Source of the DNA: Oscillatoria sp. SIO1A7
GTDB taxonomy: Bacteria > Cyanobacteriota > Cyanobacteriia > Cyanobacteriales > Laspinemataceae
NCBI GenBank assembly: GCA_010672965.1
Contig: JAAHFN010000005.1
Span: 98,171 to 162,170 of the forward strand
Direction: 5' to 3'
DNA length: 64,000 nucleotides
This document shows, piece after piece, positions 1-64,000 of the stretch. Within the stretch, counting starts at the first letter, position 1, and each line of letters opens with the position of its first letter. The notes beneath the pieces are model-generated. The model was given only the letters and a program-made list of their open reading frames with translations. It was not told the origin of the DNA and searched no databases. Both the position numbers and the translations under genes were made by a program.

Positions 1-1
1 T

Positions 2-58
2 CTTCGACTCCGCTCAGCCCGAACGTATAGTCGCCGTTCGGGCTGAGCGGAGTCGAAG
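2..58. repeat. perfect 23-bp inverted repeat
   Basis: Arms at 2-24 and 36-58 are exact reverse complements (CTTCGACTCCGCTCAGCCCG...), separated by an 11-nt loop. No T-run follows, so it looks more like a dispersed palindromic element than a terminator. Confidence 0.85.
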
Positions 59-130
59 CCCAGCAGCCTACGGATTGGTACATTATTAACTTGCAAGTCC
101 CCTACGCCTTATTTCGAGAGTTGCTCGTGA

Positions 131-187
131 TTCCCCACCGTTCCCACTCTTCCCACCCTTCCCACCCTTCCCACCCTTCCCACACTG
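131..187. repeat. short tandem repeat, 9-bp unit
   Basis: About six imperfect copies of TTCCCACCC. The reverse complement of the same motif recurs at 46.12-46.23 kb, so this is one of the window's STRR families. It lies in the leader of the first TPR gene. Confidence 0.8.
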
Positions 188-301
188 CCAATGGACCCTC
201 GTAGGCCAATTGAATTGTCAAGGCTGCACGCTATATATAGACTCAGAGATCTCCGAGCTTGTAAGTTCTGGGAAAAAAGGCAGATAGGAGGCAAAACAAG
301 A

Positions 302-1528
302 ATGGGTAGGGGGATTTGGAAGAGCTTTGTGGAGCTATTTGAGCAAGGAGAAAGCAAAGGTTCCCAAAAGAGCCAATATACAGATAGGGAACCAGAGGCA
401 AGCCCCGACCCGCCCCTGCCCCTGGAGGATAGCGATTACGAATTGCTGTTTGGGCAATTGGTCGAAGGGATAAGCCTGGGTTGGGATCGGGAGCGAGTAT
501 TAAAATATTTAGAGGATTTAGGGGGCGATCGCGGCAATCTGCAAACCTGGGCGGCTTGGCTCCAGCGCTTTGGTCAACCCTTGCTCGCCGCCCCCAAGCC
601 CGATTTACAGATCGCCAAGGTTATGGCGAAATTGGGACAATTGGATTGTGGGGAATTAAGCGAGATTGCCTCTAGCATTAGCGGTCAGTTGTTCGCAAAA
701 CAAGTAAAGCCGCCTGCACCCCCACCACCGTCACCCGCCGCTGTCCCTGAAAATGCCGAAGCTTGGTTCCAGCAAGGGAATCAGCTATTTGAAGCTTCTG
801 ACTTTGCTGGGGCCATAGCCTCCTATCAAAAAGCTATCGAACTTCAGGCAGACTATATGCCGGCTTGGCTCAATACGGGAATAGTGCAGTTGAATTTGCA
901 AAAATACCCCGAAGCCCTCGCGGCATTCGATCGCGCTCTAGAACTCAGATCGAGCGATGCAACGATTTGGTTTTATAGAGGCTGTACCCTATCGGTCTTA
1001 GAACGGCCCTCAGAGGCAATCGATGCTTATGAAAAATCCCTGCAACTCCAGCCCAATATGCCCCTGGCTTGGCAGCATCGAGGCTTGGATTTGCTCAAAC
1101 TCGAACGCTTAGAGGAAGCGGCGACATCTCACGAACAAGCGATCGCTCTTCAACCGAATTTTCCAGAAGCTTGGAGTTCTCGCGGTAACGCCTTATTCCA
1201 ACTGGGTCGGTACGAGGAGGCGATACAGTGCTACGACCGAGCAATTGAGTTAAAGCCCAATTACCCGGAAGCTTTATTTAATAGAGGACAGGTTCTTAGA
1301 ATTCAGCAGCGGCCAGAGACTGCGATCGCCTCTTTTGAGCAAATGCTCTCTCTAGAGCCTAATTTCTATCCGGCCTGGATAGAACGAGGTCTGGCCATGC
1401 AGGATAGCAACCGCCTAATGGAGGCGATCGCTTCTTTCGATCGCGCTCTAGCATTAAAGCCCGACGACCCGCAATTGATAGCCTTGCGCCAAGAAGCAAT
1501 TCGCCGCCAAGGAGAAAATACAGGATGA
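302..1528 (+). CDS. tetratricopeptide repeat protein (408 aa)
   Basis: Probable protein-protein interaction scaffold; specific partner unknown. Seven consecutive 34-residue TPR units fill the C-terminal two thirds, each with the W/Y-x-x-x-G...A-x-A/S...P pattern. The N-terminal ~130 residues form a separate domain shared with the next gene (both read like QxWAxWLxxFGQxLLxAPxPxLxIA). A frame-compatible start exists at 191, but ATG at 302 is preferred: it has AGGAGG at 286-291 and gives an N-terminus (MGRGIWKSF) matching that of the paralogue. No signal peptide or membrane segment. Followed by a paralogous TPR gene 225 bp downstream, so a tandem duplication is likely. Confidence 0.85.
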   Translation: MGRGIWKSFVELFEQGESKGSQKSQYTDREPEASPDPPLPLEDSDYELLFGQLVEGISLGWDRERVLKYLEDLGGDRGNLQTWAAWLQRFGQPLLAAPKPDLQIAKVMAKLGQLDCGELSEIASSISGQLFAKQVKPPAPPPPSPAAVPENAEAWFQQGNQLFEASDFAGAIASYQKAIELQADYMPAWLNTGIVQLNLQKYPEALAAFDRALELRSSDATIWFYRGCTLSVLERPSEAIDAYEKSLQLQPNMPLAWQHRGLDLLKLERLEEAATSHEQAIALQPNFPEAWSSRGNALFQLGRYEEAIQCYDRAIELKPNYPEALFNRGQVLRIQQRPETAIASFEQMLSLEPNFYPAWIERGLAMQDSNRLMEAIASFDRALALKPDDPQLIALRQEAIRRQGENTG

Positions 1529-1540
1529 AATATAGTAGGT

Positions 1541-1576
1541 ATTGGGCATTGGGCATTGGGCATTGGGCATTGGGCA
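1541..1576. repeat. heptanucleotide STRR (GGGCATT)n
   Basis: Five tandem copies of the 7-mer GGGCATT. The same heptamer recurs near 21.05, 52.11-52.18 and, complemented, 16.54 and 52.57-52.63 kb. Confidence 0.9.
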
Positions 1577-1753
1577 AGCATCGGGGGCATCCGAGGCTAT
1601 TAAGCTGTTACGCAGCATTTAAATCGGGTATTCTCGATCGCAACGCGCAGTCCCCGAGCCTTCCTTGCGGGCACTTCGGCCATTTATGAGCCCAACTCAT
1701 ACCCAATCTAAATGCGCGACAGCTTACCGGCCTATATCATACAGGAACGCACA

Positions 1754-2842
1754 ATGCTAAGGCAAATTTGGCAGCGTTGGTTTGGGGAAGAGCGACCCGA
1801 GAACCCGGGAACGCCAGATAACTCAAATAAAGAGAACCAAGAGACATATGGTGCCTATCGCGAAAATTTATTCGCTCAGGTTCTAGAGGCGGCGGATAAC
1901 GATTGGAATGAGCCTCAGCTCGAAGAATTATTAAGAAATCTGTCCGGCTTGATGACAGCAGAACAATGGGCAGAATGGTTGCGAGAGTACGGCCAAAAGC
2001 TGCTAGAAGCGCCGAATCCCAATTTGGAAATTGCGTCCAAATTGGTCAAGCTCAGTCAAGTCGGATGTGGTTTTGTCGGTGAGTTGGCAGGGGAAATTGG
2101 CAGGCAGCTTCTGGCAGCCGATCGCTCGATAGCGACTTCTAGCAGCCAACCCCTAGATCCAGAGACGGAAGCTTGGTTTGCTAAGGGAAATCAGCGTTTT
2201 AATGCAGGGTCTTTTGAGAAGGCGATCGCTTGTTGGGATAAGGCTATTGCTCTTAAAGATGATTTTCATCAAGCTTGGACTAACCGAGGATTAGCCCTTA
2301 ATTCCCTAGGGCGCTATCAAGAAGCTCTAGAAAGTTACGACCGAGCTTTGAGTATCGATCCAGAATTTTTTACTGCTTTGCTCGATCGCGGAGTGGCGCT
2401 GAAGAACTTGGGTCGCTACGAAGCTGCTTTGGCCTGCTACGAGCATGCTTTGACTCTGCAACCGAATTCTCACCTGGCTTTTGCGAACCGAGGAGTAGTC
2501 TTGGGCAAGCTGGGGCGGATTACAGAGTCTCTGGAAAGTTACGATCGCGCGATTTCAATCGAAAGCAAGCGAGCGAAAACCTGGGTATCCCGGGGGCAAA
2601 CGATGATGGATATTGAGTCTTATCTAGAGGCGATCGCTTCTTTCGACGAAGCCCTGGAACTCAAACCTCAAATGCAATCGGTCTGGATATTGCGGGGCAA
2701 AGCACTCTATAATATAGACCGCTTTGCCGAAGCTATTTTATCTTTTGATAAGGCTCTAGATCTCGGTTCAAATTCAGAGGCAGAAGAATATCGCCGAGAT
2801 GCCATAGAAATAATCAAAGAGCGATCGATGGGAATTTGGTAA
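1754..2842 (+). CDS. tetratricopeptide repeat protein (362 aa), paralogue of the previous gene
   Basis: Six TPR units after an N-terminal domain of ~130 residues that aligns with the upstream TPR gene (AEQWAEWLREYGQKLLEAPN against the equivalent WAAWLQRFGQPLLAAPK). Likely an adaptor protein; the role cannot be set from sequence. An upstream in-frame start at 1712 exists, but ATG at 1754 has an AGGAA ribosome-binding site at 1743-1747 and matches the paralogue's length. No signal peptide. TPR consensus positions are well kept, so the gene looks intact. Confidence 0.85.
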   Translation: MLRQIWQRWFGEERPENPGTPDNSNKENQETYGAYRENLFAQVLEAADNDWNEPQLEELLRNLSGLMTAEQWAEWLREYGQKLLEAPNPNLEIASKLVKLSQVGCGFVGELAGEIGRQLLAADRSIATSSSQPLDPETEAWFAKGNQRFNAGSFEKAIACWDKAIALKDDFHQAWTNRGLALNSLGRYQEALESYDRALSIDPEFFTALLDRGVALKNLGRYEAALACYEHALTLQPNSHLAFANRGVVLGKLGRITESLESYDRAISIESKRAKTWVSRGQTMMDIESYLEAIASFDEALELKPQMQSVWILRGKALYNIDRFAEAILSFDKALDLGSNSEAEEYRRDAIEIIKERSMGIW

Positions 2843-3157
2843 AAGTTTTTAGTTTTGAGTTTTTAGTTTTGAGTTTTAAATTTTGAGTTTTGAGTTTTTC
2901 GTTTTAAGTCTTCAATACCATTTCTATACGAAGATGCGCTTTATGGGCTATGCCCCAGAGGGCAGGCTATGCCCCAGAGGGCAGGCTACGCCTACCCCTA
3001 CGCCTACCCCTAAGACTCCGCGATCGCCCGAACGGCGGATTGCGTGCAGCTTCATAAAGAATTGGTTCAAAAAAAAGAGTATAAAGGCATTTTGGGGATA
3101 AGTGCTACAATCTTTAACATAACATATACAGCGGCGGGAGTCGATGGGACTAGGTTG
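2843..3157. repeat. intergenic repeats, no gene
   Basis: Contains AGTTTTGAGTTTTT-type tandem repeats (about 2845-2900), then two copies of the GGGCAGGCTATGCCCCAGA-type unit and CTACGCCTACCCC repeats (about 2945-3010). Any open frame here is made of repeat sequence; no coding evidence was found. Confidence 0.7.
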
Positions 3158-4447
3158 TCAAACATTCAGCACGCCATTAGCCTTTTTCACCTTGGATACC
3201 CAACCCCGGTTTAACTTGAGAACCTCTGCGTAAGGAATAGTAGTGTCCCTCAGAAGATCCGACGGTAGCAATGGAAACCACTGAGGGAAAAACTTATTCA
3301 TAGTTTTGGCCACAGCGCGCCTTAATAGAAACTCCATAAACAATAACTTAGATGAAGGAAAAGCATTGTCGGAAAGCTCCCACAAGGCACGAGCGTCTGC
3401 GAGCCGACGAGCGGTAAACTCGGGCAGAGCTTCTGCCAAATTATCCTCATATTCGTCCAAAAGAGCGTCTAAAATTGCTGCATCTTCCAAAGCTGCATTG
3501 CAACCCTGACCCAGAGAAGGGGAGACTCCATGAGCTGCATCCCCCATAATTAATACCCAATCCTCGTAATGGTAGCGATTGCAGCGAATTGTCAAAACGC
3601 TTGCTATGGGTCGCTCCAGCAAGGCTTCTATTTCTTCGTTTGGCATCAGCTTGCTCGCTTCTGGGAAATTGCGATCGAAAAATTCCCTCGCGCGATCGAC
3701 AGTTGTGAGACCAAGTATTTCATCGCTGTCCCGCTCAAAAATAATAGTACCGCTCCAGCTACCATCAGGTTGTGGCACCGCTATGATGCGACTGTCACTG
3801 TTGGATACCCAGACATGTATGCAGTCGGGTTGAAGCTCTGTTTCATTTTTGTCTTTAGGTAAATAGAGGCTCTTATAGTCATCTCGGAAGTATTTCTGCT
3901 CTAGCTCGAAACGACCAGCGTTCAGAAAAGAGTTTCTCACCGCCGAACGAGCCCCATCTGCACCAATTAGCAGATCGCAGTCAACGGCAAACTCTTCGGC
4001 AGAATCCTGTTTTTGGAATTTCACTTGCCTTGCTTTTAGATCTACTTGGGTGCATTGGCAGTCGAAGTGGATGTTAAATTGGCTGCTATCGTATTTTTCG
4101 ATTAGCTCGGATAGCAAGGCATTTGTTAAGCGGATGCGATCGATAGCTATTAGGGGCGTTTTGAAGGACAATAAGCTCTGTTTCCCTTTCGGTTGGTGTA
4201 ATATCGAGCTTTGCATCTTGGCTCCCTTAGCTTCGACTGCTTCGAGAAGACCATCAATTTTTCTTAAGGCATTTTTACCTCTGGTGCTGAGGCTGATGGG
4301 GAAACTCCTAGTATTAGACGGTGCCGCTAGCCGAGGATCGCCCAAGCGTTCGTAGATTTCGACTTGGTAGCGGTTTCCTCGACGCAGGAGATAGTGCGCT
4401 AATAGCAACCCAGAAGGCCCAGACCCTACTATAATTACTTTTTCCAT
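3158..4447 (-). CDS. FAD-dependent monooxygenase, kynurenine 3-monooxygenase-like
   Basis: Class A flavoprotein hydroxylase of the PHBH/UbiH fold. The N-terminal Rossmann fingerprint is GSGPSG near residue 8, the middle has the DG motif LLIGADGARSAVR, and the C-terminal half has the ribose-binding GDAAHGVSPSLGQG motif followed by EDA. Overall it resembles kynurenine 3-monooxygenase and other NAD(P)H-dependent aromatic hydroxylases, but the substrate cannot be assigned. Start taken at the Met directly before the FAD motif; an in-frame ATG at 4483 would add 12 residues and neither has a convincing Shine-Dalgarno. Downstream of a second, distantly related flavin monooxygenase on the same strand. 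Confidence 0.85.
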   Translation of the reverse strand: MEKVIIVGSGPSGLLLAHYLLRRGNRYQVEIYERLGDPRLAAPSNTRSFPISLSTRGKNALRKIDGLLEAVEAKGAKMQSSILHQPKGKQSLLSFKTPLIAIDRIRLTNALLSELIEKYDSSQFNIHFDCQCTQVDLKARQVKFQKQDSAEEFAVDCDLLIGADGARSAVRNSFLNAGRFELEQKYFRDDYKSLYLPKDKNETELQPDCIHVWVSNSDSRIIAVPQPDGSWSGTIIFERDSDEILGLTTVDRAREFFDRNFPEASKLMPNEEIEALLERPIASVLTIRCNRYHYEDWVLIMGDAAHGVSPSLGQGCNAALEDAAILDALLDEYEDNLAEALPEFTARRLADARALWELSDNAFPSSKLLFMEFLLRRAVAKTMNKFFPQWFPLLPSDLLRDTTIPYAEVLKLNRGWVSKVKKANGVLNV

Positions 4448-4587
4448 TTTGACTTTTGAAATTTCAATTAGGTTTTGAATCATACCATAAAAACTAATAT
4501 TTATGAAATAGATCTCATCTCTAATTTATTACCCAGATATGAGATCAATTTCGCAACCTCTATCTAGTGGTCTGTCTGGCTGAAAAT

Positions 4588-4696
4588 TGTAGGTTGGGTT
4601 GAGGAACGAAACAAGGGCGCAACGATTGGCATAGTTGGGTTTCGTTCCTCAACCCAACCTACAGTCATGCACAATTTTAGATTTGCCAATCCACTA
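4588..4696. repeat. dispersed palindromic element with 25-bp perfect arms
   Basis: Arms at 4588-4612 and 4639-4663 are perfect reverse complements (GTTTCGTTCCTCAACCCAAC...). The right arm is followed by a ~30-bp tail (CACAATTTTAGATTTGCCAA) ending in CCACTA, which recurs after a similar half-element at about 32.93-33.01 kb. It sits between the two FAD monooxygenase genes. Confidence 0.8.
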
Positions 4697-4699
4697 GAG

Positions 4700-5935
4700 C
4701 TAGCTAGCAAGAGTTTGGCCGATCGCATCACACTCGTACCTATAAAGCCATTCCTCAAATTCTTCGTTGCCTACCTTTGCCCGCTCTGCCACACCGCTAA
4801 AGTCTTCCTCAAAATATTTTTCGCTGTCAGGATCGTAGGAGCGCAAGCCTACAAAAGCACTGCGAGCTTGGATAATTTTCGTGCGTTCTATGCGAGCTGT
4901 CTCATAGCTAGCGATCGCGCTTTCCAAACTGGAGGCAGAACCAATGCATAAAGCCAGAATCCTCGCATCTTCAAAAGCTGTACTTGCTCCCTGGCCGAGA
5001 GATGGTGCCATCGGATGGGCTGCATCTCCCAAAAGCGTAACCCTGCCTTGGCTCCAGCTTGACACGGGCGGCCTATCCCATATCGGTCTTTCTACTATTG
5101 CTTCGGCATCAGTTGCCTCTATAATCTCTGGCACTGGAGATGCCCAACCAGCAAATTCTTGGCTAACGCGAGATTTAACTGCAGCCGCATTGCCAGAACT
5201 AGAGTCATCTGCAGACAAAGCTCCAGCGCTCCAAAATATATAGCCACCGCCAACATCAATAAGTGCAATGTTTTTGCCTTCCACTGCTGTCATTAGAATA
5301 ACTTCGTTGGCTCGGAGCAATTCGTGGCTGTACTGGATGACAGCACGCCAAGACATCCGACCCCCATAGCGAGGCGAACCATCGCCAATTAAGATTTGTC
5401 TGACTGCGGAGTTAATTCCGTCGGCTCCCACTAAAAAATCTGCCTCTGCTGTTTTTCCATTTTCAAAGTTTACCGTCACCCTGTCACGGTCTTGCTCGAA
5501 GCCAATACAGCGATGATTCAAGTGGATTATGTCCGGCGGCAGTGCTGATGCCAGTATTTCCTGCAAGCGCGACCACCGGATATTTAACATCGGCATACCG
5601 TATTTTTCCATTAATACGCTCTTATTTTGCAGAATTGTCTCCCCGCTTTTGTTCTGTAGGTTGATTATTTCGCCTTGGGAGCCTGCCTGTTTCAGTCTTG
5701 CTACTATACCAGGTTCGATTCCCTCTAAGGCTTTCAGCCCGTTCGGCAACAAGCTCAAACCCGCTCCCACTGGCCGCAGTTCTCTAGCTCGTTCGTATAT
5801 TTGGGCGTCGATGCCTTGTTTTCGCAGAGCGATCGCCGTAGCCAGACCGCCGATGCCGCCACCAGCGATCGCCACTTTCTTAACAACCGCTAACTTAGAT
5901 TTTTTTTCTTGTCGGGTTTCTTCTTGTTCGTTCAT
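4700..5935 (-). CDS. FAD-dependent monooxygenase (zeaxanthin epoxidase/salicylate hydroxylase-like)
   Basis: A second class A flavin monooxygenase. It carries GGGIGG near the N-terminus (after VKKVAIA), the DG motif FLVGADGINSAVRQ, and LLGDAAHPMAPSLGQG followed by STAFEDA, all at family-typical spacing. Likely uses NAD(P)H and O2 to hydroxylate or epoxidise a small or isoprenoid substrate; substrate unknown. Start set at the ATG preceded by GAGAAG; a start 18 nt further upstream is possible. The C-terminus reaches into the edge of a palindromic repeat. With the flanking monooxygenase and two methyltransferases it may form a small tailoring cassette. Confidence 0.85.
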   Translation of the reverse strand: MNEQEETRQEKKSKLAVVKKVAIAGGGIGGLATAIALRKQGIDAQIYERARELRPVGAGLSLLPNGLKALEGIEPGIVARLKQAGSQGEIINLQNKSGETILQNKSVLMEKYGMPMLNIRWSRLQEILASALPPDIIHLNHRCIGFEQDRDRVTVNFENGKTAEADFLVGADGINSAVRQILIGDGSPRYGGRMSWRAVIQYSHELLRANEVILMTAVEGKNIALIDVGGGYIFWSAGALSADDSSSGNAAAVKSRVSQEFAGWASPVPEIIEATDAEAIVERPIWDRPPVSSWSQGRVTLLGDAAHPMAPSLGQGASTAFEDARILALCIGSASSLESAIASYETARIERTKIIQARSAFVGLRSYDPDSEKYFEEDFSGVAERAKVGNEEFEEWLYRYECDAIGQTLAS

Positions 5936-5979
5936 ATTAGTTACTTCTCGCATCTAGATTTATAATTACCTTTGTCATC

Positions 5980-6236
5980 TATAGCAGTTCTCAAATTGAT
6001 ATAGTTTATTTAAATAAATAACAGTGAGACATTTATGTAGGGGCGATCGCGCGAAATCGCCCCTACATCTTCCGACCTTGCAGATAGATGGTGGTGTCTC
6101 ATCCTTATTTTAAATGACTATATTAGGTTTTTGGGGCGAAGCATCCCAGCAGGAGAATTACCGTTCTACAGCCTCGAAAAGTCTTGGCGATGCTATCGCC
6201 CCTTTTGCGCTTTACACTTGTTTGACAAACGCTATA
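5980..6236. repeat. composite of two MITE-like elements
   Basis: The outer ends match the TATAGCG...CGCTATA element (see 8219-8359): TATAGCAGTTCTC at 5980 and GACAAACGCTATA ending at 6236, in reverse orientation. Inside lies material resembling the TAGTCATTTCAA element of 8871-8975, including a TGTAGGGGCGAT palindrome at about 6036-6067. This looks like a nested insertion. The right terminal repeat contains the stop codon of the adjacent methyltransferase. Confidence 0.6.
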
Positions 6237-7050
6237 CTTTATTAGCTGTAACAAAAAAGCATCGACTAACGTCAGGAACCTCGCGGGGTGGAAATTGTAA
6301 GGTGAAGCGACCAAAATGTGCCCCTTCATCTCCCGGTTGAACTACCGATGCCTGCCAAGCATGTTCTGTAAATAACTTTTCTGGTTCGTCACAGCCATAA
6401 CGCCAAGATTTTTCTGGCAAATCGCCCAAATAAGATTGTGACCATTCAGTTACAGCCTCTTGAATTAGCTTAACATTTAGCAAGTCTGCACCTAAGCAAC
6501 TGCCGATCGCGCTCAATTCTGAAATAGTCTTAAGTAACAGATCGACCTCTGTCTCGTTCAAATAGTAGATAAGTCCTTCTAGCAGCCAGAGGGTCGGTTG
6601 TTCGGGTTGAAATCCTGTAGCTAAAAGTTGAGAAGACCAGGCTTGCCCGAGGTCGGCAGCGACGCAAATGCGCAATGCCTTAGCCGGACTATCTTGGAGA
6701 ATAGACTCTTTTTTCTGCAAAACCTCCAGTCGGTCCAGTTCGTAAAGGCGGGTTTCTGGAGGCCAGGGAAGGCGGAAAGCTCGCGTATCCATCCCGGCAC
6801 CGAGGATGACAATCTGCCCTATTTGAGATGCCGAGGAAACCATAAAATCATCAAAGAAGCGAGTCCGCACCTCTACATACCGTATGCCATACTCTTTTAG
6901 CTTTGGTTCGACCTGGGCAATAATTTCCGAACCCGCTAACTGCGCTGCATAGGGATCTTCAAAAAGGCGATCGGGCCTTTTTGTTTCTAAGGCTCTGATA
7001 GCAGCCATTAATTGGGAACTGCGAGAAACTATATCTTGAAGTTCAGACAT
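6232..7050 (-). CDS. class I SAM-dependent methyltransferase, leucine carboxyl methyltransferase-like family
   Basis: Around 272 residues with the LCM/Tcmp-type signature: VRTRFFDDF, then the SAM-binding loop VILGAGMDTRAFRLPW, the acidic YELDR motif and WLLEGLIYYL. In bacteria these enzymes usually O-methylate small molecules (polyketide or pigment pathways); the substrate here is unknown. The start is set at MSELQDIVSRSSQ because the downstream paralogue begins identically. Forms a tandem pair with the neighbouring methyltransferase (very similar along most of the length). The stop codon TAG falls inside the terminal inverted repeat of a MITE-like element, so the C-terminus may have been altered by insertion. 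Confidence 0.85.
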   Translation of the reverse strand: MSELQDIVSRSSQLMAAIRALETKRPDRLFEDPYAAQLAGSEIIAQVEPKLKEYGIRYVEVRTRFFDDFMVSSASQIGQIVILGAGMDTRAFRLPWPPETRLYELDRLEVLQKKESILQDSPAKALRICVAADLGQAWSSQLLATGFQPEQPTLWLLEGLIYYLNETEVDLLLKTISELSAIGSCLGADLLNVKLIQEAVTEWSQSYLGDLPEKSWRYGCDEPEKLFTEHAWQASVVQPGDEGAHFGRFTLQFPPREVPDVSRCFFVTANKV

Positions 7051-7135
7051 TATCTTTTTTGTTCGGTAGTATTGGTTCAATTTAATCGCGAGTGCAATAT
7101 CAGTATTGCGCTATATTATGAATTAATTTTTAGCC

Positions 7136-7942
7136 TTATACAGTTTTCTTAGTAGCTCTTACTAAAAAGCTCCGAGCAACGCCAGTAACCTCGCAGGGTG
7201 GTTTTTGGAACGTGAAACGACCAAAATGTGCCCCTTCATCCCCCGGTTCAATTACCGATGCTTTCCAACCATATTCGGCAAATAATTCTTCCGGTCTATC
7301 GCACCCATAACGCCAGCGTCTTGACAACTCGTTCCCAGCCTCTTGCAACATCTTAATATTTATCAAGTCTGTACCTAAGCTACTGCCGATCGCGCTCAAT
7401 TCTGAAATTTGATTTAGTAAACTATATACCTCTGTATCCTTGAGATAATATAAAAATCCTTCTAAGAGCCAGAGGGCAGGTTTTTCTGCTTGAAATCCTG
7501 CAGCTATAAGTTGAGAATACCATAGCTGTCCGAGGTTCGCAGCGACGCAAATGCGCTGGCACTTAGCCGGAGTATCTTGGAGAATAGACTCTTTTTTCTG
7601 CAAAACCTCCGGTCGGTCTAGTTCGTAAATGCAGGTTTCTGGATGCCAGGGAAGGCGGAAGGCTCGCGTATCCATCCCCGCACCTAGGATGACAATCTGG
7701 TTTATTGGAGATGCCAAGGAGAATAGGAAGTCATCAAAGAAGCGGGTACGCACAGCTGCAAATGGCCGACCCCGCTCGTCAGCGCCTTTTAGAATTGGTT
7801 TGACCTGGGCAATAATTTCGGCTCCAGCTAACCGTTCTGCATAGGGATCGTCAAACAGGCGATCTGGCCTTTTTGTTTCTAAGGCTCTGACAGCAGCCAT
7901 AAATTGGGAACTGCGAGAAACTATATCTTGAAGTTCGGACAT
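7136..7942 (-). CDS. class I SAM-dependent methyltransferase, tandem paralogue
   Basis: 268 residues, same family and N-terminus (MSELQDIVSRSSQ) as the adjacent gene, with VRTRFFDDF, VILGAGMDTRAFRLPW, YELDR and WLLEGFLYYL. Compared with its twin it lacks a short stretch near residue 215 (the TEWSQSYLGDLPEK region is shortened), which may affect substrate choice. The pair is separated by ~85 bp and reads in the same direction, consistent with co-transcription. Function inferred from family only: O-methylation of a small carboxyl or hydroxyl substrate. Confidence 0.85.
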   Translation of the reverse strand: MSELQDIVSRSSQFMAAVRALETKRPDRLFDDPYAERLAGAEIIAQVKPILKGADERGRPFAAVRTRFFDDFLFSLASPINQIVILGAGMDTRAFRLPWHPETCIYELDRPEVLQKKESILQDTPAKCQRICVAANLGQLWYSQLIAAGFQAEKPALWLLEGFLYYLKDTEVYSLLNQISELSAIGSSLGTDLINIKMLQEAGNELSRRWRYGCDRPEELFAEYGWKASVIEPGDEGAHFGRFTFQKPPCEVTGVARSFLVRATKKTV

Positions 7943-7969
7943 TATCTTTTTTCAGTAGCCTGGATTCAA

Positions 7970-8411
7970 TATAGCCGTAAGCAGTCAGCTGTCAGCAGTC
8001 AGCAAATGGCGAGAAGAGCCCGGAGCAGCGTAGCTCTTCTGCTAAGAGCGTGGCCGTGACTACCCCAGAACGCAAATATTAAGTTATCCTAATTTAATGT
8101 GCATAATGTTAGAATCGCGTTTATCGCTAAATTATAACCCAATTTACGCGATCGCAACGGAGGCAGTATAGCGCTACGCAGTAAGGTTAGGGCAATTTTA
8201 AGATAGGAAAGCTATAATTATAGCGTTTCTCAAATAAGTGTAATGAACGAAAACGTAGGGGCGACAGCATCAGAGCAACCATCTCGGCTGTAGAATGGGG
8301 ATTCTCGTATTGGGATGCTTCGCCCCAGACACCTCACATCAAGAGCGAGAAACGCTATAGCAAGACTTTGGGTGAAGGCTGACTGCTGACAGCTAATAGC
8401 TGACTGCTATA
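7970..8411. repeat. TATAGCAGTAAGC-family element(s), with nested MITE
   Basis: This 511-bp gap holds no gene. It starts with TATAGCCGTAAGCAGTCAGC and ends with CTGACTGCTATA, the ends of a repeat family seen about ten times in the window. An internal TATAGCGCTACGCAGTAAGG marks a second family end, and the MITE at 8219-8359 lies inside, suggesting sequential insertions. Confidence 0.65.
8219..8359. mobile_element. MITE-like element, 13-bp perfect TIRs
   Basis: 141 bp bounded by TATAGCGTTTCTC and GAGAAACGCTATA (perfect inverse complements). No ORF. Internal GTAGGGGCGACAGCATC and GGGATGCTTCGCCCCAGAC blocks are shared with copies at 29628-29778 (inverted), 41204-41356 and the composite at 5980-6236. 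Ends begin and finish with TA, as expected for IS630/Tc1-type non-autonomous elements (inference). Confidence 0.8.
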
Positions 8412-8453
8412 CAATATTGCCATTCCTGCGAGCAAGAGACTTGCTACCTTAAT

Positions 8454-8750
8454 ATGGATGTCAACATTAATGGCCCAAACGACTCCCTCGAAGGTTTACC
8501 CCGAGAAGCGAGGGTCAATCGACTAAGCTGTTTAATCGAAACCTTGCGCATTGCAGACGAAATCGCCAGCAAAGGCTACTTCATCACTAGCTCGGAACTG
8601 GCAGATCTGATGTATGTTAATGCCAGCGCCGTCACCAGTCGGGGAGAACAATGGCCCTGGCGCAACTGGATTGTTTCGCGGGTACGGCGCGAAGGCAATC
8701 AAATCCTCTGGCAGTTAGAGCGGGTGGATGAAGTAAATGAAGAAGTATAG
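8454..8750 (+). CDS. conserved small protein, possible winged-helix fold
   Basis: 98 residues, not assigned to a named family. The segment from ~20 to 90 (RLSCLIETLRIADEIASKGY followed by ITSSELADLM and RGEQWPWRNWIVSRVRREG) has the helix-turn-helix-like layout of a small DNA-binding or regulatory protein. Resembles proteins widely found in cyanobacteria, but no function is claimed. ATG start with no strong ribosome-binding site; flanked on both sides by repeat elements, so probably monocistronic. Confidence 0.7.
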   Translation: MDVNINGPNDSLEGLPREARVNRLSCLIETLRIADEIASKGYFITSSELADLMYVNASAVTSRGEQWPWRNWIVSRVRREGNQILWQLERVDEVNEEV

Positions 8751-8751
8751 C

Positions 8752-8870
8752 GGTCAGCGGTCAGCGGTCAGCTCAGAAGCTCCGCCCCTACCGGCAATTT
8801 TTAAGTATAGCTCTCAGCTCTCAGCTCTCAGCTCTCAGCTCAGAAGCTCCGCCCCTGCAGGCAATTTTTA
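8752..8870. repeat. STRR (CAGCGGT / CAGCTCT heptamers)
   Basis: Three copies of AGCGGTC and four of AGCTCTC, each followed by the same CAGAAGCTCCGCCCCT block (two direct copies ~60 bp apart). Begins immediately after the stop of the small gene. Confidence 0.8.
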
Positions 8871-8975
8871 TAGTCATTTCAATTAAGTTTGATACAGTGC
8901 GCGAACCCTCCTTCTTGTAGGGGCGAATGGCATTCGCCCAGCCAGAAAGTCTCATTTTTATTTGAAATGACAATA
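8871..8975. mobile_element. MITE-like element, TAGTCATTTCAA ends
   Basis: About 105 bp from TAGTCATTTCAA to TTTGAAATGACA; contains the hairpin GTAGGGGCGAATGGCATTCG. A related copy is embedded at about 6000-6122. The remaining bases to 9117 contain AATTTTGA tandem repeats and no gene. Confidence 0.6.
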
Positions 8976-9117
8976 ATTGTCAAAGTAGCAGCGCGGCAGA
9001 AATAATCCACCAGCTCTCAAGTGGCCGGGAGCCCGGATCCAAAGGAATTTTGAATTTTGAATTTTGAGTTTTGAATTCCGCGCAGCGGCACTAAACTCTT
9101 GGGCGTATTGCTACAAA

Positions 9118-10365
9118 TTAATAATTCCGGCCTCGCCATTGCTTCGGCCTGCTGGTGGCAGAGAGAAAAATACGCCAGAAAGCGAAGGGATCGGCTAGGG
9201 GAGAAAGCCAGAACAGCCAGGAAAAAGAGGCGCTGTCTGCGGTGCGATCGTATGAGGGGGCGATCGCGAAATTCAAAGCAAACCGCACTGCTAGCAGAAA
9301 CAAATTCAGTCCCAAAGCCAGAGTAATACTAGGGTGTAGGGTGTAGGGTGTAGGGTGTGGGGGAAGAGATAAGCTACTTTCAGGAAAAATAGAGAACAAA
9401 ATACTAGCAGACAAAATACTAGCGGACAACAAGGGCAAACCCTGAACTGCTAGCAGGAGCCACAAATCGCCCCAAACCCGAGCGGTAGAGTAAGCATCTT
9501 TGAGGTCGAGACTTCTTCCCCATTCTCGCCAAGCCTCCCTGGCTCCCTCGTACATCCGCACCTTCAATAATTTCGCTCCATCCCAAAAAGCAACCTTAAA
9601 TCCTAGCTTTGCGGCATTGCGAGCTAGAGTAACGTCGTCGCAAAAAGACTGACGGGCGCTACTGTAACCATCCAGTTGTTCCAAAACCGAGCGACGACAG
9701 AGAAAGCATTGACCATTGGCCATAACCCGTTCTGCCCCGGTATTGGGTGCCCCCGCCGGACCAAACCGATAAACTAGAGTCATCAACAGGGCAGGCATGA
9801 GCAGCATTTCTCCCGGGGACTTCAGGATAAACTGTGGCGCTAGAGAAACCAAATCGCAATTCTCTGCTGTAGCTTCTGCGATTAAACTAGCCGCTAGGCC
9901 GGGATGAGGTTGGGTATCGGCATCAATTCCCAGTATCCATTCGCTTAGGTCGCAACTATATTTAAAGCCAGCATCCAAGGCCCAAGGACGACCGACCCAG
10001 CCCGGGGGCAAGGGGTCGTCGGCGATCGCTCGGAATCTTGGGTCTTTGCGGGCGGCGGCTTCCACCAAATCCAAGGTGCCGTCGGAAGAACGACTATCGA
10101 CCACAATAATTTCCAGAACTTCGCTCCCTTGCCGAGTCAGACCGGCGAGGCAAGGGCTAATTCGTTCTGCTTCATTTAAAGTTGGCAATACTACGCTCGC
10201 CAGGGCCAGTAGGTCTGCACCCAAAAAATCTGGAGCGGGCTTTTTAGGTTCTAGGGGCGGCTTTCTAAATGGTCCAAGAATAAGTCTGGAGAGGATAATT
10301 GCTGTTGCTGGTAGTTGAATCAGCAGCAGAGCAAAAGACAAAATGCTTATCGACAAATCTGGCAA
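9118..10365 (-). CDS. family 2 glycosyltransferase, CruG-like
   Basis: 415 residues. One N-terminal membrane segment (~5-27), a GT2 catalytic domain (VVLPTLNEAERI, IIVVDSRSSDGT, GWVGRPWALDAG, the metal-binding ILGIDADTQPHPG, and FCDDVTLA), then two to three C-terminal membrane segments. Paralogous to the glycosyltransferase beside cruF, so it may glycosylate the 2'-hydroxyl of myxol or a related carotenoid (inference). It retains the common G-W-V-G-R-P-W-A-L motif that the neighbour has lost, so this copy may be the better functional CruG candidate. Only a TTG start is available; a MITE-like element begins 33 bp upstream and may have removed an earlier start. Confidence 0.75.
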   Translation of the reverse strand: MPDLSISILSFALLLIQLPATAIILSRLILGPFRKPPLEPKKPAPDFLGADLLALASVVLPTLNEAERISPCLAGLTRQGSEVLEIIVVDSRSSDGTLDLVEAAARKDPRFRAIADDPLPPGWVGRPWALDAGFKYSCDLSEWILGIDADTQPHPGLAASLIAEATAENCDLVSLAPQFILKSPGEMLLMPALLMTLVYRFGPAGAPNTGAERVMANGQCFLCRRSVLEQLDGYSSARQSFCDDVTLARNAAKLGFKVAFWDGAKLLKVRMYEGAREAWREWGRSLDLKDAYSTARVWGDLWLLLAVQGLPLLSASILSASILFSIFPESSLSLPPHPTPYTLHPSITLALGLNLFLLAVRFALNFAIAPSYDRTADSASFSWLFWLSPLADPFAFWRIFLSATSRPKQWRGRNY

Positions 10366-10397
10366 AATTTTTTACTATTCACTATTCACTGGGAGCC

Positions 10398-10658
10398 AGA
10401 AACCCGGTTTTTTCAACAATACCAACGCCTATTTGCCCCAGGGGACGATCCCCCCAACCCCCCTTAAAAAGGGGGGCTAAGCTCTGAATCTCTCTTTAGC
10501 CCCCCTTTTTAAGGGGGGTTGGGGGGATCGGTTTTGGCCTCCGATCGGGCATTGGGTTACTCGCACGAGTTGGCGCAGCCAACTCGTGCGAGTCGCTCCC
10601 TACAAATAAGGTGTTGGGTGCATTTTGACGAAGGTATTGTTCAAAAAACCGGGTTTCT
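10398..10658. mobile_element. 261-bp MITE-like element with 26-bp TIRs
   Basis: Ends AGAAACCCGGTTTTTT... and the reverse complement differ at one of 26 positions. Inside are a long palindrome (CCCCCCTTAAAAAGGGGG type, 10448-10534) and an AACTCGTGCGAG / CTCGCACGAGTT hairpin. A second copy is at 39364-39604. It separates cruG from the second glycosyltransferase gene. The rest of the 308-bp gap contains only short direct repeats. Confidence 0.8.
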
Positions 10659-10673
10659 CAATTCAATTTCAAT

Positions 10674-11912
10674 TCAATTATATTTTCTTCCTCGCCACTG
10701 GGTAGGTTTGGCGATCGCAGACAAAAAAACCCGCCACCAAGCAAGGGGGTCGGCCAGGGGAGAGAGCCAGAATAGCCAGGGAGCTTTGGCCGAGGTGCGG
10801 TCAAAACTGGGAAGCATAGCCCAGAGCATCCCTACACGCACGGCCATCAACAGCAAATTCAAGCTTAGGGTCGCTATAACTGGGGTCGATGCCAAGCCGA
10901 GACGCACCCAGTTTAGCAGCAGCAAGCTCAAAATAAGTGGCAGTCCCTGAACTAATAGTAAGAAGAGGACATCTATCCACATCTGCACAGGGGTGGAGGC
11001 ATCCTTAAGAGAGATCGTGCGTTTGAGTTCTTGCCAAATCTCGATAGCACCCTCGTACATTCGCACCTTGAGAATCTTAGTCCCATCGAGGAAACCGACT
11101 TTAAATCCTTTCTGGGCGGCATAGCGGGCCAATTTAACGTCATCGCAAAAGGCGCGGCGAGCGATCGCATAGCCCCCCAATTCATCGAGTACCGAGCGGC
11201 GGATTAAAAAGCATTGCCCGTTTGCCATTACCCTTTGCGGCTTGGTTACCTGAGTGCCTACAGGGAAGGACCGATAGGCAAAGGAAATTAACATTGCGGG
11301 ATGCAGCCAGGATTCCCCAGGATATTTGAGGATAAATTGCGGTGCTAGGGATAGCACATCGTATTTTTCGGCGATCGCGGTTTCGACCAAACTAGCAGCT
11401 AAACCGGGATGGGGGTAGGTATCCGCATCGAGTCTGAGAATCCATTCGCTCAAGGGGGAGCTTTGCAAAAAAGCCTCATGCAGCGCCCCCGTGGGACCAA
11501 CCCAGTTTTGAGGTTGGGGATCGTAGAGAAGCAATCGCAAGCGGGGATCTTGTGGCATAGCAGCTTTGACAACCTCTTGCGTCCCATCTTGGGAAAGGCT
11601 ATCTATGACAATTATCTCCTGCACTTCATAGCTACTTCCGGTCAATCCAGCCAGACAAGGACCCAGACGACGTTCTTCATTTAAAGTGGGCACGATCGCA
11701 CTGACCGTTCCCAGCAAAGATGGAGTCGGCTCCGAAGGCATCAGGGGAGGATAGCGAAATGCACCTTTGCTCAGTCGCGAGAGCAGAATAACGATCGCTG
11801 GCAACTGAACGGCAAATAGCCAGAAGCACAGGGAATTTAAGAATAAGGGATTGGGGGTTGGAACTTTTGCCGGGAGCCCAATCCCAATACCAAAATCGAG
11901 GATAATTGTCAA
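10674..11912 (-). CDS. cruG: family 2 glycosyltransferase next to cruF (CruG-type, 2'-O-glycosyltransferase)
   Basis: 412 residues, membrane-anchored GT2: N-terminal hydrophobic segment ~25-48, AIVPTLNEERRLGP, EIIVIDSLSQDGT, RLDADTYPHPG (DxD), GQCFLIRRSVLDELGGY, FCDDVKLA, and C-terminal hydrophobic helices. In Synechococcus sp. PCC 7002, cruG beside cruF encodes the glycosyltransferase that adds the sugar to myxol; assignment here rests on that neighbourhood. Odd point: the loop that usually reads GWVGxPWAL is NWVGPTGAL, so activity is not certain. The available start is TTG, 41 bp after cruF. The alternative is that the paralogue at 9118-10365 is the true CruG. Confidence 0.7.
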   Translation of the reverse strand: MTIILDFGIGIGLPAKVPTPNPLFLNSLCFWLFAVQLPAIVILLSRLSKGAFRYPPLMPSEPTPSLLGTVSAIVPTLNEERRLGPCLAGLTGSSYEVQEIIVIDSLSQDGTQEVVKAAMPQDPRLRLLLYDPQPQNWVGPTGALHEAFLQSSPLSEWILRLDADTYPHPGLAASLVETAIAEKYDVLSLAPQFILKYPGESWLHPAMLISFAYRSFPVGTQVTKPQRVMANGQCFLIRRSVLDELGGYAIARRAFCDDVKLARYAAQKGFKVGFLDGTKILKVRMYEGAIEIWQELKRTISLKDASTPVQMWIDVLFLLLVQGLPLILSLLLLNWVRLGLASTPVIATLSLNLLLMAVRVGMLWAMLPSFDRTSAKAPWLFWLSPLADPLAWWRVFLSAIAKPTQWRGRKYN

Positions 11913-11953
11913 TTAGATAGCTAGTGAAATTTACTTGGCTCTACAATAGACCG

Positions 11954-12889
11954 CTATTTGGCTGGGACTTTTACTGGTGCGATCGTTAGAGCTTCGGGCG
12001 AATTATCGCTGTCTGGGTTTAACCGATCTTCATTTGGGGGGAGTACGGCCATCCACCAGAGAATCGCTGCCGGAGCCATCCCGACTGCGATGCCCAATAA
12101 TACCGGAATCCAGAGACCGGCAGCCAAGCTCATTGTTGCCGAGAAAACAAAGTTACTTATATAGATGGCTAGGGGTACGCTAAGTCGGGCGCGATCCAAT
12201 CTTATCGGTTCTTTCGGCCAAAGCAAAGCAGCGATGGTCATAAATATGATGCCGGTGGCCATCCAGCCTGCAAAGTTTTGGTAGGGCATTCCGAAAAAAG
12301 CACCGGGTTGCAGCCAATGCCAGAAGGGAATGGCGGTCTGGCTCATGGCAGGGTCGAGGACAAAATCCCAGGATGTCAAGAGCAGGGCACCCAGGACGAT
12401 CGCGCCTATGTGACGGATAGGGGCGAAAAGGCTTTGTCCTGGCTTGGCGATCGCATCCAAACCAGCACGAGCGATCGTATAGGATACAAAACCCAGGTAA
12501 AACCAAGATAGAGGAATGGTAAACGGAACCAGATCCGCAATTTTATAACCCAAGCCATTCAGGTACTCGTAGCGACCAAAGGGAAAGCCTGTACTGGTTC
12601 CCAACAGTTCGCCGCCCAAAGATACGAAAATGGCAGGGAGTATAAAGCTCAGCCAGGACCTAATTCCCAACATCCGACAGGCATAAATCGCTACTGCGAT
12701 CGCGCCCAATAGGATATAGACAACCCCTCCATTAGCCATGCTCAACTCAAAGGCTTTCTGTCCCAGGGGCGATAAGCTAAGAATAAAATCTAGATTAGGT
12801 ACGACTAGCAGAAGTCCTGCCAGCCCAAAGGCCATCGATCCGATGTGGCCGACCAGACAAATGCGCTCCCAGGTTACGAGTTTATTCAT
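11954..12889 (-). CDS. cruF: carotenoid 1',2'-hydratase CruF
   Basis: Integral membrane protein of 311 residues with about seven hydrophobic helices. It carries the conserved polar segments of the CruF/COG2324 family: GELLGTSTGFPFGRYEY, FTIPLSWFYLGF, TSWDFVLDPAMS and GAFFGMPYQNFAGW, with acidic and aromatic residues inside the helices. CruF adds water to the psi end of monocyclic carotenoids, the step before glycosylation in myxoxanthophyll synthesis. Start placed at MNKLVTWERICL; 13 extra residues would come from an upstream frame of low quality. Followed on the same strand by two glycosyltransferase genes, forming a likely myxoxanthophyll operon. Confidence 0.88.
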   Translation of the reverse strand: MNKLVTWERICLVGHIGSMAFGLAGLLLVVPNLDFILSLSPLGQKAFELSMANGGVVYILLGAIAVAIYACRMLGIRSWLSFILPAIFVSLGGELLGTSTGFPFGRYEYLNGLGYKIADLVPFTIPLSWFYLGFVSYTIARAGLDAIAKPGQSLFAPIRHIGAIVLGALLLTSWDFVLDPAMSQTAIPFWHWLQPGAFFGMPYQNFAGWMATGIIFMTIAALLWPKEPIRLDRARLSVPLAIYISNFVFSATMSLAAGLWIPVLLGIAVGMAPAAILWWMAVLPPNEDRLNPDSDNSPEALTIAPVKVPAK

Positions 12890-12981
12890 GGAAATGCAAA
12901 CCAGTGTAAAATAATAGCTTCGCTGCACTTAATATTACTTTACATTTAAAAACTAGATCGCGATCGCGGGCATTGGTCCTG

Positions 12982-13111
12982 TATAGCAGTAAGCGGTCAG
13001 CTTACCCTACGGGAAGGGCTTCGCTAGGGCAGCAGTCAGCTTGAGCGTCAAAGCCTTGCCAATTCAAGTTATTGGCACTTTGTAACTGTCCTAACCTTAC
13101 TGCGTAATATA
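12982..13111. repeat. TATAGCAGTAAGC-family element
   Basis: About 130 bp, starting TATAGCAGTAAGCGGTCAGC and ending CCTTACTGCGTAATATA; contains the family core (ACTGTCCTAACCTTA). No gene. Confidence 0.7.
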
Positions 13112-13147
13112 ATTTTGTAGTTTTGGCATTTGTTGGGGGGAATCGCA

Positions 13148-14716
13148 ATGGATAAGACCCACCTGCGCTTTCAGACTTACTCTCTCTCACAAGCCTGTAG
13201 AGGTCCAGACGGGAGGATTGACAGAACTCTAGTCCAGTGGCTGTTCAATTTACGTCGCAAACAGTTCGATACCGCCAATCGTTTTGATGTCGAAAACGAA
13301 CTTGATAATAATGGCGATAAAGCTTTGCGGGCTTGGGAAGATTTTAGAGCAGAGATGACGCAGAGGGTCCTTATATTTGCGGAGCGGCTAGCTGTAGCTA
13401 AGGCAAACCCAGAAAACGATCGCCTCTTATCGGACTATCAAGAAATTGCCGCGATCGCTCCCTACGCCTACCCGGAGCAGCTCCCAGATGAAGTGCTGCT
13501 TTTTTTAGGTCGCGATATCGATCTATCCCTGCCCCGACCTCCAGATATCAATGAGGGCATGGCTCGGCGCATGAGCGCGATCGCTGCTCTATATGGGCGT
13601 TCCGATTCCGACGGCGAATCTGCTGCTATCTCAAAAAAATCTAACGGCCAACAGCTAAATAGCGATAGTTCTCCAGCAGAGATTGCTGGGGCCTCTCTGC
13701 CCGCAGAGGTCATACCAAATCCTACTTCGGGGAGGCAAAGCGATCGCCCCCTAAAGCCTATAGGCACTAGCCCTGCTTCCCAGGAGCTAGAGGCGGCTCA
13801 TCAAAAAAAATCCGCCAAGGCCAGCTCGAAGAGAAAACTCGCTCCAGACCGGGGATTAGAAGTCTCGACGCCGGAGTCTGGGGCAAGGGATTTAGTAGGC
13901 AAGCCAACAAAAGCCAATCCAGTAGCGAGAGATTCCCAGCCCAGCAGAAGAGAGCAACAACCAGAAAAACTGGATATTTCTGCCAAATCTTCCGATAATT
14001 CCCAAAAAAAGAAGAATTCCTCTGCGCGCCTGGGGAATGCGGAATCGTGCTTGGCTCCGATTGCTCGCGATCGCCAGAATGCAGAATCGTCTTTGGCTCC
14101 GATTGCTCGGAGCGAACTAGAGCAGTTGCGGTCATTGGTGTCTCGGGAAGAAAGACCGCTCAAGGGATTTTCTTTAATAAAACGTCCGGAGTCTATTCCG
14201 GAGCAGGGAGAGAGCGATCGCGCTGAGAATCCTCTGGCCTATCGGGTCTTTAGTGGCGCGACTTCTCTGGAAGAGCCCACAGAAGAATATGGAGATCCTC
14301 GGCAGAACCTGGCTCGATTGGCAAAGATAGTTTCCTCTCTCAAGAGGAGCCCTGCCAGTCTCAGTCCAGCGAAAACCAACGAATTTGGCGACGAATTGGA
14401 CCCCCGAGAAGACTACCCGACCCAATATCTGACAAAAAAACAGATTTTAGAGCAGGAGGGGGAGCTATTCAATCGGCAGCTAGACGATCCTCGCTCGGCA
14501 AAGAAAGCGGAGGTCCGATTGATGTGGCAGCAGTTTTATGCCGATCGCGAATGGGTCAACTTACCTCCGACACAGCAGAACCAACCCGATTGGGCCAAGA
14601 TCCAGCGGCTCTGGAGCGATCCAGGTTTGCGAGAGGGATTGCTACGGGCGATCGCCACTCACCCGCAATGGGGATTGCAAGTTACTGCCTCTGGGGTAGA
14701 AGAACTGGAATTTTGA
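13148..14716 (+). CDS. conserved cyanobacterial protein with long disordered middle
   Basis: 522 residues, function unknown. Residues ~1-150 are ordered and helical-looking (RTLVQWLFNLRRKQFD, LRAWEDFRAEMTQRVL, PEQLPDEVLLFLGRDIDL); ~150-400 are low-complexity, rich in S, K, E and P and probably disordered; the last ~85 residues (RSAKKAEVRLMWQQFYADRE, QPDWAKIQRLWSDPG) look folded again. The middle contains a recent direct duplication at 14036-14108 (NAESxLAPIAR twice). Start at MDKTHLRFQ, preceded by a GGGGGGAA purine run; six codons further upstream are open. No signal peptide or membrane segment. It stands alone between repeats. Confidence 0.75.
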   Translation: MDKTHLRFQTYSLSQACRGPDGRIDRTLVQWLFNLRRKQFDTANRFDVENELDNNGDKALRAWEDFRAEMTQRVLIFAERLAVAKANPENDRLLSDYQEIAAIAPYAYPEQLPDEVLLFLGRDIDLSLPRPPDINEGMARRMSAIAALYGRSDSDGESAAISKKSNGQQLNSDSSPAEIAGASLPAEVIPNPTSGRQSDRPLKPIGTSPASQELEAAHQKKSAKASSKRKLAPDRGLEVSTPESGARDLVGKPTKANPVARDSQPSRREQQPEKLDISAKSSDNSQKKKNSSARLGNAESCLAPIARDRQNAESSLAPIARSELEQLRSLVSREERPLKGFSLIKRPESIPEQGESDRAENPLAYRVFSGATSLEEPTEEYGDPRQNLARLAKIVSSLKRSPASLSPAKTNEFGDELDPREDYPTQYLTKKQILEQEGELFNRQLDDPRSAKKAEVRLMWQQFYADREWVNLPPTQQNQPDWAKIQRLWSDPGLREGLLRAIATHPQWGLQVTASGVEELEF

Positions 14717-15398
14717 GCAGCAGAAGTTAAGGAGCGATCGGCAAACAATAAATAAACGCCGGCTCTCTTGGAACTCTGCTTAATATGGGACCGATTTAAA
14801 AACGAAAAAACAAGGGTTTCGGGGTTCTTGGCTCGGTTATTTTGTATTATTTGTTACTTTTAAACCCTAAATCCAGGAGAGCCCAAACATCTATTTTAAC
14901 TCAGCTATATTTCAGGCAATTCCCAATTGCCCCTTGTTTAGATAGGTTGCGCAAGTCAACAATATGCTTAGATAGATGCTAATACTCGGTGCTACTGAAA
15001 GATGGCTCTTGTATTTTGGCCCATTTCTTATTTTCTAGTTGGCAATCCGCTGCAATACAGCTAAATAGCAAAAAGAAATATCTAGGCCAACCTATATTGG
15101 TTTTGATGCTCCCACGAACTCCAGGAAACTGGCTTTCAACCGACTGGAGTCGTTTAGATTTTTACTTGATCCCCATACAGCTTTAGCCAAAATCAGCATA
15201 TTTGCCTCTATGGCAGTCTGACTTTTTCGTGGCTGGATTGTATCGATTTTTAACGAAATTATAAAGACAAGATTAAATTTGAAACTTGTTGGGGATCGCT
15301 ACAATCCTGGCGGAATCTTGGTTTGGTGGCTCTATCGCCCTCCTTACGGGGATCGCATAATAATTGGGAAACAAAAACTTTTTTTCGACCGGAAATCC
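14717..15398. other. 682-bp intergenic region, repeat relics
   Basis: About 14760-14885 is bounded by GGCTCTCTTGG and CCAGGAGAGCC, suggesting a small inverted-repeat element; a weakly similar segment (GGGGCTC...GTAACA...CAGAGCC) occurs at 43.37-43.43 kb. The rest, to the start of the Cys-rich gene, is AT-rich with no convincing ORF or RNA gene; a 65-codon frame at 14989-15186 lacks protein-like composition. Confidence 0.5.
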
Positions 15399-15710
15399 AT
15401 GAGCGCATCATCTTGCCTAGCATCAGCCTGTCGGTATTGTCGGCATTTCACCCCAGAGGGACGACGCGGTGGTAATTGCCAGCAATTGGGCGTGCCAGTG
15501 AGGGGAAACTGGAAAGCTTGTGCTTTAGCTATGCCACCTTTTGCTCCCTCCTGGGAAAATTCTGAAGCTATTCCAACTTGGCAGGGCAAAACCCTGATGG
15601 TTAAAGAGACCATTTCCTTGGAGCGGTTTAACGTTCCAGTTATTAAAGTTGCTAAAGCCGAGAATGCTGCCAGCGATGAGGGGCTCAAGACTCGATCTAT
15701 GTTGGTATAG
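15399..15710 (+). CDS. conserved Cys-rich small protein
   Basis: 103 residues, function unknown. The N-terminal ~45 residues hold a tight Cys cluster: SSCLASACRYCRHFTPEG, RRGGNCQQLGVPV, then NWKACALAMPPFAPSWE. The four spaced cysteines (C-x2-C...C...C) could bind a metal or Fe-S centre. The block reads like a protein family found across cyanobacteria, although I cannot name it. Start set at the Met just before the cluster; an upstream in-frame start at 15279 would add 40 residues without similar composition. The C-terminal half (ETISLERFNVPVIKVAKAEN) is variable-looking. Confidence 0.65.
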   Translation: MSASSCLASACRYCRHFTPEGRRGGNCQQLGVPVRGNWKACALAMPPFAPSWENSEAIPTWQGKTLMVKETISLERFNVPVIKVAKAENAASDEGLKTRSMLV

Positions 15711-15894
15711 GTAACCAGCAACAGTCAAGCAGGCCCTGGGCTATTGACTCTTTCACTTTAAAAATATTGGCAAAATTCCAGCAAGTCTATCTATCGATTG
15801 ACTTGATTAATAAAACTAAATTTTTCTGCTGTTGAGTATAAAGACTCTTGGAAAATCGCATTCGGCCCCCTTGGTTCGGTGCGATTTTCTGTTT

Positions 15895-16022
15895 GAGCGG
15901 GTTGGGGGCAGGCAGGGGGACTTGGGCACAAGGGGACTTGGGGACTTGGGGACTTGGGGACCTTACGCCCCGGAGGGCGGGCTACGCCTACGGCAAGCTC
16001 AGGACATGCTTGGGGACTTGGG
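15895..16022. repeat. STRR (GGGGACTT octamer) plus long direct repeat unit
   Basis: Five to six copies of GGGGACTT at about 15917-15962, followed by a ~60-bp unit (about 15961-16022) containing CGCCCCGGAGGGCGGGCTAC that is repeated almost exactly at about 16329-16392. No gene from 15711 to 16601. Confidence 0.8.
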
Positions 16023-16023
16023 C

Positions 16024-16109
16024 AGGACTTACGCACAGACTCTACGCATAGGGCCAACCACGGGGGGATTGCCCCTACAAATACCAAATATGGACGTTTT
16101 GCGTAAGTC
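16024..16109. repeat. AGGACTTACGCA element (86 bp)
   Basis: Ends AGGACTTACGCA and TTTGCGTAAGTC are near-perfect inverted repeats; internal GGGGGGATTGCCCCTACAAA is shared with copies at 35864-35951 and 52254-52342. Confidence 0.75.
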
Positions 16110-16159
16110 GTAAAGGGGACTTGGGGGCAGAGAGACCTAGCTTAAAAGGGACCAAATAA

Positions 16160-16600
16160 GTTAGGGATATCGGGAAGGATTTGGGAGGATTTGGGAGGAT
16201 TTGGGAGGATTTAAAAGTATTTGAAGCATTCGGAAGCTTTGCCTCTCGCCCAAAATCCCCCTCCTAAAAAGAGACTTGGAGACCGCGAGACCGGGACTTG
16301 GGGGACTTGGGGACTTGGGAAATTGGGGACCCTACGCCCCGGAGGGCGGGCTACGCCTACGGCAAGCTCAGGACATGCTTGGGGACTTGGGGGCAAGGAT
16401 GGGGGAAAAGATGTAGAAGGATTTGGAAGCATTTGGGAGAATTTGGAAGCATTTGGAAGTATTCGGAGGTATTCGGAGGTATTCGGAAGCTTTACCTCTT
16501 GCCAAATTACCCAATCTCTCGGTCCTCTTGTCTCCCAATGCCCAATGTCCAATGCGAACATGCCCAATGCGAACATGCCCCATGCCCCATGCCCCAATAA
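16160..16600. repeat. mixed STRR tract
   Basis: Successive arrays of GGATTTGGGA (about 16173-16212), GGGGACTTG (about 16295-16325), the second copy of the ~60-bp direct repeat, GGAAGCATTTGGAAGTATTC-type units (about 16430-16490) and CCCAATGCGAACATG units (about 16537-16600), ending at the stop of menB. Open frames within it are repeat-derived. Confidence 0.8.
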
Positions 16601-16601
16601 A

Positions 16602-17435
16602 TCAAGGACGCCAGGGGAAATCCCTAAAATTAGGGGGACGTTTTTCGAGAAAAGCTTCTTTGCCTTCTGCGCCTTCCTCTGTCATGTAGTAGAGCAATGT
16701 GGCATTACCGGCTAGCTCTTGCAAACCTGCCTGACCGTCGCAGTCAGCATTGAAGGCGGCTTTTAAACAGCGAATGGCAATAGGACTTTTTTCCAAGATT
16801 TCGTTCGCCCACTTAATACCTTCTGCTTCTAACTGTTCTACTGGAACGACGCAGTTGACCAAACCCATATCTAGGGCTTCGGCAGCTCCATACTGGCGAC
16901 AGAGAAACCATATTTCCCGCGCTTTCTTTTGGCCGACTATTCGCGCTAAATAGCTAGCACCAAATCCACCGTCAAAGCTGCCTACCTTAGGTCCGGTTTG
17001 ACCGAAAATGGCATTGTCTGCAGCGATCGTTAGGTCGCAAATAATATGTAGGACATGGCCTCCGCCTATGGCATACCCGGCAACCAAGGCAATAACTACC
17101 TTGGGCATGGAGCGAATCAGGCGTTGCAGATCCAGAACGTTGAGACGAGGGACGCCGGTTTCATCTGCATAACCCGCTTTGGTGCGAACGCTCTGATCCC
17201 CACCGGCGCAAAAGGCATATTTGCCGTCTGTATGGGGGCCTGCACCGGAAAAGAGGACGACCCCAATTTTAGGATCTTCCCGGGCGTCGCAAAAAGCGTC
17301 ATAAAGCTCGAAAACAGTTTTGGGACGGAAAGCATTGCGCTTGTGAGGGCGATTGATGACTATCTTGGCGATGCCGTTACCTTTGTAGTAGAGGATATCT
17401 TCATAAGTTTTGGCGGTTTCCCATTGAATTGTCAT
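16602..17435 (-). CDS. menB: 1,4-dihydroxy-2-naphthoyl-CoA synthase MenB
   Basis: Crotonase-fold enzyme of phylloquinone (photosystem I quinone) synthesis; closes the naphthoate ring from o-succinylbenzoyl-CoA. 277 residues, the usual cyanobacterial length. Diagnostic stretches: [18 protein letters not shown], the oxyanion-hole region [46 protein letters not shown] and the terminal [14 protein letters not shown]. Start set at [14 protein letters not shown]; 14 additional codons upstream look unrelated. Single gene, flanked downstream by STRR tracts and upstream by a TATAGCAGTAAGC element. Confidence 0.95.
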
Positions 17436-17493
17436 AGATCGTATCTTCCGATCGCGCTGGCAAATATTTAATAGCATTTTGAGTGCCTATATA

Positions 17494-17582
17494 TATAGCA
17501 GTAAGCTTTCAGCTTTCAGCAGTCAGCTTTCAGTAAAAGGCGCGTTTTGTAAATGTCAAACACCTTAATCCGTAGTGCTATA
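17494..17582. repeat. TATAGCAGTAAGC-family element (short copy)
   Basis: About 89 bp from TATAGCAGTAAGCTTTCAGC to GTAGTGCTATA, containing AGCTTTC heptamers. The rest of the 318-bp gap to 17753 shows no gene. Confidence 0.7.
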
Positions 17583-17753
17583 CCAGACTGTGTATGGGTT
17601 GCTTAGGCGGGAATATGGCGATCGCAGACAGAACGCTAATGCATTCCCGGCACTCGATCGCAATCATCAGACCAGCCTATAATTTATTAGTAATCGGCAA
17701 TATTAGCTTTACGCTATTTTTTTTGAAAATATTCAACTGACAATACTTAAATA

Positions 17754-18887
17754 ATGCGACTGACTTCCCTTGATGTATTTCGCGGTCTGGCGATCGCCAG
17801 CATGCTTTTAGTGAACAACCCAGGAAGCTGGAGCTATATCTATCCCCCTCTAAAGCACGCCGAATGGCACGGTTGCACTCCCACGGACCTGGTATTTCCT
17901 AACTTCCTATTTATAGTCGGCGTGGCGATGGCCTTCTCCCTGAGCAAATACAAGCGGTCTGGAGAAGCCCCGGCGATCGCTCTCTACAGGCGCATCCTCC
18001 AGCGGAGTGCCTTCCTATTTGGCTTGGGCGTACTACTCAACGCCTCAATGTCATTGCTCAATTGGCTTTTCCAAGGAGAACCCCCCGACTTTAGTACCCT
18101 GCGGATCATGGGGGTACTGCAGCGAATTGCCTTAGCCTATCTCATCGCCGCAATAGCAGTTCTGAAACTATCCCGACGCGGCCAGTGGATAATGGCATCC
18201 ATCTTGCTCCTGGGCTATTGGGCTGCCATGATGCTGCTGCCAGTACCCGGGTTTGGGGCGGGGGACCTTTCCGCCGAAGGGAACCTAGGGGCTTACATCG
18301 ACCGACTCATACTGACTCCGAACCACTTGTATCTTCGGGACATAGGCTTCGATCCAGAGGGACTCTTCAGCACCCTACCGGCAGTGGCCACCGTTCTAAT
18401 TGGCTATTTCACCGGGGATTTGCTGCGCGATCGCCCCAAAAGAACTAGCACTACTATGGACTTGGTTACTGCCGGCCTTGTTTGCTTAGTCATTGGATAT
18501 TTATGGAGCTTTGTATTCCCAATCAACAAGCAGCTCTGGACCAGTTCCTATGTCCTCTTTACCGCTGGTTGGGCATTGCTATTGCTGGCAGCTTGTTACG
18601 AAACCATTGAAGTGCGGGGTTGGCGCTGGGGATGGCCCTTTGAAGTGATGGGCTTAAACGCTATCTTTGCCTTCTTGGGTTCTGGCTTGGTAGCGAGAAT
18701 TCTGCTAGCAACCCGCATTGGCTCCGGGGAAGACGCCCTCAATACTAAAGCCTGGATTTACCAACACCTCTTTGCCTCATGGGCTGGTCCGATGAATGGC
18801 TCTTTAGCTTTTGCTTGCGTAACGGTCTTGTTCTGGTGGGCGATTCTTTACGGTATGTACCGACAGCGGTGGTTTCTGAAGCTTTGA
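17754..18887 (+). CDS. NagX-like membrane acyltransferase (DUF5009, COG4299)
   Basis: 377 residues with about ten hydrophobic helices. The N-terminus (RLTSLDVFRGLAIASMLLVN) and the following HAEWHGCTPTDLVFPNFLF segment are hallmarks of the heparan-alpha-glucosaminide N-acetyltransferase (HGSNAT)/NagX family; the His in the first loop is the residue thought to carry acetyl in the eukaryotic enzyme. The bacterial substrate is unknown, possibly an amino sugar or cell-wall precursor. ATG start, no strong ribosome-binding site. Appears monocistronic; the intergenic region downstream has a hairpin-rich GGTTTTTT segment. Confidence 0.85.
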   Translation: MRLTSLDVFRGLAIASMLLVNNPGSWSYIYPPLKHAEWHGCTPTDLVFPNFLFIVGVAMAFSLSKYKRSGEAPAIALYRRILQRSAFLFGLGVLLNASMSLLNWLFQGEPPDFSTLRIMGVLQRIALAYLIAAIAVLKLSRRGQWIMASILLLGYWAAMMLLPVPGFGAGDLSAEGNLGAYIDRLILTPNHLYLRDIGFDPEGLFSTLPAVATVLIGYFTGDLLRDRPKRTSTTMDLVTAGLVCLVIGYLWSFVFPINKQLWTSSYVLFTAGWALLLLAACYETIEVRGWRWGWPFEVMGLNAIFAFLGSGLVARILLATRIGSGEDALNTKAWIYQHLFASWAGPMNGSLAFACVTVLFWWAILYGMYRQRWFLKL

Positions 18888-19290
18888 AGAGAAACTCGGT
18901 TTTTTAGAGATTAGAGAGAAACCCCGGTTTTTTGGAAAAATCGGGGTTCAGCGGTCCCTATTGATGCTGGGCAGAAAGGAGCGATCGCTCTCTTGGTTTG
19001 GTTGGCAACCCGGAAGCGACTGACCGAGAGGAAATCAGGCGCTATTTTACTTGGCAATAGCAGCGCGATCGCGATCTCTGTAACAGAGAGCTATTTTATT
19101 TTTTGTTAGGGATATTGAAATTCAGTAGAATACAACCTACAGTAAGGAAGAACTCTATCGCAACGAGATTGGCTGCCGGGCCAAGGAAACCATGCCTTGG
19201 CCGTTATGGCTGGGAGAGACAGGCCATATATCGAAGGGAGGCAGAGGCGATAGAGTCAAACTTCCGTGCAAAGGTAAATTATCGGGAACC
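18888..19290. other. 403-bp intergenic region
   Basis: Begins with AACTCGGTTTTTTAGAG and an inverted repeat (ACCCCGGTTTTTT / GGAAAAATCGGGGT, about 18921-18949), related to the ends of the 10398-10658 element and able to act as a terminator for the preceding gene. From ~18960 on it is leader sequence of the multicopper oxidase with no separate gene seen. Confidence 0.5.
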
Positions 19291-21039
19291 ATGAAACAGA
19301 ATAACGGCGTCGCCGACAGATCCGGTTGGCTCTGTTGGCGGCGATGGCTAAAAATAGCACTCTGTACCTTCGCGATTGCGGCGATGGCGATCGGCGGTGG
19401 CTCGAACCAGTCCGCTCTAGCCCAAAATGTGAATCCACTAAGCTATGCCAACCGCAACGAAGTGAATACCAGCGACTGGTACGATCCGCCAAAATTCCAG
19501 TCCCAAGATGGAGAACTCAACGTTACGCTTACAGTCGGTGAGCGTAATTACCAAGCCTTCGCGGGAACCAGTAATTTGGTACTTCGTTCCTATAAGGGCG
19601 AATGTAATGGTAATTGCAGCGGGAGTGACGATGTTGAGGGAGCGGTAGGGCCGACGCTGAGGGTTAAGGCGGGGGACGTTCTCAAGGTTCACCTGGTTAA
19701 CAACCTGACGGAGTTAGACCACGCAAATTGTGAGGACGGCGCTACTCATGAAAACAAACTACACTGTTTCGACTATACAAACCTGCACACCCATGGGCTC
19801 CACATCTCGCCCGAAGGAAACAGCGATAATGTCCTGGTGAACATCCCGCCTAGAGAAAGCCATAAGTTCGAGCTTCAGATTCCCGGAAAAGCGCACAATC
19901 TTCAAGATCACTACCCGGGTACATTCTGGTATCACGCCCACCGCCACGGTTCTACCACCGTGCAACTGGCTAGCGGCATGGCGGGAGCGCTCATCGTGGA
20001 GGACCCGGCGGACGTTCCCAAATCGATTACAGATGCCAGGGAACGCATATTCGTCTTTCAACAACTCGCCTTCGATGCTCGAGGAAAGGTTCAGGAGCGC
20101 GACAACAATATGGTTGAGACGCTGTTTGACAACTTTAACGGTAAGGGCGACGAAGCCGGGCCGCGGAAGTACACGACTATCAACGGTCGGCAGGTGCCGG
20201 TCATTAATATGCAACCCGCTGAGGTAGAGCGATGGCGCTTCATTGATGCGGGGATTTTTGAGCTGCTGGACATCAAGCTGCTCGACGATAGCAATAAACA
20301 AGAGGTGGCGGATTTTTTCTACACGATCGCCCTCGACGGCATTTATTTGAAAAATGTGCGAAAGGTCAAAGATATCAAAATGGCTCCCGGCTACCGCGTG
20401 GACGCGATGGTTAAGGCGCCGGCTGCTGGCACGTACTGGCTGTTTAAGAAGAGGACTACGTTTTTGCCATCAGCCAATACACCCCCCAATCCAAGAGAGC
20501 AGATCCTAGCCAAGGTAGTAGTGGCAGGTAAGGACTGCGAGGGAAATTGTCATTCGGATTTGCCGACTAATGATGATTTGAATGATTTACCCAGGCCGAA
20601 AGATCTTATGAATGTCAGTACTACGGTGTCCGATGAGGAGGTGGAATTTAGTTTTGGCGATAATAGTGACCAATTCTTAATAAACGACAAACAGTACGAT
20701 CCCAAGACCGTTCAATTCTGCTTGCAAAAGGATGCGGTACAAGATTGGAAATTGACCTCAATGGCAGGACAACACCCGTTCCACATCCACGTCAATGCTT
20801 TTCAGATAATCGATCCCGGTAACTCGCAGGATCTAAATAAAGGCGATTGGCGCGACACAATCGTCGTGCCGGCAAAATCAGTTGGGAATGGCAAACCCAT
20901 AATAATCCGAACCAAGTACGAAAACTTTACAGGGCATTTCGTCTTACACTGCCATATCCTGCATCACGAGGACCAGGGCATGATGTCCCTGGTACAGATA
21001 AAGGATGCAAACACTTGCGCGCCGCCGAATGGTAGTTGA
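19291..21039 (+). CDS. multicopper oxidase (secreted)
   Basis: 582 residues. Signal peptide: basic WCRRWLK-like stretch, hydrophobic core IALCTFAIAAMAIGG, then LAQ near residue 44. Four copper-ligand segments are all present in order: HTHGLHIS (~170), FWYHAHRHGSTTVQ (~212), HPFHIHVNAFQI (~490) and HCHILHHEDQGMM (~550), giving one type-1 copper with Met axial ligand plus the trinuclear centre. So it should be an active laccase-like/CueO-type oxidase coupling substrate or Cu(I)/Fe(II)/Mn(II) oxidation to O2 reduction in the periplasm. Start set at MKQNNGVADRSG; an upstream in-frame start at 19192 would bury the signal peptide. Followed by a strong terminator. Confidence 0.9.
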   Translation: MKQNNGVADRSGWLCWRRWLKIALCTFAIAAMAIGGGSNQSALAQNVNPLSYANRNEVNTSDWYDPPKFQSQDGELNVTLTVGERNYQAFAGTSNLVLRSYKGECNGNCSGSDDVEGAVGPTLRVKAGDVLKVHLVNNLTELDHANCEDGATHENKLHCFDYTNLHTHGLHISPEGNSDNVLVNIPPRESHKFELQIPGKAHNLQDHYPGTFWYHAHRHGSTTVQLASGMAGALIVEDPADVPKSITDARERIFVFQQLAFDARGKVQERDNNMVETLFDNFNGKGDEAGPRKYTTINGRQVPVINMQPAEVERWRFIDAGIFELLDIKLLDDSNKQEVADFFYTIALDGIYLKNVRKVKDIKMAPGYRVDAMVKAPAAGTYWLFKKRTTFLPSANTPPNPREQILAKVVVAGKDCEGNCHSDLPTNDDLNDLPRPKDLMNVSTTVSDEEVEFSFGDNSDQFLINDKQYDPKTVQFCLQKDAVQDWKLTSMAGQHPFHIHVNAFQIIDPGNSQDLNKGDWRDTIVVPAKSVGNGKPIIIRTKYENFTGHFVLHCHILHHEDQGMMSLVQIKDANTCAPPNGS

Positions 21040-21046
21040 TGTTAAG

Positions 21047-21073
21047 CGTTGGGCGTTGGGCATTGGGCATTGG
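21047..21073. repeat. STRR (TTGGGC[G/A])n
   Basis: Four copies of the TTGGGCA/TTGGGCG heptamer directly after the oxidase stop codon. Confidence 0.75.
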
Positions 21074-21139
21074 AAATGTCTTAACTGTTCCCCGTTCCCC
21101 TTTCCCCCGACTACAGTCCTGACTTAGCCGATATTGCGC

Positions 21140-21187
21140 CCGCAGGAGCGATCGCATGTTTTTTGCGATCGCTCCTGCGGTTTTTTT
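21140..21187 (+). terminator. Rho-independent terminator
   Basis: Perfect 17-bp stem (CCGCAGGAGCGATCGCA with its complement), 7-nt loop, followed by seven T. It incorporates HIP1 sites and follows the multicopper oxidase. Confidence 0.85.
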
Positions 21188-21412
21188 CTTAAGGGCAAAG
21201 GGTAGAATCGTGGCTAATAACTGCCGATTACCGGGCCAATTGCGCGATCGCTGTTGCCAGATATTCGAGCGATCGCAAGCACTTTACTGAAATGTAATTT
21301 TTTTTAATAAAAATCTCGATCCGACTCCGAAAGCTCTGGATTGGGCTTTCAATCCAGCCGCCAATTGAGCATCCCCTTGGTGGCAGTCCCTGGTTTTACA
21401 ATTCGAGGCCCT

Positions 21413-21459
21413 ACAGAGACTATTGCCGCCCCAGTAGGTCGGGGGGCAATAGTCTCTGT
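21413..21459. promoter_or_regulatory. stem-loop in the chlL leader region
   Basis: Near-perfect inverted repeat (ACAGAGACTATTGCCGCCCC with one-base difference in the other arm). No T-run. Lies ~320 bp upstream of chlL in a 741-bp intergenic region that has no other gene; could be regulatory or a repeat. Confidence 0.4.
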
Positions 21460-21780
21460 GGGAGTCGCACGAACCATAACTCGTTTCTGGACTAAGGCAT
21501 ATGCTATTTTGCTTTTGTAACTAATTTTATAAATAAAATTAAATAAAGTCTTATTAAAAACTAAATTAACAACTCAGAAGCGTTATCAGCGTTTTAAAGC
21601 TGTTATTTAAAAAAAAAAGACTAAATAATCTAGCAGAGACCTATATCCAGTAAAAACAGACCTTTAACTTTGCTTGTTGGTTGGACATAATGCAAGCAAC
21701 AGGAGCGGCAGAAGGTTCTACCCCCAGAACCCGATGGGCTCGGCAGATGGCATAACAAACAACGAGTAGGAGAAAAAACG

Positions 21781-22647
21781 GTGAGACTAGCAGTTTACGG
21801 AAAAGGCGGCATAGGCAAATCCACAACAAGCTGTAATATCTCTGTGGCCCTAGCCCAGCGCGGTAAGAAAGTGCTGCAAATTGGCTGCGACCCCAAACAC
21901 GACAGCACCTTTACTTTGACCGGACATTTAATTCCGACCATCATTGACACGCTTCAGGAAAAAGACTTTCACTACGAAGACATCTGGCCAGAGGATGTAA
22001 TCTACAAAGGCTATGGGGGAGTAGATTGCGTAGAAGCAGGCGGACCTCCTGCTGGTGCCGGCTGCGGTGGCTATGTTGTCGGCGAAACTGTCAAGCTGCT
22101 CAAGGAACTCAATGCCTTTGACGAATACGATGTAATTCTCTTTGACGTACTTGGGGACGTAGTATGTGGAGGTTTTGCCGCTCCCCTAAACTATGCCGAT
22201 TACTGCCTAATAGTCACCGATAACGGCTTTGATGCCTTGTTTGCTGCCAACCGGATTGCTGCTTCCGTCCGCGAAAAAGCTCGGACTCATCCCCTGCGTC
22301 TTGCAGGTTTGATTGGCAACCGCACCTCCAAGCGGGATCTAATCGACAAATATGTCGAAGCAGTGCCAATGCCGGTCTTGGAGATTCTGCCTCTGATTGA
22401 AGACATCCGCATCTCTCGGGTTAAAGGCAAGACCTTGTTCGAGATGACCGAGTCCGACCCATCTCTGAGCTATGTCTGCGATTACTATCTCAACATCGCC
22501 GATCAGATTCTGGCTCGTCCCGAAGCAGTAGTGCCCAAGGACTCTCCAGATCGGGATTTATTCGCTTTGCTGTCTGACTTCTACCTAAATCCACCGGAGT
22601 CCCAGGTTAAATCAGAGGAAGAAGAGCTGGACCTGATGATGGTTTAA
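21781..22647 (+). CDS. chlL: light-independent protochlorophyllide reductase, L subunit (ATPase)
   Basis: NifH-like iron protein of the dark-operative protochlorophyllide reductase; delivers electrons to ChlN-ChlB with ATP hydrolysis. 288 residues. P-loop [10 protein letters not shown] (6-15), Cys95 in [10 protein letters not shown] and Cys129 in [12 protein letters not shown], which together bridge the [4Fe-4S] cluster between two subunits with the 34-residue spacing typical of the family. GTG start with AGGAG at 21768-21772. First gene of chlL - DUF5331 - chlN; no chlB in the window. A long leader (>400 bp) suggests transcriptional control. Confidence 0.97.
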
Positions 22648-22770
22648 GAATCCCAACTATTCTTTTCCAAGATGAAGGGTTGCTGAGAAAGCGGTTATGA
22701 TTCAGTACGAGACGTTGGATCTAAAATTGCTCTATCTGAAACGATTTCAGCAACCTTGGGGAGAAAAACT

Positions 22771-24045
22771 ATGGCTTTTTTTGAAGAGTTTAGCAGTGCC
22801 ATCAAACAGAAGTGGTTGCAGTATTACGAAACCAATCGCGACTGGCTCGGCCTGCATATGGAAGTGGCATCCGTGAAAACCCCCGATGGCGGGAGCCGAC
22901 CTCCTGCTTACTTCATCTTGGGAGTTATGAATGCGCTCGAACCGAAGCTGGCACAGTTGATGCTGCCCTTTTCCCAGCTCAATCCAGAAGCAGACAAACT
23001 GATTGAAGTATTGGGCCTAGATTTCGATCCCGATTTAGTTTTGGATCGAGGCCAGGGTAGGGTGGCAGCGGAGCCAAGCAAGACTGAAGCATCCACTACG
23101 GCGGATGCCAGCAAGAGTGAAGAACCGACAGCCCCAGATATGGGAGCAGAAGAGTCCGCTCCTGTTGCTGGAGCATCAGAAGAAACAGTCCAGAATTCAG
23201 CTGTAGCTGCTCCCACAGAAGTCTTTGGCGAGGCAGCCCCCGATACTTCAGATGCAGAGGAAGCAGATGTCTGGAGCGATCCTGCCGCCAAAAAAGCAAA
23301 AGATATAGCCGCAGCAAGTGAAGAGAAAGCAAGCGCACCTTCAAAAGCTGCTGTGGCCGGAGCTGCCGTAGCCGGAGTCGCAGCAGCAGGGGTCGCAGCC
23401 GCCATGTTAGGAGAGGATGAAGAGGGCGAAACCGGACTAGAAGATCTCGGAGACGATACCTCAGACGACCTAGACGATATGGGTCTGGGCGATCTCGGAG
23501 ACGATACCTCTGATGAGGAAGATGATATGGGTCTCGGCGATCTCGGAGACGATACCTCTGATGAGGAAGATGATATGGGTCTCGGCGATCTCGAAGACGA
23601 TACATCAGACGACCTAGGCGATATGGGTCTGGGCGATCTCGAAGACGATACATCAGACGATCTAGGCGATATGGGTCTCGACGATCTCGGAGAAGATACG
23701 TCTGATGAAGAAGATGATATGGGTCTCGACGATCTCGGAGACGATACCTCAGACGACCTAGACGATATGGGTCTGGGCGATCTCGGAGACGATACCTCAG
23801 ACGACTTAGGCGATATGGGTCTGGGCGACCTCGGAGACGATACGTCAGACGAAGACGCAGACATGAGCCTAGGGGATTTGGGTGGAGACGATGGTGACTT
23901 CGGCGACCTAGATCTAGACGAACTCGGTGGAGCTGGAGACGATCTTGGCGACGCAGATGGCGGACTCGATGATATGGATCTCGATGGGCTGGATTTGGAC
24001 ATGGATTCCGATGATGAAGCTTCCGGTCTGTTGTCGGATTTGTAA
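22771..24045 (+). CDS. DUF5331-type protein with acidic 16-residue repeats, between chlL and chlN
   Basis: 424 residues. The first ~95 (MAFFEEFSSAIKQKWLQYYE, DWLGLHMEVASVKTPDGG, RPPAYFILGVMNALEP) form the conserved domain found in a gene lying between chlL and chlN in many cyanobacteria. Then an Ala/Glu/Ser-rich linker (~100-190), a small hydrophobic Ala/Val patch (SKAAVAGAAVAGVAAAG), and nine 16-residue repeats of the type LGDLGDDTSDEEDDMG, extremely acidic. The genomic position suggests a helper role in dark chlorophyll synthesis, but none is proven. The upstream intercistronic region has an imperfect hairpin (GGTTGCTGAG / TTTCAGCAACC, about 22678-22756). Start placed at MAFFEEF. Confidence 0.85.
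   Translation: MAFFEEFSSAIKQKWLQYYETNRDWLGLHMEVASVKTPDGGSRPPAYFILGVMNALEPKLAQLMLPFSQLNPEADKLIEVLGLDFDPDLVLDRGQGRVAAEPSKTEASTTADASKSEEPTAPDMGAEESAPVAGASEETVQNSAVAAPTEVFGEAAPDTSDAEEADVWSDPAAKKAKDIAAASEEKASAPSKAAVAGAAVAGVAAAGVAAAMLGEDEEGETGLEDLGDDTSDDLDDMGLGDLGDDTSDEEDDMGLGDLGDDTSDEEDDMGLGDLEDDTSDDLGDMGLGDLEDDTSDDLGDMGLDDLGEDTSDEEDDMGLDDLGDDTSDDLDDMGLGDLGDDTSDDLGDMGLGDLGDDTSDEDADMSLGDLGGDDGDFGDLDLDELGGAGDDLGDADGGLDDMDLDGLDLDMDSDDEASGLLSDL
23437..23868 (+). repeat. nine in-frame 48-bp tandem repeats
   Basis: Coding array of nine 48-bp units starting at codon 223 of the DUF5331 protein. Units differ mainly at the DDLDD / EEDDD / DDLGD position and often synonymously (GATACC, GATACA, GATACG), so it is not a very recent expansion; the last unit is degenerate (EDADMS). 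Confidence 0.9.
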
Positions 24046-24082
24046 TTAATTTTCAAGAAAAAAAATAAGAGAGGAGAATTAG

Positions 24083-25480
<1,398 letters not shown>

Positions 25481-25489
25481 GCCTTGGGC

Positions 25490-25525
25490 TAGGGTGTAGG
25501 GTGTGGGGTGTGAGGTGTAGGGAAT
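25490..25525. repeat. STRR (AGGGTGT)n
   Basis: Four to five copies of TAGGGTG/GGGGTGT/GAGGTGT directly after chlN. The same heptamer appears at 9.34-9.36 kb inside the 3' part of the glycosyltransferase gene. Confidence 0.7.
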
Positions 25526-25532
25526 TGTAGTC

Positions 25533-25570
25533 AGAAACCCGTTTTTTTTAATTGAAAAAACCGAGTTTCT
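25533..25570 (+). terminator. imperfect hairpin after chlN
   Basis: AGAAACCCGTTTTTTTT pairs with AAAAAACCGAGTTTCT, followed by TTCC. It matches the terminal repeat of the 10398-10658 element, so may be an element relic used as a terminator. Confidence 0.5.
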
Positions 25571-25645
25571 TTCCCCCGCCCCCAACCTCCAAGCCTAGAA
25601 ACTGTGCTTCTCATATATCGCAAATTATTAGGATTGCTATAAAGT

Positions 25646-25682
25646 AACAAATAAGGTGGGCTCCGGCTCACCTTATTTGTTT
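25646..25682. terminator. inverted repeat, possible terminator
   Basis: AACAAATAAGGTGGG pairs with CTCACCTTATTTGTT around a CTCCGG loop. No T-run beyond the stem. The remaining ~175 bp to the next gene contain the presumptive promoter of the DUF262 operon (AT-rich, no clear boxes). Confidence 0.5.
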
Positions 25683-25858
25683 GGGGTGGAGCGAATTGCT
25701 AAAGGGAATGGGTGCGGCATCTTGGCGCGATCGCCAGCCCGCTGTATTTAGCAAAACAAAACCTTATTATAGAATTGTAAAATATAGAAGAATCATTAGC
25801 ACTACTAAACTTTGCTAGAGTAAGAAGGTGCGATCGTTAGCAGAAAGGAGCAAGCGCC

Positions 25859-27010
25859 GTGACCGATCTAAATAACCAAGACTCAGACCCAGCCTACGAA
25901 GACGCTGATATGGAGGAGGAGGCATGGTTGGAGTCCGAGTCCGAGGAAACAATTACCGAACCGTTTGATCCTACTAAGATTAGGGTTGAAACTAGGCTAA
26001 TGCCCATCAACCTAGTGCTTTCGCGAATTCAATACAAAGAACTCGATTTGGCACCTGATTTTCAGCGCTATGCCGGTATCTGGACTGATGCCAATAAAAG
26101 TAGATTAATTGAGTCTATACTAATCCGAATTCCACTACCAGCTTTTTATATGGATGCAACTGACGATGATAAATGGTTGGTTGTAGATGGATTGCAACGA
26201 CTAACGGCTTTAAAAAAGTTTGTCATCGATAAAGAACTAAGGCTAAAGGGTCTGGAGTATCTCGAAGATATTGAGGGGAAAAGTTATGAAGAACTTCCTC
26301 GTAAATACCAGCGTCGAATCCAGGAAACAGTAATAACTGTTTATCTGATCGATAGGGGTACACCGCCTGAAGTAAAGTTTAATATCTACAAGCGAATTAA
26401 CACTGGCGGACTACCTCTTTCTTTGCAAGAAATTCGCCATGCTTTAAACCAGAAGGGACAAGCGGCTATTTTTTTGGCTCGATTGGCGGAATCTGCAGAA
26501 TTTAAGCAAGCAGCAGACATTAAAGATGGGCGTAAAAAACGGATGATAGATCGCGAATTTGTACTTAGATTTATCTCGTTTATTTTAACACCATACCAGG
26601 ATTATAAAGCTAAAAGAATGGATTTTTTCTTGAATGATGCAATGGCTCAAATAGATCTTATGTCTGAATCAGAGTTGGAAAAATTAGAGCATAAATTTAA
26701 GCAAGTAATGATAGTAGCCTACGATTTATTTGGCCAAGATGCTTTTCGCAAGCCAAATTTAAATCAACGGAGAAGCCCAATCAATAAGGCTTTGTTTGAA
26801 GTCTGGTCTGTTAATATAGCTGTATTGAAACAAGAAGAAATTAATATTATTAAAACCAAAAAAACGCAATTAGCTGAAAAGTTAAGCAGACTTATGGAAG
26901 ACGACGCTAAGTTCAATAGTTCTGTATCCGAGCGGACTAGCAATGTGAGCAGAGTCAAATATAGGTTTAGTAAAATTGAAGAAATAATTAAAGAGGTGCT
27001 TCGTGATTAA
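25859..27010 (+). CDS. DUF262 domain protein (ParB/GmrSD-N-like)
   Basis: 383 residues. Acidic N-terminal tail (~1-35), then the DUF262 core: VLSRIQYKELDLAPDFQR, RLIESILIRIPLPAFYMD and the signature VVDGLQRLTALKKF (DGxQR, ~108-115), followed by YKRINTGGLPLSLQEIRHAL. DUF262 belongs to the ParB/sulfiredoxin superfamily and occurs in GmrSD-type restriction enzymes and BREX/DND-associated proteins, where it binds NTP or DNA and may have nuclease activity. GTG start with AGGAG about ten bases upstream. Overlaps the next gene by 8 bp, so translational coupling is likely. The lysine-rich C-terminus (from ~325) is unlike a GmrS HNH domain, so this is a short form. Confidence 0.85.
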   Translation: MTDLNNQDSDPAYEDADMEEEAWLESESEETITEPFDPTKIRVETRLMPINLVLSRIQYKELDLAPDFQRYAGIWTDANKSRLIESILIRIPLPAFYMDATDDDKWLVVDGLQRLTALKKFVIDKELRLKGLEYLEDIEGKSYEELPRKYQRRIQETVITVYLIDRGTPPEVKFNIYKRINTGGLPLSLQEIRHALNQKGQAAIFLARLAESAEFKQAADIKDGRKKRMIDREFVLRFISFILTPYQDYKAKRMDFFLNDAMAQIDLMSESELEKLEHKFKQVMIVAYDLFGQDAFRKPNLNQRRSPINKALFEVWSVNIAVLKQEEINIIKTKKTQLAEKLSRLMEDDAKFNSSVSERTSNVSRVKYRFSKIEEIIKEVLRD

Positions 27011-28112
27011 CGCTCTATGCTTGCAAAACTTCAAGCCTTTTGGGGAACAGGCTCTTGAATTAAGACCGCTCACTCTCTTGTCTGGTCTGAATAGTACGGG
27101 CAAATCTTCGGTGCTTCAAGCACTGCTTTTGCTGCGTCAATCTTATCAACAGGGCTTATTGCCAGATAAAGGCTTGGCTCTTAATGGCGATTTAGTTCGG
27201 ATCGGTACGGCGCGAGATGCTCTTTTTGAAGGGGCAAAGGAAGATTCAATCGGTTTTGAGATTGCCTGGAAAGATGACAGCCAAGGAATATGGCGTTTCA
27301 ATTACAACCAACAAGCAGATGTGTTGGAGCTAGGGTCACCTTTAAAAAATGTTGACATTTATAAATTGAGCTTGTTTGGCGATAATTTCCATTACTTAGA
27401 GGCAGAGCGTACTGGCCCGCGCGCATACTTCGAGATATCGGATGTCCAAGTACGACAGCACCGGCAACTCGGAACCAGAGGCGAATATACGGCACATTTC
27501 CTTTCGATCTATAGGGATGAAAATATTGCCAACGCCGCTCTCAGTCATCCAGAAGCAAATTCACGGAATCTGAGAAACCAAGTGGAAGCATGGATGGGAA
27601 CGGTTAGTCCGGGTACGCGCTTGGAAATTCAGTCAAGCCCAGCTTTAGATTTGGTCAGCTTGGAATACTCCTATGGAATCAGTAATTCTTACCGTGCGAC
27701 GAATGTAGGTTTTGGAATTACCTATACATTGCCAATTGTTGTGGCGGTTCTGGCCTCCAAACCGGGTACGCTGATTATGATTGAAAATCCAGAAGCCCAT
27801 CTCCACCCGAAGGGGCAAGCAAAAATGGGCGAATTGTTGGCTCTGGCGGCAAGCTGCGGGATTCAGGTTGTGGTAGAAACTCATAGCGACCATATTTTAA
27901 ATGGGATTCGGCTTGCGGTACATGGGGGCAAGCTGGAACCGGAAGACGTTCAGTTGCACTACTTCCAGCGCGAAGAGAGAAACAGAGAATTAGTAACAGA
28001 AGTTATCTCCCCAAGGATCGATCGCAACGGACGCATAGACCAATGGCCAGATGGATTTTTTGATGAGTGGGAGAATAGTTTACAGGTTTTACTCAGACCA
28101 AGGAGCGTATAG
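27003..28112 (+). CDS. AAA ATPase with DUF3696 (OLD/RecF-like)
   Basis: 369 residues. Walker A GLNSTGKSSVLQAL (~28-41) after LTLLS, ABC/OLD-type Walker B LIMIENPEAHLHPKGQ (~257), and the switch ETHSDHILNGIRLAV (~291). The C-terminal IDRNGRIDQWPDGFFDEW is the DUF3696 signature. Such ATPases commonly pair with DUF262 proteins or other partners in defence islands and act as sensors or regulators of an effector. GTG start lying within the end of the DUF262 gene; ends one base before the next ATG. No TOPRIM nuclease domain is visible, so the effector must be another protein. Confidence 0.88.
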   Translation: MINALCLQNFKPFGEQALELRPLTLLSGLNSTGKSSVLQALLLLRQSYQQGLLPDKGLALNGDLVRIGTARDALFEGAKEDSIGFEIAWKDDSQGIWRFNYNQQADVLELGSPLKNVDIYKLSLFGDNFHYLEAERTGPRAYFEISDVQVRQHRQLGTRGEYTAHFLSIYRDENIANAALSHPEANSRNLRNQVEAWMGTVSPGTRLEIQSSPALDLVSLEYSYGISNSYRATNVGFGITYTLPIVVAVLASKPGTLIMIENPEAHLHPKGQAKMGELLALAASCGIQVVVETHSDHILNGIRLAVHGGKLEPEDVQLHYFQREERNRELVTEVISPRIDRNGRIDQWPDGFFDEWENSLQVLLRPRSV

Positions 28113-29087
28113 ATGAATATAGATATGGTCTTGAACGAACTATCGTTTAGAACTCCAGCAAGCGATGTTGAAACAGCGAGAAAGCGAATGTTAGACTTAA
28201 TGCAAGTAGCACGAGCGGCTATAGACAATAGGGTCAAAAAAAATCTGCGTTTGAATGATGATGAATTTTATGGCACGTTATTAGCAAATGGTTATACAGT
28301 GTCTGATTGGTTATTCAACGATCCAAGAGTAAAAAATGAAGCCAAGGAAGAATGGCAGCTTTTTCTTGGCTTGCTTGATAAAGGTTCGTGTGAAAAGCCA
28401 ATGTCTGATTTTTTCTACAATGGAGAACGAGCAGAGGGTCTCGGCATTGCTTATCTGAGCGAATCGCTGGCCCTAAGTATGAGAACAGATCCGCCCGATC
28501 CGCTTTGGGAACCGAGCATTATTGAGTTGCAACATGAATGGATTGAAGAAGATGGAGAAGATGAAGAAGATAAAATAACCATAAATTATGAAACTGTAGA
28601 GGTGCGTCATGCTAGCAAGGTCGAGCATATCCAAGAACATAGATCTTGGATTGAGGAGAGGATCAAAAACTCGGTTCGTGACGGATTGGAACTTTGGGAG
28701 CGCAGGAATACTTTGTTTCCCAATTTGGAATTTTGCGAAGACGCTCGTCAGCAAATCGAGAAACTGAAACGTGGAGACAAAATGCTGCGACCTGTTAAGA
28801 CCAGGTTGTTGCAGCTAGAAAAGTATTGCAAAAATTGGAAAACAGGAGCTTTTGAAACCGATAAAATTGTTTCTAAGGTTACCCTAGAGTCGCAAGCTAC
28901 TCTTCAACAGTATGGAGAAAAGAGAAAAATTCGGTGTCCTGATGGTGAGATAGAGCTTTTTAGCTGGCATGTCCGCTTGACTCCAGGAGATTGGCGTATT
29001 TATTTTTTGCCGGACGAAAAACGGTATAAAATTATTATCGGCTATATTGGCCGCCACCTTCGTACTCGGACCGATAAAGGCAATTGA
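28113..29087 (+). CDS. unknown third protein of the DUF262-DUF3696 operon, RelE-like C-terminus
   Basis: 324 residues, no named domain recognised. An Asp/Glu-rich patch (IEEDGEDEEDKITINYETVE, ~148-167) splits two helical halves. The last ~50 residues (SWHVRLTPGDWRIYF, then EKRYKIIIGYIGRHL) look like the terminal strands of a RelE/ParE-type fold (RLTxGWRIYFxxD...IxIGYIGxHLxT). ATG directly follows the TAG of the ATPase gene (0-bp gap). It is therefore the natural candidate effector or specificity subunit of this operon; that is inference. Downstream an inverted repeat and T8 could end transcription. Confidence 0.75.
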   Translation: MNIDMVLNELSFRTPASDVETARKRMLDLMQVARAAIDNRVKKNLRLNDDEFYGTLLANGYTVSDWLFNDPRVKNEAKEEWQLFLGLLDKGSCEKPMSDFFYNGERAEGLGIAYLSESLALSMRTDPPDPLWEPSIIELQHEWIEEDGEDEEDKITINYETVEVRHASKVEHIQEHRSWIEERIKNSVRDGLELWERRNTLFPNLEFCEDARQQIEKLKRGDKMLRPVKTRLLQLEKYCKNWKTGAFETDKIVSKVTLESQATLQQYGEKRKIRCPDGEIELFSWHVRLTPGDWRIYFLPDEKRYKIIIGYIGRHLRTRTDKGN

Positions 29088-29129
29088 TGGCGCAACCGAG
29101 GCAACCGGGGCGATCGCCCCGCGATCGCC

Positions 29130-29250
29130 CACAGAAAAAATTTGGAATCTCCCGTAGGACGGGCGTCCCGCCTGTCCCAAAGAGCCCAAACGGACAGGCG
29201 GGACGCCCGTCCTACGCAGAATTTGACTTTTTTTTGGGCATTCAAACCGA
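29130..29250. repeat. GTAGGACGGGCG palindromic element (inverted copy)
   Basis: 25-bp perfect arms at 29153-29177 and 29192-29216 around a 14-nt loop, followed on the plus strand by TTTGACTTTTTTTTGGG. Related to elements at 41089-41204 and 42454-42602. It lies between convergent operons and can act as a terminator for the DUF262 operon; its right edge contains the stop codon of the HicB-like gene. Confidence 0.8.
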
Positions 29251-29490
29251 CATGATGTAAGACGCCTTAACAAAATCAGAAGCAACTTGAAGGGTTAAAG
29301 GTTGTGGTAAATCCTTGCCTCTTGCTTGATAATCTTTAATTAAAAGCTGTAAAACCTCTCGACCATTTTGTAAGGCTTCCTCATAAGTTGCTCCATGAGT
29401 ACGAGCATAAGGGTCAAATTCAGGTAAGCTAAGAATATATTTTTGGTCTTCGTCCGACCATTGAATGACTACACTGTAGTGAAGTTTCAT
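29242..29490 (-). CDS. HicB-like antitoxin-family protein
   Basis: 82 residues with the HicB partial RNase-H fold pattern: HYSVVIQWSDEDQKYILSLP, then YARTHGATYEEALQNGREVL and a short C-terminus; no separate DNA-binding tail of note. HicB proteins usually neutralise a HicA ribonuclease, but no HicA-like gene lies beside it. ATG immediately follows the TAA of the upstream short ORF, so the two are translationally coupled. Likely an orphan HicB, common in cyanobacteria. Confidence 0.75.
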   Translation of the reverse strand: MKLHYSVVIQWSDEDQKYILSLPEFDPYARTHGATYEEALQNGREVLQLLIKDYQARGKDLPQPLTLQVASDFVKASYIMSV

Positions 29491-29676
29491 TTACTCTTCC
29501 TCCTTGTCGGTTAATTTGTCTAGATATATCAGTGCATTTTTAACGTCTTTTTCTTGATAGCGCTCGGCATCCGATCCATCGTTTCCTGAAAGGGTCAAGC
29601 TATATTCTAATAACGGGTGACTCCATATATAGCGGTTCTCAAATTGATGTGAGGTGTCTGGGGCGAAGCATCCCAA
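29491..29676 (-). pseudogene. 5'-truncated small gene coupled to hicB
   Basis: Open frame of 61 codons. The last ~45 (LLEYSLTLSGNDGSDAERYQ, then EKDVKNALIYLDKLTDKEEE) look protein-like, acidic and helical; the first ~16 codons are translated from the terminal part of the MITE at 29628-29778. No ATG or GTG exists in the frame; only TTG codons, one of them inside the MITE. The simplest reading is that the element replaced the original 5' end. Family not recognised. Confidence 0.5.
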
Positions 29677-29778
29677 TATGAGAATCCCCGTTATACAGCA
29701 GAGATAGTCTTGGGGATGCTGTCGCCCCTACGTTTCTAGGGTCCGATCGTTTATTACACTTATTTGAGAAACGCTATA
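29628..29778. mobile_element. MITE-like element, inverted copy
   Basis: 151 bp from TATAGCGGTTCTC to GAGAAACGCTATA (one TIR mismatch); carries the same internal GGGGCGAAGCATCCCA and GGGATGCTGTCGCCCCTAC blocks as 8219-8359 but reverse-oriented. Confidence 0.8.
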
Positions 29779-29980
29779 GTATGACTTCCCTTTCCCGAAC
29801 GACAAGCAAAACCTGCTTTTTTTAGGATGGATTTTAGTTCTCTAATCTTCTTCGGCATCCGTTTAGTTGAACTCTTCCACCTACATTAAATACTAATCCC
29901 AATTTAACACAAGCCTAGAAAAACCGGGTTAAGCGCTGACAAAATTTGATGGCTCGCTCCTGGAGTTCGGGGCGAGTTAG

Positions 29981-30231
29981 CACTCCCTGAGAGGGGCTGA
30001 AGAGAAAGGCGAGCAAGCGACGATTCCAGAAAATCAGCGCCGCTTGGTGACAACCCACGATGCCCTCGGATACTACGCTAATGCCTATGGCGTGCCCATC
30101 GAGGGGACCTCTATCGGAGTTCCAGGGATGGATTGGGCAGCCCAGCAGGGACCTACCTAGGCATGATGGAGTACAATACTTGCGCGATCGCCACCGGTCT
30201 CGGCGGTCAATGTACGCCATTTAATCCTTAA
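29981..30231 (+). pseudogene. remnant of a ZnuA/TroA-type metal-binding lipoprotein gene
   Basis: Two plus-strand pieces resemble the C-terminal half of ABC transporter metal-binding proteins. 30011-30160 reads IPENQRRLVTTHDALGYYAN and continues AYGVPIEGTSIGVPGMD before a stop; 30154-30231, in another frame, reads YLGMMEYNTCAIATGLGGQC and TPFNP before TAA, matching the normal C-terminus. The expected intervening ~60 residues are deleted and nothing of the N-terminal half was found. Clearly non-functional. The remaining bases 29785-30410 are otherwise empty apart from the bufA leader. Confidence 0.75.
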
Positions 30232-30410
30232 GCAGCATCAGACGATCTTCAAAAACCCGGTCTAAACACGGACCAAGAAACCACTACAAAAAGCTTACTT
30301 ATTTTTAACTGCGTTCTCAGGTTAGTCTCAGATTTGGTCAATAATATGACTGGTGTCGGTTCCAAAAGACTCATGGCCGACAGTTCAAACTAATTGGAGT
30401 AGAGAGACTG

Positions 30411-30686
30411 ATGAAAAACGTAACGACAAAGGCAATAGTAGCTACTGCATTAACGGGTGTCTTGGCTGCTGGCATTGGTGCTGTAGTCAATAATAGGGAA
30501 GCCCTGGCCGGACAAGAAGGTATGGAAAAATGTGCTGGTATCGTTAAAAAGGGTATGAATGATTGTGGTGCCAACGGTCACGACTGTGCCGGTAAGGCTG
30601 AAATAGATGGCGATGCGAATGAGTGGATTTACGTTCCTGAAGGCACTTGCAACAAGATTGTAGATGGAAGAGTAGTGACAGACTAG
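30411..30686 (+). CDS. bufA: bufferin-like precursor peptide (BufA, DUF2282)
   Basis: 91 residues. Signal peptide: KNVTTK, hydrophobic [19 protein letters not shown], cleavage likely after ALA near residue 33. The mature part has exactly four cysteines, Cys41 (GMEKCAGI), Cys52 (MNDCGAN), Cys59 (GHDCAGK) and Cys80 (PEGTCNK), with the [10 protein letters not shown] ending that defines DUF2282. In characterised bufferins the two central cysteines are converted to thiooxazole groups by the DUF692 enzyme BufB with BufC, and the product binds copper. The downstream genes encode exactly those proteins. GGAG-like purines precede ATG. Identification is strong; the metal bound here is inferred. Confidence 0.9.
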
Positions 30687-30702
30687 AATCACAGGCATAT
30701 AT

Positions 30703-30787
30703 AAGACTTACGCAGATTTATAGATATAAAGCTATATATAGCGATTTGCAATTTAGCAACCTAGCTATAGCTTCTATGCGTAAGTCC
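30703..30787. repeat. GACTTACGCA element between bufA and bufB
   Basis: Ends AAGACTTACGCA and TATGCGTAAGTC are inverted repeats of ~10 bp; the interior differs from other copies (TATAGATATAAAGCTATATA). It may form a long hairpin that lowers transcription into bufBC relative to bufA. The rest of the 284-bp gap has no gene. Confidence 0.6.
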
Positions 30788-30970
30788 CGCTCTGGAGAAA
30801 AGCTTCCTATGTGGCTTGATTTACAATAATGGTTTGAGAAGAAGAAAGAGAATATAGAGGAAGTGTTAGCGATATTACCAACATTTCCTCTATTTGTCAG
30901 TTAAATTTATTTCATAAGTCGGCAATGCCAAATTTACGTTGCCAAATTTACGTTGATTTGCAGGAAAGAC

Positions 30971-31849
30971 ATGAAAACAGAATTGCAGCTAAGACCTCCA
31001 AAGGTAGAACTTGATGTCTGCCCTAAGCAAGTGCCAACTTTAACTAAAGGTGCTGGCATTGGGCTGCGATCGCTCCACTATCAATATATTCTAAATCACA
31101 AACCAAAAGTCAATTGGTTTGAGGTTATATCAGATAACTATTTTGGGGATGGTGGCTTACCACTGTATCATTTAGAAAAAATTAGGCAAGACTATCTGAT
31201 TAACTTACATGGGGTAGGAATGTCTCTGGGTTCCAGCGACCCATTAAACAAAGATTATTTAATTCGCTTAAAAAAACTAGCAGCAAGAATAGAACCAGAT
31301 TGGGTTTCCGAGCATCTATCTTGGATATCGGTTGGCGGGCATTATCTTAACGACTTGATTCCGCTTCTCTATACAGAAGAAGTAATGGAACGAGTGGCAT
31401 CGCGTATTTTGCAAGTACAGGATTTTTTAGGCAGGCAGATTTTACTTGAGAATCCCTCTCCCTATCTAACTTTTACAGACTCGACTATGACTGAATGGGA
31501 GTTTGTCGAGAGATTGGTCAAAAAAGCCGACTGCTATTTGCTGCTAGATATCAATAATGTTTATGTCAATGCTATAAATAATGGCTTTGACCCGCTTACT
31601 TATCTAGATGCTATCCCAGGCAGCAGGGTCAAGGAAATTCACTTAGCCGGTTATGAGGAGCGGGAAAAATATCTCTTGGATACTCACGGCTATCCCGTTC
31701 ATCCGCCAGTTTGGGAATTGTATCAAGAAGCATTAGCAAGGTTTGGAGCTATACCTACTTTGATAGAATGGGATACCGATATTCCCAGTTTTGAAGTTTT
31801 GATGGCCGAAGCAAATAAGGCCGAAGGGTTTTTAGAAAAGGTGCAGTAA
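30971..31849 (+). CDS. bufB: multinuclear non-heme iron oxidase BufB (DUF692)
   Basis: 292 residues from the ATG with AGGAAAG upstream. TIM-barrel DUF692/MNIO enzyme: GAGIGLRSLHYQYIL, VNWFEVISDNYFG, LHGVGMSLGS, the His/Glu-containing WVSEHLSWIS, LENPSPYL, LLLDINNVYVNA, EIHLAGYEE, DTHGYPVHPPVW and LIEWDTDIPSF. The conserved His, Glu and Asp residues of these segments hold two or three iron ions. Family members (MbnB, TglH, BufB) oxidise precursor-peptide cysteines; here the substrate should be the BufA peptide 280 bp upstream. Shares one base with bufC (TAATG). Confidence 0.93.
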   Translation: MKTELQLRPPKVELDVCPKQVPTLTKGAGIGLRSLHYQYILNHKPKVNWFEVISDNYFGDGGLPLYHLEKIRQDYLINLHGVGMSLGSSDPLNKDYLIRLKKLAARIEPDWVSEHLSWISVGGHYLNDLIPLLYTEEVMERVASRILQVQDFLGRQILLENPSPYLTFTDSTMTEWEFVERLVKKADCYLLLDINNVYVNAINNGFDPLTYLDAIPGSRVKEIHLAGYEEREKYLLDTHGYPVHPPVWELYQEALARFGAIPTLIEWDTDIPSFEVLMAEANKAEGFLEKVQ

Positions 31850-32661
31850 TGGAAGTAACAGTTCTACAAAATTTATTTTATCGGGCTGTCTGTGAAAGAG
31901 ACCCTGCTAGCATTGAAGAACTAAGTAAGCATATCAAACCAGCTCGCGACCTAACGCCAGCAGAAGGCTTAGGGGTCTATCGAGGTAATGTAGTTGGCAA
32001 TCTGACTAGCGCTTTAATGTCAACCTACCCGGTTTGCTGTCAGCTAGTGGGAGAAAAGTTTTTTGAGGCAACTGCGGCAAAATTTATCAGCAAGTTTCCT
32101 TGCTCGTCCCCAGACTTAGGAGACTATGGGGAACAATTGCCAGATTTTCTAGCTGACTTTGAACCGGCAGCAGATTTACCCTACCTGCCAGATGTCGCTC
32201 GGTTAGAGTGGTTCTGGCATCGAGTTTTTACTGGTGAAGATACAACGGGCTTGGATTTGCAGGGATTGGCAGAGGTTCCCGAGGAAAAATGGGGAGATTT
32301 GACTTTTTACTTACCTAAAAATAGCGTGATGCTAGAGTCTCCTTATCCCATCCATAGGATTTGGGAGGTTAACCAAGCAGATTATCAAGGCGATCGCAGG
32401 GTTAGTTTAGATGAAGGTGCCGTAAAAATATTTCTCTGGCGCAAAGGTTACGATATGCGAATCGATTTGCCCAGCAAGCCAGAATGGGAATTGTTGGAGG
32501 CTTTTGAAAAGAACGATCGATTTGAAGCTATCTGCGAGGGATTGGCTGGCACAGTTGATGTGAGTTCTTGGTTGCCAGTATTCGTACAGCGGGGTTGGAT
32601 TGCTGACTTTTCTGTGGGTTATAGCGCAAGTAAAAAGTCAAAAGTAAAAAGTCAAAGGTAG
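31849..32661 (+). CDS. bufC: BufC, precursor-binding partner (DUF2063)
   Basis: 270 residues. N-terminal DUF2063 domain (ECxx...RGNVVGNLTSALMSTYPVC, LVGEKFFEATAAKFISKFPC, YGEQLPDFLADF, YLPDVARLEWFWHRVF), then a C-terminal ~120-residue domain (VMLESPYPIHRIWEVNQ, FLWRKGYDMRIDLPSKPEWE) resembling the BufC/TglI-type recognition fold. BufC escorts the precursor to the DUF692 oxidase. ATG overlaps the bufB stop. The last ~10 residues (KKSKVKSQR) come from an AAAAGTC short repeat, so the C-terminus may have been extended recently. Confidence 0.9.
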   Translation: MEVTVLQNLFYRAVCERDPASIEELSKHIKPARDLTPAEGLGVYRGNVVGNLTSALMSTYPVCCQLVGEKFFEATAAKFISKFPCSSPDLGDYGEQLPDFLADFEPAADLPYLPDVARLEWFWHRVFTGEDTTGLDLQGLAEVPEEKWGDLTFYLPKNSVMLESPYPIHRIWEVNQADYQGDRRVSLDEGAVKIFLWRKGYDMRIDLPSKPEWELLEAFEKNDRFEAICEGLAGTVDVSSWLPVFVQRGWIADFSVGYSASKKSKVKSQR

Positions 32662-32689
32662 TCTCTGACTAAGGAACGAGCATTTATAA

Positions 32690-33010
32690 ATGTCTTAATC
32701 GCCCCTACAGATTCTCTCTCACTCGTAGTACGGGCGACCGCTCTTCTGGGATTTCTGGGATGGGCGAATGCCATTCGCCCCTACAGATTCTCTCTCCCTC
32801 GTAGGGGCGATTCTCGAATCGCCCCTACGGGACTGTCTGCCTTAAAATTGTAGAGAGCGGTTGAGGCACGTTGGCGTAGGCGGAGCCTGCCCAAGGAGGG
32901 CTAACGCCAACTCGTGCGAGTAACCCAACACAACGGTTGGTATAGTTGGGTTGAACGGAGTGAAACCCAACCTACAGTTACACACAATTTTAGATTTGCC
33001 AATCCACTAC
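32690..33010. repeat. repeat-filled intergenic region
   Basis: Three near-copies of AATCGCCCCTACAGATTCTC with internal palindromes (about 32695-32830), then a half-copy of the palindromic element of 4588-4696 (TTGGGTTGAACGGAGTGAAACCC and the CACAATTTTAGATTTGCCAA tail, about 32935-33008). No gene. Confidence 0.75.
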
Positions 33011-33016
33011 GTTGTT

Positions 33017-33705
33017 CTAGTCTTCTTTTTCCAAGCGTTTGGCAACAAAGAAGAGAGTCGCGCCGACGATTAGGGTTTCTCCGAGCAACTCGGCGAATTC
33101 TTCTAAAGCAACCCTGGATTTTTCTATAAATAGGGCAAGGAAGGGGCGCTGGGGAAAAAACTGCCAAAGGGTAGGCTGCAAAATTTGATGTTTGAAAATC
33201 TCGGCTCCAAAACCTCCCAGGACAAATATCGCCATTCCCAGTAGGGCGATCGCAGTTTCTTGGCGGTACGATCGCCACAGGGCGGCAAAGTCTCGGTAAA
33301 AAACAATAGGAAGGGCGAATAAAATAGAAAGATATATTCCCATCCATTGGCTCGCCTGCAAGCCGGGGAATATTTTGTCTAACTGGAGATGAATTTTAAA
33401 GACTTCATCGATAGAGGCGTAAATTAATAAAAAAGCGATCGCTAATAAAAATCCCCGAGATGGCCGCCGCGAGGAACCATCCCAAGCTATAAACAGGATT
33501 AGGGAGATAAATCCAATCGAAAATAAGAGCAGTGCTTGCAATAAGGATGGAATCGTCATCGAGCTATCCATATCAAACAAGGGATAAGCTTTGCCTTGGA
33601 AGAAAACACTGCTCAGATAGATAATGACGATCGCGATTTCCAACAAAATTAAGCCAGGGAGCAGAATATAGCTGGCTCGTCGCAAAGCTGCGGTTTTGGA
33701 GTTCA

Positions 33706-33706
<1 letters not shown>
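33017..33706 (-). CDS. uncharacterised six-helix membrane protein
   Basis: 229 residues with about six hydrophobic segments (YILLPGLILLEIAIVIIYL; SLLQALLLFSIGFISLILF; FLLAIAFLLIYA; MGIYLSILFALPIVFY; AIALLGMAIFVLGGF; LGETLIVGATLFFVA). Conserved-looking polar residues lie within them: FDMDSSMTIPS, SIDEVFKIH, and EEFAELLGE at the last helix, which suggests a charge-lined core. No family recognised. ATG start whose first base also belongs to the repeat element at 33706-33913. Confidence 0.7.
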
Positions 33707-33913
<207 letters not shown>

Positions 33914-35827
33914 TCATGGATGAAAATAAGCGTAGATTTCGCCAGCTAAACTCGGTCCAATCCCAGGAACTTCAGCGAGCTGTTCTGGGGTAGCTATGGC
34001 GATATAATCCACGGAGCGAAAATGAGCTAGAAGTTGTTTTTGGCGTTCGTGCCCCAGGCCGGGAATATCGTCCAGACGCGATCGCCGCATCCGCTGAGTT
34101 CGCTTTTGGCGATGAAAGCTAACCGCAAATCTATGGGCTTCATCCCGGCAACGCCGCAACAATTGCACCCCGGGTTGTTCTGCATCCGATGGCACTGGCA
34201 AAGATTCTCCAGGCAGAAAAATTTCCTCTCGCTGCTTGGCCAAACTGACCGTTCGCAAGTTTTCCATTAAATTCATCTCCTGTAGCACTTCTACCACAGC
34301 AGAGAGCTGACCTTTGCCTCCGTCTATAACGACTAAATCCGGCCAATCTTGTGGCCGAGAAGGTTTTGCCGATTCTGGCTTTGCCGATTCTGGCTCCAAA
34401 TTTTCTCCATCTTCGGGATTCGCCGCATATTCCCGAAAGCGGCGGCCGATAACTTCCGCGAGGCTAGCGAAGTCGTCGGAATGACCGGCATAAACTTCGG
34501 GATTCTTAATTTTATAGTGACGGTAATGCTGCTTGGCGGGCAAGCCGTCAATAAAGACAACCCGAGAGGCAACGGCATCAGACCCTTGGATGTGCGAGAT
34601 ATCGTAGCATTCGATGCGGTGAGGAAGTTCGGGAAGGTCGAGAAGTTCGGCTAAATCTTGCATCGCTTTTGCATTGCGATCGCTCGCCCTTTGCATTCTG
34701 GCCAATTCATACTCGGCATTGCGCTCCACCATTGCAATTAATTCTGCTTTGCTTTGCCGCTGGGGCGCAACAATTGTCACCTTGCGTCCCTTGTGAGAAC
34801 TCAGCCAATCCGCTAATATTTCTGCCTCTGGCAACTCCTGCTGCACTATAATCTCCGCCGGAATTTCCACCGGCTCCACATTTTGATAATGCTCTTCCAA
34901 AACTCGCTGCAATATTTCTCCAGTATCTGCGGCTTCCGCCACAAATCCCAGCCGTCCTACTAACTGACCCGCCCGCATTTGGAATAGCTGGATGCAAGCA
35001 TATTGCTCGGAACTAGCCAGGGCTATTGCATCCCGAGATATTGTGTCGTCGGGCAAAGATACTTTTTGCTCGGAGCCAGCCAGGGCTTTCAAGCCAGCAA
35101 TGCGATCGCGAATCCGCGCCGCTTGCTCGAAATTCAGCACTTCTGCGGCTTTTTCCATTTGCTTGGTTAGCATTGCGATCGGTTCGGCAATCCTACCTTG
35201 AAATACCATCGCCACTTTTTCTACAGTTTGCCGGTACTCTTCTGGGGTAATTAACCCCTGACAAACCCCGGGACAGCGACCGATATCGTAGTTCAGACAG
35301 GGGCGGTCTTTATATAAGGGTTGAGGTCGCTGTCTCAAAGGAAAGATTCGCTTTAGCTGTTGCAAAGTATTGCGCAACTGACCGGAATCCACATAAGGTC
35401 CATAGTAGCGATCTTTAGAATGCCTTAACTGTCGCTTGCGAGTTATGAAAATGCGCGGATATTTTTCCGACCAAGTTATGCAGAGAAAGGGATATTTCTT
35501 ATCGTCTTTAAGCAAGACATTAAAGTTGGGTTGATGCTCCTTAATTAGATTAGCTTCCAGAGCTAAGGCTTCTGCTTCTGTATCCGTAACGATAAACTCA
35601 ATTTCGCAGACCTGGCTGACCATTAGGGCTATGCGCGGGCTCAGAGCTTGTCCCTTTTGGAAATAGGAGCGGACTCGCGATCGCAGCTTTTTAGATTTGC
35701 CAATATAGATCCGATTGTCAGAACCGTCTCGCATTATATAGACTCCCGGCTCCGGAGGAATTTCCTTAAGCCGGTTTTCCAAGCGTTCCCGATCTTTCGC
35801 TAGCGGCTGAGTTTTTGTCAAGGGCAT
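33914..35827 (-). CDS. uvrC: UvrABC system protein C
   Basis: Nucleotide-excision repair endonuclease making both incisions around the lesion. 637 residues. GIY-YIG nuclease ([20 protein letters not shown], ~27-46), C-x-cluster region ([17 protein letters not shown]), UVR domain binding UvrB (~205-240), the RNase H-like 3' half ([15 protein letters not shown] and [14 protein letters not shown]) and two helix-hairpin-helix motifs at the end ([26 protein letters not shown]). All key motifs are intact. A small tandem duplication ([10 protein letters not shown], about 34360-34390) sits in the linker of the 3' domain. ATG at 35827 preferred over the GTG one codon earlier. Confidence 0.96.
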
Positions 35828-35863
35828 CACGGCGATTTTATATAATTTTGCCTTTATATAAAC

Positions 35864-35951
35864 AGGACTTACGCATTAACGCTATTGACGGGTCTATCGC
35901 GGGGGGATTGCCCCTACAAAACACCACACCTGGATATTTTGCGTAAGTCCT
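35864..35951. repeat. AGGACTTACGCA element (88 bp)
   Basis: AGGACTTACGCA at one end, TTTGCGTAAGTCCT at the other; internal GGGGGGATTGCCCCTACAAA. Lies in the uvrC promoter region. Confidence 0.8.
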
Positions 35952-36054
35952 AATAAATTAATTAGGGCGCAGTTTATGACCTCAAGGTCTTCTGTGAGAT
36001 ACCAATATAAATTTTGGGGAGCGCGATGGTAGATAGCAGATACTATTCTTTTAT

Positions 36055-36191
36055 TATAGCAGTAAGCGCTCAGCTAATGCGCTCCACGGCGCGCAGGCGT
36101 AGCTCTTCTGCGGTCAGCTCTGGGCACAAGCATTGCCGTTACTAGCCTTAGTAAATATTAAATTGTCCTAAGCTTAATGGGTACTGCTATA
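36055..36191. repeat. TATAGCAGTAAGC-family element
   Basis: About 137 bp from TATAGCAGTAAGCGCTCAGC to GGGTACTGCTATA, containing the family core ATTGCCGTTACTAGC and TTAAATTGTCCTAAG. The other parts of the 704-bp gap (35831-36534) have no gene. Confidence 0.75.
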
Positions 36192-36364
36192 TAAGCAATT
36201 CCAGTTCATGGCCTGCGGTTAGGAAAAGGAGATTTAATTGGGCAATTTCGATCGGCCGCTTAGTTTTCTCAGGAAAAACTCAGGGAAAATTTAAGAAAAA
36301 TTTGCGAAAAATAGGTGGCAAGGGCGGATCTAAATAAAATATATGGGCTACTTCTTGGGAAATG

Positions 36365-36425
36365 TGGGGGTCCCACACTTACACGCCTCCCACAGTTCCC
36401 ACACCTCCCACAGTTCCTTGTCCCT
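36365..36425. repeat. STRR (CCCACA / TCCCACAGT)
   Basis: Direct repeats of CTCCCACAGTTCCCACAC. An upstream in-frame extension of the next gene runs through this tract, which argues against a start there. Confidence 0.7.
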
Positions 36426-36534
36426 CTTCCCTATCCGGGGCAGGGAACTGGAGTGGCCGATTTTCGTATCTTTAACAAATAAGAATACAGTACCAGAGTC
36501 CCAAGCTGAATCTTTTCTAAAAAATAAGGTGTTT

Positions 36535-37410
36535 ATGGTGAAAAAATATATGCGATTCTCCTGCAAGGGCTCTATGCGCCAAGGGCAGGCTGCACCAAAG
36601 CGATCGCTAGCAGTCGTTGCTAGCGCTATTTCTTCAGCGATCGCTTTCTCTTCAGGGGCGATCGCTTTCTCTGGCAATGCTCCAGGGTTGCTGGCAGAGT
36701 CTTTGTCTTCTGAAAGGTTGCAAGGGAGACCAACAGAACTGGCGCTCAATGCCCCCGATGCTAGGGCGATCGCCTCTCGGGGATACGGCCTGGACTTCCC
36801 TGCAGACATCGGGGCACCCCAGCGTACAATCGGTGCTGGCACTAGAGGCGGCCCTGAATCTTGCCTGCCAGGGGAGAAAGCACTGCCGCTATCTTTGATG
36901 CCCACAACTAACGCCGATTCGGGGACGACGGTTTCGAGCAATCCTGCTTTCTTCTTCTACATTCCCAAAACCACCGCCAAAACAGGAGAATTTCTGCTGG
37001 TGGACGATGCCTGGGATGAGGTCTATATAACAGAGTTTCAACTGCCCCGCGCTCCAGGGGTGATTAAGGTGAGTCTGCCGAAAACAGTCGAGCTGGAAGT
37101 GGGCAGGGAATATAAGTGGCAATTTATGATTGTTTGCAATCAAGAAGACCGCAGCGCCGATCGCTTTGTCCTGGGCAGGCTCGAACGGGAGCAACTCAGC
37201 CCTGAGATGGAGGCAACTTTAGAGCAAGAAGCAAATCCGATTGAGCGAGCTAAGCTGTATGCTAGAGCAAAAATATGGTATGAGGCTCTGACTCAGGTGG
37301 CTTCCGCACGCAGGCAGTACCCTGGGGCATGGGAAGAACTGCTGCGATCGGCAGGACTCGGGGCGATCGCCACCGAACCCATTGCGGACTGTTGCACCCC
37401 AGAAAATTAA
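36535..37410 (+). CDS. DUF928 domain protein, first of three tandem copies
   Basis: 291 residues, predicted secreted: basic start, then AVVASAISSAIAFSSGAIAF, cut near LLAES. The C-terminal ~190 residues are DUF928: IGAPQRTIGAGTRGG, a lone Cys, SNPAFFFYIPKT, VIKVSLPKTVELEVGREYKW, MIVCNQEDRSADRFVLGRLE. Function of DUF928 is unknown; members are often encoded near CHASE2/caspase-type genes in cyanobacteria. ATG at 36535 chosen because the longer frame is repeat-derived. The signal-peptide region has two GCGATCGCTTTCTC copies (HIP1-driven duplication). Confidence 0.85.
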   Translation: MVKKYMRFSCKGSMRQGQAAPKRSLAVVASAISSAIAFSSGAIAFSGNAPGLLAESLSSERLQGRPTELALNAPDARAIASRGYGLDFPADIGAPQRTIGAGTRGGPESCLPGEKALPLSLMPTTNADSGTTVSSNPAFFFYIPKTTAKTGEFLLVDDAWDEVYITEFQLPRAPGVIKVSLPKTVELEVGREYKWQFMIVCNQEDRSADRFVLGRLEREQLSPEMEATLEQEANPIERAKLYARAKIWYEALTQVASARRQYPGAWEELLRSAGLGAIATEPIADCCTPEN

Positions 37411-37603
37411 TCTCCTGGTTTCCAAGGGTTCTAAACCATTGAGTCAATTTCAGCAATATTTAACTGCTTGCTTGGCAACGCTTACCACTACCTACAACTA
37501 CCCAACCTTGCTCGATAGTGGCAAGGGGCAGGGCAGTAGATAGCAGGGAGCGGGAGAAAAATCTTCAGCGTTAGACATTTTGTTCTCAAGTCAGGTGTGT
37601 CTT

Positions 37604-38467
37604 ATGCATATCAAAAAATATCGACTATCTTTGGCAATACTAGCTGGGGCTCTGTCTTCAACTGTTCTGATTTCTGCGGGCAATGCCTTCGGTTGGGTTG
37701 CTCGCTCCTCTTTTAGTGACAAAGTATTTGCTACAGTATTTAAGCAATTCTCCTCTAGGTCGGTTATTGAGGGAGCAGGTAGCAAAACCAATGCCAACGC
37801 CAACTCCGACCTGGACTTCTCGGGAGCAGACGTCGGAAAGCCAGAGCAAACTACCGGCGCCGGAAGCAGAGGATGCAGTCAGAAGGTAGAAAAACCTCTG
37901 GTTCCTTTGATGCCTGCCACGGAAGATCCAAACCCAAGCGGGTACAACCCTTCAAAATTATTGTTCTACATTACTCAAAAAACAGCTTCGGTTACTCCCA
38001 GCCTCTTCTTCTACGTTCCCAAATATACTACTGTCGATACTGGAGAATTAGCGATAATTGACGGAGAGGGAAATGAGATTTATCTGTCAAGCTTTGCTCT
38101 TGGGGATAATCCTGGGGTAATTAAACTAAGTCTTCCCAAAAACATTTCTCTAGAAATTGGCCGGGAATACGAGTGGGAATTTGCGCTCGTTTGCAATCCA
38201 GACGACCGCAGCGCCGATTACTATCTCCAAGGAAAAATCCAGATAACAGAACTGAGCCCAGATCTGAGACACCAGCTAGAACTAGAGACCGAAGCGATCG
38301 CCAAGGCCAAGCTGTTTGCGAAAGCCAGAATTTGGCACGATACTCTAGAGCTAGCAGCTCAGGCGCGCCAGCAAAAACCGAAAGCTTGGACAGATCTATT
38401 AGCATCCGTAGGATTAAAGGACTTCGCAGACGAACCTATTATAGAATGTTGTAGTTTAGAAAATTAA
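37604..38467 (+). CDS. DUF928 domain protein, second copy
   Basis: 287 residues. Signal peptide (LSLAILAGALSSTVLISAG), then a variable stretch and DUF928: VGKPEQTTGAGSRGC, SLFFYVPKYTTVDTGEL, VIKLSLPKNISLEIGREYEW, ALVCNPDDRSADYYLQGKI and a helical tail (AKAKLFAKARIWHDTLELAA). Contains a duplicated KLLFYITQKTASVTPSLFFY segment absent in copy one. 194 bp after the first copy and 31 bp before the third, so at least copies two and three are likely co-transcribed. Confidence 0.85.
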   Translation: MHIKKYRLSLAILAGALSSTVLISAGNAFGWVARSSFSDKVFATVFKQFSSRSVIEGAGSKTNANANSDLDFSGADVGKPEQTTGAGSRGCSQKVEKPLVPLMPATEDPNPSGYNPSKLLFYITQKTASVTPSLFFYVPKYTTVDTGELAIIDGEGNEIYLSSFALGDNPGVIKLSLPKNISLEIGREYEWEFALVCNPDDRSADYYLQGKIQITELSPDLRHQLELETEAIAKAKLFAKARIWHDTLELAAQARQQKPKAWTDLLASVGLKDFADEPIIECCSLEN

Positions 38468-38498
38468 AGTTAGTAATGGGCTCATGGCCTAAAAAATT

Positions 38499-39353
38499 AT
38501 GATCGCAAAAAAACATCGACTATCTTTGGCAATCCTGGCTAGCGCTGTAGCGTCTGCCGCTCTGGTTCTCTCGGGAAATGTGCCAAGTCTGCTGGCTCAG
38601 GCTTCTCGGCAGGAAAATATAGATCTATCGGAATTGGCTCTGCTAGAAGCGAGTAGCAAGGCAAATGCTAAAGACAGCTCCGGCCTTGACTTTTCGGGAG
38701 CAGATGTAGGCTCGCCAACGCAAACCACTGGTGCGGGAACTAGAGGCAAAGATGCATGCGTTGCGGAAGAAGGAAAGCCGCTGATTCCCTTGATGCCCGC
38801 TAAGAAGGATTCAAGAACGCAAATTTTTAACCCTTCGAGTTTGCTATTCTACCTGCCTCAAAATACTGCATCTGCTAGCCCAACTTTGTTTTTCTACGTT
38901 CCCGAACACGATGCCGACAAAGGAGAAATCGTTTTAGTCGATGAAGAAGGAGATGCGATTTATTGGTCAAACTTCGAGCTGTCGGATACTCCCGGTTTTA
39001 TTAAACTGAGCCTCCCGGAAACAGTCGAGCTAAAAGTAGGCCAAGAGTATAAGTGGTTTTTGGCTATAGTTTGCGACCCGAAAGACCGCAGCGCCGATTA
39101 TTTTATCCGAGGAGACCTACAGAGAACGGAACTGAGTCAGGAATTGAGAAGCGAGCTAGAAAGAGAGTCAGATACCCTCGCCCGAGCCAAGCTTTTTGCT
39201 AAGGCCGGAATTTGGTACGAGACTCTGGAACTGGTGGCTCGGGTGCGCCAGGAGGAACCGGAAGCTTGGGCAGATTTATTGAAATCGGCTGGATTGAAGG
39301 AATTTGCAGAGGAGCCAATTTTGGATTGTTGCACTTTAGAAGAAGAGCTGTAA
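38499..39353 (+). CDS. DUF928 domain protein, third copy
   Basis: 284 residues, very similar to copy two including the signal region (RLSLAILASAVASAALVLSG, cleavage LLAQA) and the SLLFYLPQNTASASPTLFFY duplication. DUF928 core: VGSPTQTTGAGTRGKDAC, FIKLSLPETVELKVGQEYKW, AIVCDPKDRSADYFIRGDL. The helix-rich C-terminus ends FAEEPILDCCTLEEEL, sharing a terminal CC motif with the other two copies. A MITE-like element begins 10 bp downstream. Confidence 0.85.
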   Translation: MIAKKHRLSLAILASAVASAALVLSGNVPSLLAQASRQENIDLSELALLEASSKANAKDSSGLDFSGADVGSPTQTTGAGTRGKDACVAEEGKPLIPLMPAKKDSRTQIFNPSSLLFYLPQNTASASPTLFFYVPEHDADKGEIVLVDEEGDAIYWSNFELSDTPGFIKLSLPETVELKVGQEYKWFLAIVCDPKDRSADYFIRGDLQRTELSQELRSELERESDTLARAKLFAKAGIWYETLELVARVRQEEPEAWADLLKSAGLKEFAEEPILDCCTLEEEL

Positions 39354-39363
39354 AAGAAAGATA

Positions 39364-39604
39364 AGAAACCCGGTTTTTTGTACAATACCTTCGCCATTTT
39401 TACCGCCGGCACGATCCCCCCAAACCCCCCTTAAAAAGGGGGCAATAGTCGAAGGGGTCTTAAGCCCCCCTTTTTAAGGGGGGTTTGGGGGGATCTGGCA
39501 TTGGTTAACGATCGGGTATTTGTTGGGTTTCGTTCCCGAGTCGCTCCCTACAAACAAGGTATTTTTGCGTTTTGGCGAAGGTATTGTTGTAAAAACCGGG
39601 TTTC
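39364..39604. mobile_element. 241-bp MITE-like element, second copy
   Basis: Same layout as 10398-10658: AGAAACCCGGTTTTTT end, CCCCCCTTAAAAAGGGGG palindrome, TCGCTCCCTACAAACAAGG core, AAACCGGGTTTCT end. Followed by an extra GTTTTTTGGAAAAACC hairpin (about 39655-39682). Together they fill the gap to 39714. Confidence 0.8.
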
Positions 39605-39714
39605 TGGCTCTGTTGCGGCTCGTAAATCTGGTAGCGGTAGCGGTAGGGAAAAAAACCCGGTTTTTTGGAAAAACCGGGTTTCTAGATCCATTTCGACTCG
39701 TAAATATGCCGGCT

Positions 39715-40161
39715 TTATGACGAGTAATCGGGTATATTATAAGCTCTATCTTTAGCAAAAGGGTTGGCAATTTCATCCCATTCTTCTCTAGGTACATCCA
39801 TACCTATTTCAACCACATGACCGTCTGGATCGGAAATATAAAACGATCGCATTACTGTATGATCTACAGTTCCTAAATTTGGGACGTTCGCCAAACGACA
39901 GCGATTATAGAGTTCTGCCAAAGCCTGCTCGTTTTCCACCGTCAGACAGAAATGGAATAGACCTGTTTGGTACTTTTGCGCTTGGGTAGCATCAGGACCA
40001 ACCTCTACCAAAGCCAAGTCGTGAGGATGCCCTCCAGCATGGTAAAACCACATTCCAGAACGCTCGCCTACCCGCTGCATTCCCAAAATTTCTCTATAAA
40101 AGCGATCTGCAGTTTTTAAATCGCGGACTTTCAAAACGATGTGATTAATTCCCCGTAACAT
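39715..40161 (-). CDS. VOC-family (glyoxalase/dioxygenase-fold) protein
   Basis: 148 residues. Two beta-alpha-beta-beta-beta modules: INHIVLKVRDLKTADRFYRE with the first metal His (His7), WFYHAGGHPHDLALVEVG, then FHFCLTVENEQALAEL with a second His and SFYISDPDGHVVEIGMD with the Glu ligand. The metal-binding set His/His/Glu fits catechol-dioxygenase-like or fosfomycin-resistance-like VOC enzymes; substrate unknown. The C-terminal tail (WDEIANPFAKDRAYNIPDY) is typical of VOC proteins acting on aromatic or thiol compounds. ATG start; monocistronic. Confidence 0.85.
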   Translation of the reverse strand: MLRGINHIVLKVRDLKTADRFYREILGMQRVGERSGMWFYHAGGHPHDLALVEVGPDATQAQKYQTGLFHFCLTVENEQALAELYNRCRLANVPNLGTVDHTVMRSFYISDPDGHVVEIGMDVPREEWDEIANPFAKDRAYNIPDYSS

Positions 40162-40227
40162 AATTGTTTAGTTGCTGTTTTATTTCAAATTTTAGCAAAG
40201 ATAACCGCAGCATTTCAATTTTGTAGG

Positions 40228-40327
40228 TATAGCGCTACGCAAATAAGTTAGGACATTTATAAATGCTCGCTCCTTAGTCAGTTCCTACTTTTGACTTATT
40301 ACCTTGAGACTTGCGCGTAGCACTATA
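40228..40327. repeat. TATAGCAGTAAGC-family element (diverged)
   Basis: About 100 bp, TATAGCGCTACGCAAATAAG to GCGCGTAGCACTATA. Core TTAGGACATTTATAAATGCTC is shared with the other copies. Confidence 0.65.
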
Positions 40328-40386
40328 AAGGTCCGTTAATTTAGAATTTTGTAGGTAACGGTCCGTTAATTTTGGCTGGCTGCTCC

Positions 40387-41043
40387 TTATGACGAGAACT
40401 GTTTAACCGTCAGAATACAGGGAGAGCGATCGGATAACCTATAAGCGTCTCCTGAGATTGGATGAGCAGATAAAGCTCGGGCAAATTTGCTAGCTGCTTG
40501 TGCTGCCTGAATTGTTTTTAATAAATCTCGATTCTCTCCTTCTACAGTTTCCTCGCGAGCGTATAATTCGGACAATAAAGATTGAGCCTCGTTCAGATAG
40601 TCTAGCATCTGCGATCGCTCCCAAACTTCAAAAGCCCAAGTCTGGGTCATCTTGCCTCTATCTTTAGTAGAAGCCTTTATCCTAAAGACCGCTTGGGTAT
40701 AGTCTAATTCAGACAGCTTGCGAATCTGCGATTTTAGATCCGGCCAAAGTTGCAGCAGGTCGTCGGGATTCGCGATCGACTCCGCTGGTTTAGTTTCGGC
40801 ACTGATAAATTCCCAGTCGTTGTCTATGTCATAAAATTTAGAAATCTGCCGATAGCACCAGTAGCTTTTAGCGGTTTCGCGATCGCCATTGCTCGTTGCT
40901 TGGAGAAATTGCTCGACAGTAACTTCAGGCCCTGACTCTTCTTCTGCCAAACTAAAATAGTAGCCAGTTAGTCCGACGGCGACTAGAGCAACAAGAACAA
41001 CCAGAGTTCTCCAGTTAACCGTAGTTTTGACGATCTTGTTCAT
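40387..41043 (-). CDS. uncharacterised membrane-anchored protein
   Basis: 218 residues. One N-terminal membrane helix (LVVLVALVAVGLTGYYF, ~14-30) and an extracytoplasmic domain beginning VTVEQFLQATSNGDRETAKS, like the small NTF2-like lumazine-binding or DUF4878 type domains that start with a helix of this pattern. Followed by a helical C-terminus. No family assigned with confidence. ATG start; the gene is flanked by repeat elements on both sides. Confidence 0.65.
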   Translation of the reverse strand: MNKIVKTTVNWRTLVVLVALVAVGLTGYYFSLAEEESGPEVTVEQFLQATSNGDRETAKSYWCYRQISKFYDIDNDWEFISAETKPAESIANPDDLLQLWPDLKSQIRKLSELDYTQAVFRIKASTKDRGKMTQTWAFEVWERSQMLDYLNEAQSLLSELYAREETVEGENRDLLKTIQAAQAASKFARALSAHPISGDAYRLSDRSPCILTVKQFSS

Positions 41044-41088
41044 TTTTTTTTAGCTTTCAGCAATAAGCTTTCGGTTTACTGTAAGGTA

Positions 41089-41204
41089 ATATCAAATACG
41101 CTTAATAGCCCCAAAAAAAGTCAAGTTCTGCGTAGGACAGGCGGGACGCCCGTCCTACGGGAGATTCCCAATTTTTTCTGTGGGTATTTAACCGGGTTTG
41201 ATAT
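41089..41204. repeat. ATATCAAA / TTTGATAT element with GTAGGACA palindrome
   Basis: About 116 bp between ATATCAAATACG and CCGGGTTTGATAT. Internal palindrome CGTAGGAC...GTCCTACG at 41131-41159. Immediately abuts the MITE at 41204. Confidence 0.7.
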
Positions 41205-41356
41205 ATAGCGTTTCTCAAATAAGTGTAATAAACGATCGTACCCTAGAAATGTAGGGGCGACAGCATCCCCCTTGACCATCTCTGCTGTAAAACGGGGACG
41301 ATCGTATTGGGATGCTTCGCCCTAGACACGTCACATCAAGAGCGAGAAACGCTATA
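41204..41356. mobile_element. MITE-like element, TATAGCGTTTCTC ends
   Basis: 153 bp with perfect 13-bp TIRs, same orientation as 8219-8359 and sharing the AAATAAGTGTAAT, GGGGCGACAGCATC and GGGATGCTTCGCCC blocks. Lies in the leader of the galU-like gene. Confidence 0.85.
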
Positions 41357-41414
41357 AGCTTTCAGTTTGCCTCGATCGATGAATTAAGGAAAAGCACGGA
41401 AAATCAGTAAAATC

Positions 41415-42299
41415 ATGTTGCCCAAATCGAAAATAAAAAAAGCAGTAATTCCGGCGGCAGGGTTCGGAACGCGAATGTTTCCGGCAACCAAAGCGGTAAA
41501 AAAAGAGTTTTTACCGATAGTCGATAGCGAAGGTCGCGCCAAGCCGGTGATTCTGGCGATAGTCGAGGAAATCCTAGGTGCGGGTATCGAAGAAGTCGCG
41601 ATTATTGTGCAAAAGAGCGATCGCAAATTATTCGAGGATTTTTTCAAAACCCCTCCTGCCTATTTCCAAAAACTATCACCAGAAAACCAAGAATACAGCC
41701 AGTATATACAGGAATTGGGTACTCGAATTGACCTGCTGACTCAGGAAGTTCAGGATGGCTACGGTCATGCCGTATTCTGCGCCCGAGAATGGATTGGCAA
41801 CGAGCCGTTTTTACTATCTCTAGGAGACCATCTTTATGCCTCAGATACCGAAACTTCTTGCACCCGGCAACTGCTAGACATTTACGAGCAATCGGGTCAA
41901 AGCGCGATCGGCCTGGGGGTCACACCTGTAGCAGATATTTCTCACCGGGGCTGCGTCGCCGGAATTTGGCAGGAGCCCAATTCTATTCTTTCTATAACCC
42001 AACTTTATGAAAAGCCAGATAGCGAATATGCAAAACAGTATCTCCATGTCTCGGGGATGCCAGAAGACATGTTGCTTTATGTATTCGGTCTCTATGCGCT
42101 AGCTCCCAAAATTTTTGATTATCTGGAGGATAATATTCGTCACAATCGGCGAGAACGAGGTGAATTTCAGCTTACTTCTTGTTTGGATCGCTTGCGAGAG
42201 GAGGAAGGAATGCTGGGATACTTGGTTAAAGGAAGGTGTTTCGACATTGGCAGGCCGGATGTTTACTGGCAAACAGCGATTAATTTTCGTAATGCCTAA
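41415..42299 (+). CDS. UTP-glucose-1-phosphate uridylyltransferase-like nucleotidyltransferase
   Basis: 294 residues, GalU family: KAVIPAAGFGTRMFPATKAV with the nucleotide-binding GxGTR motif, KKEFLPIVD, IEEVAIIVQKSD, GHAVFCAREWIGNEPFLLSLGDH and QLYEKP. Makes UDP-glucose from UTP and glucose-1-phosphate if orthologous. The segment after VDSEGRAKPVILAIVEEIL differs from classic GalU, so the sugar or nucleotide could differ and gene symbol is left open. ATG start, no strong ribosome-binding site. Monocistronic between repeats. Confidence 0.85.
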   Translation: MLPKSKIKKAVIPAAGFGTRMFPATKAVKKEFLPIVDSEGRAKPVILAIVEEILGAGIEEVAIIVQKSDRKLFEDFFKTPPAYFQKLSPENQEYSQYIQELGTRIDLLTQEVQDGYGHAVFCAREWIGNEPFLLSLGDHLYASDTETSCTRQLLDIYEQSGQSAIGLGVTPVADISHRGCVAGIWQEPNSILSITQLYEKPDSEYAKQYLHVSGMPEDMLLYVFGLYALAPKIFDYLEDNIRHNRRERGEFQLTSCLDRLREEEGMLGYLVKGRCFDIGRPDVYWQTAINFRNA

Positions 42300-42326
42300 C
42301 TCTTTGTTTAAGATTACGCCATCTGT

Positions 42327-42435
42327 TATAGCACTACGCACTCAAGGAACGGACAGTTCAAATCTCGCTCCTTGCTAGTAACGGCAAGGCTTGTGCTAAA
42401 AGCTGACTGCTGATAGCTGACTGCTTACTGCTATA
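42327..42435. repeat. TATAGCAGTAAGC-family element
   Basis: About 109 bp from TATAGCACTACGCACTCAAG to CTGACTGCTTACTGCTATA, core CTAGTAACGGCAAGGCTTGTG. Confidence 0.8.
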
Positions 42436-42453
42436 AAATGCAACCTTGTTGTA

Positions 42454-42602
42454 ATATCAGATCCGTTTAATCGCCCTAAAAAAGTCAAGTCCTGCGTAGG
42501 ACGGGCGTCCCGCCTGTCCGCCGTAGCAGTAAGGGACAGGCGGGAAGCGCGTCCTACGGCAGGTTACAAATCTTTTTGTGGGTGTTTTACCGGATTTGAT
42601 AT
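42454..42602. repeat. ATATCAGA / TTTGATAT element with long GTAGGACG palindrome
   Basis: About 149 bp; palindrome arms at 42495-42519 and 42534-42558 (two mismatches). Flanks AAAAAAGTCAAGTCCTGCG and TTTTTGTGGGTGTTTTACCGG match 41089-41204. Confidence 0.75.
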
Positions 42603-42634
42603 AAGTAGCATTTTTTGAGAAGTTCGAGTGGCAA

Positions 42635-43135
42635 ATGAGCTTAGAACTATACTTAATCCGTCACGGAATTGCGGCTGACCGAGACGACTATGCAAATGAC
42701 GAACAAAGGCCCCTAACAGAAAAAGGATATCGCAAAACCCAGAAAGTCGCCAAGCAACTGCGCGATTTGAATACTCAATTCGACCTAATCTTGACCAGTC
42801 CATTGTTGCGTGCCCGTCAAACGGCGCAAATTCTGCAAATTGCAGCTCTAGCCAAGGAGATTAAAGAATCCACTTCTCTAGCTCCCGACGGCAATATACA
42901 AAATTGGATTGATTGGTTAGAAAAATGGCGATCGAGCGGTGGAACCCGCCTTGCTTTAGTGGGGCATCAACCGGATTTGGGGAAATGGGCCGAAATATTG
43001 GTTTGGGGCGAAAGCCAAGAGCGACTCATCCTCAAAAAAGCAGGGATTATTGGCTTGCTTGTTCCAGACCGTGGCAATCCAATGGGCCAAAGCGAGCTAT
43101 TTTGGTTGACCTCCCCCAAGCTGTTCCTACATTAG
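42635..43135 (+). CDS. sixA: phosphohistidine phosphatase SixA
   Basis: 166 residues, histidine-phosphatase superfamily. Catalytic RHG at 9-11 (LYLIRHGIAADRDDY), QRPLTEKGYRKTQKVAKQL, LILTSPLLRARQTAQIL and the second catalytic His in LALVGHQPDLGKW. This length and the DxxxRPLTxxG pattern are those of SixA, which removes phosphate from phosphohistidine in phosphorelays or PTS-type proteins. ATG start; stop at 43135. Probably monocistronic. Confidence 0.9.
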   Translation: MSLELYLIRHGIAADRDDYANDEQRPLTEKGYRKTQKVAKQLRDLNTQFDLILTSPLLRARQTAQILQIAALAKEIKESTSLAPDGNIQNWIDWLEKWRSSGGTRLALVGHQPDLGKWAEILVWGESQERLILKKAGIIGLLVPDRGNPMGQSELFWLTSPKLFLH

Positions 43136-43183
43136 TAAGATCTATAAGATCGGGATCTAGATTAGCTTCTCCTCGATTTTTAA

Positions 43184-43337
43184 TATAGCACTAAGCATGT
43201 TTGGTTAAGGCAATTTAATGTTTGCGCTCTCGGCTAGTAACGGCAATACTCATAGCAGAAGAGCTACGCTCCGCGCTAAGAGCGCATAGGCTGACTGCTG
43301 ACTGCTGACTGCTGACTGCTGACTGCTGACTGCTATA
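43184..43337. repeat. TATAGCAGTAAGC-family element with GACTGCT heptamer array
   Basis: About 154 bp from TATAGCACTAAGCATGTTTG to the array of six CTGACTG heptamers at 43290-43333, ending GCTATA. The remaining 200 bp to gltA hold a weak relic of the 14760-14885 element and no gene. Confidence 0.8.
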
Positions 43338-43536
43338 GTTCTCGATTAGGCTGTTGCTGAATATTAAAGGGTTATGGGGCTCCCGTTAGGATTGTTTTGT
43401 ATCTTTTGTAACATTCGATTGGAAATCCAGCAGAGCCGAAAAATTCTTGCACGATCCTTTTGAAAGCGATTCAGGTCAACGTTTATCTGCTAAATTATCC
43501 TCTATCTAAACAGTTTAGTTAGGACCTGGATAAAAT

Positions 43537-44760
43537 ATGACTGTTGCAGAAGCTAGCAAGGCAGAAGCTAACACAGTAGAAGCTAACACAGCAGAAGCTG
43601 ACAACAAAGCATGCATAGAATTCAAGCCCGGTTTAGAAGGAATTCCTGCTACTAAGTCTAGTATCAGCTATATAAACGGGCAAAAAGGAATTCTGGAGTA
43701 TCGGGGGATTCCCATCCAGCAACTAGCGAGCGGAGCAGGGTTTCTGGAAACGGCGTATTTATTAATCTGGGGACACCTTCCCTCAGAAAAAGAACTGGTG
43801 GAGTTTGAGTATGAAATATGCCATCACCGACGCATAAAATATCGGATTCGGGATATGATGAAGTGCTTTCCCGAGACTGGTCATCCAATGGACGCCCTAC
43901 AAGCGTCTGCTGCTGCCCTGGGCTTATTTTACTCCCGTCGTGCTTTGGACGATCCCGAATATATCCGAGCTGCAGTGGTGCGCCTTTTGGCCAAAATTCC
44001 CACAATGGTAGCAGCCTTTAAGCAGATGCGCAAAGGCCACGACCCGATCCAACCTCGGGACGACTTAGACTATTCAACTAATTTTCTGTATATGCTTACC
44101 GAGCGGGAACCGGATCCCCTAGAAGCTCGCGTTTTTGATGTCTGCCTGATCCTGCATGCAGAACATACTATTAATGCTTCTACCTTTTCTGCCCGGGTTA
44201 CGGCTTCTACCTTGACCGACCCTTATGCAGTGGTCGCGTCAGCAGTGGGTACTTTGGCTGGACCGCTGCATGGGGGGGCTAATGAAGAAGTGCTTAATAT
44301 GTTGGAAGAAATTGGCTCCGTAGAAAATGTTCGTCCCTACTTAAACAGTTGCATCGAGCGCAAAGCTAAGATTATGGGATTCGGCCATCGCGTGTATAAG
44401 GTGAAAGATCCGCGAGCAACTATTTTGCAAGATCAAGTCAAGAAGTTGTTTGAGAAATTAGGACAAGATCGATGCTACGACATTGCCGTGGAGCTGGAAA
44501 AAGCGGTTGAGGAAAAACTTGGCAAGAAAAATATTTACGCCAATGTGGATTTTTATTCCGGTTTGGTTTATCGTAAGTTGGGCATTCCTAAGGATTTGTT
44601 TACGCCCATCTTTGCGATCGCCCGGGTAGCCGGCTGGTTGGCTCACTGGAAAGAACAGCTTGCTGAAAACCGGATTTACCGTCCTACCCAAATTTATACT
44701 GGAGCCCACAATGCTCCCTACATTGCCTTAGGCGATCGCTCCTCGCAATCCCCAAGCTAA
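43537..44760 (+). CDS. gltA: citrate synthase
   Basis: Condenses acetyl-CoA and oxaloacetate into citrate. 407 residues. After a low-complexity start (residues 3-25, repeated EANT/AEA units from a small direct repeat) the family signature is complete: YINGQKGILEYRGIPIQQLA, HAEHTINASTFSARV (first catalytic His), GPLHGGANEEVLNML, IMGFGHRVYKVKDPRA (second catalytic His) and NVDFYSGLVYRKLGIP (catalytic Asp). Short (type II small-subunit, Gram-positive-like) form as in other cyanobacteria. ATG start. Confidence 0.95.
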   Translation: MTVAEASKAEANTVEANTAEADNKACIEFKPGLEGIPATKSSISYINGQKGILEYRGIPIQQLASGAGFLETAYLLIWGHLPSEKELVEFEYEICHHRRIKYRIRDMMKCFPETGHPMDALQASAAALGLFYSRRALDDPEYIRAAVVRLLAKIPTMVAAFKQMRKGHDPIQPRDDLDYSTNFLYMLTEREPDPLEARVFDVCLILHAEHTINASTFSARVTASTLTDPYAVVASAVGTLAGPLHGGANEEVLNMLEEIGSVENVRPYLNSCIERKAKIMGFGHRVYKVKDPRATILQDQVKKLFEKLGQDRCYDIAVELEKAVEEKLGKKNIYANVDFYSGLVYRKLGIPKDLFTPIFAIARVAGWLAHWKEQLAENRIYRPTQIYTGAHNAPYIALGDRSSQSPS

Positions 44761-44801
44761 CAGGGTCGTCTGATGCCTTTCATCGACTTGGGCGATTCGC
44801 C

Positions 44802-45644
44802 TTAACGGCGGCGCCCAGCAGTTTTTGTTTTGCCAGATTTACTCTTGCGACTCTTAGTTTTAGTGCCCGTAACTGCTGTTGCCATATTAGTCGAACCGGG
44901 CTTCCGGGTTGGGCGGCGGCTGCTAAAGGTCACGTTAACCCCTTCGCTGGATTGCTCCAAGACCAACAACGGCGTGGGCTTCGCGGTTTGATCCCAATGG
45001 ATGCTCGCCACTCTGCCTTGAATAGTTGGCTGCCAATTATCGTTATCATCTTTTGCAGTCAGATAATTTTCCAAACAATCAATAATTTGACTGATAGTTT
45101 TTGATGTTGCTTGAGTTGGTATCTTCGTCAATTTAATTTGAATTCGGAACAAAACCCGCTTTTCTATCTTAGCGATTTCTCCTGTCTCGTAGGTCACGTC
45201 GAATATTTCATCTACCAATCGCGACCCGCCTCGGTTGTCAACATTCGGACGCAAAGCTAAAGTTATTTTCTCTTTGACAGTGACCTTGATTTGATTCACT
45301 ACTGCAAAATGAAAATTTTCTTCTTCCATCCGCATCCGCAGATAGTCTAAGTTAAACTCTCTCGAATGAATCAAGTCGGGGTTCTTTTCCATTTTGCTAA
45401 TGGCTTGAAGTGCCGTCTTTAGCTTTTTCTGAATATCTTGGTTTTTAAAATCCCGAAATTTCATCTCTTTCTGGAATTTGTTTTTTTGTATATTTGAATA
45501 CACCAAAGATGCAATCAGCAGTAAAAACAGAACCCCGGACGCTCCCATCCCGATTGGATCTGCCAGCAGTCTGGCCACCATAGAGTCGTCCTTCTGGTCG
45601 GCGGTAGCTATAAGAGGTTGAACGAGAATAATTTGGCTGGACAT
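44802..45644 (-). CDS. conserved cyanobacterial membrane-anchored protein, unknown function
   Basis: 280 residues. Single membrane helix at ~33-49 (GASGVLFLLLIASLVYS), then a cytoplasmic helical linker and an alpha/beta domain (RMRMEEENFHFAVVNQIKVT, TYETGEIAKIEKRVLFRIQI, SQIIDCLENYL). Ends in a strongly basic Lys/Arg/Thr tail (~255-280), perhaps RNA- or lipid-binding. The compact conserved-looking middle suggests a real family across cyanobacteria but no name is recognised. ATG start; convergent with gltA, only 41 bp between their stops. Confidence 0.7.
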   Translation of the reverse strand: MSSQIILVQPLIATADQKDDSMVARLLADPIGMGASGVLFLLLIASLVYSNIQKNKFQKEMKFRDFKNQDIQKKLKTALQAISKMEKNPDLIHSREFNLDYLRMRMEEENFHFAVVNQIKVTVKEKITLALRPNVDNRGGSRLVDEIFDVTYETGEIAKIEKRVLFRIQIKLTKIPTQATSKTISQIIDCLENYLTAKDDNDNWQPTIQGRVASIHWDQTAKPTPLLVLEQSSEGVNVTFSSRRPTRKPGSTNMATAVTGTKTKSRKSKSGKTKTAGRRR

Positions 45645-45873
45645 AGGCTGTAACTGCTACAACTGAACTTTTCAACTTGCTTTGGCTTGTCCCCGATCTG
45701 CGTTCTTACAGCCTTCAAAAGGGAGCTAACGAACAACATTAACTAAAGGAGCAAATATCTACCAGTAGCTATAAGGCAATTGGCAGCAGCCATAAGGCAA
45801 TTGGGGACCAAAAATTATAAATTCTACACTCCACACTCAACGTACCTCCACTATCTATTTTGGCACTTGCAGC

Positions 45874-45990
45874 CTATATTATGCTTAGAACAGCTCCTAA
45901 TAAAGGTTGAAAAAACTCTTGTACCAATTTAGGTAGAAAGCGAGGATCTACTGGGTTATTAGTCTTATTTCGCACCAATTCCCGTCGCAC
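45874..45990 (-). CDS. possible small protein (38 aa)
   Basis: GTG-initiated frame reading RRELVRNKTNNPVDPRFLPK then LVQEFFQPLLGAVLSII and stop. Its composition (Pro-rich turn, amphipathic then hydrophobic C-terminus) is more protein-like than the surroundings, but there is no clear ribosome-binding site. It could equally be a relic. The rest of the 679-bp gap (45645-46323) holds direct repeats (TATAAGGCAATTGG twice) and the STRR below. Confidence 0.3.
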   Translation of the reverse strand: MRRELVRNKTNNPVDPRFLPKLVQEFFQPLLGAVLSII

Positions 45991-46119
45991 CGTTATCTAT
46001 CTATAAAATATAGAATCTACAATCTGCAACTTAGGGGCGGGGGGAATAACCCATTACCCACTACAATACAACAATCCTGCTGTTAGGTTGGAAGCGGTGT
46101 CAATTTCCCCCATAGGGTT

Positions 46120-46235
46120 GAGTGTGGGAAGGGTGGAAGTGTGGGAAGGGTGGGAAGGGTGGGAAGGGTGGGAAGTGTGGGAAGGGTGGGAAGTGTGGGA
46201 AGGGTGGGGAGCGTGGGAAGCGTGGGGAGCCTTCT
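46120..46235. repeat. STRR (GTGGGAAGG)n
   Basis: About ten copies of GTGGGAAG with occasional GTGGGAGC, the complement of the array at 131-187. A long in-frame extension of the next gene runs through it and is not coding. Confidence 0.85.
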
Positions 46236-46323
46236 CCCCACCTTTCCGACAGTCCCTATCTTCTGCAGCCTTTCCCGGACTGGCTTCGACCTAAGTATCC
46301 TTAACGCGAAATATTTAAACATA

Positions 46324-47112
46324 ATGACCTCTTTACCCCTATCGGATCTTGTTATTCGCGACTGGAGCAAAAATGTCTGTCTGGTCGCCACCGATATGGA
46401 TGGCACTCTGACTAAGTTAGGTAAACTCACGGCTGAATTGCTGCAAGCATTAGAGAATTTGGCCGCTGCTAGCTTGCCCGTCTTAATAGTCACGGGCCGC
46501 TCTGCCGGATGGGCGAATGGCTTGGCTGCTTATTTGCCCGTTGTCGGGGTTATTGCCGAAAATGGCGGTCTTTTCTATCCCGGCACTGGCGAACCACCGC
46601 TTTTCTTAACATACCTTGCCGATATAGAAGGTCACCGCAAGAGGCTTGCGACTTTTTTCGATAGCTTTAAGGTAGAATTTCCTCAAATCCAAGAATCATC
46701 GGATAATCGTTTTCGCCTTACAGATTGGACATTTGATGTAGAAGGATTAACCCCCGCAAATTTGCAGCGTCTTAGCTTCCTGTGTCAGGAGCAGGGTTGG
46801 GGATTTACATATAGTTCGGTACACTGTCATATTAAGCCGGCCTCTCAAGATAAGGCTACGGGTTTGTTACAACTGTTGTCTAGTTGCTTTCCCGATTTCT
46901 TGCCCGCAGGCGATCGCGTTCTGACGGTAGGAGATAGCCCCAATGATGAGAGTCTATTTAATCCCAATAATTTTCCCATGTCTGTCGGCGTGGCCAATAT
47001 CTTGGAATATAGCAGCCAATTAGCCCATCGGCCTGCATTTATAACTCGCGCACCAGAAGGGGATGGGTTTTGCGAATTAGCACAATTTCTGATTGAGGAG
47101 CTAAATAGCTGA
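46324..47112 (+). CDS. HAD-superfamily (IIB) phosphatase
   Basis: 262 residues. HAD motifs: I VATDMDGTLTKLG (two Asp), II LIVTGRSAGW, III the Lys in KATGLLQLL and IV VLTVGDSPNDESLF. The cap (PLFLTYLADIEGHRKRLATF) is of the Cof/IIB type used by sugar-phosphate and mannosyl-3-phosphoglycerate phosphatases. Substrate unknown. ATG at 46324 chosen; the 61 codons upstream are STRR. A histidine-kinase gene follows 30 bp downstream, possibly co-transcribed. Confidence 0.85.
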   Translation: MTSLPLSDLVIRDWSKNVCLVATDMDGTLTKLGKLTAELLQALENLAAASLPVLIVTGRSAGWANGLAAYLPVVGVIAENGGLFYPGTGEPPLFLTYLADIEGHRKRLATFFDSFKVEFPQIQESSDNRFRLTDWTFDVEGLTPANLQRLSFLCQEQGWGFTYSSVHCHIKPASQDKATGLLQLLSSCFPDFLPAGDRVLTVGDSPNDESLFNPNNFPMSVGVANILEYSSQLAHRPAFITRAPEGDGFCELAQFLIEELNS

Positions 47113-47142
47113 GAAAACCCTAGGCAAGCGATAGCTAAAATA

Positions 47143-49356
47143 ATGATGAAGCCAGAGAGTATTAAAAGTAATCTAGAGGAATTCAAAGAAGAGCAAGAGC
47201 CGATCCTAAACCAAGTTGATAATGCGATAGCGCTATTTAATCGAACGGGCAAACTGGTTTTATTCAACCAAAAATTATTAAACTTTTGGGATTTAGAGCG
47301 AAACTGGCTGCAAAAGCAGCCTCATTTTGAGGAGGTTTTCGCCCGGGTAATGGAATCCGGCTACTGGTCCCACGAACACCGGCAAAGACTTCAGGAAGCT
47401 TATGAGCAACCCCACGGAGTTTCCTTCTGGATAGAGCAAATCAACGGTATCAGCTTGCAAGCGGACATGACCGTGACAAAAAATGGGGGACGACTGCTCA
47501 TTTTCCGAGATATAACCAAATACCAGCGTTCCCAGGCGAGCTTAGAAGCAGAAGTAAAGCGGCTGAGATTTTTGCTGGGGCTAACGGAGCGGTTGCAGGC
47601 GGGGGGAGACTTGCAGGAAATTAGCCAGTTTGCCCTCACTTATTTGGTGCGAGCAATGAATTCTGCTTTTGGAGACGTAAAGGTAGTTCGGGGAGAAGGA
47701 AGCGATCGCTATGCTGGGCCGATCGTGAATCGCGTTGCTGGGGAATTTTTGGCCACCTACGGCAAACCGGCAATAGCAGATATGGAAGCGTTGCTGGAGC
47801 GCGGCATCCCCTACGGTCAGGGATTGCTCTGGGAAGTAGTAGAAACTGGCGAACCTGTATTTGTAGAAGATTATCGCAATCATCCCAAAGCGGTGCCCGG
47901 ATTTCGCCATCCCGGGATTGGGCAATTGGGCATTTTTCCCATCCCCGCCACTACAGGTAGGATTATTGGCGTACTCACTTTAGAGTCGCGCAGCTCGCAA
48001 AAACTCCAAGAAGCGCCGCAACAGGATATGCTCCTAGCGGCCTGTCAGATGTTGGGAGCGGCGATCGAGCGAGCAGAAGCCCAGGAAAACCTAAGAAAGA
48101 CGAACCAAGATCTAGAGCGAGCCTCGGAGCTAAAGTCAGAGTTTTTGGCTTCTATGTCCCACGAACTACGCACCCCCCTAAATAGCATCCTGGGATTCGC
48201 CGACCTGCTACAGCGGGAAATTGGCGGTTCTCTGAATCCGCGCCAGATTAATCACGTTAAGGCGATTGAAAAAAGCGGCCAACATCTCTTAGCACTGATT
48301 AACGAGATTCTGGATCTCTCCAAAATCGAAGCCGGGAAAGTCGATCTAAACCTAGATACCATATCCATTCACGATCTTTGTACCAGTTGTCTTAAAATGC
48401 TCCAACCCCGAGCGGACAAAAAACGTCTTGCTCTGTCTTTGGAATTAGATTACCGACTCAGTTTAGCTGACTTGGACGAGCGCCGAGTGCGACAAATGCT
48501 GGTGAACTTGCTTTCCAACGCAATTAAGTTTACTCCCGAGAGAGGCAAAGTAAAACTCAGCGGGCGACTGGCACTGGGTAATGAGATAGAAGCAGACTAC
48601 CGACCGGATTGCTCGACAGTCAATCCCAGTACCCCTTACCTTTGTTTAGAGGTAATCGACTCTGGGATTGGAATTCCCGAAGAAAAGTGGAGTTTGTTAT
48701 TTCGACCTTTTCAGCAGGTGGATTCCTCTCTGACTCGCCGCCATGAGGGCACGGGGTTGGGTTTGGCACTGACGAAGCGATTGGCGGAACTGCATGGAGG
48801 GACGGTTTCTTTTCAATCAGTTCCTGAAGTTGGCAGTACCTTTCGGGTCTGGCTGCCGATCGCGGAAATGTTTGCTAATGCATCTGCCTTAGAAGAGCAA
48901 AAGGTCGGTAGCACTACAGAAACTGGCGCTCCCAAAGAAGAATATAAAGAGGGTTGGCGGATTTTGGTAGTGGAGGATCAACCCTCCAATCAAGTGCTAG
49001 TGACGGAGTTGCTAGAATCTCAGGGATATGCAGTAGAGTTAATCTGCGATGGTGAATCTATGCTAAAAGCAATTTATTCGCCTTTAGCAACAAATAAATC
49101 TTTACCAGATTTAATTTTGATGGATATTCAATTACCAGAGGTGGATGGGTTAGAGCTAATCCGCCATATCAAGGCCCATCCGCTTTGGCAGCAGATACCG
49201 ACAATAGCAGTGACAGCGATGGCAATGCCCGGAGATAGCGATCGCTGTCTGGCTGCTGGGGCTGCAGCCTATCTGAGCAAGCCTCTAGATTTGGATTTAG
49301 TCCTCTCCACTGTAAAATCTTTTTTAGAAGAGAATAGTGTCTCAAGGATAAATTGA
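47143..49356 (+). CDS. hybrid sensor histidine kinase (PAS-GAF-HisKA-HATPase-REC)
   Basis: 737 residues, cytoplasmic. PAS ~20-120 (VDNAIALFNRTGKLVLFNQK), GAF ~145-310, HisKA with SMSHELRTPLNSILGF (~340, phospho-His), HATPase_c with NLLSNAIKFTPERG, DSGIGIP and GTGLGLAL (~440-585), and a C-terminal receiver domain with VVEDQPSNQ, phospho-Asp in LILMDIQLPEVDG, and AYLSKPLD (~605-730). All key residues are present. No membrane helices, so a soluble sensor; the signal is unknown. Two adjacent ATG codons at the start. No cognate separate response regulator nearby. Confidence 0.93.
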   Translation: MMKPESIKSNLEEFKEEQEPILNQVDNAIALFNRTGKLVLFNQKLLNFWDLERNWLQKQPHFEEVFARVMESGYWSHEHRQRLQEAYEQPHGVSFWIEQINGISLQADMTVTKNGGRLLIFRDITKYQRSQASLEAEVKRLRFLLGLTERLQAGGDLQEISQFALTYLVRAMNSAFGDVKVVRGEGSDRYAGPIVNRVAGEFLATYGKPAIADMEALLERGIPYGQGLLWEVVETGEPVFVEDYRNHPKAVPGFRHPGIGQLGIFPIPATTGRIIGVLTLESRSSQKLQEAPQQDMLLAACQMLGAAIERAEAQENLRKTNQDLERASELKSEFLASMSHELRTPLNSILGFADLLQREIGGSLNPRQINHVKAIEKSGQHLLALINEILDLSKIEAGKVDLNLDTISIHDLCTSCLKMLQPRADKKRLALSLELDYRLSLADLDERRVRQMLVNLLSNAIKFTPERGKVKLSGRLALGNEIEADYRPDCSTVNPSTPYLCLEVIDSGIGIPEEKWSLLFRPFQQVDSSLTRRHEGTGLGLALTKRLAELHGGTVSFQSVPEVGSTFRVWLPIAEMFANASALEEQKVGSTTETGAPKEEYKEGWRILVVEDQPSNQVLVTELLESQGYAVELICDGESMLKAIYSPLATNKSLPDLILMDIQLPEVDGLELIRHIKAHPLWQQIPTIAVTAMAMPGDSDRCLAAGAAAYLSKPLDLDLVLSTVKSFLEENSVSRIN

Positions 49357-49409
49357 AACAGTAAATCAAAGAAAACAGAAACAAGGAAACATTCGTCGAG
49401 CAAAAACCA

Positions 49410-49652
49410 ATGGCTTTTGATATTTTAGATCTCGGACCAGTTTGTGCCAAGCTCCAACAATACGCCGATCGGGATGGCAAGATTCCCGAAGCTAGGGACG
49501 ATTGGCAGGATTTTAATTAGCCCAGAAGCTTTGCGGAAAGGTTTGGCGATCGCCAAACAGGTCGAGAGAACTGGCAGGCGTTTTTGGAGATAGCTCGTGC
49601 CGAGACTTCCATTGCCATTCAAGCTTTGCTAGAACTTGAAGGAGACTATTAG
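49410..49652 (+). pseudogene. small gene with an in-frame stop
   Basis: ATG frame reads MAFDILDLGPVCAKLQQY and DGKIPEARDDWQDFN, hits TAG at 49518, then continues in the same phase as ENWQAFLEIARAETSIAIQA and LLELEGDY to a stop at 49650. The overall composition looks like a ~80-residue helical protein broken by one nonsense codon (or a short indel pair). No family assigned. The rest of 49357-49711 has no other feature. Confidence 0.4.
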
Positions 49653-49711
49653 AAGTGGCTTTTTTTATTTGATGTAAAAAAATATTAGCAATTTCTTACA
49701 AAGCCAAAATA

Positions 49712-50407
49712 ATGGCTAACAATATGCATGAATTAACTTTAAGGTGGGTAGAAGTTGGTGAGATAAGAACGCAAACAATTTGGGATCGACAGCCCAGTAA
49801 AAATTCTGGAAGGGTGCGGATTGGTAGAGACCCTACTCGTTGCGATATTGTCTTGCTACATCCAACGGTATCGGGGCTGCATGTCGAAATTTTTTATTAT
49901 CGGAAACGCAACTATTTTTATCTGCGCAATCTGCGTCATAGCAATCCACCCAAGGTAGATGGGAAAAGACTCTATGAAGGTGAAGTCATATTGAATGAGG
50001 GCAGTATTATTTATTTGGGAAAGGTGAAAATTAAAGTAATCGCCATAGATCCAATTATTTCCTCGAATTTGTTGTTATCTGAAGCTCGCATAGATCGGGA
50101 GCGAAATAATGGTAGACCGGTGCTAAAACAAAGAGTCGCAAAGCAAAAGATGGCAGGGAGAGAAAAGCGGCTTGTAAGGCGATCGCGCTACGCACACGCT
50201 ATTAACTATGCCTTGGCAGAGCCAAAGCGTTTGACCTGCAGGAGGGAAAGGCGCTTATTGCCGACTTACGGCTTGGAATGCCCTCATTGCCAGAAAATAT
50301 CTCCGCTCAAACTTATGGAATTTGGTTGCCCTTGGTGTGGAGCATCTCTGTCGGAGGCCAAGTGCGTTGACATTATTCATAATAAAAGTTTTGAGGAAAA
50401 GTTATGA
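49712..50407 (+). CDS. FHA-domain protein with C-terminal zinc ribbon
   Basis: 231 residues. FHA domain ~30-115 (VRIGRDPTRCDIVLLHPTVS, GLHVEIF, LRNLRHSNPPKVDG), which binds phosphothreonine peptides; SGLH is the phospho-contact segment. A basic linker (Arg/Lys-rich, ~130-185) follows, then a four-Cys ribbon (LECPHCQKIS...FGCPWCGASL, ~193-222). Combination suggests a Ser/Thr-kinase signalling adaptor. No kinase gene next door. ATG start; second Met at codon 5. Confidence 0.85.
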   Translation: MANNMHELTLRWVEVGEIRTQTIWDRQPSKNSGRVRIGRDPTRCDIVLLHPTVSGLHVEIFYYRKRNYFYLRNLRHSNPPKVDGKRLYEGEVILNEGSIIYLGKVKIKVIAIDPIISSNLLLSEARIDRERNNGRPVLKQRVAKQKMAGREKRLVRRSRYAHAINYALAEPKRLTCRRERRLLPTYGLECPHCQKISPLKLMEFGCPWCGASLSEAKCVDIIHNKSFEEKL

Positions 50408-50499
50408 ATTATAAAGTTTGAGTGTTGAGGTTTAAATAAAGCATAAATACCTGAAAAATAACCAGATTAATTATTAATAAAAAACATTCTAACTCTCAA

Positions 50500-50545
50500 G
50501 CTAAGAAGGTCAAAAGTCAAAAGTCAAAAGTCAAAAGTCAAAAGT
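50500..50545. repeat. STRR (AAAAGTC)n
   Basis: Six copies of the heptamer AAAAGTC just downstream of the FHA gene; related to the AAAGTCAAAAGT run at the end of bufC. Confidence 0.8.
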
Positions 50546-50550
50546 CTCAA

Positions 50551-51664
50551 TTATTGAGTTTGAAACATACAGCGATCGCGCCCTTGCTCTTTAGCAAGAT
50601 ACAACACCGAGTCAGCAGCAGCAATCAAAGAAGCGGGCTTTTCAGATTCGGTAGGTATAGTGCTGGCTACGCCCAAACTCAAAGTGACCCAATCAGACAA
50701 AGGGGAACCTCGATGAGAAATATGCAAGCTTTTAACCTGTTCTCGGATAGCATTCGCGACCGTTAACGCACCAGAGCAAGGAGTATGGGGCAATACTACA
50801 GCAAATTCTTCTCCTCCATACCTACCTAGCTACCAAATCTTCTCGCCGCTGAACAGCCTCGTCCAGAACGCTAGCCACTTTTTGCAAACAATCATCCCCT
50901 GCTTGGTGACCGTAGGTATCGTTATAGCGCTTAAAATAGTCGATGTCGCATAAAATTAGAGATAAAGGCGCTTTTTCCTCCGCCAACTGTTGCCATTGTT
51001 GGTCGAGATATTCGTCAAACAGGCGGCGATTGGCCACTTGGGTTAGCCCGTCAATAGTCGCCAAACGCTGCAACTCCTTTCTTGCTTCCTCTGCTTCTTT
51101 ATGAAGATCCTCAATTTTCTTTTTAGCTAATTCGTGAATTTGTGCTTGAGCCAAAAGCAATTGAGGAACGTCAATTAATTTAAACTCACCAGGAGCAAGT
51201 TGAACGACAATCGGTTCGTAGAGTAAGTCACTCTGTCGCCGTACTGCTTTGGCAGCGGCATCCACAATCTCAGCAGAACCAGAAAACTGCAATAGCTCTG
51301 TCTTTGCAAAGCTATACAAAGTGCTAATCGGTCGCTTTAAAAATAACTCTCTTGCAAAAGGACGGCTCAAATGTTCAAAAAATCGCCGTCTGGAAATCAT
51401 TCCTAACAATTCTTCTTGTGCTATTAAGATGACTCCAGCAAGGTGTGGATTGGCCTCAAATACTTGCTCTACTTCATTCCCGAGACAATCCATGCCAACA
51501 TGAAAATCATGCAAACGCAGATCGAGTAGGGTCGAGCCCCAACGTAGCTCCCTATTTATCCATCTATAATTTATCGATGGATAATTTATCGATGGATATA
51601 GAGGTGGCACGGAGATATAATCTTTGTAATGCTTTAGCATATTATGACAGGGCTCCGAATGCAT
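50551..51664 (-). pseudogene. diguanylate cyclase (GGDEF) gene broken by a 4-bp duplication
   Basis: N-terminal ~170 residues form a CBS-like or atypical sensing region (GNEVEQVFEANPHLAGVILI, LLGMISRRRFFEHLSRPFA), then a coiled-coil linker (ELAKKKIEDLHKEAEEARKE) and a GGDEF domain starting ATIDGLTQVANRRLFDEYL with LCDIDYFKRYNDTYGHQAGDD. The frame stops at 50822-50824, exactly before the active site. Plus-strand 50819-50826 is TACCTACC; removing one copy restores ARYGGEEFAVVLPHTPC, continuing to the stop at 50551 (LSLGVAS, AADSVLYLAKEQGRDR). The RxxD inhibitory site (RRED) is present. Start uncertain; upstream Met codons at 51640 and 51664. Confidence 0.85.
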
Positions 51665-52757
51665 ACAACCATCCACAGTAACCCATCTACAATCGCTGGG
51701 GACAGGGTTACGCGGGCTTTTTTGCAATGTGTTTTTTGCAATGTGGGTTTTGACGTTACGATATAATTTGGCCCCTTTTCAAGCCCTCCTTTAGCGCCTC
51801 CCTTTAGAGCCTTTATAACATGAATATAGCTTCTCTCCGATTATCTGTCTGACATTGAAATTTGTCTGCATAGTAACCTTGATAATTACCATTCTATAAT
51901 TAATGGTGTTTCTATTTTAATCGACTTACAAGGGTTCCCATCAGAAGGTAAGTTATAAGGTCAATAAGATTGAGCCTGCTTCCTCAATCTTACTTTATCA
52001 ATGATGAATTCGCATAATGGTTAAATAAAGATTAAATTAAAATTGAGTTGAATTTAAATATAAGTAAAAATATTTGATATAAAAACAAAATAGCATCTAT
52101 ATTGGCATTGCGCATTGGGGATCGGGCATTGGGCATCGGGGGCATCGGGCATTGGGCATCGGCGAATTGGGCATTGAGCCAAATCGCAAAACTATTCAAA
52201 ACGATATTGACAGACGACTATATCTATATATATACGAGACTTATGAGACTGACGGGACTTACGCATGAGACGCTATATTTGCGGCAACTACAGGGAAATT
52301 GCCCCTACAAAATACTGCATATAGATATTTTGTCTAAGTCCTAATTGTTTTTAGACTCACTTTCGCTTAAGCTAATTAAATTTTTAGCTAGCTTTATAAA
52401 GCTTGATTTTTAAAATACAGGACTTACGCTTTCTTGAGAATTAAACGCGGTAGCGATAAGACTGGCAGTGCCCGCCCCTAAATCAGAAGACTCTAGTAGC
52501 CCGTCAAGGTAGTTTTGAATAGTTGAGCAATTTCTTCCGTAGGCGTAGCCGCCCCTTAGGGGCTTGCCCAATGCCCTATGCCCAATGCCCGATGCCCAAT
52601 GCCCGATGCCTAATGCCCGATGCCCAATTATTTCTTGACAGATCGCTAGCTTTTGTCCGGGTTGGGGGGCTCGGGGTGAGAATAGGAGAGCTTGGGATAC
52701 AATAGCTCAAGCGGAGTAGGGGCAGAAAGTGCCCTGAACTTTCGTAAGGCGAACCGG
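51665..52757. other. long AT-rich intergenic region with STRRs
   Basis: Contains TTTTTGCAATGTG direct repeats (about 51720-51748), a GGGCATC/GGGCATT heptamer array (about 52105-52175), the AGGACTTACGCA element below, a lone half-element (ACAGGACTTACGC, about 52420) and a complementary CCCAATGCCCGATG array (about 52565-52630). No gene detected in either strand; frames at 52102-52344 and 52523-52705 are repeat-derived. Confidence 0.6.
52254..52342. repeat. AGGACTTACGCA element (89 bp, diverged)
   Basis: Ends GGGACTTACGCA and TTTTGTCTAAGTCCT; interior AATTGCCCCTACAAAATACTG is shared with copies at 16024 and 35864. Confidence 0.75.
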
Positions 52758-53855
52758 ATGAATAAAGTGACAAATGCTTTAACGAATGCTTTTACGCTTT
52801 GGATGAGCTTGCTGGTGGAGGCAATCCCTTTCTTGCTATTGGGGGTGCTGCTATCGAGCTTGCTCCTATTATTTGTAAACGAGCGCAAGCTGATTTCACT
52901 GTTGCCCCGCAACCCTATCCTGGGAGCCTTGGTTGGCAGTTCTATAGGCTTTTTGTTTCCAGTATGCGAGTGCGGCAACGTGCCGGTAGCGCGTCGGTTG
53001 CTCATGCAAGGAGTGCCGCCCTCGGTGGCAATAGGATTTCTGCTCGCGGCACCGACAGTCAATCCAATTGTGATTTGGTCAACTTGGACTGCTTTTCGCG
53101 ATTTGCCAGAAATAGTCCTGTTGCGGATAGTATTTTCCTTGGGGATTGCCACTATAGTTGGCTCTATATTTAGCGTTCAAAAAGATTTGCGTCCGATGCT
53201 GCAACCGACCCTGGTTCGTGCCATGCCAAGACCGCAGCCAAATCCCAAGGAAAAATTGTCAGGGACAGCACAGCCCATCTCGCCTCTATTACAATCGGGC
53301 ACATTTTTATTGGGGCAGTCATCGGAACCCGTGCGTATAGATAGCGGCCTAAGCAATAGCCCCTACGGATTGGGAAATAAAGCGATCGCCGGGAGTCGCG
53401 GCCAGCTAGGCTTGGGGCGAGGCAACCCTTTTGCCAAAAAATCAGTGCTAGAAAAATGCCGCTTGTTAGCAGATAATATGATTTTCGAGCTGCAGGAACT
53501 TGGGGGCGTGTTGGTTGTGGGCAGCGCGATCGCCGCCGTAATCCAAGTGGCAGCTCCCCGAGAACTGATTCTCAGCATTGGTGCTGGCCCAGTTAGCTCG
53601 ATTCTTGCCATGCTCGTCTTGGCAACTGTTGTTTCCATCTGTTCCACTGTTGACGCCTTTTTTGCCCTCTCCTTTGCCTCCGCCTTTACCAGCGGTTCTT
53701 TGCTAGCATTTTTAGTATTTGGCCCGATGATAGACCTCAAAGCCCTAGGTCTGATGTTATGGATTTTCAAAGGCAGGGCGATCGTCTATATAACCATACT
53801 CCCGGCTCTACTCACATTCTTCTTAACTCTCGCCTACAACTTAAAATTAGGTTAA
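52758..53855 (+). CDS. permease (DUF318/UPF0718 family, YcgR/ArsP-like)
   Basis: 365 residues with about eight membrane helices and a central cytoplasmic loop (~155-245, low-complexity, Pro/Ser-rich). The signature FLFPVCECGNVPVARRLLMQG followed by AIGFLLAAPTVNPIVI contains the CxCG motif typical of this permease family. A second repeat of the fold carries VSICSTVDAFFALSFASAF. Homologues next to TIGR03943 proteins are thought to move an unidentified solute or metal; ArsP-type members export organoarsenicals. Start at MNKVTNALTNAF. The partner gene follows after a repeat element. Confidence 0.88.
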   Translation: MNKVTNALTNAFTLWMSLLVEAIPFLLLGVLLSSLLLLFVNERKLISLLPRNPILGALVGSSIGFLFPVCECGNVPVARRLLMQGVPPSVAIGFLLAAPTVNPIVIWSTWTAFRDLPEIVLLRIVFSLGIATIVGSIFSVQKDLRPMLQPTLVRAMPRPQPNPKEKLSGTAQPISPLLQSGTFLLGQSSEPVRIDSGLSNSPYGLGNKAIAGSRGQLGLGRGNPFAKKSVLEKCRLLADNMIFELQELGGVLVVGSAIAAVIQVAAPRELILSIGAGPVSSILAMLVLATVVSICSTVDAFFALSFASAFTSGSLLAFLVFGPMIDLKALGLMLWIFKGRAIVYITILPALLTFFLTLAYNLKLG

Positions 53856-53877
53856 TGAGAAGCATAGAATTGGCCTA

Positions 53878-54069
53878 TATAGCAATACGCCGAAAAGTTT
53901 AGGAAATTAAAAATTACCAAAGCTAGTAACGGCAATGCTCGTGTTGTTGGCGTAGCCTGCGCGGGGAGCGTAGCCTGCGCGTAGCGCATAGCGCATAAGC
54001 TGACCGCGCTTCGCACCGACCGCTGACTGCTGACCGCTGACTGCTGACCGCTGACTGCTTACTGCTATA
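53878..54069. repeat. TATAGCAGTAAGC-family element between permease and partner gene
   Basis: About 192 bp from TATAGCAATACGCCGAAAAG to ACTGCTTACTGCTATA, with CGCTGACTGCTGAC repeats; ends 2 bp before the ATG of the next gene. Confidence 0.8.
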
Positions 54070-54071
54070 TT

Positions 54072-54839
54072 ATGAAAAAATCTGCTCGCTTAAAAAGAAT
54101 AGAACCTTGGCTAGAAGTATTAGCGACTCTAGCTTGGGGTGGATTACTGCTAAAATACTGGTTGACAGGAGAGTTAAACATCCTAATTCATCCCAATTAC
54201 TTTGCACTAACAATTGCTGGGGGAATTGGCTTGCTACTGGTTGGCAGCTTTAAGGTATTGCAATTGCTGAATGTAGGAAAGCGCAAAGGAACTTTTATCC
54301 AGGCAGAAAAACATATTGCTCTATTTCCTCCAGGTTGGAGTAGCGGATTGCTATTGGGGGCAGCAATTTTAGGATTTACATTCACGCCCCAAGTGTTTGC
54401 TAGCGACAAGGCAGTCCGAGAGGGAGTTACGGATTTTTTGCCCGTGACCCAAACCCAGCCTAAAGCTTTTCGTTCGGCAACGAAACCAGAAGATCGCAGT
54501 CTCATTGAGTGGGTACGCACCTTGACCGTTTATCCGGAACCAGATGCTTATGCAGGTCAAAAAGTTAAAGTAAAAGGCTTTGCTATTCATTTAGACGAGC
54601 TACCAGAGGAATATCTATTGCTGGCTCGGTTTGTAATTACCTGCTGTGCCGCTGATGCCTATCCGGTAGGGCTCCCAGTTAAACTAAAAGGTTCTCGCGA
54701 TGAGTTTCCCCCGGATACTTGGTTAGAAGTCGAAGGACAGATGAAGGCGGAAACTTTCGGGGATAATCGCAAACTTACTATAGAAACCAAGTCTATCCAA
54801 GTGATTCCCAAACCTAAGAATCCCTATGATACTAATTAA
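54072..54839 (+). CDS. TIGR03943 family protein (YcgQ-like permease partner)
   Basis: 255 residues. Three to four N-terminal hydrophobic segments (LEVLATLAWGGLLLKYWL; FALTIAGGIGLLLVGSF; GLLLGAAILGFTF) and an OB-like soluble C-terminus (PDAYAGQKVKVKGFAIHLDE, LLLARFVITCCAADAYPVGL, DTWLEVEGQMKAE). The CC pair in FVITCCAADAYPVG is the family hallmark. In Firmicutes the family is encoded beside a DUF318 permease, as here, supporting a two-subunit transporter. A repeat element occupies the gap between the pair, so co-transcription is not assured. Confidence 0.85.
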   Translation: MKKSARLKRIEPWLEVLATLAWGGLLLKYWLTGELNILIHPNYFALTIAGGIGLLLVGSFKVLQLLNVGKRKGTFIQAEKHIALFPPGWSSGLLLGAAILGFTFTPQVFASDKAVREGVTDFLPVTQTQPKAFRSATKPEDRSLIEWVRTLTVYPEPDAYAGQKVKVKGFAIHLDELPEEYLLLARFVITCCAADAYPVGLPVKLKGSRDEFPPDTWLEVEGQMKAETFGDNRKLTIETKSIQVIPKPKNPYDTN

Positions 54840-54875
54840 TATTTACTTAATATTAATATAATTGATTGTCAATTA

Positions 54876-57800
54876 TTAATTGCTAATTGTTTCTGCCGTA
54901 ACTATGCGATCGCGTCCTTGAGCCTTTGCTTCTTGTAGGGCTAGCTCGGACGCCTCAATCAGAGCTTTTCCTGTCAAACCATGTTGGGGAAAGTAAGCCA
55001 AACCCAAAGAAATCGAGGGCGGATCGAGAATCTCCCCGCGCTCCTCTATTCGCAAATCCTTAACTGCCAATCGGATTTTATTGGCTCTATCTCTAATATC
55101 GCTCGGGTTTGATTCGGGCAAAATCAGGATAAATTTTTGCCCGCCGTAGCGACAAGCAATATCGCACGAGCGGATATTTTTTTGAAGCGAAGCGCCTAAG
55201 GCTTTGAGGAAGGTATCTCCGGCAATGTGGCCAAACTTATCGTTAAATAGCATGAAGCGATCGATGTCGATCGCTACGATACCCAAAGTTTGTTCGGTCG
55301 AGCTAGCGCGATGTAGCTCCCGTTCTAGAGACTCATCCAGATAACGGCGGTTAAACAATCCCGTCAAGGGGTCGCGAATGCTCTGATTTTGCATAGTTTC
55401 TCGTAGTTTTAAATTAGCTAAAGCTAAAGAAATATGTTCCGCAACCGCTACTGCCAAATGTTGTTTTGCTTCAGTTAAAGTTCCATTTTCCGGTGCCAGC
55501 AAGACTAGCAGCCCCAAGGTTTCGCCCTGAGCCATCATCGGCAGGCACAGAGATTTAGCAGAGGATGGAATACCGTGTAGGTGGGAGCAGCGCAAACCAG
55601 CCTGGGAAGCATCTACCCAATGGGCTCGACCCCGGCGCAGAGCCCAACATTCGTGGGGAGCGAATAGGGTTTCGCCAAGGGAAGAGGCAGAGGGGAAGGA
55701 GGAAGGGGGCAAGGGGGAAACACCCTCTCCCCTACTCCCTGCTCCCTGCTCCCCTGCCCCGAAAGTTCCCCCCTCCCCTGGTCCCCAAGTCTCCCCCTCC
55801 CCCCAAGTAGTAACTGCTTCTACTAGGTTGGTTGCTTCATTGATTAAAAAGATGCCTCCACAGGTACTGGGAAATAGAGGTTTTGCCAAAGAGGAGATCG
55901 CTTGATAAGCTTCTTCTACTGTCAAACAGGATTGCAGGAAATTGCTCATTTCTCCCAACAGAGTTATTTCCCGGTTGTGTTGTTTGAGTTCTGCGACCGA
56001 TAGAGTTAGCTTCTCATTCGCCGAGTGCAACTCCGATTCAACTCGCTTGCGGTCGGTGATATCGGTGGCAGTACCCAAAATCTGTTTTGGATCGCCTTCT
56101 TCGGTTCTCGCAAACACGATTTCCCGGCTATAGAGCCAGCGCCAAGAGCCGTTTTTATGTTTGACCCTATACTCGCTCTCTATAATATCCCCATCTAAAG
56201 CTCTATCGAATTGTTCCAGCCGTTCGGGTATAAGTGTAATATCCTCCGGATGCAAAATGTCTTTGAACAGATCGGAGTTCATATTTTGAATCTCTTCTGG
56301 AGAATAACCAATAATCTGAGCAATTTCGCGGTTGGCATAGATATTGCGCCCTTCTAATAGGTCGTCAATATACAAAATATTGGGAAGAGCTTCGGCCATC
56401 TGTTGGATAAACCGCTGTCGGTCTCGCAGGTCTTCCAAAGCTTTCTTTCGCTCTAGCTCTATTCTATCCGCCTCTATGAACTTGCCAATGCTTTGAGCCA
56501 TTAATTCAATTAGTTCCCGTTCGTAAGTCTCGAAATCTTTTGCTCTAGGCCGAGTCGAACAAAAATTGAGGGTGCCGTATATGCTGTTGCTGGCCAAAAT
56601 AGGCGTTCCAATATAAGATTCTATTTTGAAATTTTGATATATAGCTTCGTTTCTCATCTGCTTAATTTGACCGACTCTTTTATAGGCCACTGTTTTCTTT
56701 GTGTCGAGAAATTCACTACAATAATATTTTCCTAAATTCAACTGCTGACCTGCCTGGAAACCTAGATCGGACTGTACTGCCTGAATTGTATAAATATTGT
56801 CCTCAACTTGAGTAATCATTCCCGTAGGCATTTGGAAAATTTCACATCCTGCTTGCAGATAATCTGCAAGTAGATCTGCCAGATTATCGTACTTAGTGGT
56901 AGCGAGGCGATGGAGTTGTTTAAGATTAGAGGTAAAAGAAGCTAAGGCATTGGATTGGTTCAGCAATTCTGATTTGACCTCAAAGCTTTCTCGTTGGGCG
57001 CGAGCTTCTTTAATGGCTACAGAAAGGTAATCGCCGACATCTTGTAAAAGGGAAATCTCGTACTGGTTCCATTGGCGAGGAGAAGGGGCATGAAAGCACA
57101 ATAAGCCTGCCAACCCTTCCAAATCCTGCAAGGGTATTTCCAGGAGGGCTCGGGTGCCAGCGGCAACCAGAATATCGGAGAGGGGAGCTATCTGGGAATC
57201 TTGCAGGATGTCGCAGATAATCGTGGGCAAGCCTTTGTGTAATGCTTGCCAAATCTGTGGCGTCGCCGAAAGCTCGAATCCCATACCTTTGAAGGATGGC
57301 ATTTCTGGCGGTTCTAGGGAATCAAGCACTTTTCGATATCCCCGGTCGTCGATGGTGGAGTAGGAGACTCGCAGGCTGGGGAAATATTCGCTCACTCGTT
57401 TGAGACTGGTAGCAATGACTTGTTCTACGGACATTCCTGCAGCAATGCTAGTAGCGATACAATTGAGCAATTTAAGACGAGTTTGGTTTTCTTGCAGAGC
57501 CAGTTCCGCTTGTTTTTGTTTGCTGATATCCACCGCTATTCCTCTGAGCTTGCGAGGCTCGGCAGCTTCTATTACGACAGAAACGAGATTTCTAAACCAG
57601 ACGTAACTGCCGTCTGCGGCGATCGCTCGATATTCTAATTCGCAGTCTTCCAGATTTCTAGCTGCCTCCAGACATTTTGATACCGTTTTTTCTCGTTCTT
57701 CTGGATGAATGCAATTCTGCCAAAATTCTGGTTTTTCCAGCCAATCTGAAACGGGATATCCTAGCAATCTCTGCACTGTTTGACTGATAAACGAAAATCT

Positions 57801-59345
57801 TAAAGTGGGCAGTTCTGCTTGCCAGAGAATGCCGTCGATGTCGCGGACTAGGGCTTCATAATGATGCTGGGAGTTCGATAGTTCTTCTTCTGCCTGCACG
57901 CGGCCGGTAATGTCGTAGAAGACCCCGGCGATCGCTTCCTCCCCGTTAAAAACGAGAGGCTGGATAGAAGCCATCACCCAGAAGAGGGTGCCGTCTGCTT
58001 TTTTGGCTCGCACTTCATAGTTATAGATAAAGCCAGTTTTGGCCAATTGCTCCAGCAAAGTCTGTCGGTCTGCTCTGTCATAATAAAAGTCTGGGCTTGG
58101 CCGACCGATCATGTTTTCAATGTCCAAACCAAAAATCTCGCCTAGCTGCCGATTGCCATATAGGATCGTGCCATCACTTTTACGGCTGATAACTAACGGT
58201 AGGGGAATGGCAAGGGCGATCGCTCGAAACCGCTCTTCGCTCTGCAACAGCTCTTGGGAGACCACCTCCCGCGCTGCCATCTCTTTTTCCAGTTCTTGAT
58301 TAGTACCAGTTATAGACTCAATTAGTTTTGTTTTTTCTTTAGATATCCGAGCAGACTTTTGCGCCAAGCGAACTGCCAAGGCTAGCAAAATAGCCATTGC
58401 ACTTCCGGCTCCGAGGACAACTTCGGGAAGAGGCGATTTTTCCACTGCCAGCAATGAGGGGGCGGGCAATACCTTGATGCACCAAGTTACTCCATAAATA
58501 TTAATTTCTTCTTGTTTCGTCCATTGGGAATAAATTTGCGATCGCAACTCGTCCAACCCTAATAATTTATCTTGGCTTTTTGCCAGCTCTAACCAATTGC
58601 GCTGGTAGATTAATTCTTTTCCATCTAAAATAGATATAGCATATCCCTGGGTAATATTTTCATGCATAATAGTATCGAACAAACTCTCTGCATTAAAAAC
58701 CCCGAGAATAAAACCATCGAATTTCCCCTCGGGAAACAAGGGCACATAAACCAGAAATCCTTTACCTCCCTGCACCAGATCGATCGGGTGGGTCATTACT
58801 ATTTCACGCTGGTCCCTTGCTGCTTCCAGTGCCTGTCTGCGTCGTTCCTCAAAGGCAAGATTTAGATTTAGAGCCTCTTGATTTCCCGCTATTGGCTCTA
58901 TCCAGCGGACGTGAAATGAAGAATCGACCCATTCTATAGCTTGATAGCCGCCAAAATCTTGTAGATAAAGGGCCGCTTCTGCGCGCCAATGCTCGTAAGG
59001 AGGCTTTTGCTGCCTCTCCCACCGCTTGGCCATGCGTACTAGAGCTAGGATTCGCTCTTGCATGCGATCGCTGAGTTCTATTTTGACGCTCGCTGCTTCT
59101 AATTCAGTCTTGCGTTCTATTTGAGCGGTTTGCTGGCTTACCAAGGCTCGCCATAGGAACACTGTCACCGCAAGAACGCAGGCACCAACAGCAATGGGTA
59201 GAAACAGCGCTGGTTTTGCCTGGGAGCGAGAAACCTTTGCACTGTCGCCTCGGACAATCCCAGTAGCGGGATAGTCCAGGGTTTCGATGCGATCTGCTTC
59301 TATGCGGGAAGTAATCTCCTGACTTTTGTCTCTATCTTTGACCAA
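54876..59345 (-). CDS. giant sensor protein: CHASE-PAS-PAS-GAF-GAF-PAS-GAF-degenerate GGDEF
   Basis: 1489 residues. Membrane helix ~46-67, an extracytoplasmic CHASE domain (~75-295: GGYQAIEWVDSSFHVRWIEP, THPIDLVQGGKGFLVYVPLF), second helix ~309-330, then PAS (~365-490), PAS (~500-615), GAF (~630-785), GAF (~815-965), PAS (~980-1100), GAF (~1125-1300) and GGDEF (~1315-1485). The cyclase domain keeps DPLTGLFNRRYLDESL and an RSCD inhibitory site, but the catalytic motif reads GGQKF, lacking both acidic residues, so cyclase activity is doubtful; it may only bind GTP or c-di-GMP. The only start in frame near the first helix is TTG at 59345. Paralogous to the next gene. Confidence 0.88.
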   Translation of the reverse strand: MVKDRDKSQEITSRIEADRIETLDYPATGIVRGDSAKVSRSQAKPALFLPIAVGACVLAVTVFLWRALVSQQTAQIERKTELEAASVKIELSDRMQERILALVRMAKRWERQQKPPYEHWRAEAALYLQDFGGYQAIEWVDSSFHVRWIEPIAGNQEALNLNLAFEERRRQALEAARDQREIVMTHPIDLVQGGKGFLVYVPLFPEGKFDGFILGVFNAESLFDTIMHENITQGYAISILDGKELIYQRNWLELAKSQDKLLGLDELRSQIYSQWTKQEEINIYGVTWCIKVLPAPSLLAVEKSPLPEVVLGAGSAMAILLALAVRLAQKSARISKEKTKLIESITGTNQELEKEMAAREVVSQELLQSEERFRAIALAIPLPLVISRKSDGTILYGNRQLGEIFGLDIENMIGRPSPDFYYDRADRQTLLEQLAKTGFIYNYEVRAKKADGTLFWVMASIQPLVFNGEEAIAGVFYDITGRVQAEEELSNSQHHYEALVRDIDGILWQAELPTLRFSFISQTVQRLLGYPVSDWLEKPEFWQNCIHPEEREKTVSKCLEAARNLEDCELEYRAIAADGSYVWFRNLVSVVIEAAEPRKLRGIAVDISKQKQAELALQENQTRLKLLNCIATSIAAGMSVEQVIATSLKRVSEYFPSLRVSYSTIDDRGYRKVLDSLEPPEMPSFKGMGFELSATPQIWQALHKGLPTIICDILQDSQIAPLSDILVAAGTRALLEIPLQDLEGLAGLLCFHAPSPRQWNQYEISLLQDVGDYLSVAIKEARAQRESFEVKSELLNQSNALASFTSNLKQLHRLATTKYDNLADLLADYLQAGCEIFQMPTGMITQVEDNIYTIQAVQSDLGFQAGQQLNLGKYYCSEFLDTKKTVAYKRVGQIKQMRNEAIYQNFKIESYIGTPILASNSIYGTLNFCSTRPRAKDFETYERELIELMAQSIGKFIEADRIELERKKALEDLRDRQRFIQQMAEALPNILYIDDLLEGRNIYANREIAQIIGYSPEEIQNMNSDLFKDILHPEDITLIPERLEQFDRALDGDIIESEYRVKHKNGSWRWLYSREIVFARTEEGDPKQILGTATDITDRKRVESELHSANEKLTLSVAELKQHNREITLLGEMSNFLQSCLTVEEAYQAISSLAKPLFPSTCGGIFLINEATNLVEAVTTWGEGETWGPGEGGTFGAGEQGAGSRGEGVSPLPPSSFPSASSLGETLFAPHECWALRRGRAHWVDASQAGLRCSHLHGIPSSAKSLCLPMMAQGETLGLLVLLAPENGTLTEAKQHLAVAVAEHISLALANLKLRETMQNQSIRDPLTGLFNRRYLDESLERELHRASSTEQTLGIVAIDIDRFMLFNDKFGHIAGDTFLKALGASLQKNIRSCDIACRYGGQKFILILPESNPSDIRDRANKIRLAVKDLRIEERGEILDPPSISLGLAYFPQHGLTGKALIEASELALQEAKAQGRDRIVTAETISN
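55675..55805 (-). repeat. in-frame STRR inside the last GAF domain
   Basis: Runs of CTCCCTG/CTCCCCTG units encode GAGEQGAGSRGEG and neighbouring Gly/Glu/Pro-rich residues between TTWG and LFAPHECWALRRG, splitting the GAF domain. Absent at this point in the paralogue. Confidence 0.75.
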
Positions 59346-59536
59346 AACCTAGATTGCGCTATGAGCGTTTACTCCAGAAAATTATATCATTTTTCCCCAT
59401 TTTCCGTAATTTATGAGATAAATCTCCCACAATCCCAAATCCTATTAAAGTTACTTTAATGGGTCGTTGCAAATCTTCGCAAAACCTCAAATTTCTATAA
59501 GCAATGCCAATGGGTGGGGTAGTTTATCAGGGTTTA

Positions 59537-62500
59537 TCAGGCCACGACTACGCGATCGCGCCCCTCGCTCTTGGCCCGGTAGAGCGCCGCATCAGCGGCT
59601 TGAATCGCTGCCTCCCCAGTTAAGCCATGTTCGGGGAAACAAGCAACGCCTAAAGAGATAGAAATAGCACCGAGCAGTTCCCCTCGATACTGCACCTGAA
59701 GCTCCTTGACTGCCGCACGGATTTGCGAAGCGCGCTTCTGGGTATCCGCCAAATTCGATTCGGGTAAAATCAGAGTTAACTCTTCCCCGCCGTAGCGACA
59801 GGCGATATCGGAGGCACGGATACTTTTTTGCAATAAAGCTCCCAATTCTCTAAGGACTACATCCCCGGCTTTATGACCGAAGGTATCGTTAAAGCGCTTG
59901 AAGTAGTCTATGTCAATCATAATTATGCCCACAGATTGATGGTTGCGCTTGGCACGGTGCAACTCTCGTTGCAGCGACTCTTCGAGATAGCGCCGATTAA
60001 ATAATCCCGTCAGCGGATCGCGAATGCTCTGATTGCGAAGGGTTTCGCGCAGTTTTAAATTAGCTAAAGCCAAGGCAATATGTTCGGCAACAGCGATCGC
60101 CAGCCTTTGCTTGGACTCAGACAGTTGCCCAGCTTCTTCGGTACATAAGTAAAGCAGTCCCAGAGTCTCTCCCTGAGCCATCATTGGTACGCAAAGGGAT
60201 TCTTGGAAGGCAGGATATTGGGAATTGGGCCCTATGCCCTCCGGGCAGGCTTCGCCTACGACAGGCTCAGGAGGGAATTGGGAATTGGGAATTGGGTGTT
60301 GTCCGTCCTGAGCCTTTCGTTGGGCCCCCTTGTCTCCTTGTCCATCCTGAGCCGGTGCTTGGGTCCCCTTGTCCCCTTGTCCCCTTGTCTCCTTGTCTCC
60401 TTGTCTCCTTGTCTCCTTGTCTCCTTGTCCCCATGTCCGTCCTGAGCCGGTGCTTGGGTCCCCTTGTACCCTTGTCCCCTTGTCTCCTTGTCTCCTTGTC
60501 CCCTTGTCTCCTTGTCCCCTTGTCCGTCCTGAGCCGGTCGTTGGGTCCCCTTGTCTCCTTGTCTCCTTGTCTCCTTGTCCGTCCTGAGCCGTTGCTTGGG
60601 TCCCCATGTCCCCATGTCCCTGCAAGCCCTGCTTAAGATGCTGGCAATGCAAGCCCTGGTTGCTAGCGTCAACCCAATGGGCTCGCCCCCGCCGCAGAGC
60701 CCAACATTCGTTCGGGGCAAATAAAGGAGAGCCGATAGAGGAAGTGCCCCAAGTAGAGACTGCTTCCAGGAGATGATTTGAGTTTTTGGTTAAAAAGATA
60801 GCACCGGAACTGTTGGGAAATATAGGGCGAACTAGAGTGGCGATCGCCTGGTAAGCTTCTTCAACAGTCAGACATGATTGCAGGAAATTGCCAACTTCCC
60901 CCAGCAGGGTAATTTCCTGGTTGTACTGTTTAAGTTCTTTGACTGAAGCGGTCAGTTTCTCATTAGCTGAATGCAGTTCCTCTTCAACGCGCTTGCGATC
61001 GGTGATATCAGTAGCGGTACCCAGCACTTGCTTTGGCCGCCCGTCTTCGTTTCTGGCAAATAAGATTTCTCGGCTATACATCCAGTGCCAGCGCCCCTTG
61101 TTGTCTTGCAGTCGGTATTCAATATCTATAATATCCCCATCCAAGGCTCGATTGAATCGCTTCAGGTTTTCAGAGACTCTTGGCAAATCCTCTGGATGCA
61201 TAATTATGGCGAACAGCTCCGAACCCATTTTTTCCACCTCTTCGGGAGAATAACCGAGAATCTCGACTACTTCTCTATTAGCATAGACATTGCGTCGTTC
61301 TTCTAAGTCGTAAATATACAAAAGATTGGGAATCGTTCCGGCAATTTTTTCTATAAATCGCTGGCTCTCTTGAAGAGATGCAATTAAGTTATTTTTTTCT
61401 GCTTCTTCTTGCTTGCGACTGGTAATGTCGCGCACGATGCTGAGAACTTCATCGGCATTAATAGCAACTATCCGGTCTTCGTAATCTCGTAATTCACCAT
61501 CTTCAAAAATCTGGTACTCGAAAACTTGCGGTTCTCCAGTCGAGACTGCTTTTTGTATATAGTGCATCCCCATTTCGGTCAATGTCTCAGGCATAATTTC
61601 GGATAAATTTTTACCCAAAAAGTTCTCTGGAGCCAGCAGAGCCTCAAACTCTTTCGCTGGTTTAAAGTCCAGAAAAGTCCCATCTTGACGGATCCGAAGT
61701 ATTAAATCTGGAATAGCTTCTAGCAAGGCGCTATTGGTGGCTTCGCTTTGCCGCAAAGCCTCCGACTTTTGTTGGCGATCGGTAATATCTTCGGCAATTC
61801 CCACGAAGCGATAGAATTCTCCTAAAGCATTCTTAACTGGAAAAGACCTTGCCCGAATCCAGCGCAGGGAGCCATCCGGTCGGATAATGCGATATTCTTG
61901 GTCAAAGGTGGTTTTATTGCGAATCTGCTCGTCGAAGGCAGCGGCGGCTCGCTGGCGATCCAGAGGATGGATGGATTCCAGCCAGGAGCGAGGGTTCCGA
62001 TACAGGCTCTCGCAGGTACGACCCCAGACGAGTTCGTAGGCAGGACTAATGTAAATCGTTTCTTCTCCGGTAATGGAGATAGTGAAAAAGACTTCGCGAA
62101 TTGTTTCCGCGATTTGGCGAAACCTTTCTTCGCTCTCGCGCAAAGCAGAAAGAGCCTGCTGCCGCTCGGTAATGTCCCTATTGCTCGCTCGGCGGCCGAG
62201 AAAGCGTCCGTCATCGGCAAAGACCGATTGACAGACATGGGAGAGCCAGCGCACTTCGCCGCTTTTAGTAATGATGCGGAAGTCGATAGCAGAAACTCTC
62301 TCTTCCACCTCGCGAGCGCAGTCGTGTTTGGCCAAAATTTCTAAATCCTCGGGATGCACGATCGCCTTCAATAGCTCGGGATTGCTGAAAAATTCTGCAG
62401 CGGAATAGCCGGTGATGCGATCGCAGGACGGAGAAGTATAGATAAATTTGCCATCTTCCCCGAGCCAATACTCCCAATCGTAAGTAAAGTTTGCCACCGT

Positions 62501-64000
62501 GCGAAACCGCTCCTCGCTTTCTCGCAGAGCATTATCCGCTTCCCTGCGCTCGGTGATATCCCGCAAAATAGCAGTAAATATTTTTTTATCCCCCAACTTC
62601 AACTGAGAAATCGAGGCTTCAGCGGGGAATTGTCTGCCGTCCTTGCACCGTCCGAACAATTCTTTGCTATCTCCCATATTGGGAGCGGTACTGGAAGATT
62701 GCCCAAATTCCCTAATATGTTTCTGGTGAAAGGCAAAGCCTTCCGGCAGCAGAATATCGATATTTTGACCCAGTACCTCCTCTGCCTCGTAGCCAAACAT
62801 TTTTTCTGCCCCTTTGTTAAACAGATTAATTGTTTGAGTTTCATCCACCGAGATAATAGCATCGTCGGCATTGTCCAGAATACCGGCCAGACGAGCTTGG
62901 CTTTGCAGCAGCGCCTCCTCTAGTTCCGCTCTCAGGTTGATTTCCGCTAGCAGTTTTTGATTTACTTTTTTCAGTTGTCCAGCACGTTCTTCCACCAATT
63001 CTTCTAAGTGCTGGCGATATTCTTGCAAATCTTTTTGTACTTGCTTGCGATCGCTAATGTCGCGACCTTCACAGATTAACAGAACCACTTGCCCTGCCTC
63101 GTTCTTGACCGGCTTGATGGAAAAATCTAGGGTTGCTGATAAGGGCTGTCGGCTGTCCGCTTTCCGCTGTCGACTTTCGGCTGAAGTCTTGCTTTCCCCT
63201 ATAGCTTTTTGTCCCGCAAGGATCTCAATTTCGTCGCGTACTAACTCTCCCTTAGCTGCACGGTCAACGGCCTCTTGCAATTGGGAAGAGGCAGGGGGGA
63301 AGGGGGAGGGAGGCAAGGGGGAAGTTTGCTGCTCCCCTGCTCCCTGCTCCCCTGCTCCCTGCTTCCCTGCTCCCTGCTCCCTTGCTCCGTGCTCCCCTGC
63401 TCCGTGCTCCCCTGCTCCGTGCTCCCCTGCTCCCCGATCGCTGCTCCCCTGCTCCCCTGCTCCCTGCTCCCCTGCTCCCTGCTCCTCTTTCCACCAAGGC
63501 ATCTGCGCCAAGGAACGGCCTTTGACCTCTGACAACTCGTATCCGGTAAAGTCCAAAGCCGTTTGGTTTATTTCTAAAATCGTGCCATCGGGTTCTAGCA
63601 AAATCATAAATTGGAAGGTCTGATGGAAAATGACGCGGAAGCGCCGATCGCTTTCCCGAAATGCCGCCTGTGCTGCTACTTTATCTTTTTGCGCTCTAGA
63701 TTCTTTTATGGCGATCGCTAGATATTCGCCAATCTGCGCTAGGGTGGCAATCTCATAAGCACTCCATTGCCTTGGTTCTATAGCTTCCAACCAGAGCAGA
63801 CCCCTCAGCTGCAAGCCACCTTTTGCATCGGTATCTCGCAAGGGCACCGCCAGCAGGGCTCCAGTTCTCTTATCCCATAGCCGATTGCCTAAAGGCACCG
63901 CAGCTTCCTTGGCAATATTGTTGGCAATAATAATCTCGCCTTCATGCAGTTGTTCCAAAGCACCTGGTTCTATATCTAGGTTAAATTCTAACCCGGTAAT
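59537..64000 (-). CDS. giant multi-PAS/GAF diguanylate cyclase, 5' end outside the window
   Basis: At least 1487 residues; the frame is open to base 64000 and begins inside a GAF domain. Order from there: GAF remainder, PAS (split by a 15-bp-unit STRR), PAS (ILDNADDAIISVDETQTINL), PAS (FTYDWEYWLGEDGKFIYTSP), PAS (TIREVFFTISITGEETIYIS), PAS (IPDLILRIRQDGTFLD), PAS (NLLYIYDLEERRNVYANRE), GAF (split by a large 8-bp-unit STRR), GGDEF (SIRDPLTGLFNRRYLEESLQ, IMIDIDYFKRFNDTFGHKAG). The active site reads GGEEL rather than GGEEF with an RASD inhibitory site; both acidic residues remain, so activity is plausible. No EAL domain. The last ~500 residues parallel the neighbouring giant sensor. Confidence 0.88.
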   Translation of the reverse strand: MTGLEFNLDIEPGALEQLHEGEIIIANNIAKEAAVPLGNRLWDKRTGALLAVPLRDTDAKGGLQLRGLLWLEAIEPRQWSAYEIATLAQIGEYLAIAIKESRAQKDKVAAQAAFRESDRRFRVIFHQTFQFMILLEPDGTILEINQTALDFTGYELSEVKGRSLAQMPWWKEEQGAGEQGAGEQGSSDRGAGEHGAGEHGAGEHGAREQGAGKQGAGEQGAGEQQTSPLPPSPFPPASSQLQEAVDRAAKGELVRDEIEILAGQKAIGESKTSAESRQRKADSRQPLSATLDFSIKPVKNEAGQVVLLICEGRDISDRKQVQKDLQEYRQHLEELVEERAGQLKKVNQKLLAEINLRAELEEALLQSQARLAGILDNADDAIISVDETQTINLFNKGAEKMFGYEAEEVLGQNIDILLPEGFAFHQKHIREFGQSSSTAPNMGDSKELFGRCKDGRQFPAEASISQLKLGDKKIFTAILRDITERREADNALRESEERFRTVANFTYDWEYWLGEDGKFIYTSPSCDRITGYSAAEFFSNPELLKAIVHPEDLEILAKHDCAREVEERVSAIDFRIITKSGEVRWLSHVCQSVFADDGRFLGRRASNRDITERQQALSALRESEERFRQIAETIREVFFTISITGEETIYISPAYELVWGRTCESLYRNPRSWLESIHPLDRQRAAAAFDEQIRNKTTFDQEYRIIRPDGSLRWIRARSFPVKNALGEFYRFVGIAEDITDRQQKSEALRQSEATNSALLEAIPDLILRIRQDGTFLDFKPAKEFEALLAPENFLGKNLSEIMPETLTEMGMHYIQKAVSTGEPQVFEYQIFEDGELRDYEDRIVAINADEVLSIVRDITSRKQEEAEKNNLIASLQESQRFIEKIAGTIPNLLYIYDLEERRNVYANREVVEILGYSPEEVEKMGSELFAIIMHPEDLPRVSENLKRFNRALDGDIIDIEYRLQDNKGRWHWMYSREILFARNEDGRPKQVLGTATDITDRKRVEEELHSANEKLTASVKELKQYNQEITLLGEVGNFLQSCLTVEEAYQAIATLVRPIFPNSSGAIFLTKNSNHLLEAVSTWGTSSIGSPLFAPNECWALRRGRAHWVDASNQGLHCQHLKQGLQGHGDMGTQATAQDGQGDKETRRQGDPTTGSGRTRGQGDKGTRRQGDKGTRVQGDPSTGSGRTWGQGDKETRRQGDKETRGQGDKGTQAPAQDGQGDKGAQRKAQDGQHPIPNSQFPPEPVVGEACPEGIGPNSQYPAFQESLCVPMMAQGETLGLLYLCTEEAGQLSESKQRLAIAVAEHIALALANLKLRETLRNQSIRDPLTGLFNRRYLEESLQRELHRAKRNHQSVGIIMIDIDYFKRFNDTFGHKAGDVVLRELGALLQKSIRASDIACRYGGEELTLILPESNLADTQKRASQIRAAVKELQVQYRGELLGAISISLGVACFPEHGLTGEAAIQAADAALYRAKSEGRDRVVVA
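60190..60650 (-). repeat. large in-frame STRR (GGAGACAA octamer) inside the GAF domain
   Basis: About 450 bp of imperfect CTTGTCTC/CTTGTCCC octamers with interspersed GTCCTGAGCCGG units, encoding the 8-residue period GDKETRRQ. Located between CQHLK and SLCVPMMAQG of the C-terminal GAF domain. Because 8 is not a multiple of 3, codon phase rotates each unit, yet the whole tract has no stop and keeps frame. Confidence 0.85.
63285..63495 (-). repeat. in-frame 15-bp STRR encoding GAGEQ/GAGEH
   Basis: Alternating GCTCCCT and GCTCCCCT units (7+8 bp) make a 15-bp period that encodes five residues, about eleven copies with GAGEH, GSSDR and GAREQ variants, inserted between MPWWKEEQ and LQEAVDRAAKGE of a PAS domain. 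Confidence 0.85.

Follow-up and report, generated by a model that had tools for sequence, protein, structure and literature searches.

Three consecutive genes of the cyanobacterium Oscillatoria sp. SIO1A7 raise the question of whether this organism carries a genuine bufferin operon and, if so, what the peptide is for. The genes lie in a 64,000-nucleotide stretch of DNA, which as a whole is called the window here, and the sequence-only reading had taken them for a complete bufferin-like copper-peptide operon. They are as follows:

30411..30686, plus strand: bufA, 91-aa Buf1 bufferin precursor (DUF2282 match, cysteine spacing)
30971..31849, plus strand: bufB, MNIO-family bufferin maturase of 292 aa (NF050167 MNIO_BufB match)
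31849..32661, plus strand: bufC, DUF2063-RRE partner protein (PME type 1) of 270 aa (DUF2063 match, predicted fold)

The reading frames are as had been claimed: bufA encodes 91 aa with cysteines at exactly positions 41, 52, 59, and 80 and contains the 10-residue stretch quoted from it, and bufB and bufC overlap by one base, the TAA of bufB occupying 31847-31849 and the ATG of bufC starting at 31849. The length of BufB is counted from the first ATG (30971); a TTG at 30953 would give 298 aa. The order bufA-bufB-bufC on one strand is that of Buf1 bufferin clusters, and the term operon is used here because of this gene order and shared strand, the bufA-bufB spacer being 284 bases long. In the profile searches that had been proposed as a check, all three proteins matched the expected models, BufA that of DUF2282 (76.9 bits, cut-off 22.4), BufB the DUF692-type MNIO model (Pfam MbnB_TglH_ChrH, 361.4 bits, cut-off 25), and BufC that of DUF2063 (79.1 bits, cut-off 27.2); genome-wide, there was one DUF2282 match and one MNIO match. 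Within an NCBIfam listing that holds no TglH model, BufB was of the BufB type, scoring 377.6 bits against NF050167 MNIO_BufB (cut-off 310) versus 54.7 against the MbnB model (cut-off 325), and it was also below the cut-offs for HvfB (246.1/360), ApyH (97.6/400), and ChrH (46.2/600). BufA and BufC have no curated NCBIfam match because BufA falls below the cut-off of BufA2 (22.5 bits, cut-off 60) and BufC below that of HvfC (48.2, cut-off 142); BufA has four cysteines, versus six or twelve in Buf2. Assignments to Buf2, HvfB, MbnB, and ChrH were ruled out by these model scores, and the Pfam and NCBIfam scores uphold the family assignment to Buf1 bufferin, BufB, and BufC. Neither of the sequence-based outcomes named beforehand as refuting this assignment, a BufA outside DUF2282 or a BufB of MbnB type, came about.

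The word complete was right for the ABC core only. Section 14 of PMC12452194 counts a doxX gene in the core of bufferin clusters. DoxX is frequent in Buf1 clusters but not obligatory; a search of the genome found no match to PF07681, against matches in 7 of 14 control genomes, and the cluster is therefore smaller than the four-gene type. The three genes themselves are, judging from their sequences, intact and under purifying selection: dN/dS (Nei-Gojobori, against four cyanobacterial relatives) was 0.20-0.28 for bufA, 0.11-0.16 for bufB, and 0.11-0.13 for bufC, with synonymous sites near saturation in the more distant pairs. By gene content and model scores, what this cyanobacterium carries is a canonical Buf1 bufferin operon that lacks DoxX.

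Such an operon is a known system, ordinary as a gene family, and rare and little described in cyanobacteria. It shares with the Buf1 bufferins of Caulobacter vibrioides and other Pseudomonadota the precursor family, the four cysteines, the BufB and BufC families, and the ABC order, and differs from them in the lack of PF07681, in the long bufA-bufB spacer, and in the host phylum. The string "cyanobacteri" is absent from the main text of PMC12452194, whose taxonomic figures or supplements may include cyanobacteria, "bufferin" occurs 0 times in the available part of a 2025 review of cyanobacterial copper handling (PMC12292863), and our literature search found no paper with both "DUF2282" and "cyanobacter". 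The class name captophorins, bufferins included, has been proposed (PMC13097082). Cyanobacteria are mentioned for ChrH-type clusters and other metallophores (PMC12636315; PMC12538549). ChrH-type clusters, which have CPACGMG precursors, likewise place an MNIO beside a secreted cysteine precursor and occur in the same cyanobacterial order, but have a distant MNIO, another precursor motif, and a separate small downstream protein. Two genomes of the window's order contain such an arrangement (L087, 901-2432; L088, 1199-2695), with a distant MNIO, a secreted-looking precursor ending in CPACGMG, and a small overlapping downstream ORF; this cluster type is already known, because PMC12636315 describes ChrH-type clusters in cyanobacteria.

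The BufA precursor follows the pattern C-x10-C-x6-C-x20-C. Its 10-6-20 spacing is found in all oxyphotobacterial precursors listed and in many from Pseudomonadota, others of which have eight residues between cysteines 2 and 3; outside the oxyphotobacteria the spacing is 10-6-20 or 10-8-20, apart from five precursors of a shorter type. Our alignment of 26 precursors comprised 14 from oxyphotobacteria and 12 chosen from the 26 non-cyanobacterial BufA rows; most of these 12 come from Pseudomonadota and two from Nitrospirota, and the divergent L022, L025, L027, L039, and L046, with their shorter cysteine spacing, are among the rows left out. In this chosen set E39, C41, G43, N50, D51, C52, C59, G61, G78, and C80 are invariant. 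Residues 1-33, read by eye, have the pattern of a Sec signal peptide (basic start, hydrophobic core, ALA-G), the core of the peptide closely resembles the one in a precursor from Acinetobacter (L037), and the 14-residue charged stretch singled out by the sequence-only reading follows the family consensus. The precursor had also been called shorter and more charged than many proteobacterial ones. Its length is not unusual against the 12 chosen comparators (91 aa versus a median of 90.5, range 83-117), oxyphotobacterial precursors having a median of 94 aa (n = 14); the claim of higher charge is weakly borne out, the charged fraction of the cysteine core being 0.25 versus a median of 0.16 (range 0.12-0.21) in the same comparators, and the oxyphotobacterial median 0.23 (n = 14).

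A sequence search of solved structures gave no match for BufA or BufC, and the structure model of BufA, which is of low confidence in the first 31 residues, was set aside. The AlphaFold model of BufC (mean pLDDT 90) had three fold matches at E up to 0.001, namely 8hi7_A and 8hci_A (TglI, TglHI complex; TM-scores on the query 0.60 and 0.58) and 3dee (NGO1945; 0.49). The predicted fold of BufC thereby matches that of the MNIO partners TglI and NGO1945, both named as this type of partner protein in section 18 of PMC12452194. In an alignment of 81 BufB rows, with the window included and L086-L088 left out, the window departs at no residue column that is at least 93% conserved, and the fully conserved columns include E51, H80, H115, E160, D193, N195, N196, H224, D237, H239, and E266, a pattern consistent with what is seen when BufB is aligned to 3bww, a relative of solved structure. 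N175, D242, and H244 of HvfB are reported to be essential (PMC13419390), and the LDxNN and DTH motifs of BufB look like the counterparts of these residues.

A BufB search of genome contigs, from which the best 80 of 177 related stretches were kept, yielded fifteen oxyphotobacterial loci (L003-L015, L035, and L064), and matches to BufA, BufB, and BufC lie in order on one strand in 15/15 of them. Four have broken frames or split matches (BufB in L008, BufC in L009 and L010, and both in L035); in L035, a Trichodesmium MAG, bufA is intact and bufB and bufC are spread over several frames, through either decay or assembly error. The operons of Symploca, Okeania, Hormoscilla, Acaryochloris, and Pseudanabaenaceae are the same bufABC operon and belong to one BufB clade, with BufB 64-86% identical, while their flanking ORFs, compared by eye in 13 cyanobacterial loci, differ between genera and are common only to close relatives. 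A variant arrangement was also seen, with tandem bufA genes before one bufB in L085 (2470-3537, minus strand), where one bufA has two DUF2282-like units; the genome in question (G404) has five DUF2282 matches.

The phylogeny that had been suggested, made here with BufB, groups the window with 16 other oxyphotobacterial sequences: in an 84-row tree, from which we excluded two copies of the window itself (L001 and L002), two fragments (L035 and L070), and the frame-broken L008, these 17 rows lie on one side of a branch with an SH-aLRT of 99. Symploca (L003 and L004) stands closest to the window, and the oxyphotobacterial branch sits in a 37-row set otherwise composed of Pseudomonadota, Nitrospirota, and unlabelled rows. 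The trees were made by a quick method with a midpoint root, and were repeated with 79 rows by also leaving out L086, L087, L088, L057, and L062 (long or distant). Ten rows stand apart in the tree, labelled Melainabacteria, Obscuribacterales, Vampirovibrionales, Caenarcanales, or "Cyanobacteria bacterium PR.3.49", and no BufA match was found in their loci. Vertical inheritance together with these Melainabacteria-type Cyanobacteriota was rejected in that a single 27-row clade was disfavored (p-AU 0.026), a weak rejection because this grouping was defined once the first tree had already been inspected. DUF2282 was present in 2/386 genomes sampled across the phylum and in 27/388 sampled in the order (12/149 genera), and within the order sample no other genome of the window's family carries it, at least 13 non-carriers of that family being present (341 genomes unlisted). 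Okeania hirsuta probably belongs to this same order. The operon is patchily distributed, having moved or often been lost.

No sigma-70-like promoter was found on the plus strand before bufA, and the -10-like TTAATAT of Okeania does not stand at the same spacing in the window. No RNA family reached its gathering score in 29000-34000. Two features were noted in the bufA-bufB spacer:

30854..30893, plus strand: hairpin that may be an attenuator or mark an mRNA end (inverted repeat of 14 nt, 93% complementary; local fold at -17.2 kcal/mol)
30705-30714 and 30777-30786, bufA-bufB spacer: MITE-like inverted ends GACTTACGCA and TGCGTAAGTC, read by eye and too short for our inverted-repeat listing

The hairpin was not among the terminator-like sites of our scan; by eye, like hairpins occur in the bufA-bufB spacers of Okeania and Hormoscilla. 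Among the nearest ORFs no copper gene was recognizable (four were Pfam-scanned, two without any match), and no sigma-factor or NrsF gene was recognized beside the operon (four neighboring ORFs scanned). An ORF on the minus strand (29242-29490) is weakly HicB-antitoxin-like (22.7 bits, below the cut-off of 27).

Upstream of bufA there is one further feature, which goes beyond the known picture of bufferins:

30315..30331, plus strand: direct repeat TCTCAGGTTAGTCTCAG (TCTCAG-N5-TCTCAG), 11-bp-spaced, candidate OmpR/PhoB-type response-regulator site, kept in relatives

This repeat lies 96 bp before the bufA ATG, and half-sites 11 bp apart are what regulators of the OmpR/PhoB family typically recognize. 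Among 15 bufA loci (L013, a near-copy of L012, being left out), it was exact in 8/15, at -96 to -100, had one mismatch in 2/15 (L008 and L035), and had at least four mismatches in 5/15 (L003, L004, L012, L014, and L015). A second set of 14 bufA loci, which overlaps the first (the genes of L121, L123, and L127 are those of L005, L009, and L007), gave five exact copies, five with one mismatch (L083, L122, L126, L128, and L129), and two to four mismatches in L084, L085, L120, and L124; in L083, L122, L126, and L128 the repeat is farther out, at -178 from the start taken by the script. It stands before bufA in relatives from several families, and Symploca L003 and L004, the nearest by BufB, are without the repeat that the window has in common with Okeania and Hormoscilla. 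In a gap-free profile of five representatives from four families, aligned on the repeat and so favoring it, the mean majority fraction was 0.84 within the repeat, 0.71 and 0.69 in the adjoining stretches, and 0.55 in both outer flanks. Neither the counts in the first set nor this profile is independent of the choice of the repeat, because it was first seen in an alignment.

The exact TCTCAG pattern occurred 22 times, versus 5 for a reversed control, in nine genomes chosen for having the repeat before bufA, exact or with one mismatch: seven copies are before bufA (by choice of the genomes), five before a cellulose-synthase-like gene, and ten elsewhere. Each of five Okeania genomes (L096, L098, L100, L103, and L105) has one of the five, 100-234 bp upstream of the mechanically assigned start of a cellulose-synthase-like glycosyltransferase; the one of these glycosyltransferases that was scanned scored 78.2 bits against Pfam GT2 (Glyco_tranf_2_3) and 36.8 against Cellulose_synt. 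Three other exact repeats in the Oscillatoria genome were judged to be due to chance (L089 between tig- and clpP-like ORFs; L091 and L092 near unrelated genes), the chance expectation being about one in 9 Mb; the reversed control gave none in this genome. Repeats with up to two mismatches number 6 in the window versus a shuffle mean of 4.83, a count reached in 38/100 shuffles, so they are not commoner than expected. At 36267-36283, upstream of a DUF928 gene (36343-37410), the window contains TCTCAGGAAAAACTCAG, one mismatch from the repeat.

On the Synechocystis plasmid pSYSX, TTTCAT-N5-TTTCAT stands beside metal-efflux genes, preceding a DUF305 (copM-type) gene and an RND-adaptor gene; we take it to be the site bound there by CopR. 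In the 35 kb of pSYSX that was read, the TCTCAG repeat did not occur even when two mismatches were allowed. The Oscillatoria genome has TTTCAC-N5-TTTCAT between the gene for an RppA-type regulator and a divergent ORF. Judging from these two comparisons, the bufA repeat resembles the TTTCAT type in layout and differs from it in sequence. The genome has RppA/CopR-type regulators 68% (L112) and 56% (L113) identical, the latter divergent from an ORF that resembles an RND adaptor by eye and has no Pfam match; no CopM-like DUF305 was found in this genome. Allowing up to two mismatches, we found the TCTCAG repeat neither in L112 nor in the intergenic region of the L113 regulator, so the bufA repeat was assigned to neither of them. 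We regard the repeat as a lead, a candidate regulator site. It is tempting to place the bufferin in a dedicated TCTCAG two-component regulon shared with the cellulose-synthase-like exopolysaccharide gene, and serving envelope or matrix stress and not CopRS copper efflux, and this proposal is a tentative one that is probably wrong.

Taken together, we favor, with a probability of about 0.82, a canonical Buf1 bufferin (captophorin) operon that makes a modified, exported, copper-binding peptide, and three other explanations were weighed against it. The peptide could be a true bufferin-type product directed at another metal or at oxidative or envelope stress, under a regulator that is not of the CopR/RppA type. 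The bufA repeat is unlike both the TTTCAT repeats of the pSYSX genes and this genome's own site beside the RppA-type regulator, the same TCTCAG repeat precedes the cellulose-synthase-like gene in five Okeania genomes, and the authors of PMC12452194 expect many related RiPPs to do more than handle copper and mention gold-induced bufferin operons. However, the characterized Buf1 is copper-protective (PMC12452194), the cysteine core is unchanged here, and the repeat could belong to a copper-responsive regulator that uses another half-site; we consider a role other than copper unlikely, though worth bearing in mind.

The operon might instead be decaying or silent, with the peptide not made or not modified in this strain, as could be imagined from the MITE-like inverted ends in the spacer, the several frames of bufB and bufC in the Trichodesmium MAG, the absence of the Okeania TTAATAT spacing, and the lack of a promoter-like site on the plus strand; against this, the three frames are open, none of the conserved enzyme residues has been lost, and the dN/dS values are low, which makes decay very improbable. 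Contamination or misbinning from a proteobacterium would account for a sole carrier among at least 13 non-carriers of its family in the order sample, but the operon lies inside a contig of 418,795 bases and its BufB groups with those of Symploca, Okeania, and Hormoscilla (SH-aLRT 99-100); on the contig and the BufB tree we ruled contamination out, and the chance left to it is negligible.

For the favored reading, a copper-binding Buf1 bufferin, the model is the Buf1 of Caulobacter, for which the chemistry and a copper-protective role are stated (PMC12452194, sections 14 and 21). We infer the chemistry, export, copper binding, and protection from such characterized relatives. In the cytoplasm, BufC would use its RRE domain to hand the BufA precursor over to BufB, an iron oxidase, and BufB would convert cysteines 52 and 59, the central pair, into 5-thiooxazoles. 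The modified BufA would then be exported by Sec, its outer cysteines 41 and 80 would form a disulphide, and outside the cytoplasm, perhaps in the periplasm or thylakoid lumen as the sequence-only reading proposed, the mature peptide would bind copper present in excess. In oxygenic phototrophs, plastocyanin and cytochrome oxidase require copper, too much of which is harmful to these organisms, and a thiooxazole peptide would be an additional copper buffer for this cyanobacterium.
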